Assembly (NCBI GenBank): GCA_022508205.1
Contig: JAFLVQ010000003.1
Span: forward strand, 1 to 41,408
Direction of reading: 5' to 3'
Length of the DNA stretch: 41,408 bases
Source: Spirochaetales bacterium
GTDB lineage: Bacteria; Spirochaetota; GWE2-31-10
Below the pieces are notes generated by a model. It did no database searches. It worked only from the letters and a program-made list of their open reading frames with translations, and had not been told where the DNA came from. Of this stretch, positions 1 to 41,408 are shown in pieces; the first letter of the stretch is position 1, and each line of letters starts with the position of its first letter. The position numbers and the translations under genes were made by a program.

Positions 1-624
1 ATAGTTCAGTACAAAATTAACGACCCGGTAGCTTATCTTTTTAATTTGAAAGAACCTAAAAAAACATTGCGGGAAATATCAATTGTTGCGATGAGCAAGA
101 TTTGCGGCGATTATCTTTTTGATGAAATCATCACTATTGCAAAATCCGATATTACTTTTAAAGTTTCCGAACTGCTGCAGCAGATGAGCGATTACATGAA
201 AATGGGAATCCAAATCAATACAGTTCAGCTGATGAATGTTACGCCTCCGCAGGCAGTGGAAGCCGCTTATAACGAAGTTTTGCAGGCGCAACAGGAAAAA
301 GACAAAATCGTTAACGAAGCAAAAACGGAATACAACAAAAAAGTTATTCCGGTAGAAGGCGAGGCTGAAAGAATTATTGCGCAGGCACGCGGATATTATG
401 CACAGCGAGTGAAAATTGCGGAAGGTGAAGCCAAATATTTCAATTCGCTTTATGAAGAATATTCCAAAGCACCGGAAATCACAAAAAAACGTATTTATCT
501 CGAAACATGGACGGAAGTATTGAAACGTTTCAAAAATGTTCAGGTTATTGATGAAAATCAGAAGAATGTGCTGCCGTTTTTGCCGCTGAATGGACAAAAT
601 GCGCAGACTAAGGAGGAAAAATAA
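1..624 (+). CDS. hflK: HflK-like band-7/SPFH membrane protease modulator, 5' end outside window
   Basis: Frame 1 is open from base 1 (IVQYKINDPVAYLFNLKEPKKTLRE...), so the listed start at 46 is internal; SPFH coiled coil with QQEKDKIVNEAKTEYNKKVIPVEGEAERIIAQARGYYAQRV; followed directly by hflC. Confidence 0.85.
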   Translation: MVQYKINDPVAYLFNLKEPKKTLREISIVAMSKICGDYLFDEIITIAKSDITFKVSELLQQMSDYMKMGIQINTVQLMNVTPPQAVEAAYNEVLQAQQEKDKIVNEAKTEYNKKVIPVEGEAERIIAQARGYYAQRVKIAEGEAKYFNSLYEEYSKAPEITKKRIYLETWTEVLKRFKNVQVIDENQKNVLPFLPLNGQNAQTKEEK

Positions 625-1635
625 ATGAGAGAAGTAAACCCTCAAAAGTCAGGATACAAACTGTTTTATGAAAAAAACAGGAAATGGATGATTTTCACAA
701 TTACGGTGCTGGTTGTCGTTGTGCTGTTTATGTGGCTTATGCCGGTTTATCTTTTGCAGGAAACTCAATATGCGGTAGTGACGCTTTTCGGTAAACCTAT
801 GCGTGAAATTAAAACTGCCGGATTGCATTTGAAAATTCCATACGTTGAAAAAGTCAATATTCTGCCTAAAGTTATAATGGATTGGGGCGGAGAAGTTCGT
901 CAATTTCCGACTTATGACAAACGAATGATTCTTGTCGATACTGCGGTGCGTTGGAAAATAAAAAATCCGATTGTTTTTTTTGAATCACTGTCTACGGTGG
1001 ATAATGCAATGCTGCGTCTTGACAACATTCTTGATTCCGCGTCACGGCAGGTAGTATCTCAGCATCCTTTTGAATCGCTTGTAAGAGATTCAAACCGTGT
1101 CAATCAACTTGATGAAAGAACAGTGGATTTGCTGCTTCAGCAGGGTTTTACAAAGGAAGATTTGATTTTTCCTGATATAGAACTCGGAAGAAGCGATTTG
1201 TCAAAGGAAATGTGCAGTGCTGCGGAAGAAGAACTTGATAAAATGGGAATCGAGATTGTTAATTTTTGGGTAAAAAAGATTAATTATATTGATGATAATT
1301 TGAAATCCGTTTACGAAAGTATGTGTGCGGAACGTCAGAAAATCGCGCAGACGTATCGTTCGGAAGGAGAGAAGTATCGGGAAAAGAAATTCGGCGAAAT
1401 CGAGGAACGGACAAAAGAAATTTTGGCATCCGCACAAGAAGAATCACGCCAGATTATGGGAGAAGCAGACGCAAAAGCTGCCGAAATTTACAGTCAGGCG
1501 TACAATCGTGATCAATCGACGAGAGATTTCTACGAGTTTATGAAAAAAATGGAAGCGTACAGAAATATTCCCGAAACCGTTTCATTGGTAATTTCTACCG
1601 ATTCGGAATTTTTTGACATGCTAAAGGAATATTAG
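625..1635 (+). CDS. hflC: HflC-like band-7/SPFH protein
   Basis: N-terminal TM helix then ETQYAVVTLFGKPMREIKTAGLHLKIPYVEKV, and AERQKIAQTYRSEGEKYREKKFGEIE; AGGAGG upstream; adjacent to hflK. Confidence 0.88.
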   Translation: MREVNPQKSGYKLFYEKNRKWMIFTITVLVVVVLFMWLMPVYLLQETQYAVVTLFGKPMREIKTAGLHLKIPYVEKVNILPKVIMDWGGEVRQFPTYDKRMILVDTAVRWKIKNPIVFFESLSTVDNAMLRLDNILDSASRQVVSQHPFESLVRDSNRVNQLDERTVDLLLQQGFTKEDLIFPDIELGRSDLSKEMCSAAEEELDKMGIEIVNFWVKKINYIDDNLKSVYESMCAERQKIAQTYRSEGEKYREKKFGEIEERTKEILASAQEESRQIMGEADAKAAEIYSQAYNRDQSTRDFYEFMKKMEAYRNIPETVSLVISTDSEFFDMLKEY

Positions 1636-1644
1636 GAGTAAAAA

Positions 1645-2586
1645 ATGACCGAAAATGAAAAAAATAAAATGGCGGTGCTGATAGATAGTGAAAATGTTTC
1701 GTCAAAGAAAATCGAGTTTATAATGAAAGAATCAATTCGGCACGGTCTTCTTACCATTAAAAGAATATACGGTGATTGGACGGATTCTTCTATGACTTCA
1801 TGGAAAAAAATTTTGCCCGACTACGCAATTCAGCCTATTCAGCAGTTTAAAAATACATCCGGTAAGAATTCTACGGACAGTGCATTGATTATCGATGCAA
1901 TGGATATTTTGTATACAAGCGAAATCGACGGTTTCATCATTGTTTCCAGTGACAGCGACTACACAAAACTTGCTGTGCGGCTGAGGGAATCGGGAAAGGT
2001 TGTCGTCGGAATCGGCGAGAAGAAAACTCCCAAGTCGTTAGTAAATGCCTGCAATGAATTTCGTTATATCGAAATTTTGGAAAAGAATTTTGAAGGAATA
2101 AAAAAAGAATTGACCGAGAAAAATACAAATAATATCGGCAATGAAAAACTGAAAGAAGAAGACGAACTTTTGCAGCATTTAATAGAAGCTTATGAAATGA
2201 TAGAGCAGGAATCCGAATGGAAAAATTTAAGCAGCATTGCAAATAATTTGAAGCGTCTTGATCCTGCTTTTACTCCGAATACATACGGATTCGGCAAACT
2301 TTCTCTTTTGATGGAATCTTATTCAAAAATTTTCGAACTGCGCAAAGATCCGCACCACAGAATTATAAAAGTGCGAAAGTTGAACGACAGAGAAGCTGCC
2401 AAACTGAAAAAAAAACCGAATCGTCGTCGGCGAAGCCGCAATAATACTGTTTTGAAAAATAGTTGTGAAACTGTGAGCGTTTCGGAAATTCAACTGGAAG
2501 AGCCCGACTGCGCAGATGCAAATAATAGCACACCTGAAAAGAAATGGAATATTTTGAGTCTTTTCGGCAGCCAAAAGGAAGACTGA
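1645..2586 (+). CDS. NYN (LabA/DUF88-like) domain protein with C-terminal OST-HTH/LOTUS-like domain
   Basis: [86 protein letters not shown] (NYN acidic motifs) plus LLQHLIEAYEMIEQESEWKNLSSIANNLKRLDPAFTPNTYGFGKLSLLMES (OST-HTH-like). Confidence 0.82.
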   Translation: MTENEKNKMAVLIDSENVSSKKIEFIMKESIRHGLLTIKRIYGDWTDSSMTSWKKILPDYAIQPIQQFKNTSGKNSTDSALIIDAMDILYTSEIDGFIIVSSDSDYTKLAVRLRESGKVVVGIGEKKTPKSLVNACNEFRYIEILEKNFEGIKKELTEKNTNNIGNEKLKEEDELLQHLIEAYEMIEQESEWKNLSSIANNLKRLDPAFTPNTYGFGKLSLLMESYSKIFELRKDPHHRIIKVRKLNDREAAKLKKKPNRRRRSRNNTVLKNSCETVSVSEIQLEEPDCADANNSTPEKKWNILSLFGSQKED

Positions 2587-2680
2587 AAAATTGTCGATGT
2601 TTACATTCCGAGCATTTTAGTGTATGTAACTGTATTCAATTGTTGCACTTCCGGATAGGGCAGGAGGAATTATAATTATT

Positions 2681-5557
2681 ATGGAAAAAATAAATCATAT
2701 AGAAACATTGATTGCTGATTTGGAGTCAGGAAAAATTACGTGCCGTGAAATTTTGGGAAATGTACTGCGTAATATTAAACAGTATGACAAAATTCTTGAC
2801 TGCTATATCAGTTTAAATGATGAAAAAACAATTTTGGAGCAAGCAGATGCTGCCGATAAACGCCGCAGAGAAGGCAAGGCACTTTCTAAAATCGACGGCT
2901 TGCCGATAGCGATAAAAGATAACATTACAGTATACGGAATGCCTACTACGTGCGGCTCGCGCATACTTGACGGATATAAATCTCCGTATGAAGCGACTGT
3001 CGCCGAGTCTCTTCGCAAGGTCGGTGCAATTATTTTGGGAAAAACAAACATGGACGAATTTGCTATGGGGTCTACTTCGGAAACGTCCGCATATCGCAAA
3101 ACCCGCAATCCCTATGATGCTCGGCGCGTTCCCGGCGGTTCTTCCGGTGGTTCGGCGGCGGCAGTCGCAGCAGGATTAGCTCCGTTTGCACTCGGAAGCG
3201 ATACCGGCGGTTCCATTCGTCAGCCGGCTGCGTTTTGCGGAGTTGTTGGAATAAAACCGACTTACGGGTTGGTTTCCCGTTACGGACTTGTTTCTTATGC
3301 ATCATCATTAGACCAGATAGGAACATTTGCCGGTGATGTGTACGGTGCTGCACTGCTTTTGAATTTTATTGCGAAAAAAGATGATAAAGATTCGACTTCG
3401 ATTTATTCATTTGACGGTGATTATACGCAGATGCTGCATCGGTCCATTGCCGGTAAAAAAATTGCATATTTTAAAGAATTTGTCGGTGAAGGTCTGCGAC
3501 CGGAATTAAAAGCAAAATTCGATGATTCGGCAGAAATATTGAAAAAACTCGGAGCTGTTGTGGAAGCGGTGGATTTCCCGGCGATTAAATACGCAATTGC
3601 TGTTTATTATTTCATTGCAACAGCCGAAGCTGCCGGAAATTTGGAACGGTATGACGGCGTAAAATATGGGTTTCGCAGTGATAAGCAGCAGAATTATGAA
3701 GAGATGCTTTTGTCAAGCCGCAGTTACGGTTTTGGAAAAGAAGTAAAGAAAAGAATTATGCTCGGAAATTTCGTGCTTTCTTCGGGTTACTATGATGCAT
3801 ATTATCGAAAAAGTCAAAAACTGCGAACATACATAATGAAAGAAATGGAAAAAGTTTTTGAGAAGTACGATTTTGTCATTGCACCGACAACTCCCGATAT
3901 AGCGTTTAAATTCGGTGAAGGCGACAGCGACCCGATGAAATTGTATCTCAGCGATATTACGACAGTACTTGCCAATTTAGCCGGGATTCCGGCATTGTCC
4001 GTGCCTTGCGGAACGGTTGATGAAATGCCGGTTGGTTTGCAGATTTTCGGGAAACCGTTGGATGAAGAAGGAATTTTAAATGCGGCTTATCAATTTGAGC
4101 AGGCTTTAAAACTTGATTTGGCACCGGATTTATCAAAACTCGCTGATTTGAAAACCGAAGCGAAAACCGAAAATGCCGAACATGAACCCGTGAAACGTGC
4201 GTCTGCGGTTTACACAAAAGAATTTATCCAGTCAATTTCCGATGGTTACATGAACCGCACAGCCGAGAACAGCAGGGTTCTTTGCCGCGAATTGGAGTCT
4301 TTGGTCGGTAAAAAAGTTATGATGTCGGGCTGCATTTATAAAATCAACAGTCTGGGCGGAATAGAATTTTATACACTGCGGGACAGAACGGGAATGACTC
4401 AGCTTGTGCTTGAAGGCGATTTGGCGAGAACGAAAATTTCGCCTATGTCTGCAGTGGAAGTTTACGGAAAGGTAACAAAAGAGGAACGAAGCCCTTATAA
4501 AAATATCGAAATAAAAGTTGAGAAACTTACTGTGCTTGCAGCTGCTGCACCGGAACTGCCGTTCCAAATAAGCGGTGATTTGGGGAAACTCAATTTGCCT
4601 ACGGTTCTTGACCATCGTCAATTATCTTTGCGAAATACGGAAATTGCGGATATTTTCAAGATTCAGGCTGAAATTGCCGGATCGTTTTCGGAGTTTCTGC
4701 GTCAGAATGAATTTATCGAAATAAAGACTTCAAAAATCGGAGCAAACGAAACCGAAGGCGGTACTAATGTATTCGAAATTAAATATTTCGATAGAAGTGC
4801 GTTTCTTGCACAATCTCCGCAGTTTTATAAACAAATGCTTGTCGGTACATCATTTGAGCGTGTATTTGAAGTTGGGCCGGTATTTCGTGCGGAAAAGCAT
4901 AATACAGTTCGCCATTTGAATGAATATACCAGCTTGGACTTTGAAATGGGTTACATCAAAGATGAGCAGGACGTAATCGATGTTCAAGAGCGTATGATTA
5001 AATATATATTGAAAAATATCAAAGACAAATATTCCGATGTATTGGAACGGCTTGGTGTAGATATGAAAATTCCCGATGCAATTCCGAGAATTCATTTCAT
5101 TCAGGCACTTGAAATTGCGGAAAAACTCGGTGTTAAAGATATGGACGGGGATTTGTCGCCGGAAGGTGAAAAAACAGTTTGCCGCTATATAGAGGAAAAA
5201 ACCGGAAGCCAGTTTGTTTATATTGTCGGGTATCCGGTTAAAAAGCGTCCTATGTATACAATGCCTGACGAAAGACTGCCGGGATACACTCGTTCGTTTG
5301 ATTTATTGTACAAAGGTTTGGAAATTACGTCCGGAGGTCAGCGTATTCATGATTATGAACAGCTGAAAAGCAGTATGATTGCCAAAGGATTGAATCCGGC
5401 TGCATACAAACCTTATCTTGATGCCTTTAAATTCGGAATGCCTCCTCACGGCGGACTGGGAATGGGCTTGGAACGGCTTACAATGCGTCTGCTTGAACTC
5501 AATAATATTCGTGAAGCAACCTTATTCCCTCGTGATATTGGCCGCCTTGAACCGTAG
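2681..5557 (+). CDS. gatA-aspS: GatA (Asp/Glu-tRNA amidotransferase subunit A) fused to archaeal-type aspartyl-tRNA synthetase
   Basis: N-terminal half: amidase signature IKDNI / PGGSSGGSAAAVAAG / GSDTGGSIRQPAAFCG. C-terminal half: class II synthetase with TEGGTNVFEIKYFDRSAFLAQSPQFYKQML, FRAEKHNTVRHLNEYTSLDFEM, RSFDLLYKGLEITSGGQRIHDY, GMPPHGGLGMGLERL, LFPRDIGRLEP. One uninterrupted 958-codon frame. Confidence 0.92.
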   Translation: MEKINHIETLIADLESGKITCREILGNVLRNIKQYDKILDCYISLNDEKTILEQADAADKRRREGKALSKIDGLPIAIKDNITVYGMPTTCGSRILDGYKSPYEATVAESLRKVGAIILGKTNMDEFAMGSTSETSAYRKTRNPYDARRVPGGSSGGSAAAVAAGLAPFALGSDTGGSIRQPAAFCGVVGIKPTYGLVSRYGLVSYASSLDQIGTFAGDVYGAALLLNFIAKKDDKDSTSIYSFDGDYTQMLHRSIAGKKIAYFKEFVGEGLRPELKAKFDDSAEILKKLGAVVEAVDFPAIKYAIAVYYFIATAEAAGNLERYDGVKYGFRSDKQQNYEEMLLSSRSYGFGKEVKKRIMLGNFVLSSGYYDAYYRKSQKLRTYIMKEMEKVFEKYDFVIAPTTPDIAFKFGEGDSDPMKLYLSDITTVLANLAGIPALSVPCGTVDEMPVGLQIFGKPLDEEGILNAAYQFEQALKLDLAPDLSKLADLKTEAKTENAEHEPVKRASAVYTKEFIQSISDGYMNRTAENSRVLCRELESLVGKKVMMSGCIYKINSLGGIEFYTLRDRTGMTQLVLEGDLARTKISPMSAVEVYGKVTKEERSPYKNIEIKVEKLTVLAAAAPELPFQISGDLGKLNLPTVLDHRQLSLRNTEIADIFKIQAEIAGSFSEFLRQNEFIEIKTSKIGANETEGGTNVFEIKYFDRSAFLAQSPQFYKQMLVGTSFERVFEVGPVFRAEKHNTVRHLNEYTSLDFEMGYIKDEQDVIDVQERMIKYILKNIKDKYSDVLERLGVDMKIPDAIPRIHFIQALEIAEKLGVKDMDGDLSPEGEKTVCRYIEEKTGSQFVYIVGYPVKKRPMYTMPDERLPGYTRSFDLLYKGLEITSGGQRIHDYEQLKSSMIAKGLNPAAYKPYLDAFKFGMPPHGGLGMGLERLTMRLLELNNIREATLFPRDIGRLEP

Positions 5558-5582
5558 TTTTCAGCAAATAGGAGTGCAAAAA

Positions 5583-6803
5583 ATGAATAGTTGTTTAAAT
5601 ACATTAAAAGAGCGCGGTTTTTTTCAGCAATGTACTGATATTGAAGGACTTTCGGCTTTGATGGATAAAGGTCCGGTAACATTTTACGTAGGCTGCGATC
5701 CAACGGGAGTGAGTTTGCACATTGGTCACATGGTGCCGTTTTTTGCACTACGTCATTTAAAAAATGCCGGTCATCACGGTATTGCACTGATTGGCGGAGG
5801 AACGGCTCGTATCGGAGATCCGTCGGGCAAAACGGAAATGCGCAAAATGCTGACTTATGAAGCAATTGACCGAAATGTAGAAAAGATTAAAGCGCAGCTG
5901 GATAGATTTTTGAGGTTTGATAATGAAACTGCATTTGCCGTCAACAACAAAGATTGGCTTGCGGATTTGAATTATATCGATTTTTTGCGTGATATAGGTT
6001 CGTGTTTCTCGGTAAACAGAATGCTCACTTTTGAAGCGTATAAGAAACGAATGGAAACAGGGTTAAGCTTTTTAGAATTCAATTATCAATTGCTGCAAAG
6101 TTATGATTTTCTGAAGCTACATGAAAAATACGGCTGTAATCTGCAAATTGGCGGGGATGATCAGTGGGGAAATATGGTAGCCGGAGTAGATTTGATTCGC
6201 CGCAAAATGGGAAATGATCGTGAAGTTTATGCATTGACATTTCCTTTAATTACTCGTTCCGACGGAAAGAAAATGGGAAAAACCGAAAAAGGTGCGCTGT
6301 TTCTTGACCCGGAACTTACACCGGTTTATGATTTTTTCCAGTATTGGCGAAATATAGCAGATCAGGATGTGCGAAAATGTATGCTTTTATTTACATTTTT
6401 GTCGATTGATGAAATCGATGAAATTTGTGCCGGTGACATAAACAAGGCAAAAGAACGTTTGGCTTGGGAAGTTACTGCCGAAATTCATGGAAAAGATGCA
6501 GCGGATAATGCGCTTGCCGGTGCTAAAGCTGCATTCGGCGGCGGTGACAGTATCGAGATGATGCCGACTACGGAAATTCACGAAGAACGCTTAAAGAGCG
6601 GAATCGGCATTCTCGATTTAATGGTAGAATGTAAAATGGCGGCAACAAAAAGCGAAGTACGCCGTTTGATTTCGCAAGGTGGCTGCAAAATTAACGGTGA
6701 AAAAATTACCGATGACAAAATGATTGTTGATAATTCCTATGTTACCGACAAGGGAATTATTTTACGAATGGGGAAAAAGAAAGTTCACAGGATAAAAGTT
6801 TAA
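5583..6803 (+). CDS. tyrS: Tyrosyl-tRNA synthetase
   Basis: YVGCDPTGVSLHIGHMVPF (HIGH), GGDDQWGN, DGKKMGKTEKGALFLD (KMSKS-like), C-terminal S4 domain; start at ATG 5583 preceded by AGGAG rather than the longer ORF start at 5418. Confidence 0.93.
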   Translation: MNSCLNTLKERGFFQQCTDIEGLSALMDKGPVTFYVGCDPTGVSLHIGHMVPFFALRHLKNAGHHGIALIGGGTARIGDPSGKTEMRKMLTYEAIDRNVEKIKAQLDRFLRFDNETAFAVNNKDWLADLNYIDFLRDIGSCFSVNRMLTFEAYKKRMETGLSFLEFNYQLLQSYDFLKLHEKYGCNLQIGGDDQWGNMVAGVDLIRRKMGNDREVYALTFPLITRSDGKKMGKTEKGALFLDPELTPVYDFFQYWRNIADQDVRKCMLLFTFLSIDEIDEICAGDINKAKERLAWEVTAEIHGKDAADNALAGAKAAFGGGDSIEMMPTTEIHEERLKSGIGILDLMVECKMAATKSEVRRLISQGGCKINGEKITDDKMIVDNSYVTDKGIILRMGKKKVHRIKV

Positions 6804-6813
6804 TCGAAAGAGA

Positions 6814-6852
6814 ACGTGGGATTTGTTTTGAGCAAATTCCACGTTTTTTTAT
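6814..6852 (+). terminator. Rho-independent terminator after tyrS
   Basis: AACGTGGGATTTG...CAAATTCCACGTT stem (one wobble) followed by a T-run. Confidence 0.85.
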
Positions 6853-6896
6853 TTCGGGCAAATATATTTCTTACTTACTTTATATCCCAAATAAGA

Positions 6897-6913
6897 ATAC
6901 AGGTCTGGGCATT
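6897..6913 (+). repeat. Partial copy (right arm) of dispersed palindromic repeat
   Basis: GAATACAGGTCTGGGCA, shared with the copy near 8198-8216; left arm degraded. Confidence 0.6.
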
Positions 6914-7139
6914 TTTTTTATTCCTCCGATATTTTAGCTTCTCAAATTATTACGAAATTAAATTGGCGCATGTTGTTATTTTTGTATCAATTGTAAATAT
7001 ATTTATTTTATGCACTCTGCTTACCCGATAGGCACGCAAACACGAAATTAAAGTAAATTGCTGTAATTTCGTATATTAAAAGTATTATTTGTACTTTTTG
7101 GAAATCGTTCTTTTAAATTGAAAACGGAGGAATATCAAA

Positions 7140-8132
7140 ATGAAGATCGCTTTTTACGATACAAGAGTTTATGACAAGGCAGCTTTCAGTGCGCAGAATA
7201 AAAATTTTCTTTATGATATTGATTTTTTTGATTTCAGACTTAATGAAAAAACTGCATTGGCTTCAAAAAATTACGATGCCGTGTGTGTGTTTGTAAATGA
7301 TAATTTGGATAAAAAAGTCATTAATGTATTAAAGTTGAACGGAATTAAACTGATTCTTCTGCGGTGTGCCGGCTTTAATAATGTGGATTTAAATGCTGCA
7401 AAGGATGCCGGCATTACGGTTTTAAGAGTGCCGATGTATTCGCCGTATTCGATTGCCGAACATGCAGTAGCTCTTTTATTGGCTCTTACGCGCAAAATTC
7501 CGCAGGCATATTTGAGAACCCGAAGCGGAAATTTTACGTTGGACGGACTGACCGGACGCAATCTTCACGGACTTACCGCAGGAATTTTGGGTACGGGAAA
7601 AATCGGCAAAGTTATGGCTGAAATACTTGCAGGCTTTGGAATGAACATCGTTCTTTATGATGCGTATCCGGATAAAAATTGGGCAGAGTCAAAAGGCTTT
7701 GCGTACTTGCCGCTGATTGATTTTTTCAAACAGGGCGATGTAATCAGTCTGCATTGCCCGCTTACAAACGATACAAAACATATTATAAATGAAAATTCGC
7801 TTAAATTAGTTAAGCATGACGCTATTATTATAAATACGGGACGAGGCGCACTTATCGATACGCATTCGCTTGTAAAGGCTTTGAAGCAGGGAAAAATCGG
7901 CGGTGCGGCACTTGATGTTTATGAGGAAGAAAGCAATTATTTTTTTAATGATTGGTCTGTAGATGTAATTCGTGATGACGTACTTGCAAGACTTTTAACA
8001 TTCCCGAATGTCATAATAACAAGTCATCAGGCTTTTCTTACTTCAAATGCGCTTAATTCCATTGCAGAAGTTACTCTTGCGAATGCCAATGCATTTGAAA
8101 ATGGCAAAGAACTTGTCAATCTTGTGGAATAA
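7140..8132 (+). CDS. ldhA: D-2-hydroxyacid dehydrogenase, D-lactate dehydrogenase-like
   Basis: NAD-binding GILGTGKIGKVMAEIL, INTGRGALIDTHSLVKALKQGKIGGAALDVYEEE, SHQAFLTSNALNSIAEVTL; resembles the fermentative LdhA subgroup. Confidence 0.8.
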   Translation: MKIAFYDTRVYDKAAFSAQNKNFLYDIDFFDFRLNEKTALASKNYDAVCVFVNDNLDKKVINVLKLNGIKLILLRCAGFNNVDLNAAKDAGITVLRVPMYSPYSIAEHAVALLLALTRKIPQAYLRTRSGNFTLDGLTGRNLHGLTAGILGTGKIGKVMAEILAGFGMNIVLYDAYPDKNWAESKGFAYLPLIDFFKQGDVISLHCPLTNDTKHIINENSLKLVKHDAIIINTGRGALIDTHSLVKALKQGKIGGAALDVYEEESNYFFNDWSVDVIRDDVLARLLTFPNVIITSHQAFLTSNALNSIAEVTLANANAFENGKELVNLVE

Positions 8133-8173
8133 AAAATATTTTGCGTTGCAGCAAGTTGTGAATCGGGCAATAA

Positions 8174-8216
8174 GGTGTCAGACCTTGATTCCGAAACAGA
8201 ATACAGGTCTGGGCAT
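8174..8216 (+). repeat. Dispersed palindromic repeat copy
   Basis: GGTGTCAGACCTTGATTCC-gaaac-AGAATACAGGTCTGGGCATC hairpin. Confidence 0.75.
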
Positions 8217-8245
8217 CAATCTCGGCAGAATTGAAATGAGAATTA

Positions 8246-8273
8246 TTGACACTCTGATTATTTCAAGTATACT
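8246..8273 (+). promoter_or_regulatory. Sigma-70-like promoter for the ABC transporter operon
   Basis: TTGACA (8246-8251), 16-nt spacer, TATACT (8268-8273), upstream of ATG 8328. Confidence 0.65.
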
Positions 8274-8327
8274 TCCCGCATGTTTCTCAATGTTTTGGGA
8301 TATAAATTTACGGTCAGAGGTTTTACT

Positions 8328-9143
8328 ATGAGAAAAGGTATGAATACGGCATTGATTTTAGCGGTGACATTTTCAATGATCGCTGCTGCGAGCTGTAAAA
8401 AAACAGTCAATAGGGTAGATAACTCGCTTTCCGCGTTGAAGGAGCGCGGAGTTTTTGTTTTGGGACTTGACGATTCATTTCCTCCGCTTGGTTTTCGCAA
8501 TGAGGATAATGAAATCGTAGGTTACGACATTGATTTGGCAAAAGAAGTAGCTGCCCGTTTGGAAGTGAATTTCAAAGCGCAGCCTATCGATTGGGATGCA
8601 AAAGAAATGGAACTGGAAACAGGGAAAATCGACTGTATTTGGAACGGTTTTACAGTGACAGCCGAAAGGGCGGCTGTTTTATCTTTTACAAAACCATATT
8701 TGAATAATGAACAAGTTTTGGTTGTGCGTGAAAACAGCGGAATTACTGCATTGGCAGATATGAAAGGAAAAACCGTAGGAATTCAAAGCGGGTCGAGTGC
8801 TCAGGCCGCTGTTGACGGCAACGAAGGATTCTCATCATCATTGGCAAATAAAGTACTGTTTAAAGATAATATTACAGCGTTAAATGATTTGGATATAGGC
8901 GGGGTCGACGGTGTTGTAATGGACAGTGTTGTTGCAAATTATTCGATTGCCCAATCTAAAAAGGCGTTTAAAGTAGTAGATGAAGCATTATCGAATGAGG
9001 CTTATGCTGTTGCATTCAGAAAAAGCGATGTGCAGCTTCGTGACGAAGTTCAGAAAATCCTAACGGAAATGCAGGCTGACGGGACTGTTACCGCTATTTC
9101 TCAAAAATGGTTTGGGCGCGATATTTCTGTTATTGAAAAATAA
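8328..9143 (+). CDS. Amino-acid ABC transporter substrate-binding lipoprotein (SBP family 3)
   Basis: Lipoprotein signal ...TFSMIAAASCKK; FVLGLDDSFPPLGFRNEDNEIVGYDIDLAKEVAARL; GKIDCIWNGFTVTAERAAVLSFTKPY. Confidence 0.9.
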   Translation: MRKGMNTALILAVTFSMIAAASCKKTVNRVDNSLSALKERGVFVLGLDDSFPPLGFRNEDNEIVGYDIDLAKEVAARLEVNFKAQPIDWDAKEMELETGKIDCIWNGFTVTAERAAVLSFTKPYLNNEQVLVVRENSGITALADMKGKTVGIQSGSSAQAAVDGNEGFSSSLANKVLFKDNITALNDLDIGGVDGVVMDSVVANYSIAQSKKAFKVVDEALSNEAYAVAFRKSDVQLRDEVQKILTEMQADGTVTAISQKWFGRDISVIEK

Positions 9144-9146
9144 AGT

Positions 9147-9827
9147 ATGGGGTTCGATAAATACTTGAAAATGCTTAAAGCGATGCTCGGCGGTTCGCTG
9201 GTATCGCTTGAAGTTTTTTTTCTGACACTTCTTTTTTCCATACCGCTGGCACTTCCGATTGCTGTTGGCAGAATGTCTAAAAACAAATTACTTTCAGGCA
9301 GTACAAATGTATTTCTTCTCATTATACGCGGTACGCCGCTTATGCTTCAGCTGCTTGTCGTATATTTTGGACCGGGAATTTTTATTCGCTGGCTGAATGG
9401 ACTGGGGTATGAAATAGCTTTTGTGTGGAATCGTTTTGCGGCAGCTATAATTGCGCTGTCCATTAATTATTCTGCATACTTTGCGGAAATCTACCGCGGC
9501 GGAATTGAGTCTATTCCGAAAGGGCAGTATGAAGCTGCGAGGGTTCTCGGTTTTACTCCGGCTCAGACATTTTTTAAAATAGTTTTGCCGCAGGTTGTAA
9601 AGCGTATTGTTCCGGCTATGGGGAATGAAGTAATTACACTTGTAAAGGATACGGCATTGGTTTCCGTAATCGGAGTTGCGGAATTGTTAATGGTGGCTAA
9701 GGAACGGCAAAGCGCATTATTTTCGTTTACGCCGCTTTTTATTGCCGGAGTATTTTATTTTATAATGAATTGGGGCGTTTCTGCTGCATTTGCAAAACTG
9801 GAAAAGAAACTGTCGTATTATCATTAA
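9147..9827 (+). CDS. Amino-acid ABC transporter permease (His/Glu/Gln/Arg family)
   Basis: [56 protein letters not shown] (EAA loop). Confidence 0.92.
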
Positions 9828-9846
9828 TTTTGTGGGATGCAGTTTT

Positions 9847-10608
9847 ATGGAAGATACTAATCGAAAAATTATCGATGTAAAAAACTTGCGGAAATCTTTT
9901 GGTGATACGGAAATCATCAAAGGTATTTCGTTTTCTGTGCATAAAGGAGAAGTTCTCGGGATTATAGGGCCGAGCGGCTCCGGAAAATCCACGATATTAA
10001 GATGTATTTCTCAATTGGAAACCGTAAGCAGCGGTTCTATCAGTATTTGCGGGCGTCCGCTTGTAACCGACGGAGTTTATGCTGCGAAAAACGAGCGTCA
10101 TGAAATTATTTTAAAAAGCGGACTGGTTTTTCAGAATTTCAATTTGTTTCCTCATTATTCGGTATTGGAAAATGTTACTGCGGCGCAAATTACCGTTTTA
10201 AAAAAAACGACCGATGAAGCACGGCAGACTGCGTCGGAGCTGCTGAGACGAATGGGGCTGATAGATAAAGCCGATAATTACCCGTACGAACTGTCCGGCG
10301 GTCAGCAGCAGCGCGTTTCCATTGCGAGAGCACTGGCATTAAAACCGGAAGTGCTGCTTTTCGACGAACCGACGAGTGCGCTGGATCCGGAATTAACCGG
10401 AGAAATTCTTGCGGTGATAAAAGAGCTTGCCGCAGAAAAAATGACTATGGTTGTGGTTACTCATGAAATGGCATTTGCCAGAGATATTTCCAGTGAAGTA
10501 ATTTTTATGGACAACGGCGTGATTGTGGAGCAGGGAAATCCGACCGATGTTATCAACAATCCGCAGACTCAGCGGACAAAAGTTTTTTTATCCAGATTCA
10601 ACAGTTAA
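9847..10608 (+). CDS. Amino-acid ABC transporter ATP-binding protein
   Basis: [14 protein letters not shown] (Walker A), [30 protein letters not shown]; start taken at ATG 9847 ([19 protein letters not shown]). Confidence 0.93.
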
Positions 10609-10670
10609 TTTCGATTTTGGCAATTCTGTATTTATTCTTCGGTTTTTATGATTGCTTTAAACGTGGTAAT

Positions 10671-10705
10671 AATTTTGTTTCCCGCTGCAAACAAAATTTT
10701 TATTT
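10671..10705 (+). terminator. Probable terminator after the ABC operon
   Basis: AATTTTGTTT-cccgctgc-AAACAAAATT stem followed by T-rich tract. Confidence 0.6.
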
Positions 10706-10802
10706 GATAAAAATTTGAGTATATGAATACTCCATGCCGAAAAATGGAACGCAATATCTATAAAATTTTTTGCAGTGAAAGTAAAAACTCGGAGAACTTA
10801 CT

Positions 10803-12755
10803 ATGAGAAAAAAAATCTTGATTGCCGTATTGATGTGCCGTTTTTTATCTGCCATGAGTGCGTCGGATATTGAAATTGCCAAAACGTATTTGAAACGGGC
10901 AATTATTAATCGTGATAATCCGCAGATTTCATCATTTATGATTGATAAAGCCGGTGAATACGCCGCTTTTTTCCCCGAGTGCGAGTTTTTACTGCTGGAA
11001 AATTGTCGGAAAACCGGTAATTTCGGCAATGCGGAAAAACTCGTAGCCGATATGTTGATAAAGAGAGATAAAGCCTTTTTGATTGATGATTACGATATTG
11101 ATTTGCTGTCTGCGCAAATTTATTACTATCTGCATTCTTATAAGGAGGCACTTCCGTTTTACAAATCGGTAATTAGTCACCCCGGCAAAAGAACATTCGA
11201 CAACTATTTGGAATATTTATCATGTGCATTTTTGGCTGATGCTCCGGCTGCGCAAATGCTGCCTGTACTGCGCGAAGCTTCTTCATTGTTTCCCAATCGG
11301 GAAATTGTTTTTTATCAGACTTTGTATTCTTTCAAAACCGGAACAACACCTTTCGGCGAGCCTATTCAACTGATTCGTCAATTGGAAAATAATGATTATT
11401 CTGTGCAGGAAGTTCAATATTTAAAGTCTTTCCTTGTAAAAAATGAAGAAGAGCTGGGAATATTCATAGATGATTTTATGCAGATACAGGATATTTCGCC
11501 GAAATGGGGGCGCGATATTGTTTACGAGCTTTTGCGGCGGCTTACCATTACCGATGAACGTATTTTGGATAATTGTTTGTCGTTGTGGGAAAAATATGAC
11601 GGAAACAATGACGTGCGGACTTTTCGATTTCTTGCCTATTCACCGCTTGCGGATTGGATTAAATCCAATGAAAAATTTGCATGGTGGGCAGACTATACCG
11701 GAAAGCGTACGGTCGATACGGACAACAACGGCAGACCCGAACTGGTTGTGGAAGTAAAAAACGGAATTGTTATCAACCGCAGTGAAGATAAAAATCAGGA
11801 CGGAATATCGGAAACGGAGTTTGATTTTTACGATAACGGCAAAATTGACAAAATTTATATCCGTGAAGATAATGAAAATTTTTGGTGTTATGATTTTAAT
11901 CAGTACGACGGTTCGCTTTTGACAGTGGAAAATGTGCGTGCAGGTAAATTGGCGGAAAAAAATGTTATGCGCAGAGGTGCGTTTGTTTTCAATGAAAGCA
12001 TGCCGTATCCGGTTCTTCAGGATTTGCTTGTCGATTTTCGAGAAGAATATCGTGACGGTGAAGTCCTGCGAAGTAAATTTTCCGAAGGAAAAATAGTCAT
12101 GCAGGAAAAAGACAGCGACGGCGACGGCTTTTTTGAATATTGTGCTTTGTTTAACAACGGAGTAATTTCGGAAGCGTTTATCGACATGGATAAAGACGGC
12201 GTGCCGGAGCTGCATGAAATATACGACAACGGAAAACTTGTGCAGTGCGAATCGGGATATTCAAATACCGCCGGAGTTTATTATTACAAAGAGATGTTTG
12301 CAAATAACACAATTGAAAAATATTGGGACAATAACAGAGATTTGAAATACGAAATTTTGGAAAAGACGCTTCCGTCCGGAGTTGTGCAGATGTACTTTGA
12401 TTCGGATAATGACGGAGTATACAATTACATGCATGAAAAAAATAAAGACGGAACGTATGATGTTTATGAGTTGAATTCCGACGGAACTAAAAAACGCAGA
12501 ATTGCAGCGGCTGCGGCAAAGCAGCGCACTGTTAAGATGAAAAATTGGACGGTAGTTTCTTCGCGCAATGCTGATTTGCTGCCGATTCCGGATGAAATTA
12601 ATTTCTTTGATACGCAAACCGAAGGCATGAGTGGCTTCTTTTTGTATAAGAATCGAAATTTTTATTTTTCGGACGGCTTATTGGAATCTCCCGACTTCAG
12701 CTTCCGTTTACTGCGAAATGGAGAAAGATTGTTTTTGTTTGACTGCGGAGCTTAG
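10803..12755 (+). CDS. Exported protein with TPR-like N-terminal half and DxDxDG-type repeat C-terminal half
   Basis: Signal peptide MRKKILIAVLMCRFLSAMSA; helical-repeat region; loops DTDNNGRPEL, DKNQDGISE, DSDGDGFFEY, DMDKDGVPEL, DSDNDGVYNY, LNSDGTKK. Confidence 0.6.
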   Translation: MRKKILIAVLMCRFLSAMSASDIEIAKTYLKRAIINRDNPQISSFMIDKAGEYAAFFPECEFLLLENCRKTGNFGNAEKLVADMLIKRDKAFLIDDYDIDLLSAQIYYYLHSYKEALPFYKSVISHPGKRTFDNYLEYLSCAFLADAPAAQMLPVLREASSLFPNREIVFYQTLYSFKTGTTPFGEPIQLIRQLENNDYSVQEVQYLKSFLVKNEEELGIFIDDFMQIQDISPKWGRDIVYELLRRLTITDERILDNCLSLWEKYDGNNDVRTFRFLAYSPLADWIKSNEKFAWWADYTGKRTVDTDNNGRPELVVEVKNGIVINRSEDKNQDGISETEFDFYDNGKIDKIYIREDNENFWCYDFNQYDGSLLTVENVRAGKLAEKNVMRRGAFVFNESMPYPVLQDLLVDFREEYRDGEVLRSKFSEGKIVMQEKDSDGDGFFEYCALFNNGVISEAFIDMDKDGVPELHEIYDNGKLVQCESGYSNTAGVYYYKEMFANNTIEKYWDNNRDLKYEILEKTLPSGVVQMYFDSDNDGVYNYMHEKNKDGTYDVYELNSDGTKKRRIAAAAAKQRTVKMKNWTVVSSRNADLLPIPDEINFFDTQTEGMSGFFLYKNRNFYFSDGLLESPDFSFRLLRNGERLFLFDCGA

Positions 12756-12758
12756 GTA

Positions 12759-14588
12759 ATGAAAGCAAAAAAGCGTGTTTCGGTTATTGCATATTTTTTG
12801 ATGATTGCAGTGTTTTGGCTGTGCAGCTGCCAGACGATACATGATAATTCGGTAACTGAGTATCCATATCACAGTGCAGCGGAAAATATCGATGCAAATA
12901 TAAAAGACGATGATACAGAGTCGCTTTCCAAAGGATATATGAATGCTTTGAAGGAATACAATAAAAATAATTCCGAAGAAAATGCGCAATTAGTGGCTTC
13001 GATTCTGAAACGCATGAACAATCTTCTGAAAGTTTACACTGAGGATAAAAATTATGAACAGGCTGTTGATATTGCCGATACTTTGGTAAATCTGGGTGTT
13101 GAGCCGGATATTCCGTATGAGGATTGCTACAGGAATTATCTTGCCGAATTGGAGGCTTCCGATGATGTGGATAATTTTACTATTGAAAGCATAAAAAATC
13201 GTATGGGCGATAAGAAGCTGCTTTCTGAAAACGAGATTGCGGCATTTTTGGATGATTATTTCAAGCAAAACAACATAGGGCTTTTTTCTTACTATCTCAA
13301 TCATTATAAAGAAAAGTATCTTACTCTTACGGCAAGATTTCCCGATTTGGAGAAGAAATTCGGAATTCTCCTCGATAATACTGCCGCTCCCGATTTTGAA
13401 ATGTTGATGAAATCGGTAGTGACCGTGATTCTCGATAAGGGCATTGTCATAAAAAACGGAGTAGGAGGGCAGGACAAATCATTGGGAACTGGTTTTTTTA
13501 TTGACGGAAACGGATACATTCTTACGAATCATCATGTAATAGCAGAACATGTGGATCCGAGTTATAAAGGTTATACGTCGGTAAAAGTTTCTCTGCGAGA
13601 TAATCCCGATATTGAATATTCAGCAAAAGTCGTCGGTTGGGATAAAATTTACGATGTTGCTTTGCTGAAACTGCTTGGACATAAAAACGAAAACTTTATG
13701 ATTCCCGGAATTTCCGGCAGTATGAAAACCGGCGATAAAATTTTTACCATAGGCAATCCGCTGGGGATTCGCTATACGGTGACTTCCGGAATTATTTCCA
13801 ATCGTGAAATCGATATTTTCCAGATGGGACAGGGATTTCAAGTGGATGCGGCAATTAATCCGGGAAATTCCGGAGGTCCGCTGATTGACGAACGAGGGCA
13901 AGTTGTGGGAATCGTTTTTGCGGGAATTCCGCAGTATGCCGGGATAAGTTTTGCGATTCCGTTTGAGTGGGTGCGCCAGACAATTCCGCTGTTGTACCGA
14001 GGCGGTGAAGTAAAACGTTCTTGGATGGGAGCGGGGCTTTATCATGATTACGAAAGAGGAAATTTGCAGTTTTATTATTTGATGCCGGGCGGCGGCGCAG
14101 ACGAAGCGGGGATTTTACCGGGGGATGTTCTCGTAAGCATTAACGGACAAAATGTTTCGGGGATTGCACAGGCACAGTCTTTGACTGCGTGGGAAAAAAG
14201 CGGCGGGATAATCCGTGTCGGAATTAATCGTAATGGGCAAAATATGGAATTGCCGGTACGGTTGGATGATAGACCTCAGATCCCGGTTGAACAGATTTTT
14301 AAAAAGGATTCATACACGAATATTATAAAACTTATTACCGGAATGAGAATCGAACAGACAAGAAGGAGATTCGGAGTTCGCTATTATAAAATAGATTATG
14401 TGTATAAAGGTATGCCGGCATATTCTCTCAATATATCGGAAGGAGATCCGTTGATTGTATACGGAATAAAATATCTGTCAAAAGAAAAAGCCGTAGTAAT
14501 AAGCATTAATTACACAAACCGAGAAATATCGATGATGCAGCGAAGCGTTACATTGGCACTGCCTGCGGAAATTAATAATTTGCTGTGA
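12759..14588 (+). CDS. HtrA/DegP-like trypsin-fold serine protease lipoprotein with PDZ domain
   Basis: Lipobox-like AVFWLCSC; triad contexts GYILTNHHVIAEH, YDVALLKL, INPGNSGGPLIDERGQVVGI; PDZ GGGADEAGILPGDVLVSINGQ. Confidence 0.85.
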   Translation: MKAKKRVSVIAYFLMIAVFWLCSCQTIHDNSVTEYPYHSAAENIDANIKDDDTESLSKGYMNALKEYNKNNSEENAQLVASILKRMNNLLKVYTEDKNYEQAVDIADTLVNLGVEPDIPYEDCYRNYLAELEASDDVDNFTIESIKNRMGDKKLLSENEIAAFLDDYFKQNNIGLFSYYLNHYKEKYLTLTARFPDLEKKFGILLDNTAAPDFEMLMKSVVTVILDKGIVIKNGVGGQDKSLGTGFFIDGNGYILTNHHVIAEHVDPSYKGYTSVKVSLRDNPDIEYSAKVVGWDKIYDVALLKLLGHKNENFMIPGISGSMKTGDKIFTIGNPLGIRYTVTSGIISNREIDIFQMGQGFQVDAAINPGNSGGPLIDERGQVVGIVFAGIPQYAGISFAIPFEWVRQTIPLLYRGGEVKRSWMGAGLYHDYERGNLQFYYLMPGGGADEAGILPGDVLVSINGQNVSGIAQAQSLTAWEKSGGIIRVGINRNGQNMELPVRLDDRPQIPVEQIFKKDSYTNIIKLITGMRIEQTRRRFGVRYYKIDYVYKGMPAYSLNISEGDPLIVYGIKYLSKEKAVVISINYTNREISMMQRSVTLALPAEINNLL

Positions 14589-15139
14589 CAGATTCCAAGC
14601 AGGCACTGTTTATTTTTTTGCTGTTCTACTGCGGATTCTTCTTTGTTTCCGGAGTTTCTCACTTTATTCTGCTGATCATAATAATTGCGGTTTTGGGGAA
14701 AAATCATATTTGCACATTGGAAAAAGTATCGTGGCAGCATATATTAAGTGCGGTCGGAGGGATTGCAGTTTATAGTGCTGCAAAATTTTCGGTTCAAATC
14801 TTGTCCGTTCCCGGTGGATATACTGCAGCGGATTTCGATTTCAATGCATTGTTCTTTATTAAAGTATTGATATTGGTACCGATAGCGGAAGAACTGCTGT
14901 TCAGAAGCTGTCTTGCCGATGTATGCAGCGGTTTAATGTCGCATTTTTTTGTGCCGTTAAGTACGGTTTTATTTGCATCTGTTCATTTGTCCCAAGGTTT
15001 AGGCGGTGTAATCTTTGCCGCTGTATGCGCGGTGGTCCTTTCTTTTACATATAAAATGAAGAAAAAAATAATATTTTCTGTTATAATGCACTCGTTTATC
15101 AATCTCGGCGGCTGCCTTGATTGTATTTTTTTTGACTGA
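14585..15139 (+). CDS. CPBP family intramembrane metalloprotease (Abi/CAAX-like)
   Basis: PIAEELLFRSCLADV, FASVHLSQGLGG, FSVIMHSFINLGG; GTG start overlapping the upstream stop (GTGA). Confidence 0.82.
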   Translation: MTDSKQALFIFLLFYCGFFFVSGVSHFILLIIIIAVLGKNHICTLEKVSWQHILSAVGGIAVYSAAKFSVQILSVPGGYTAADFDFNALFFIKVLILVPIAEELLFRSCLADVCSGLMSHFFVPLSTVLFASVHLSQGLGGVIFAAVCAVVLSFTYKMKKKIIFSVIMHSFINLGGCLDCIFFD

Positions 15140-15148
15140 GGAAAATAA

Positions 15149-15985
15149 ATGGACGCGATACAACCGGCTTCAGAGATATTCGATTCATTATCAAAACTGG
15201 GGCTGACACAGAATGAAAGCAGAATTTTTTTATATCTGGCGCAAAATCCCGGCTCTAATGGGTATGAAATCTCGAAAAATACGGGAATCTCCCGTTCACT
15301 CGTTTACGGTGCGTTGGAAAAAATGCGCGCAGGCGGTGTAATAGAATTAACACAGACAAAATCATCATCATATTTGTTAAAACCGCTGCCGGAAATTCGC
15401 GATACGGTAAATCATGGAATAGGGCAGGCGTTTGATGAATTGGAACGCCAGCTTGCCGATATGAAGCCGCTTCCGGCAGATGAACTTTTTGTGACAATTC
15501 AGGACAGAATGCAGCAACGGGCGAAATTGGCATATATGATTAAAAATGCAAAAAAAATGCTTTTTATAAGTGCGGGGATAAATGAACTGGAATGGATACA
15601 CAAAGATTTGCAGCAAGTGCCGCCTTTCGTTGCCGTTCATATTTTCAGTTTGTCGAAATTATCCGATTTCCCGCCTCATTTTCAGCTGCATTCCAAAGGA
15701 ATGGAAGAAAGTTTTATTCAGAGTTTGGGTAATTTAAAAGCACGCTGGCGCATTCTCATGATAAAAGACCGCAGCGAAATGATGCTTTGCGGTGGCGACG
15801 AACAGCACAGTGGTACGGCAATTTATACAAAAAACAATATGATGGTTACTTTTGCGACGGAGCATTTTGTGCACGATGTAAAAATTTCTAATATCGAGCG
15901 TAATTATAATATAAGCGATTATACCGAGAACTTATTTAATGAATATTCACCGGAAAATTCGTGCGGAGAGTCGGAGAAGAGGTGA
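15149..15985 (+). CDS. TrmB-family transcriptional regulator
   Basis: LSKLGLTQNESRIFLYLAQNPGSNGYEISKNTGISRSLVYGALEKMRAGGVIELTQTKSSSYLLKPLP winged HTH plus TrmB-like C-terminal region. Confidence 0.8.
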   Translation: MDAIQPASEIFDSLSKLGLTQNESRIFLYLAQNPGSNGYEISKNTGISRSLVYGALEKMRAGGVIELTQTKSSSYLLKPLPEIRDTVNHGIGQAFDELERQLADMKPLPADELFVTIQDRMQQRAKLAYMIKNAKKMLFISAGINELEWIHKDLQQVPPFVAVHIFSLSKLSDFPPHFQLHSKGMEESFIQSLGNLKARWRILMIKDRSEMMLCGGDEQHSGTAIYTKNNMMVTFATEHFVHDVKISNIERNYNISDYTENLFNEYSPENSCGESEKR

Positions 15986-16119
15986 TGAGCAAGCGGTTGA
16001 TTGCATGGTCTTCGTTGTCTCTTTGATAATTTTTTAGTATATTGATTGCCTGCGAGTAAAAAAAAATAATTCCCGAACGATTTTGATAAATTAATAATTT
16101 TTAATAAAGGAGACACAAA

Positions 16120-16668
16120 ATGAAATGTGATATATGCAAGAAACGAGATGCAGTATTTCATATGCAGGAACAATCGGCAATGGGTGTGCGTAAAATAAGC
16201 CTGTGTGTAGAGTGTGCTCTTACCAAAGGATTGAATATTCGCGCGGAAGATATTGATAAACTTTTTGCATCCTTTATTTCCAATATTTTTGCCGAAGGTC
16301 AAACTTCTCCTGTAAATATAGCGAGTCAGACAGCTGCGAGGATATTGATTTTAAAATGTCCGGAATGCGGCAGAAGTCTGGAAGATATAACAAAGACGAA
16401 TGAAGTCGGCTGTCCGAAATGTTTTTCGTACTTCAAAAACGTTATAGATGCAATGCTTGCGAATATGAATAATTCGATAAATTATCGTGGAAATTTTCCG
16501 ACTGACTTGAGGACAAAGCATGACTACAGAGTGGAAATTTTTAATCTTAAAAAGCAGCTGAAACAATGTGTTTCTATGGAAGATTTCGATAAAGCCGCAG
16601 AAATCAGAGATAAAATAAAAGCACTGCAAGACGGCGAAAATACAGATGACAAAACAGAGGAAAAATGA
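16120..16668 (+). CDS. mcsA: McsA-like zinc-finger/UVR-motif protein
   Basis: MKCDICKKRDAVFHM...LCVECA, LKCPECGR...VGCPKCFSYF, UVR motif LKKQLKQCVSMEDFDKAAEIRDKIKAL; upstream of the mcsB-like gene and clpC. Confidence 0.85.
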   Translation: MKCDICKKRDAVFHMQEQSAMGVRKISLCVECALTKGLNIRAEDIDKLFASFISNIFAEGQTSPVNIASQTAARILILKCPECGRSLEDITKTNEVGCPKCFSYFKNVIDAMLANMNNSINYRGNFPTDLRTKHDYRVEIFNLKKQLKQCVSMEDFDKAAEIRDKIKALQDGENTDDKTEEK

Positions 16669-17723
16669 GCGGTATAGTTAAAAGTAATGAGATTATGAGA
16701 CCGCATATCGAGCTGAAAGAAATGTTTATAAATTTCAGACTTATGCAGGTACGAAATTATGAAAAATTGCCGTTTGTTTCTTCGATGTCGGAAGAATGCC
16801 GCAGTGAATTTGAAGATGATTTCATAAGTTTTATTCTGAGGAAAAAAAAACATTTGATTGTAACCAATATCGATTATTTGAGCAAAGAAAAAAGGCTTCA
16901 GCTTTATAGCCGCGGATTGTGGCTGAAAGAGCTTGATAACGAAAAGAACGTTACATTTATATATTCGGACTGCGATGATACGGCAATAATTCTCAATTAT
17001 AAAAATCATGTGACCATTTTAGTGTCGACATGTCAGCCGGCTTTTAAAAAGGTTTATAAGAAACTTACCGACATTGAAAAAAAAGTCAGCGAATTCGCCC
17101 GTGTAACTGCAAGCGAACATTATGGCTATATTTCTCCGCAGCTTAAAGACTGCGGACTTGGTTTTAAGATAACGGCGTTAATGCATATTGTTTGGATAAG
17201 AAACTTTAAATTTTTGGCATCGGAAAATAAAGAAGCTGCCGTAACTTTTGAAAGGGTTCGCAATGACCTTTTCAACCGTGGCTACCAATTGGAAAAAAGT
17301 TATTTTGAAAAAGCGGATTGTGATGATTTCTGCGAGATTTCATCCAGATTTAACTACGGTGTGACGGAGCAGGAGCTGATGGAACGCTTTGTGGAAGGAT
17401 TGAAGAGCTTTCTTGAACTTGAGCAGGACGCAGTTAATCTTGCACTGAGTGAAATCCCCGAAATAATGACAGATATGGTTTACAGAAGTTTCGGTGTGCT
17501 CAAATATGTGCGGTTATTAGGATTAAACGAAGCGATTCGTCATTGTGCGAATTTACGAATGGGCATAAAAATGAAGCTGCCGATACCGGTTGATTTGGAT
17601 TTGCTTAATAATTTGCGGCAGGTGGTTTTCGATTTTGATTTACCCGATGAAAACAGAGAAAATCAGGCAAAACGAGCGCAGCTTGTTCGTTTATTGTTGG
17701 AAGGAGATAATAATGCAAAGTAA
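16665..17723 (+). CDS. mcsB: McsB-like phosphagen/protein-arginine-kinase homologue, predicted catalytically inactive
   Basis: Position between mcsA and clpC; colinear with Mcs[31 protein letters not shown] corresponds to [52 protein letters not shown] to [32 protein letters not shown] to MLNEEDHIRI. Confidence 0.8.
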
Positions 17724-20181
17724 AGGGTTTACTCCGGCGGCAAGCAGAATTCTTTCGGAGCTTGCGCAAAATGAAGCAAGACGTTTTAATGCCGAAAAAT
17801 TGTATCCTGATCATGTGGCTTTGGCAATTTTAAGGGAAAACAAAGGTGTTTCCGGCAGAATTTTAAAAGACAACGGCATTAATCCCAATGTGGTTATTGC
17901 GGAAGTGGAAGCTGCTCAGGAAGTATCAAATGCACCTGTTTCACTTGGTGAATTGGCAGTGTCTCAGGCTTTGCAGGATGTAATAGAGATAAGCACGATA
18001 GAATCAAAGCGGATGGGGCATAATTATATAGGGACCGAGCATTTAATGCTGGGATGTATTATCGATTCCAACAGCCCTGTGTCGATAGCTTTCGGACATC
18101 AGGGAATTACACCGGATAATTATCGGGATTACATTATCAAAACCATAGGTCACGGTAAAAACGAGACGGCCGAAAAAGGCAGTGTGAAAAAAAATTCCAT
18201 TCTTACGGAATTCGGACGGGATTTGAATGAAGCCGCCAAGTCCGGCAAAATGGATAAAGTTATCGGTCGTGAAAATGAAATTCAGCGGTTGATTCAAATT
18301 CTTACGCGGCGCAGAAAAAATAATCCGATACTGCTCGGAAATCCCGGAGTCGGCAAAACCGCAATAGTAGAAGGATTGGCGCAAAAAATAGTAAGCAGAA
18401 ACGTCCCGGATAATCTGCTGCGCAAACGAATAATTGCGCTTGATATGGGGATGGTTGTTGCCGGAACAAAATATCGCGGCGAATTTGAGGAACGTTTGAA
18501 AAAAATCATGCATGAGATAAAAGAGTCCGGCGACGTGATTTTATTTATCGATGAACTGCACACTATCATCGGTGCAGGCGGTGCGGAAGGTGCAATGGAT
18601 GCGTCTAATATGCTTAAACCGGCATTGTCGCGCGGGGAACTTCAATGTATCGGTGCCACAACTCTCGATGAGTACCGCAAATATATAGAAAAAGACAGTG
18701 CATTGGAACGGCGTTTTCAGAATTTACTTGTGGAAGAAACATCCGTCGAAGATACGATAGAAATTTTGAACGGAGCAAAGCATCTTTATGAACGTCATCA
18801 TAATGTGACTTATACGAGTGAAGCCGTGCGGCAGGCTGTTTTGTTGAGCCAACGTTATATTTCGGAACGCTGCCTTCCCGATAAGGCGATTGATGTTTTG
18901 GACGAAGTCGGTGCCAAGATGAAACTGAAGCATTCGTCAAAACCTAAGGAAATTTCGGATATTGAAAATAAACTCAAAGAATTGGAAGAACGCAAAAATC
19001 AATATATAAAAGCTCAAGAGTATGAAGCGTGTTCTGCAATCAAGGAAGAACGCGAACGGCTTATCGAAACAAAAAGTGCGTTGATGAGCGCATGGCAGAA
19101 AACCAATACAAAGGAAAATATCAAAGTAACGGAAAAAGATATTGCGCAGTTTGTGTCTTCCATTACAAAGATTCCGCTGTCGGAAATAGAAGCGGAAGAA
19201 AATGAAAAACTTTTGAGATTGGAAAATGAATTGACAAAGCGTGTAATCGGGCAAAAAGAAGCTATCTCAGCTGTGTCATCTGCGGTTCGGCGTGCCAGAT
19301 TGGGACTTACTTCACCAAAACGCCCTCTTGCATCGTTTATTTTCTTGGGACCTACGGGTGTCGGTAAAACCGAATTGGCAAAATCGCTGTCCAGGTTGCT
19401 TTTGGGCAGTGAAAATGCGCTTATCAGGCTGGATATGTCCGATTTTATGGAAAAACATAATACATCGCGTCTCGTCGGTGCGCCTCCGGGATATGTAGGA
19501 TATGAAGAAGGCGGGGCACTGACCGAAAAAATCAGACGTTCGCCTTATTCTATCGTACTTTTCGATGAGGTCGAAAAAGCGCACCCCGATGTATTTAATT
19601 TGCTTTTGCAGATTTTGGAAGAAGGGGAATTGTCGGACAATTTGGGGCATGTCGTATCTTTCCGCAATACAATAATCATTATGACTTCAAATTTAGGTGC
19701 ACGCGAAATCAATAAGGACAATGTACTCGGATTCGGCGGAGTTAATACTGACCCGGACAGTGCATTTAAAGATGTACGCAATTCTGCAATCAATGAATTG
19801 AAACGTCATTTCAGTCCGGAATTTGTCAATCGTATTGACGAGACAATTGTATTTCATCCGCTATCCAAAGAAAATCTTTATTCCATTATCGATGTTATGT
19901 TTAAAGAAACGGTTGATGTTCTTATGGAAAAAAGAAAAATCGGCGTATTTCTCGATACAAGCGCGAAAGATTTTCTCATTGATGCGTACTATGACAGAAG
20001 GTACGGAGCTCGACCTTTGCGCCGTGCAATTCAAAAAGAAATTATCAATGCGCTGTCAGTCGAATTGCTTGATAGAAAAATCAACGACAGCGACATCGTA
20101 AAAGTATACTGTGAGGATAAAAAAATCGTTTTGAAAAAAATGGAACCATTAGCGGAAAATGAAAACAAAGAAGAAAGGTAG
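17713..20181 (+). CDS. clpC: ClpC AAA+ unfoldase
   Basis: Clp N domain, [19 protein letters not shown]-like middle region, [27 protein letters not shown]; start at ATG 17713 with AAGGAG, overlapping the mcsB end. Confidence 0.94.
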
Positions 20182-22867
20182 TCTCGTCCTATTGCTGATA
20201 TGTGCGGTGCAGCTGTTTTTTGCCGATGATTTGGAAGATTTTCGCGCAGCTTACGCTTTGTACAAAGACGGATTTTACGATGTCGCCGCAAGAGCTTTCG
20301 AGGAAACTGCGGCGCATTATCCTGCATCGTCGATGTATGATGATATGCTGTACTATCAAGCGATTGCACTGCTGAAACAAAACAAGATAAAGGAATCGTT
20401 GCCGCCGCTGTGGAAACTTTTCAATAAAAAAGATTACAAATATTACAAGGACGTTCTTTATTACCTTTCGCTGAACAACCACATGTTGGAAAATTACGGC
20501 GATTCGGAAAAAGCCGTTGCCCGACTTTTGCCGGTGGAAGAAGATTCGCAGCGTCGCGAGAAACTGCTCTATATTGCAATAAAGAATAATTTTTTGCTTA
20601 AAAAAAAATCGAAATGCTTTGCACTTGCTCAGGAATACGTCGACAATCCGAAGTTCGATACATATCGTGCGGACGTTTTGCGTATGCAGACTGATTTGTA
20701 TTTGCAGGAAGAAGATTATGAAAATGCGCTGATCAGAATGGATTTGCTGCTGCCTTACAATTCGTCACCGGAAGAATTGTCGGTACTGCGTTATAACTAT
20801 CTTTACGCATTGTATATGACAAATCGGGATAAAGACGCGGTGACTTTTTTTGAACACAGCGGTTTTGCTTTTTCGCAGGATTTGTATTTCCTCATGTCGG
20901 ATATTTATTATCGAAGAAAGCAGTTTGATAAGGCTTACGGGCTGCTCGATGAGATTTATAAAAATACAAAACTTGAAGAAGCGGCGCGGCGGCAGGCATT
21001 GATTGATTACGAGTGCGACAGATTCGGCAATGCGTTGACTTTGCTGGAGAATCGTACGAATGAAAATTATCTGCCATTTTTTAAAAGCGATTTGGCATAC
21101 AGAATCGGCAAAAAGGAAAAAAGCCTTTTTTATATTAAAAAAATTGCGCCCGAAAAAATGACGCAGAATGAATTGCAGCTGTATTATCAACTTGCTGCGG
21201 AATTGGAAAAAACAGATGAATATTATGTTTTTATCAAGCAGCCGGATTTATTGAATAAACTTGTAAAAGATGAGCGCAACCTTGTTTTGTATAATCTTGC
21301 GGTTTTTTGTTTTAATGAACAGCAGTATGACGATGCCGGAGTGCTGATGAAACGTTGGCTTGCGGAATTTTCCGGAGACGAACGATACGACAGCGTGCTT
21401 TATATGAGTGGTGTGACGCTGAATCATTTAAAGCGGTATCAAGAAGCGATTATCGAATTTACCAAGCTGCAAAAGTTCAACAAAAAAGACCGTATTTACT
21501 ATGAGTCGATGGTTGATAAAGGCGAAGCGTATTTTCTGCTGCTGGAATACGGAAGCGCCATACGCAGTTATGAAGAGTATCTTGCAAACAATGTAACATC
21601 GGAACGGAAAAAAGAAGCGCAGCTGCAGCTTGGCAATGCGTATTTTAACATCAAGCGTTACGAAAAAGCTTACAAAAATTATCTTAAATACGAAACCGAA
21701 TATGGTCGCAGTGCGATGATAGAACAAAAAATTGCGGAAACACTGTTGAAGAAAAAAGATTTCGGCGAGATTCAAAGTTATTTCGGCAGAAAGCGAAATT
21801 GGGAGCCGTATCCTTTTTTCGTATATTTGTATTCATGTTTTCAACGTGAGGATTATCAGGCTGTAGCTGCACAAAAAAATAATATATTGGACTATAAATC
21901 ATCTTCGTATTATGCGGATATGCTGTATATTTTTGTAATGGCATGTCAAAAAATACAGTCGGAAGATGAGCTTGTGTCGATTTACGAAAGTAATCGCAGT
22001 ATTCTGGATAATGACAGTGACTTGAAAATCAGAAAAGCACTGTTTAAATCTTTTCTTAAAATTCGCCGTATAGACCTTGCGAATGAGTTATTCATGGAAA
22101 AAGACAACGAGCTGCTGTATTTTCTCGGTGATGCTTATGCAAATGCGCTGTGTTTGGATGAAGCGGCATGGCATTTTATTTTACTGTTTGAACGCAATCC
22201 GCAGAATCTCAGTTATCCGCAGATGGTGAAAATTTACAAATTCATGTTTTCCGGAAAAAAGCTCGATGCCGCTTTGGCAGCTGCCGAATATCTTTGCCAG
22301 CTTTTCCCGAATGCGATTGAGCCGCAGCTTTATCGTTTCAATGTATTGTATTACGCAAATGACAGTGAGAAAATCAATCGGATGATGATAACGGATTCGC
22401 TGAAAGCTCGTGATTCGCTTTTTTATTCATTTGCATCGTATTCTGTCGAGTATTTGCAGAATCAAAATACCAAAAGTTATTTAAAAAATCTTCAGTCACT
22501 GCTTGATAAGGTTGATATTGACAAACCTGTTGTGCGTGAGATTGTGCGGATGATAATAGAAATCAGCCTGCGTACCGAAAATTACAAAACCGCAGCTTCT
22601 GTTTTGAATAAAATTCCGTCATCAAAAATGAATCATCTTGATGCCGAGATTCGGTACAACGAAGCGATTCTTTACGAAAAAAGCGGGAATCAAGACAAAG
22701 CGGTGGATTTGCTGCTGAAAATTTTCTATTTGTATCCGTCGGACGTGTTTTGGGTGGAAAAAAGCATTCGCGAAGTACTGCGAATCTATGAAGAACGCGG
22801 GGAAACGGAACGCAGCAGCCGAATAATCAAGATGTTTGAGGAAAAATATTTCCGTATGGATAAATGA
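20159..22867 (+). CDS. Large exported TPR-repeat protein
   Basis: Signal peptide [24 protein letters not shown]; many TPR-like helices (e.g. [49 protein letters not shown]); overlaps the clpC 3' end. Confidence 0.82.
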
Positions 22868-22874
22868 GGAAGTC

Positions 22875-23093
22875 TCAGTTTTTGTCAATGATTTCCGACA
22901 ATGTCGATTCTGCAAAATCCTTGTAAGCTGTGCTTATTGCCTGTTTTACTTATTCCGAAACGCAAAATGAAGTCGGAATCGGCATAAATAAATGATAAAT
23001 ATCGATATGTAATACTTCCGAAATCTGTGATAACGTTTTCTCACTGGGGCAAGCGCGGGAAAATTCTATATTTTTTATTGTTTTTCCCACCAA
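22875..23093 (-). pseudogene. Remnant of XRE-family helix-turn-helix regulator
   Basis: Reverse strand reads LVGKTIKNIEFSRACPSEKTLSQISEVLHIDIYHLFMPIPTSFCVSE*VKQAISTAYKDFAESTLSEIIDKN*; internal TAA, no start, N-terminal half missing. Confidence 0.75.
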
Positions 23094-23126
23094 TCAGTTC
23101 CGCTGTGGAACATGGGCTTGATCGAA

Positions 23127-23162
23127 AGACCGTAATTCCATTATGGAATTGCGGTCTGACAC
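23127..23162 (+). repeat. Dispersed palindromic repeat copy
   Basis: AGACCGTAATTCC-ATTAT-GGAATTGCGGTCT then GACAC; between convergent coding regions. Confidence 0.75.
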
Positions 23163-23165
23163 TTG

Positions 23166-23648
23166 TTAAAACTTGTACCCGAATTTTTTCAATAATTCCC
23201 GACGGGCTTTTTTATCGGAATCATTTTCTGTGCCTTTCGGAGAAACTCCGTCTATCACGCCGATAATTCCGGCACCGCCGTTTGCTTCTGCGGTCAGAAT
23301 TGTAACGGGATTTGCAGTAGCACAAAAAATTCTCGCAACTTCGTCACAATTTTTTATTTTTGCCATGACTTGAATCGGAAATGCATTTTTCAGCAGTATT
23401 ACAAATGTGTGACCGGCGGCAGTTTCATTCATCATCTCGACAGCTTTTTTTTCAAGCTCATTATCATTACTTTGATAACGGACTAAAGCCTCGCCCGATG
23501 CTTCATTAAAAGCAATCGCATATTTAGCCTGAGGGATGCTTGCTGCCACAATTTCTGCCAAATCGTCGACGGTTTTGATAAAGTGGCTCTGTCCCCAAAT
23601 CATATTGATTTCTCCGCCGAGGTCAAAAAAATGCGTTTTAATTTCCAT
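23166..23648 (-). CDS. Adenosine-specific kinase family protein (COG1839-like)
   Basis: AIAFNEASGEALVRYQSNDNELEKKAVEMMNETAAGHTFVILLKNAFPIQVMAKIKNCDEVARIFCATANPVTILTAEANGGAGIIGVIDGVSPKG. Confidence 0.82.
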   Translation of the reverse strand: MEIKTHFFDLGGEINMIWGQSHFIKTVDDLAEIVAASIPQAKYAIAFNEASGEALVRYQSNDNELEKKAVEMMNETAAGHTFVILLKNAFPIQVMAKIKNCDEVARIFCATANPVTILTAEANGGAGIIGVIDGVSPKGTENDSDKKARRELLKKFGYKF

Positions 23649-23660
23649 GATAGTAACTCC

Positions 23661-25361
23661 TTATTGCTTTTTATAACGCAGCATATTTTCAAGAATTTTC
23701 CGCTGCGGATTATTTGCAGCTGAGTAATGCACAATATGTATATTTTTGCGCTGCACATTTTTTCCGCTTACAAACATTGCCGTAGAAATTGTCTGCGGTG
23801 TGGGCGTAAAATCTTGATACTGCCTCGTACTGATGTTGTACTTTAACAAAAAATTGCCGACTGCACGAGCACTGTCGTTTGTGCTGCCCGGATGCGATAG
23901 AATTAAATACGGCAAAATATAAAAATTCAAATGATTCTTCTTTTTAATTTGTTCAAAAAAATCAATAAACCGTATAAATTCCTTTGCCGGTGGTTTTCGC
24001 ATAAGCTGCAAAATGTCATCGCAGAAATGTTCCGGTGCAATCTTCAAATGACCGGAAGTAAAATTACAGATTATTTTTTCGGCAGCGGCTTGCTCTTCCA
24101 ATGCCATGTCATAGCGAATCCCCGAATTTACGAATACGTGCTTTACTTCGGGAAGTCCTTTGATTTTAAACAGTAAATCGGCGTAACTCTTTTGGTTCAT
24201 CTGTAAATTGGAGCAAGGTGACGGGAAAAGGCACTTCGGGTCTTTGCAGCCGCCGACTTTGCAGACCGACGCATACATATTTGCCGTAGGACCGCCGACA
24301 TCGGTAATTGTTCCGTGAAAATTTTTCAGTTCTGCGATTTTTTTTACTTCCGCAATGATTGATTTTTCGCTTCTTCTGCTTATGATCGGCCCCTGATGCG
24401 AAGCTATTGCGCAGAAGCTGCAGCGTCCAAAGCAGCCGCGATGTGACGTTACCGAGTGCTGAATCATCTTCCACGCCGGAACCCGTTCGCAGTATTCCGG
24501 GTAATTGCGTCTGTACGGCAGCGAGTAAACGGCATCCATTTCATCTTGAGTCAGCAGCGGCTGCGGTCTGAAAGATGCAACAATATTATTTCCGTCTTGC
24601 TGATAAAGCCCGCTGGCTGTTTCATGCACCATATTGGCTTCTATTAGCGACGTTGCGGTCAACAGTTTTTCTTTATTATCGATAATTTCTTCGTACGACG
24701 GAAGCCTAAGCAAATTGTTGCATTCTTCCGGTTTGATTTTAATGACGGTACCTTCGATTCCTTTTAAATTCTGGTGAGTTTTAATGCGGTGAGCAATTTC
24801 CGTCATTGATTTTTCACCCATTCCGTAGCTGATAATGTCCGCTTTGCTGTCAATCAAAATGGAATGGCGGATTTTATCCTGAACATAATCGTAATGTGCG
24901 AAACGACGCAGCGAAGCTTCAAGCCCTCCCAGTACAATAGGAATATTTTTGTAGCGCTGTTTTAAAAAAGATGTGTACACAATTGTTGCTCTGTCCGGTC
25001 GTTTTTGGTGTCCGTCGGGGAAGAGAGGATTTGCGTCAATGGAAAAATCATCGGTTTTTCTTCTGCTGCGAGTTCCGGTGTAATTGTTTACAACACTGTC
25101 GATGTTTCCGGCTGTTATGCCGATGAAAAGCCGAACTTCCGGTAAAATATGTAAAGTCTGCACGTTTCTGTAGTCCGGCTGGCTCCAAATTGCCACACTG
25201 TAACCTTCATTTTCCAAAACACGCGCGATTATTGCAATTCCGAATGAAGGATGATCCAAATACGCATCGCCTGTAACGAGCAGAATATCGACAGTCTGAA
25301 GATATTTTTTTGTTTCCGGTAGAAAAAAAAGATTATCGGCAGGATTGTCGTCGCTTATCAA
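23661..25361 (-). CDS. ygiQ: YgiQ family radical SAM protein
   Basis: DILLVTGDAYLDHPSFGIAIIARVLENEGYSVAIWSQPDY; HRGCFGRCSFCAIASHQGPIISRRSEKSI (CxxxCxxC); KIAPEHFCDDILQLMRKP. Confidence 0.92.
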   Translation of the reverse strand: MISDDNPADNLFFLPETKKYLQTVDILLVTGDAYLDHPSFGIAIIARVLENEGYSVAIWSQPDYRNVQTLHILPEVRLFIGITAGNIDSVVNNYTGTRSRRKTDDFSIDANPLFPDGHQKRPDRATIVYTSFLKQRYKNIPIVLGGLEASLRRFAHYDYVQDKIRHSILIDSKADIISYGMGEKSMTEIAHRIKTHQNLKGIEGTVIKIKPEECNNLLRLPSYEEIIDNKEKLLTATSLIEANMVHETASGLYQQDGNNIVASFRPQPLLTQDEMDAVYSLPYRRNYPEYCERVPAWKMIQHSVTSHRGCFGRCSFCAIASHQGPIISRRSEKSIIAEVKKIAELKNFHGTITDVGGPTANMYASVCKVGGCKDPKCLFPSPCSNLQMNQKSYADLLFKIKGLPEVKHVFVNSGIRYDMALEEQAAAEKIICNFTSGHLKIAPEHFCDDILQLMRKPPAKEFIRFIDFFEQIKKKNHLNFYILPYLILSHPGSTNDSARAVGNFLLKYNISTRQYQDFTPTPQTISTAMFVSGKNVQRKNIHIVHYSAANNPQRKILENMLRYKKQ

Positions 25362-25405
25362 TTTACATATCTCCCATACTTTCAGCTCTTTTGCTTACAA
25401 ACAAG

Positions 25406-26707
25406 CTATGAATTAATAAACTCGACCATTTTATCACGAATTAAGCAAAATATTTTTCTGCGCTTTTCATTGTCTTCTTCCAATGATGTAAGGCGAATTC
25501 CATTGATTTTGGAATAAAAACTTGTCAGCGGAACTGTTATGATTCCCGTAGAACCAAGTAGGTAATAAACAAAACGCTTGTCATCCGCAATTTTACCTCT
25601 GCATAATTTTTCGATTTCTTCCTTTATAATAGGGTTTTCGATTGGTAATGTTTTGCTTTTATCAAGGATGCCGTCTTCAAACAACACCGTCATATAAAAT
25701 GCTCCGCGCGGCTGGATAAATTTAATGCCTTTTGTCGAACCGAAAATTTCTTTGGCTTCATTTGCGCGGTGTTCAAACTTATCTACGCGCATTTTCAGGT
25801 GTGACGGATAATTTTTGTGTCCCATTATAATCGGGATAGATTTTTGGGGCAAAGTTGTAGAACATACTTCCAACCGTTTAGCTTTTAATATCGTTTCGAT
25901 ATATTTTGCGAACTGAGGATCTTTGTTTTTATTGTAGACTTCCATCCAACCGCATCGGGAACCCGGCCAAGGATATTCTTTACTGATGCCTTTAATGCTG
26001 ATTCCGCAGGCGTCACCTATTACTTCGGCAAGTTTCACAGGTTCACCGTTTGAATATACCAATTCATTATAAATTTCATCGCAAATTACAAACAGATCGA
26101 GTTCGCGCGCAATTTCACAGATACGTTTTAAATTTGCTTTGGAAATAGTTGCACCGGTGGGATTGTGAGGATTTATGATTAAAATTCCGGCAATCGAATC
26201 GTTATACTTTGCTTTATTGTAAATTTCATCGACATCGGGTTCCCAATTGTTGTTTGGGTCGAGTCGGTAGGTAAGATGTTCGTATCCGGAATGAGATGCC
26301 TCTGCCGATGAATGAGATGAGTATGCCGGAGTCGGTCCTATTACACGCGCTTCTCTTTTTAAATGACCGAAAATTTTTGCGACGGCATCTCCGAGTCCGT
26401 TGAAAAAATAAATATCATCGGCCGTAATTTTGCACCCGTTCAGTGCATTTACTTTTGCAGCAAGAAATTCCCTCGTTGCAAGAACGCCCTGTGTGTTGCA
26501 GTATGCCCATGTTTCGTCTTTATCAATCAATTTTTTTATTTCTTCTTTTATCCACGGAGCGACTTTTTCCCCTTTTGCTATGGGATCTCCGATGTTTTCG
26601 TATGTCAATTTCAAGCCTAATTTCTCAAGTTTTTCGGCTATTACTACAATTTCGCGAATTTCGTATGAAAGTGAATCGGCTCCTGCCGGTACAATGTCTC
26701 TTCTCAT
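25406..26707 (-). CDS. PLP-dependent class I/II aminotransferase
   Basis: INPHNPTGATISKANLKRICEIARELDLFVICDEIYNELVYSN, GISKEYPWPGSRCGWMEV. Confidence 0.88.
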   Translation of the reverse strand: MRRDIVPAGADSLSYEIREIVVIAEKLEKLGLKLTYENIGDPIAKGEKVAPWIKEEIKKLIDKDETWAYCNTQGVLATREFLAAKVNALNGCKITADDIYFFNGLGDAVAKIFGHLKREARVIGPTPAYSSHSSAEASHSGYEHLTYRLDPNNNWEPDVDEIYNKAKYNDSIAGILIINPHNPTGATISKANLKRICEIARELDLFVICDEIYNELVYSNGEPVKLAEVIGDACGISIKGISKEYPWPGSRCGWMEVYNKNKDPQFAKYIETILKAKRLEVCSTTLPQKSIPIIMGHKNYPSHLKMRVDKFEHRANEAKEIFGSTKGIKFIQPRGAFYMTVLFEDGILDKSKTLPIENPIIKEEIEKLCRGKIADDKRFVYYLLGSTGIITVPLTSFYSKINGIRLTSLEEDNEKRRKIFCLIRDKMVEFINS

Positions 26708-26786
26708 GTAAGAGCCCCCTGCTTATCTCAGAATTGATAAACTCGCCAGTCGTTATAATCGAAAATTATTATGATGTAAAGGCTTT

Positions 26787-26837
26787 GCAGGGGACAGGCC
26801 CTAATGCCAAGTTGGAATACAGGTCTGTTCCCATTGC
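26787..26837 (+). repeat. Dispersed palindromic repeat copy
   Basis: GCAGGGGACAGGCCCTAATGCC-aagtt-GGAATACAGGTCTGTTCCCATTGC. Confidence 0.7.
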
Positions 26838-26927
26838 ACAATGAACAACCTACCGGCAGTGCTTAAATTCCAAAATAGAATGGGAATATCGATAAAAGCA
26901 CAATTAGTTTAATATATAATTAAATTG

Positions 26928-26956
26928 TTGACTTATTTTTTTTTTTTTTTTACAAC
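26928..26956 (+). promoter_or_regulatory. Promoter with 16-nt poly-T tract inside the -35/-10 spacer
   Basis: TTGACT (26928-26933), 17-nt spacer, TACAAC (26951-26956); T16 at 26936-26951. Confidence 0.5.
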
Positions 26957-26989
26957 CTCATAAATTATTATTATATGGAGGTCATTAAT

Positions 26990-27307
26990 ATGACAAAAAA
27001 ATTTTTTAGTGCTTTGGTAGTATTGAGTATTGCGGCAATGATGTTTTTAAGCAGCTGTACCGCTGCAGGTGTGGAATGCGGTTTGATTGGAAAATGGGAG
27101 TATAAAGAAGGGTTTGTTACAACAACAGTTGAAATCACAAACGACGACAAATGTAAAATTGACGGTGTTGAATTTGAGGTTGAATCAGTAGACGATCATG
27201 TAATTAAAATCAAAAATTCTGGTTCTGTAGAATATAAGAATTTAGGTTGCGATTCTGTTGAATTTAAAGTAGGCGGTGCTTGGTTTGAATTTTCCAAAGT
27301 TAATTAA
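26990..27307 (+). CDS. Small lipoprotein, unknown function
   Basis: MTKKFFSALVVLSIAAMMFLSSCTAAG lipoprotein signal; GGAGG upstream of ATG 26990; mature part of about 80 aa. Confidence 0.75.
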   Translation: MTKKFFSALVVLSIAAMMFLSSCTAAGVECGLIGKWEYKEGFVTTTVEITNDDKCKIDGVEFEVESVDDHVIKIKNSGSVEYKNLGCDSVEFKVGGAWFEFSKVN

Positions 27308-27334
27308 TCTGCATTTGTAGAAGAGTTATTTGCA

Positions 27335-27386
27335 AAGTGTCAGACCTCAATTCCAAGTCGGAATACAGGTCTGACACTTTTTTTGT
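27335..27386 (+). repeat. Dispersed palindromic repeat copy, probably acting as a terminator
   Basis: AAAGTGTCAGACCTCAATTCC-aagtc-GGAATACAGGTCTGACACTTTTTTT; near-perfect hairpin plus T-run between convergent genes. Confidence 0.85.
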
Positions 27387-27398
27387 TACTTGCGGCGA

Positions 27399-27791
27399 TT
27401 ATTCGTTTAACAATCTCTTCTCCGAATGTTCCATTATTTTGTCATAATGCTCTATTTTATACTTCAGCCGCTCGGCACCTTTTCGCATCGCTTCTATTCT
27501 ATCCAACAGAGCTTCATATTCTTTCGTTAATATAGCTTTTCTTGCTTCCCGAGTGGACACTCCCTGCGAAAAGAGCGATATATATTCCACAAGAGATTCG
27601 ACCGGAATCATTGCTTCGCGCATGCATTTGATGAACTCAATCCAGTTTAAATCTTTTTCCTGATAATCTCGCAGTCCGCTTGATGTGCGAGTTACCATTG
27701 GAAGAAGTCCGATTCTTTCATAATAACGCAGGGTATCCGTACTCAAACCACATTTTTTTGCAACTTCGGAAATTGTCACTTTTCTCTCCAA
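27399..27791 (-). CDS. MerR-family regulator, AdhR/NmlR-like
   Basis: TISEVAKKCGLSTDTLRYYERIGLLPMVTRTSSGLRDYQEKDLNWIEFIKCMREAMIPVESLVEYI; Cys56 in the FIKCMR context typical of NmlR/AdhR-type proteins. Confidence 0.88.
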   Translation of the reverse strand: MERKVTISEVAKKCGLSTDTLRYYERIGLLPMVTRTSSGLRDYQEKDLNWIEFIKCMREAMIPVESLVEYISLFSQGVSTREARKAILTKEYEALLDRIEAMRKGAERLKYKIEHYDKIMEHSEKRLLNE

Positions 27792-27839
27792 ATTGTTTAT
27801 TTAAAAAGCATTGCTTATACAACGAATTATCGATTTAAA

Positions 27840-27877
27840 AAATCATAAATTATGATTCAAAATCATAATTTATGATT
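27840..27877. promoter_or_regulatory. Tandem 17-bp palindromes forming a larger inverted repeat, putative operator
   Basis: AATCATAAATTATGATT-ca-aAATCATAATTTATGATT between the MerR gene and the divergent YczE-like gene. Confidence 0.5.
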
Positions 27878-27928
27878 TATTTATTGATATATCTATAATC
27901 AAGCAGATTCTGTTGAATTCATTTGTGT

Positions 27929-27946
27929 ATACAGTATAGACTGTAT
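27929..27946. promoter_or_regulatory. Perfect inverted repeat, putative operator
   Basis: ATACAGT-ATAG-ACTGTAT upstream of the YczE-like ORF. Confidence 0.4.
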
Positions 27947-28002
27947 TTGAAAATAACTGAAATGATTTGTGGTTTTGTTCGATAAAAAAGGCAGTATCCA
28001 AA

Positions 28003-28665
28003 ATGAAAAATTTAAAAATCGGAATTCCCCTGTATTTTGCGGGACTTTTCATTATGACAATCGGCATATCATTGTCTGTCAAATCCGATCTCGGAGTTTC
28101 TCCTCTGAGTACGATTCCGTATACTATGACATGCGTTTGGGGGATCGAAATGGGAAACGCCACTATTATCTTTCACTGCGTACTTGTGTTGATTCAGCTG
28201 ATAGTTTTGCGAAAAGATTTCAGTCTGCTGATTCTTCTTCAAATTCCGGTTGGAATTGTATTCGGAAAATGTACTACTTTTTGCAATTACCTCGTCTCGT
28301 TTCTTCCTGATGTGCAAAATATTCCGATTAGGCTGTTGATGATTATCGCAAGCTGCGTTCTTGTGGCATTGGGAATTTTTTTGTATGTACCGACAAATAT
28401 CGTTCCGCTTGCCGGTGAAGGCTGCATGACGGCTGTTTCACGCGTCGCGGGAATTGAATTTTCAAAGGTAAAAATCGTGTTTGACTGTTTGATGGTATGT
28501 ATATCGGCAGCAGTGAGTCTTATTACGATACACGAATGGGCAAGTGTCGGTGTCGGAACCGTAATTGCGGCAATTCTTGTCGGCATTATTTTGGGATTTA
28601 TGGTAAGAAAATTCGGCCCTATTCGCGACCGTATTCTTGGGTACGCGCAATTCTCGGATATGTAA
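28003..28665 (+). CDS. YczE/YyaS/YitT-like integral membrane protein
   Basis: YFAGLFIMTIGISLSVKSDLGVSPLSTIPYTMT, LVALGIFLYVPTNIVPLAGEGCMTAVSRVAGIEFSKVKIVFDCLMV; several TM helices. Confidence 0.8.
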   Translation: MKNLKIGIPLYFAGLFIMTIGISLSVKSDLGVSPLSTIPYTMTCVWGIEMGNATIIFHCVLVLIQLIVLRKDFSLLILLQIPVGIVFGKCTTFCNYLVSFLPDVQNIPIRLLMIIASCVLVALGIFLYVPTNIVPLAGEGCMTAVSRVAGIEFSKVKIVFDCLMVCISAAVSLITIHEWASVGVGTVIAAILVGIILGFMVRKFGPIRDRILGYAQFSDM

Positions 28666-28695
28666 TCAATCGAATAAAAATTTACAAAAAAAACC

Positions 28696-28726
28696 TTGAC
28701 TTGGAGTTTACTCTAAATTGTAGACT
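28696..28726 (+). promoter_or_regulatory. MerR-type promoter (19-bp spacer with inverted repeat)
   Basis: TTGACT (28696-28701), 19-nt spacer, TAGACT (28721-28726); TTGGAGT-tt-ACTCTAA dyad at 28701-28716. Confidence 0.7.
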
Positions 28727-28771
28727 CGCCCTGTTAAAACAAAAACAGAACAAATTAATTGGAGGCATGAC

Positions 28772-29845
28772 ATGAAGTCATTAAAGAAAATCTCAAAACT
28801 GGGATTGGCAATTTTATTTACCGGAATTGCATTTTCCGCAATCGCTGCGGATAGTTCCAAATCGGCAAAAAAGGCTTTATCAGCAAAGGCGATGAAGGAC
28901 GATCACTATACTTTCGAGCTTGCCGATAATGTTGTCCGAACACGCGTAGCTTTTCACAACAGATTCGGAGTTACGCTTGTCGGAGATTTGTATACTCCGA
29001 AAAACGCATCAGGCAAAATGCCCGGAATTGCAGTTGCCGGACCGTTTGGAGCTGTAAAAGAACAGGCTTCCGGACTTTATGCCAATCAATTGGCTTCACG
29101 CGGATTTGTGACATTGGCGTTTGACCCGTCTTTTACCGGAGATTCAGGCGGTGATGTTCGCGATGTCGCTTCATTTGATATAAATACCGATGATTTTTCC
29201 GCTGCCGTAGATTATCTTTCCACTTACGGCGGAGTTGATCCCGAAAAAATCGGAGCAGTGGGAATTTGCGGCTGGGGCGGATTTGTGCTGAATACGGCTG
29301 CGATCGACACAAGAATCAAAGCAACTGCGGCAATTACAATGTACGATATGCACCGAATATCGGCTAACGGGTACGATGATGTAAATGACAATGAGGCTTC
29401 TCGTGCGGCAGTAAAGAAAGCTCTGAATGAAATAAGAACAAATGACTATGCACAAAACAAAGTTACATTTGCCGGCGGAAATCCGGAAACGCTTACCGGT
29501 GATGAACCGCAGTTTATGAAAGAATACTGGGAATATTATAAAACTCCGCGCGGTTATCATAAAAATTCCGTAAATTCAAACGGCGGCTGGAGAAGCACTT
29601 CTGCACTTTCACTTATTAATACGCCGATTCTTGCCTATATCGATGAAATCGAGAACCCGGTTATCATTATCCACGGTGAAAATGCGCATTCCCGATATAT
29701 GGGGGAAACTGCGTTCGGCAAACTGAAAGGCGACAACAAAGAACTTCTTATTGTCCCAGATGCCAATCACACTGATTTGTACGATAATATGGAAAAAATT
29801 CCGTTTGATAAAATTACAGACTTTTTTAAAACGAATTTGAAATAA
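28772..29845 (+). CDS. Exported alpha/beta hydrolase (dienelactone hydrolase/YcjY-like)
   Basis: Signal peptide ...LAILFTGIAFSAIAAD; VTLVGDLYTPKNASGKMPGIAVAGPFGAVKEQASGLYANQLASRGFVTLAFDPSFTGDSGG; catalytic nucleophile region GAVGICGWGGF. Confidence 0.82.
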   Translation: MKSLKKISKLGLAILFTGIAFSAIAADSSKSAKKALSAKAMKDDHYTFELADNVVRTRVAFHNRFGVTLVGDLYTPKNASGKMPGIAVAGPFGAVKEQASGLYANQLASRGFVTLAFDPSFTGDSGGDVRDVASFDINTDDFSAAVDYLSTYGGVDPEKIGAVGICGWGGFVLNTAAIDTRIKATAAITMYDMHRISANGYDDVNDNEASRAAVKKALNEIRTNDYAQNKVTFAGGNPETLTGDEPQFMKEYWEYYKTPRGYHKNSVNSNGGWRSTSALSLINTPILAYIDEIENPVIIIHGENAHSRYMGETAFGKLKGDNKELLIVPDANHTDLYDNMEKIPFDKITDFFKTNLK

Positions 29846-29860
29846 TTTTTGGAGGTAAAC

Positions 29861-30376
29861 ATGAAAAACTTTTTTGCTGCAATTTTTGCAATTACAATCA
29901 TTGCCGGTGGTTCAATTGCGTTCGCACAGTCAAAATCGGAATATCCTTCCGAACAAGCCGTTATGAAGGACTTGAAAAAGGAAAAAGGGACAATTTTTCC
30001 GCTCGGTGAACCTAACCGCAATTACGAAAACTATTTTACGGGAAGAACCTTTCTTTGTACTATGGCAAGCGACAGTATGAAAATTTTAAATGTTACCTTT
30101 ACAAAAGGTGCACATACTTTCTGGCATATTCATCATGGTTCCTGTCAGATTCTTGTAACGGAAGCAGGACGCGGATTCTACCAAATTTGGGGTGAAGAAC
30201 CGGTTGAGCTGAAACCCGGTGTGGTTGCTACGATTCCCGAAGGCACAAAACATTGGCATGGAGCTGCTCCGAATGCGACAATGCAGCACCTTTCCGTAAT
30301 GCAGGAGAATCCCGATGTTTCGACTGAATGGCTTGAAGAAGTCGATCCTGCGGAGTATGCCAAGTTGGGAAAATAG
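29861..30376 (+). CDS. Exported cupin-domain protein
   Basis: Signal peptide MKNFFAAIFAITIIAGGSIAFAQ; VTFTKGAHTFWHIHHGSCQILVTEAGRGFYQIWGEEPVELKPGVVATIPEGTKHWHGAAPN. Confidence 0.85.
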   Translation: MKNFFAAIFAITIIAGGSIAFAQSKSEYPSEQAVMKDLKKEKGTIFPLGEPNRNYENYFTGRTFLCTMASDSMKILNVTFTKGAHTFWHIHHGSCQILVTEAGRGFYQIWGEEPVELKPGVVATIPEGTKHWHGAAPNATMQHLSVMQENPDVSTEWLEEVDPAEYAKLGK

Positions 30377-30404
30377 ATTGAAAAAATAATTCGGGGGAAT
30401 TAAA

Positions 30405-30938
30405 GTGAAAAAAATTTTATTCATACTTTTTATCGGAGGTTCGATCATGGCTCAAGTAAATGCAAAAACGCTTGTAACGTATTTTTCCGCAACGGGAAAT
30501 ACGGAACGGCTGGCAAAAACTGCGGCAGCATCGTTGGAGGCGGACATTTTTGAAATTGTTCCTGCCCAAAAATATACAACGGCAGATTTAGACTGGCGCA
30601 ACAAAAAAAGCCGTTCGACAATCGAATGCAACGATCCGTCGGCGCGTCCGGCGATTGCGGAAAAAATAGATTTATCCGGTTATGATACTGTTGTTGTTGC
30701 GTTTCCTATCTGGTGGTACAACGCGCCTAAAATAATTTACACCTTTATGGAAAGTTATGATTTTACAGACAAAAAAGTGGTTTTGCTTTGTACTTCCGGC
30801 GGAAGCGGACTTGGCAGAACAACAGATGACCTTAAAAAAGTCACAACATCTGGAGCGCGGTTTTTGGGCGGGAAAAAAATCAGTCCCGAAGCCGGCGCAG
30901 ATGAAATAAAGAAGTATTTCGACACTGTGCTGAAATGA
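30405..30938 (+). CDS. Flavodoxin family protein with two possible starts (GTG 30405 with hydrophobic leader, or ATG 30447)
   Basis: TLVTYFSATGNTERLAKTAAASLEADIFEIVPAQKYTTADLDW...VVVAFPIWWYNAPKIIYTFMESYDF...LCTSGGSGLG; GGAGG precedes ATG 30447. Confidence 0.88.
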   Translation: MKKILFILFIGGSIMAQVNAKTLVTYFSATGNTERLAKTAAASLEADIFEIVPAQKYTTADLDWRNKKSRSTIECNDPSARPAIAEKIDLSGYDTVVVAFPIWWYNAPKIIYTFMESYDFTDKKVVLLCTSGGSGLGRTTDDLKKVTTSGARFLGGKKISPEAGADEIKKYFDTVLK

Positions 30939-30959
30939 GTTTTTAGGAGGAATATTTTA

Positions 30960-31778
30960 ATGAAGAAACTTGTACTTTCTGCGACGGTGATTTTCGCAGC
31001 AGTGTTCTTGTGTTGTGCTGCTCCGAATCAGGATAAAAATAATAAGGGAAAATCGAAAATGGATTTATCACTTTTTAAAACCGATGCAGAGTTTATGCAG
31101 ACTTTCCGCAATTTTTCGGATATTGAAGTTCCCGAATATGCAAAAGGTAAAATCGAGGAGAAAGAGCGGAACTTGGCAATTCTTGCGGCACTGCTCGCAG
31201 TTCAGGGGAAAGAGGAATTCGAGGTCGCACTGGATAAGGCACTTGCTTCCGGCAGTGTTACGGCTGTCGAGGCAAAGGAAGTTGTGTATCAGGCAACGGC
31301 ATATCTTGGATTCGGGAAAGTTCGTCCGTTCCTTGATTCTGCTAATAAAGTTATAAAAGCACGCGGAACAGCACTTCCGCTTGACAGTCAAAAAACGGTA
31401 AATGATGCAGCTGACGGTGAAAATTCGAGACTTCGTGCCGGAAATCAGAAGCAAATCGATTTTTTCGGCGAAGGAATACGCGAGGCTTGGCTGAACGGTG
31501 TGCAAAGCAGCCGTATAATCAACTATTGGCTTGCCGATAACTGCTTTGGAGATTACTACACGCGCACGGGTCTTACCGACAGACAGCGCGAGTTGATTAC
31601 CTTTTGTTTTCTTGCGAGTCAAGGCGGGTGCGAACCGCAGCTGGCAGCTCATGCAAAGGCGAATATCGGTATAGGCAATGACAAAGAATATTTGATTGTT
31701 GTTGTAAGTCAGATTCTTCCATATATCGGTTATCCGCGCAGTCTGAATGCAATCAGAGTTGTAAATGAAGCGGAATAA
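30960..31778 (+). CDS. Exported carboxymuconolactone decarboxylase (CMD/AhpD-like) family protein
   Basis: Lipoprotein-like signal IFAAVFLCCAAPNQ; two CMD-like repeats including DRQRELITFCFLASQGGCEPQLAAHAKANIGIGNDKEYLIVVVSQILPYIGYPRSLNAI. Confidence 0.8.
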   Translation: MKKLVLSATVIFAAVFLCCAAPNQDKNNKGKSKMDLSLFKTDAEFMQTFRNFSDIEVPEYAKGKIEEKERNLAILAALLAVQGKEEFEVALDKALASGSVTAVEAKEVVYQATAYLGFGKVRPFLDSANKVIKARGTALPLDSQKTVNDAADGENSRLRAGNQKQIDFFGEGIREAWLNGVQSSRIINYWLADNCFGDYYTRTGLTDRQRELITFCFLASQGGCEPQLAAHAKANIGIGNDKEYLIVVVSQILPYIGYPRSLNAIRVVNEAE

Positions 31779-31794
31779 CTTTTTTTAAAATGAT

Positions 31795-31830
31795 GAAGCA
31801 CTTGGCGTAAAGCGGGTGCTTCAATTTTTT
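31795..31830 (+). terminator. Rho-independent terminator inside the redox cluster
   Basis: GAAGCACTTG-gcgtaaag-CGGGTGCTTC then AATTTTTT. Confidence 0.75.
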
Positions 31831-31880
31831 CTTTTAAGGTGTATCTGTAAATTGAAAATTTCTATTTTAAAGAGGCTGAT

Positions 31881-32450
31881 ATGAAAATGTTCTCAAGGAT
31901 TGCGCTGGCGGTTGTTATGATGTTTGGTGTGTGCGGTTTTGCATCTGCACAGGAGGCGACCGCAAAAAAGGACACATCAAAGACGCTGATTGTGTTTTAC
32001 AGCTGGGGAGGCACAACACGTGGAATCGCACAGAAAATTCGGAATAAACTGAACTGCGATAATTTTGAGATTCAGCTGATACATCCATATTCGACAAATT
32101 ACAATACCGTACTTAATGAAGCACAAAGGGATCAGCGCAGTCAGGCACGGCCGGAGATTAAGAATAAAGTAGCTGATTTTTCAAAGTACGACACAATTCT
32201 GTTGGGGTACCCGAACTGGTGGGCTTCTATTCCCATGCCGATAGCGACTTTCCTTGAAAGCTACGATTTTGACGGTAAGACGGTAATTCCGTTTTGCTCA
32301 AACGGCGGCGGAAGACTTGGGCAAAGCGTTTCGGCGATTACAAAACTTATTCCCGATGCAGTTGTACAAAATCCGCTTTCAATTCATTATTCCGGCGGAA
32401 CTACGCTTGATTCTGATTTGGACAAGTGGCTTGCAAAAAACGGGTATTAG
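31881..32450 (+). CDS. Exported flavodoxin family protein
   Basis: Signal peptide MKMFSRIALAVVMMFGVCGFASAQE; TLIVFYSWGGTTRGIAQKI...ILLGYPNWWASIPMPIATFLESYDFDGKTVIPFCSNGGG. Confidence 0.88.
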   Translation: MKMFSRIALAVVMMFGVCGFASAQEATAKKDTSKTLIVFYSWGGTTRGIAQKIRNKLNCDNFEIQLIHPYSTNYNTVLNEAQRDQRSQARPEIKNKVADFSKYDTILLGYPNWWASIPMPIATFLESYDFDGKTVIPFCSNGGGRLGQSVSAITKLIPDAVVQNPLSIHYSGGTTLDSDLDKWLAKNGY

Positions 32451-32459
32451 GAACTTAAT

Positions 32460-33338
32460 ATGAAAAAAATATTTTTTGACAGTTGTTTGTATTTAAGCGC
32501 AATTTTGGTTCTGCTTTTTCCTGTCGGGACATTGTCTGCCCAATCAAAAAAATCATCATCGGTTCAGAACATGATTTTGATAACCGGCGGAACTTTCAAC
32601 ATGGGAAGTCCGGAAACCGAAAATTGGCGCGAAAAAGACGAACTGCTTCATCCCGTGACGCTGGACAGTTTCTATATATCACGCTATGAAGTGACGCAGG
32701 AAGAATATGAACGTGTGATGAAGAAAAATCCGTCGTCATTCAAAGGGAAGCTGCTTCCGGTGGAAAATGTCACGTGGTATGATGCAGTACACTTTTGCAA
32801 TGCACTCAGTGCAGCGGAAGGACTTTCGCCGGTTTATGAAGTCAGCGGTGACCGAGTTGTTTGGAATAGAAATGCAGACGGTTACAGGCTTCCGACCGAA
32901 GCCGAATGGGAATTTGCCGCACGTGCCGGAACTCAAACGCCGTTTAGTTCCGAGAAAGCTCCGGGTGATTCAGATGCTAATTTTTATGCCCATTATCCGT
33001 ACAACATTGAGCAGAATTATTTTAATGACAGTGTCCTTGATACTCGTCCGGGTCATTATCGACAGCATACTGTGGAAGTCGGAAGTTTTAAACCGAATGG
33101 CAGCGGACTTTACGATGTGCATGGGAATGTAAGCGAGTGGTGCTGGGATTTTTACGGAAACTATTCGATTGGTGCGGCGAAGAATCCGACTGGTGCCGAA
33201 AAAGGTTCTGCAAGAATAGCGCGTGGCGGCGGCTGGAACGATTTCGGGAAACATCTGCGCTGTGCATATCGTTCAAGTCAGATTCCTGATGAAGCTTCGC
33301 TGAGCTGCGGGATTCGCGTTGCAAAAAACACAAAATAA
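32460..33338 (+). CDS. Exported SUMF1/formylglycine-generating-enzyme-fold protein
   Basis: Signal peptide; MILITGGTFNMGSPETENWREKDELLHPVTLDSFYISRYEVTQEEYERVM, LPTEAEWEFAARAG, GLYDVHGNVSEWCWDFYG, RGGGWNDFGKHLRCAYR. Confidence 0.88.
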   Translation: MKKIFFDSCLYLSAILVLLFPVGTLSAQSKKSSSVQNMILITGGTFNMGSPETENWREKDELLHPVTLDSFYISRYEVTQEEYERVMKKNPSSFKGKLLPVENVTWYDAVHFCNALSAAEGLSPVYEVSGDRVVWNRNADGYRLPTEAEWEFAARAGTQTPFSSEKAPGDSDANFYAHYPYNIEQNYFNDSVLDTRPGHYRQHTVEVGSFKPNGSGLYDVHGNVSEWCWDFYGNYSIGAAKNPTGAEKGSARIARGGGWNDFGKHLRCAYRSSQIPDEASLSCGIRVAKNTK

Positions 33339-33339
33339 T

Positions 33340-34032
33340 ATGAAAATGAAAAATTATAACGCAGTAAAAATCGTAAAGCGGGTTATTGATCTCGCAATGA
33401 TTTTGCTTTCTGTGCTGCTGATGGGCGGCATAACGGCATTTAGGAATGTGACGGTGCATGAATGGCTGGGTACGGCTCTTACGGTACTGTGGATTTTTCA
33501 CAATATATTAAATCGCAATTTTTATAAGTCGATTTTTCGCGGGAAATACAATGGTTTTCGTATTATTATGGTTTCTGTAAATCTTGCGCTTATTGCTTGT
33601 GCGTTTTTACTTGCTGCAAGCGGAATTATACTTTCCAATTCGGTGTTCGTTTTTCTCGGAATAGAGAACGGAATGGCGTTTGCGAGAACGGCGCATCTTG
33701 TGGCAAGTCATTGGTATTATATTTTGATTGCATTTCATTTTTCACTTCATGCCGGAGTGATTTTCAGTTGTATTCCGGTATTAAAAAACGGCTCAATGGT
33801 CGGAAAAATTCTTCGCAAACTTCCTTTAATTATATCTGTCTACGGAATTTATGCGTTTGCGATTCGCGGATTTTATAAATATCTATTTTATCTCCAGCCG
33901 TTTTTCTTTTTTGATGTAGAACGCGGGGTTGCTCTTTTTATTTTGGATTACTTTTCGATTTTTGTTCTTGTGGCAACGGTCTTCTATTATATTGGAAATA
34001 TATTGAAGTATTTTTCAAAGAAATCGATATAA
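33340..34032 (+). CDS. DUF4405-like/cytochrome b-like four-helix membrane protein
   Basis: Hydrophobic helices with paired His: VTVHEWLGTALTVLWIFHNIL, RTAHLVASHWYYILIAFHFSLHAG. Confidence 0.7.
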   Translation: MKMKNYNAVKIVKRVIDLAMILLSVLLMGGITAFRNVTVHEWLGTALTVLWIFHNILNRNFYKSIFRGKYNGFRIIMVSVNLALIACAFLLAASGIILSNSVFVFLGIENGMAFARTAHLVASHWYYILIAFHFSLHAGVIFSCIPVLKNGSMVGKILRKLPLIISVYGIYAFAIRGFYKYLFYLQPFFFFDVERGVALFILDYFSIFVLVATVFYYIGNILKYFSKKSI

Positions 34033-34155
34033 AAAAGCCGTTTTTACTTTGCGGAACTTTTTTTGTTCTGCCGTAAGATCAACAGCCGATGCGTAGTTTA
34101 GCTCGCAAATTGTGTTATGACAAATCAGTATAATTAAAAATCGGAAGTGAGAGAA

Positions 34156-34850
34156 ATGAAAGACGAAAAGAAGCCCGAGCCGAACTCAATATATCCGATT
34201 GCGGGATACGATAAGGAAATCTATGTGAAACCGACAATTACAAATCCGAATATTATTGTCGGAGATTTCACATATATTGCGGATTCCGAATTTGAAAACC
34301 GTGTTTCATATCTGTACGAATGGAACGACGACAAACTGATTATCGGAAAATTCTGTCAAATTACGGCAGGAGTTAAGTTTGTTATGAACGGTGCGAATCA
34401 TCAGATGAATGCCGTTTCTACGTTTCCTTTTTACACTTTGGAGGGGTGAATGCGCCCGCAAAGTCTGATATGCCGCTGAAAGGTGATACTGTCGTTGGAA
34501 ATGATGTGTGGATTGGACAGAATGCTGTTATTCTTCCGGGCGTACATATCGGGGACGGCGCAATAATCGGTGTGGACAGTGTCGTCGGCAGCGATGTCGA
34601 ACCATATACTGTTGTCGTTGGCAACCCGGCAAAAATTTTACGAAAACGATTTGACAGCGAAATGATTGGACTGTTGCTGAAGTTTAAGCGGTGGGACAAG
34701 AGCATTGATGAGATTAATAATTTAATCCCGATACTTACTTGCGGTAATTTGGAAAAGGTTAAAACAGAACTCGGAATGTCAGCAAATTGCCATTTTATTT
34801 TTTACACGAAAATAATGTGCCGCTTTTTTGTATTTACGTTTTGTAAATAA
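34156..34850 (+). pseudogene. CatB/Vat-like hexapeptide acetyltransferase split by a frameshift
   Basis: ORF 34156-34449 ends ...MNGANHQMNAVSTFPFYTLEG*; the next frame resumes NAPAKSDMPLKGDTVVGNDVWIGQNAVILPGVHIGDGAIIGVDSVVGSDVEPYTVVVGNPAKILRKRFD. Confidence 0.82.
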
Positions 34851-35333
34851 GGCAAAGTCGTTTTTCAAATAATTCTGTTCGGAACAGATAATTTTTGCGG
34901 CTTTTAAAATTTTCTTTTGAGTTCTTAACAGCATTTTCGATATTTCACTTTCACCGAATATATTAGAGTAAGAATAATGATTGCCGCATTCTTTCATCTT
35001 CACCGGAAAAATCGCGTTAATCGGAGTTTCGCACGAAATCATTTTTTCTCTTATCTGCAAAGATGTAATTCCATTGTTATTATTATATGTGTAAATTGAA
35101 AAAATATAAGGGGTTCCGTCTATTTTTAATTCGGACAGAAAATGCTTAACGATATTGGGAAGTCCGCCTCGAAATACAGGAAATACAAAACCGATTTTTT
35201 TTGCGCGGATAGGTTTATTTATATCGTAATCTTTTATTGCGATTATGTCACAATTTGTTAATTCATTTGCTAATGCAAGAGCTGCCCAAAAACTTTTTCC
35301 GGTAGTACTGAAATAAAAAATCTTGTTTTCCAT
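34779..35333 (-). CDS. Flavodoxin-domain protein resembling EFR1 proteins but lacking the ferredoxin part
   Basis: MENKIFYFSTTGKSFWAALALANEL, IGFVFPVFRGGLPNIVKHFLSELKI; ends at KKAAHYFRVKNKMAIC. Confidence 0.7.
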   Translation of the reverse strand: MENKIFYFSTTGKSFWAALALANELTNCDIIAIKDYDINKPIRAKKIGFVFPVFRGGLPNIVKHFLSELKIDGTPYIFSIYTYNNNNGITSLQIREKMISCETPINAIFPVKMKECGNHYSYSNIFGESEISKMLLRTQKKILKAAKIICSEQNYLKNDFALFTKRKYKKAAHYFRVKNKMAIC

Positions 35334-35415
35334 ATTTCCCCCTCATGATGAAAATGATTCTTCTTTAATTGTCGGAAAAATAAAATTTTTCATGAAGGAT
35401 AAATTTATATTTAGA

Positions 35416-36015
35416 TTAAAGATGTTTAAAAATATCAGTAAAAATTTCAGTAATTGCTTTAGTGCCGTCGACGATGTGAATATTCCATCCTGCATTTTTG
35501 AATAATTCGATCCCTTTCAGGTAATTCACTCTGATTTTCTGCTGTGATTCTCGGAATTCATAGATTTCACGGTTACTCCGTTTTTCCAGACGTTGCATAC
35601 AAATATCGACAGGCGTATCGATGAAAAAAGTTACCTGCGGAATCGGAAAGTTTTTGTTTAAATTCAAAATAATTTCTTCATTTACATCAATGCCTTGATA
35701 TGCAAATGAAGAAAGAATGTATCTGTCGCAAAATATTTTCTGTTTTTTGGATTGTTCGATAATACCGCCATTGCTGTATAAATGGCAACTTCTGTCTGCT
35801 GCGAATAAATAAGCCAAAGTAATTTTATCGATTAATAAGCGATGACTGAGAATATTTCTTATTAATTTTCCGATTTCACTGTCGGTCGGTTCGCATGTAA
35901 AAATGCTGTTCGGCAATTCTGCGGCTAATTTTTTTGCCTGCGTGGTTGTTCCGGCTCCGTCGAGTCCTTCTATTGCAAAAAAATTAGGAATAACTTTATT
36001 TTCATTCTCAGTCAT
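35416..36015 (-). CDS. tmk: Thymidylate kinase
   Basis: NFFAIEGLDGAGTTTQAKKLA, CEPTDSEIGKLIR, LAYLFAADRSCHL, CDRYILSSFAYQG. Confidence 0.88.
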   Translation of the reverse strand: MTENENKVIPNFFAIEGLDGAGTTTQAKKLAAELPNSIFTCEPTDSEIGKLIRNILSHRLLIDKITLAYLFAADRSCHLYSNGGIIEQSKKQKIFCDRYILSSFAYQGIDVNEEIILNLNKNFPIPQVTFFIDTPVDICMQRLEKRSNREIYEFRESQQKIRVNYLKGIELFKNAGWNIHIVDGTKAITEIFTDIFKHL

Positions 36016-36023
36016 ATCAACTT

Positions 36024-38174
36024 TTACTTATCAATTAATATAATTATACTTCTCGGAGCAACTGTAATAACCGAAGTTCTCACACGTGTTTCTTTTCCCG
36101 GAGTTTTTAATCCGGCAGGGGTAGAAGTATCTACTGCCAAATGCCAATATTTTTTTGTGGCAGGTGTGGGCAGATGAAATGTTTGACTTTCCCAATGGGC
36201 GTTAATTGCAACATAAATATTATTGTCGTTTAAGTCTGCACCCGTTACAGCTTTATTACCGTTCAGCATAAAAGCTATACAGTGACTGTTTTCGCTCCAA
36301 TCCGGTTTCCCGATTTCAAAACCATGCCAACTTATGTCGGAAGAATTGTATCCGCTGGAGTTTATTCCGGTAAAGAAGCTGTTTCGCCGCAGTACGGGAT
36401 GAACTTTGCGGAATGCAATCATATTTTTGCAGAAGTTAAAAAATCTTTTGTTTTTAGTGTATAAAGACCAATCGAACCAGTTGAGCTTATTGTCGTGGCA
36501 GTATGTATTGTTATTTCCGTTTTTGGAAAATTTCACTTCGTCGCCATACAAAAACATCGGAGTTCCCTGACTTATCATTAATAATGTAAATAAATTGCGC
36601 ATCTGTTGTTCGCGCAGTTCGAGAATATTTTCATCGGTTGTAATGCCTTCTTGCCCGCAGTTCCAGCTTACATTGTTATTATTGCCGTCACGATTTCCTT
36701 CTCCGTTTTCGATGTTATGCTTTGTATTGTACGTTACGATGTCGTTCAGTGTAAAGCCGTCATGTGCAGTGATGAAATTTATACTGTGGTATGGGCAGCG
36801 GTTTTTTAATGAAAATAAGTCTGCGCTTCCGGAAAGACGCTGCGCAAGTTCTCCGACAAGATTATTGTCACCTTTTACAAAGCCGCGTACCGCGTCACGA
36901 AATTTTCCGTTCCATTCCGCCCATCCGGCAGGGAAATCTCCGACTTTGTATAATCCGGCGGCGTCCCATCCTTCGGCAATAATCTGAGCCGAACTTAAAA
37001 TAGGGTCATTGCTGATTTCATTCAAAATAGAATAATTCGGCACCCAGTTTCCGGCTTCGTCCCTCCCCAAAATTGCGGCTAAATCGAAGCGGAAGCCATC
37101 GACGTGCATGTCGACAACCCAATATCTTAAACTGTCGAGTATTAATCTTTTTACAATCGGATGATTGCAGTTCAATGTATTTCCGCAGCCGGAATAATTC
37201 TTATAATATCTGCCTTGTTCCGTCATATAATAAATTGAGTTGTCGATACCTTTGAAACAAACAGTCGGACCGTATTCGTTGCCTTCTCCCGTGTGATTGT
37301 AAACAACATCGAGAATTACACTGATTCCGGCTTTATGAAGAGCTTTTACCATTTCTTTGAACTCATACACTGCATTAAGACCGTTTTCGTTTTTTGCATA
37401 CCAACTGTCAGGCGCGAAAAATCCCAGTGAAGAATATCCCCAGAAATTGTATAAAGATTCATTTGTTATAGGGTTCTTTTTAAGATTTTCTTTGTGATTG
37501 AAATGATGCACCGGCATAAGCTCTACGGTTGTGATCCCCAGTTCTTTAAGATACGGGATTTTGTCTATTATTCCCAAATATGTTCCCGGTTCATGTTTGC
37601 CGTTTTTATCATTCAATGTAAATGCACGAATATGCATTTCGTAAATAATCGAATCTTTCATGGGAGCGGACAATGCCATGTCGCCTTCCCAATCGAAATT
37701 TTGCCCATCGACAACAACTGATTTTGCAGTAAAACCGAAATTGTTTTCTTCGCTGAAAGACAAATCACCCAGCGGACTGCCGACTTGGTACGCGAAAACT
37801 TCCTCTTTCGACCAATCGTATTTGCCGGAAATCGCTTTGGCATAAGGATCCAAAAGTAATTTATTTTTGTTAAAACGGTGACCTTCATTGTCGGGCCAAT
37901 AAGGACCGTCGATTGTATAGCCGTAACATTGACCTTCTTTTATGCCGGCAATGAATATATGCCAAATGTCGCCCGTTTTATTTATTTTGGGGTCAAGATT
38001 CAAAATATGCGAAGGTTTTGAATCGTTCGGGGTATCAAATAGTAACAATGAGACTGCCGTTGCGTTTTTAGAAAAAATGGCAAAGTTGCAGCCGTTTTGA
38101 TTAAGTTCCGCACCGAGCAAATACGGCATACCCGGTTCTGTTTTTAAAGTTCCAAACATAATGAAGTTATGCAT
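36024..38174 (-). CDS. glgX: Glycogen debranching enzyme GlgX
   Basis: GMPYLLGAELNQNGCNFAIFSKNATAVSLLLFD; VILDVVYNHTGEGNEYGPTVCFKGIDNSIYY; VDGFRFDLAAILGRD; ITAHDGFTLNDIVTYNTKHN. Start may be ATG 38159. Confidence 0.92.
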   Translation of the reverse strand: MHNFIMFGTLKTEPGMPYLLGAELNQNGCNFAIFSKNATAVSLLLFDTPNDSKPSHILNLDPKINKTGDIWHIFIAGIKEGQCYGYTIDGPYWPDNEGHRFNKNKLLLDPYAKAISGKYDWSKEEVFAYQVGSPLGDLSFSEENNFGFTAKSVVVDGQNFDWEGDMALSAPMKDSIIYEMHIRAFTLNDKNGKHEPGTYLGIIDKIPYLKELGITTVELMPVHHFNHKENLKKNPITNESLYNFWGYSSLGFFAPDSWYAKNENGLNAVYEFKEMVKALHKAGISVILDVVYNHTGEGNEYGPTVCFKGIDNSIYYMTEQGRYYKNYSGCGNTLNCNHPIVKRLILDSLRYWVVDMHVDGFRFDLAAILGRDEAGNWVPNYSILNEISNDPILSSAQIIAEGWDAAGLYKVGDFPAGWAEWNGKFRDAVRGFVKGDNNLVGELAQRLSGSADLFSLKNRCPYHSINFITAHDGFTLNDIVTYNTKHNIENGEGNRDGNNNNVSWNCGQEGITTDENILELREQQMRNLFTLLMISQGTPMFLYGDEVKFSKNGNNNTYCHDNKLNWFDWSLYTKNKRFFNFCKNMIAFRKVHPVLRRNSFFTGINSSGYNSSDISWHGFEIGKPDWSENSHCIAFMLNGNKAVTGADLNDNNIYVAINAHWESQTFHLPTPATKKYWHLAVDTSTPAGLKTPGKETRVRTSVITVAPRSIIILIDK

Positions 38175-38433
38175 TATACCTTCCTGAAATGATTAAGTTA
38201 TTAATAATAGGGTATTTCCCTAAAAAACTTATCGGCAATTATTTTAATTCGGAGGCAAAACTTTTTTTGATAGTTTGGAAGTAACTTTTTATTTTTGATT
38301 GATAATCGTGAAAGATTTAGCATAAAATCGAATTGCTTTCAATGAAATATGTAAAAAAGCTGTTTTCGTTTGTTTTTTGCTGTCTTTATGTCGAAAGCTA
38401 AATAAAATTTTGGAAAAAGGATTTTTGAAAAGT

Positions 38434-39294
38434 ATGAAGAAGACAATTTTATTTTTATCAATGCTCATATTTGGCACTGTCGTAATGTCCGCACAGACTT
38501 TGCATACAACACTTGGAGATTTGTCGGATGATGCAGTTGTGGTTGAAGTCGGAGAATACGGAGTTACGGCATTGGAACTGAAAGTTTATATGTCGGGGTA
38601 TCAATCCGTAAAGGAATGGAATAGTGAAAATATTTTGAATGTATTGAATTCAATGGTTCTTGATTTATTATTTACCAATGCCTGCCTTGACGAACAAATT
38701 ACGGTAAAGCAGTCTGAAGTTTTGTATTACACTGAATATTATTTCAATAAAATCGGTATCGATCTGAATAATGAGCAGCAGGTGCAGGCGTATTTCGATA
38801 CTACGGATCCTTATGCCGATATGGAAGATTTTTTGAATAAATCAACATTTTTTCTTTTGAAGATGAAATATTTTGCGAAAAAAAATCTTTTATCTGCGAC
38901 GAAAGTTTCGCACGTATTTTTTTCTACTCAAAAGAAAACCGCAGCAGAAAAGAAAATGGTTCAAAACAGAGTGTCTCAGGCTTTTTATGATATAGAAATG
39001 GGCGATGTGACTTTTACCGATATGTTCAGATTATATTCGGAAGATGAGAATTCAAAAAATAGTTTGGGAGACATCGGAACATGCTCTTTAAAATCGAAAA
39101 ATGACTTTATTCCCAAGAAGAGAACAGAAGACATATTGAGTGCAGGTTTGTTTGTTCCCGTGATAGTAGAAAATGCAAAAGGCTACAGCATTGTTCTAAA
39201 TACAACTTCACAATTTCCGTCTGGCAATGAACTTGATTTGGTAATACGAGGTTTGTTCGATAAATATCCGCCTAAATACCATATAAGTTTTTGA
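38434..39294 (+). CDS. Exported SurA/parvulin-like peptidyl-prolyl isomerase
   Basis: Signal peptide MKKTILFLSMLIFGTVVMSAQ; KVSHVFFSTQKKTAAEKKMVQNRVSQAFYDIEMGDVTFTDMFRLYSEDENSKNSLGDIGTCSLK. Confidence 0.75.
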   Translation: MKKTILFLSMLIFGTVVMSAQTLHTTLGDLSDDAVVVEVGEYGVTALELKVYMSGYQSVKEWNSENILNVLNSMVLDLLFTNACLDEQITVKQSEVLYYTEYYFNKIGIDLNNEQQVQAYFDTTDPYADMEDFLNKSTFFLLKMKYFAKKNLLSATKVSHVFFSTQKKTAAEKKMVQNRVSQAFYDIEMGDVTFTDMFRLYSEDENSKNSLGDIGTCSLKSKNDFIPKKRTEDILSAGLFVPVIVENAKGYSIVLNTTSQFPSGNELDLVIRGLFDKYPPKYHISF

Positions 39295-39327
39295 CAGAGA
39301 AAATATAAAAAAAAACACAAAAAACAT

Positions 39328-39356
39328 TTGACATAATTTCGATTACAGTGTATACA
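39328..39356 (+). promoter_or_regulatory. Promoter of the tRNA pair
   Basis: TTGACA, 17-nt spacer, TATACA, just upstream of tRNA-Thr. Confidence 0.75.
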
Positions 39357-39369
39357 CTAAACATCGTTT

Positions 39370-39442
39370 GCCGGCTTAGCTCAATTGGTAGAGCAGCTGA
39401 CTTGTAATCAGCAGGTTGAGGGTTCAATTCCTTTAGCCGGCT
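39370..39442 (+). tRNA. tRNA-Thr (TGT)
   Basis: Acceptor GCCGGCT/AGCCGGC, anticodon loop CTTGTAA, GGTTCAATTC T loop. Confidence 0.96.
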
Positions 39443-39455
39443 ATATTTTAAAAAA

Positions 39456-39537
<82 letters not shown>

Positions 39538-39563
39538 AGAGTCTTGTAAAGACTCTTTTTTTT
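39538..39563 (+). terminator. Rho-independent terminator after the tRNAs
   Basis: AGAGTCTT-GTA-AAGACTCT followed by T8. Confidence 0.85.
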
Positions 39564-39591
39564 TATTCTTTTCAAACTTGCGAGGCGGTAA

Positions 39592-40050
39592 ATGGTCCTT
39601 TCTGAAGCTCGGTTGGTGGAAAAATTATCAAAAAGAAAATTTACTTGTAAAAGATGTTCACGCTGCTGCCGTATTGATCCCGGAATGGTTATGCTGACAG
39701 CGGAAGATGCGGATAATGCAGCCTCACTGCTTGGTATTCCGCGAGATGTGTTTGTTGAAAAATATTGCCGCGAAATTTACAAAGACTCTAATACGTATGT
39801 AGGGCTGAAAGAAAAGCAAAACTATGACTGCATTTTTTGGGAAAAAGAAGGCTGTTCGATTTATAAAGCTCGTCCGCTGCAGTGCAGAACTTTTCCATTC
39901 TGGCCGTATCTTGTGGAAGAGGATGCGCAGTGGATTATTGAAAAAAATCGTTGTCCGGGATTGGACTCGGCTGTCGACAGCTTAAGTTTGAGTGATAAAC
40001 TTGCGTTTTATCGACAAGAAAAATGCGCAAAATATCTCGAATGGAAGTAA
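39592..40050 (+). CDS. YkgJ-family cysteine-cluster protein
   Basis: FTCKRCSRCCRIDPGMVMLT, CIFWEKEGCSIYKARPLQCRTFPFWP. Confidence 0.88.
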   Translation: MVLSEARLVEKLSKRKFTCKRCSRCCRIDPGMVMLTAEDADNAASLLGIPRDVFVEKYCREIYKDSNTYVGLKEKQNYDCIFWEKEGCSIYKARPLQCRTFPFWPYLVEEDAQWIIEKNRCPGLDSAVDSLSLSDKLAFYRQEKCAKYLEWK

Positions 40051-40093
40051 TTTATTAGATTTATTTTTTAATTCCGTATACTATTTAAAGAAC

Positions 40094-41408
40094 ATGATAA
40101 AAAATAATTTCATGACTTCCCAATTTTTTATTTACTTTTCGTCGCTGTTCTTGTTAATCGGATGTACAATTAATAATGCATGCTTTGATGAACGCGAATT
40201 TAAATCTGAATATATAAAAAATACGGATTGGACCATAATGCATTACTGCGCGGGAGATTCAAACGGACTTGCTTCGTATTTGTGCAATGATATAGAAGAA
40301 ATTATAAATGGATACAAAGGCAATTGTAATGTTTTGGTATTTATTGATGTCGGTGAATCAAATGAATATGTAATTAACGGGGAACTTTTTTCCGGGACAT
40401 GCATATTCCGTGTGGAAAAAAATAAATTGACACGCATTGATTTGCATGATGTCTGCGAAGATTTCGGAACCGCAGTCGATTCTGCCGATACTGCTGTTTT
40501 GCGGGCGTTTATTTCCTATTGCAAGAAAAATTATCCGGCAAAGTATTACGGAATGTTTTTCGGCGGTCACGGAGGCGGAGTCAGCTCGACTGTCTACTCT
40601 AATACGATTTTTAAAAATATTTTATTTGATGGTGATACAAAGCGATGGATCTGCGCTGTGGATTTGACGAATAACCTTGATGAGAGTTGCTCTGTCGATT
40701 TTCTCGGAATAGATCTTTGCTATATGGGAAATACTGAATTTTTATACCAAATCAGAAAAGGAAACGGAGGATTTTCAGCTGATTATGTAACTGCTTCCGC
40801 GCCCGAAGTTTGGGGAGAGGGATTGAACTACAGCTGTATTTATGGAAGTTTTACAAACGGAATTATGCCAAAGGAATTGGCTTGTCTCGTAGTAACATGT
40901 CAGAATGTATATACGTATATGCAAAGCAGTTCTAAACCCCAAGCTCGTAGGCAGTCACTTGCCGCTTATGATTTGTCCAAAATTGATAATTTAAAGCAAA
41001 GATTCGATGCATTTTGCAATGTAATGACTGATAAAAAAGCAATTGCCGAATGTATTCGCGGGAAATTGGGAGAAAAAAGTCAAAATGATATAACCCATTA
41101 TTTTTCATCAAACCGCATTAACGACTGGAAATGTTATCCTTATTTTGATTTGTACGATTTTGTCCGTCAGCTTGGAGAAACAGATGAGTCGCTGAAAAAA
41201 TCGGCAGAAGAAGTCTGCGAAGCAATAGATGAACTGATTTTGGATTCGTTTGGGCGAAGTTTTTATTCCAGATTCGATCCGGGCAAAATGGGACTTTCGA
41301 TTTTTTATCCGGATTTTTCGATTTCCGGCTGGGATTACATGATGTGGAATCAAATTTCATCATCGGGAAATGAATGTTACGGCAAATTATCATGGTGTAC
41401 TGATAATG
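40094..41408 (+). CDS. Clostripain (peptidase C11) family lipoprotein, 3' end outside window
   Basis: My own translation of frame 40094: MIKNNFMTSQFFIYFSSLFLLIGCTINN (lipobox LIGC); YYGMFFGGHGGGVSS (His) and SVDFLGIDLCYMGNTEF (Cys); open to the window edge; absent from the ORF track. Confidence 0.82.
   Translation, partial: MIKNNFMTSQFFIYFSSLFLLIGCTINNACFDEREFKSEYIKNTDWTIMHYCAGDSNGLASYLCNDIEEIINGYKGNCNVLVFIDVGESNEYVINGELFSGTCIFRVEKNKLTRIDLHDVCEDFGTAVDSADTAVLRAFISYCKKNYPAKYYGMFFGGHGGGVSSTVYSNTIFKNILFDGDTKRWICAVDLTNNLDESCSVDFLGIDLCYMGNTEFLYQIRKGNGGFSADYVTASAPEVWGEGLNYSCIYGSFTNGIMPKELACLVVTCQNVYTYMQSSSKPQARRQSLAAYDLSKIDNLKQRFDAFCNVMTDKKAIAECIRGKLGEKSQNDITHYFSSNRINDWKCYPYFDLYDFVRQLGETDESLKKSAEEVCEAIDELILDSFGRSFYSRFDPGKMGLSIFYPDFSISGWDYMMWNQISSSGNECYGKLSWCTDN

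Follow-up and report, generated by a model that had tools for sequence, protein, structure and literature searches.

A promoter-type architecture with a homopolymer spacer, set before a lipoprotein gene, is confirmed in the window, which is the whole stretch of 41,408 nucleotides that was analysed (contig 131 of its own assembly, G000, 2.23 Mb and 86% complete). The same arrangement recurs at 34 sites in two species, 15 in G000 and 19 in its congener G001, a Spirochaetales MAG from water-deer cecum. Judged from their sequences, these sites probably act as slippage-prone, spacing-tuned phase-variable promoters for mostly surface-protein genes. The initial annotation had proposed a single switch at this position; the site is real, and it is one member of a genus-wide set rather than a lone case. 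The features of the window copy, in the order in which they are met, are the following.

26859-26901, + strand: weak imperfect hairpin (-8.0 kcal/mol), in the position of a 60-nt hairpin in other G000 members
26910-26920, + strand: A+T-rich TAATATATAAT, 5' of the -35, common to several class members
26928-26933, + strand: -35-like hexamer TTGACT (class consensus TTGACA, then G)
26934-26950, + strand: spacer of 17 bp, TA followed by T15 (class norm 16 bp)
26936-26951, + strand: T16 homopolymer tract, whose last T doubles as the first base of TACAAC
26951-26956, + strand: -10-like element TACAAC (in the class TACA is conserved and the last two bases are free)
26955-26982, + strand: inverted repeat over the expected transcription start (near 26963, 6-8 nt beyond TACAAC), its 3' arm on the Shine-Dalgarno sequence (-4.6 kcal/mol, z -0.8)
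26977-26981, + strand: Shine-Dalgarno GGAGG, read from the sequence
26990-27307, + strand: gene of a small lipoprotein of 105 aa (LSSC lipobox, TAAGVECGLIGKWE), a member of a paralog family

TTGACT and TACAAC thus lie 17 bp apart with T16 in the promoter spacer, as had been claimed, and the small lipoprotein expected downstream is there, starting at ATG 26990, 34 bp from TACAAC. This start is better than the mechanical ORF start at 26975, which overlaps the Shine-Dalgarno sequence. The -10 is weak at its final base, and the -35 and -10 assignments, here as at all class sites, are read from sequence. The A+T-rich element would be UP-element-like in function.

How exceptional is such a tract? 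The class was surveyed by reading the stretches around T/A tracts in both genomes. The 2.23 Mb of G000 hold 14 T/A runs of at least 14 nt, all of them in TTGAC-T(n)-ACA promoters or their poly-A counterparts, and a 15th class site has one A inside its tract (TTTAT12, L066). Nineteen of the 20 such runs in G001 belong to the class as well, the exception being a T15 tract whose downstream gene looks, by eye, like one for glutamate dehydrogenase. The arrangement is TTGAC, usually AG, about 16 T and then ACA; the tracts, of 14-18, take up almost all of the spacer, and there are 15-19 sites per genome. The -35 carries TTGAC in 33 of the 34 members and TTGAT in one, and the tract is pure in all members except L066. 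At four sites poly-A stands in place of poly-T (L021, L028, L039 and L040; one on G000 C126, the others on G001 C75, C6 and C7); these keep spacers of 15-17, and one of them precedes a paralog of the window lipoprotein family. Runs of 10-12 nt are otherwise unconnected with the TTGAC motif: in G000 the promoter context accompanies 14/14 runs of at least 14 against 1/19 shorter ones (Fisher p=2e-8). Chance is ruled out as the source of the long runs, since the non-class runs of exactly 10 (n=16) and exactly 11 (n=2) in G000 extrapolate to about 0.004 runs of at least 14, and an i.i.d. model predicts between 0.15 and 1.8, where 14 are seen. The T16 tract is not an intrinsic terminator either, because no G+C-rich hairpin lies directly 5' of it and the upstream gene is divergent. 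The promoter class as such, as a matter of recurrent sequence, is well supported. For poly-G, runs of at least eight number 22 in G000 and 11 in G001. Contig ends fall within 100 bp of 3/15 class tracts in G000, above expectation (p=0.002); the ends near tracts are on G000 C29, C75 and C180 and on G001 C70, where the assembly may have been broken by repeated promoter sequence or by mixed tract lengths.

What is being kept constant in these promoters, the tract or the distance that it spans? Of 33 sites measured from TTGACN to TACA, 25 have a 16-bp spacer, five have 15 bp and three, the window copy among them, have 17 bp; with poly-T sites only, 24/29 have 16 bp. Tract length is inverse to flank length, and where the flanking G is absent the tract is usually T17, which keeps the 16 bp. 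When tract lengths were shuffled among flanks, the observed count of 16-bp spacers came up in 0.05% of trials (p=0.0005, to be taken as a guide, as related sites are not independent). Because tract length offsets flank length in this way, it is spacing, rather than tract length as such, that selection appears to keep. The conserved 16-bp spacer is probably the functional one, since constancy is not what one would expect of an OFF length. The initial annotation had taken 17 bp as the right spacing. This is questionable, as 16 is the norm in the family; most relatives are one base shorter than the window copy. Being one base over the norm, it cannot simply be called ON. In the same DNA (209 kb) the commonest form among ordinary promoters is TTGAC-N17-TATA, with 8 cases against about 2 at other spacings. 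Poly(dA)-poly(dT) has a helical repeat of about 10 bp per turn, shorter than that of mixed DNA, and 16 bp of it would bring the two hexamers into the register that 17 bp of mixed sequence gives.

The proposed mechanism follows from this layout. Each site would be a sigma70-type (vegetative) promoter, TTGACA-G-T15-TACA or its poly-A version, with the interval from -35 to -10 occupied by an uninterrupted homopolymer. In a 16-nt mononucleotide run, replication slippage would be far commoner than point mutation, and each T gained or lost would alter the distance and the helical phase of the two hexamers and with them the strength of the promoter. The driven genes, mostly for lipoproteins and exported proteins, would then be switched or graded independently in each lineage, the outcome being phase variation and bet-hedging of the cell surface. 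Spacers of 15-19 bp are all active in E. coli consensus promoters (PMC8695583), so a one-base change may grade expression rather than switch it. Loss of mismatch repair is ruled out as a cause, as mutS1 is present in G000 and G001, and for the same reason slippage need not be extreme. Tract purity favours slippage, without being proof of it. Two pairs of recent duplicates in G001 differ by one T. L029 and L030 have T17 and T16 and no other indel over about 100 bp of upstream and 149 bp of downstream aligned sequence, and L047 and L052 have T15 and T16 between 29 identical bases upstream and 12 downstream; these lengths are assembly consensus, in which a one-T error is possible. As for the phase-variable switch that had been put forward, switching is likely, though unproven, in view of the 34 occurrences across two species, the conserved spacing, the purity and the one-base differences between duplicates.

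Against switching, tract lengths are narrow and most loci are in one state, which resembles a fixed optimum more than an ON/OFF mixture. Could the tract then be a purely structural device? A pure A/T tract might be kept for its stiffness and its pitch of about 10 bp per turn, by which 16 bp phases like 17 bp of mixed DNA; it could identify the members of a regulon, or a promoter that responds to supercoiling or temperature, and slippage would be a cost removed by selection, with no switch involved. The narrow length distribution speaks for this reading, together with the compensation between tract and flank, the peak of ordinary promoters at N17 where the class peaks at 16, and the functionally mixed genes that are driven. 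A stiff duplex can be made with poly-A as well as with poly-T, which also counts in its favour. Yet pure 16-mers are mutationally unstable and stiffness would tolerate interruptions, whereas 33/34 tracts are pure; recent duplicates differ in tract length, and most targets have signal peptides (by eye). On these grounds a fixed structural promoter seems less likely than switching, yet it is a serious rival and keeps a substantial share of the probability, because the exchange of poly-A and poly-T fits slippage and stiff DNA alike and does not separate them.

If slippage-tuned promoters are the right reading, which genes do they control? Some 25 of the 32 readable downstream genes carry an N-terminal signal or a lipobox (by eye), and the domains found behind class promoters include CotH, CsgG, List_Bact repeat, BspA-type LRR, HU-DNA_bdg with DUF4469, a DUF697 GTPase and Cas3_HD, the HU-like, GTPase and Cas3 genes being the non-surface exceptions. 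The window lipoprotein has no match in Pfam. It is predicted to be a lipocalin-like barrel, as its single-sequence AlphaFold model gives eight strands in such a barrel (mean pLDDT 75), and the best PDB matches of the model include the lipocalin-like BT_0869 and T. pallidum TP0435, all of them weak (E 0.04-0.06). Searches with this lipoprotein gave five further matches in G000 and six in G001, and most of these paralogs have a class promoter. The cas3-like gene stands behind the sole interrupted tract (L066, G000 C159, - strand). Four HU-DNA_bdg/DUF4469-type genes in G001 (L037, L043, L047, L050) each have a T15-16 promoter; we take this gene family to be associated with Bacteroidetes. Two other G001 sites, L031 and L049 on C47 and C48, have almost the same sequence for about 180 bp, from the promoter to the first codons and signal peptide, with different genes behind it, and the promoter module has therefore been copied between genes. 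Control by the MerR-type product of the neighbouring gene (27399-27791) was considered and rejected, as class spacers are 16-17 bp and MerR-type activators work on spacers of 19-20 bp (PMC8113463).

Several of the promoters are accompanied by inverted repeats. Before six in G000 (L016, L018, L020, L023, L024, L025) there is an imperfect 60-nt hairpin, with a GA-rich loop (AAGGAGAA) and a changing outer stem, 22-36 nt 5' of the -35; its energy is -22 to -27 kcal/mol in L016, L018, L023, L024 and L025. Similar but divergent hairpins are found in other members, including L033, L036 and L053 of G001. A search of Rfam with the upstream hairpin gave no match except tRNAs and chance hits, and a covariance model of the six recovered only its training sites and one weak, unconvincing match in G001. 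A second inverted repeat extends from just after TACA to the Shine-Dalgarno sequence. It reaches z -2 or lower at eight sites, down to -5, and has a mean z of -0.9 over 29 sites, against 0.0 when folding begins at the predicted +1. Its 3' arm lies on or abuts the Shine-Dalgarno sequence in the window and at L016, L023, L026, L029, L030, L043 and L051. Transcripts of the class promoter would lack most of the 5' arm, and masking of the Shine-Dalgarno sequence would thus be confined to read-through RNA. The repeat could thus silence read-through transcripts, and in those members that have it, keeping such RNA untranslated would tie expression to the class promoter.

Two further explanations were weighed. 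A transcription factor or alternative sigma factor might read the whole site, from the hairpin and the A+T-rich element through TTGACAG and the T tract to ACA. Conservation does extend 5' of the -35, with the hairpin alongside in several members, which would suit such a factor, but many members have neither hairpin nor upstream motif and an outgroup homolog keeps the hexamers yet lacks a pure tract. The substitution of poly-A for poly-T also argues against a strand-specific role of protein or RNA, since the site can then do without a protein that binds T specifically and without a T-rich RNA, and we hold this explanation to be improbable. Still more remote is a promoter further upstream (TATAAT/C about 7 bp before TTGAC) that would place T16 in a transcribed leader, with an effect through RNA slippage or structure. 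Many members do have TATAAT-like strings before TTGAC, and on this reading the leader would in every case form a hairpin over the Shine-Dalgarno sequence, but the upstream string is only 44-82% conserved per position, where TTGAC and TACA hardly vary and keep a fixed distance, and poly-A versions exist.

How widely is the class distributed? A core of TTGACNG with T11 or more was found in 3/393 Spirochaetota genomes, one of them (G003) without a pure tract, and the TTGACAG version across GTDB r220 only in G001 and in one unrelated termite Treponema contig; such exact-pattern scans may miss relatives with other flanks and may omit records very near the window's own genome. The Treponema site (L082, TTGACAGT14GATACA) was excluded from the count, being a single site whose -10 is not in the usual place. 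A homolog in G007 (L034), which belongs to the order but to another family, reads TTGACAGAAATCGT10ACAAT, with the same -35/-10 spacing and a mixed spacer. General homopolymer richness of the family was set aside, for G003, of another genus, is rich in long T/A tracts but the arrangement was not found in the inspected stretches (16 from G003, 4 from G002). The promoter pattern had no match in IMG/VR either, and a viral origin was rejected. Within the searched DNA, the promoter class thus appears to be a genus-level invention.

Promoters that depend on the length of a homopolymer have been described before. In M. hyorhinis the tract of the vlp genes reportedly lies within the promoter spacer. 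Poly-A is present in the promoters of all members of this surface-lipoprotein family and turns them ON or OFF by its length (PMC10502178). The likeness is that of an A/T homopolymer in the promoters of a surface-lipoprotein family; unlike vlp, a mollicute system with size-variable coding repeats, the class is dispersed over many unrelated genes and uses both poly-T and poly-A. The T. pallidum poly-G parallel drawn by the initial annotation is apt, in that tp0126 is among the closest mechanistic precedents, and vlp belongs beside it. In tp0126, an OmpW homolog, poly-G lies in the spacer with an optimum of 17 nt and a measured reporter effect (PMC7864442). Both cases are spirochaete promoters of surface proteins, putative ones in the present class, in which a homopolymer between -35 and -10 sets the spacing by its length, but the poly-G systems are single loci, whereas here poly-T/A tracts of 14-18 occur at 15-19 sites per genome with a norm of 16, and are known as sequence only. 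The poly-G in the spacer of Neisseria meningitidis porA also governs the -35/-10 distance, as PMC7864442 describes; only one porin gene is involved there, with no promoter class common to several genes. At S. pyogenes Spy1336/R28-Spy1337, one-T indels in an intergenic T run alter transcript levels (PMC7098570), but that run is T8-13 in a divergent regulatory region, alters the distance between direct repeats and is not shown to be a promoter spacer. The kind of mechanism is therefore already known; what is new is the scale and the shared module.

Known homopolymer-spacer switches mostly serve one gene or gene family each, chiefly in pathogens. A wider and more tentative proposal, possible but not favoured, is that of a genus-wide phasome, in which one poly-T/poly-A module, with a Shine-Dalgarno-masking repeat in some copies, would give its own switch to each of 15-20 unrelated genes, HU-like and Cas3 included, the 16-bp norm reflecting the pitch of poly(dA)-poly(dT). 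If true, an uncultured gut spirochaete would have many contingency loci recognisable by one motif, and the class would show the spread of such switches among unrelated genes. Because its members have spacers of 15, 16 or 17 and either poly-T or poly-A, the class is also a ready-made set for comparing the effects of spacer length and A-tract pitch on promoter strength. Elsewhere around the window gene, 26793-26840 and 27336-27382 hold a dispersed inverted repeat, GGGACAGGCCCTAAT...GGAATACAGGTCTG(T/A)CCC, which is intergenic and recurrent and is also found at L019, L023, L024, L026 and L051.
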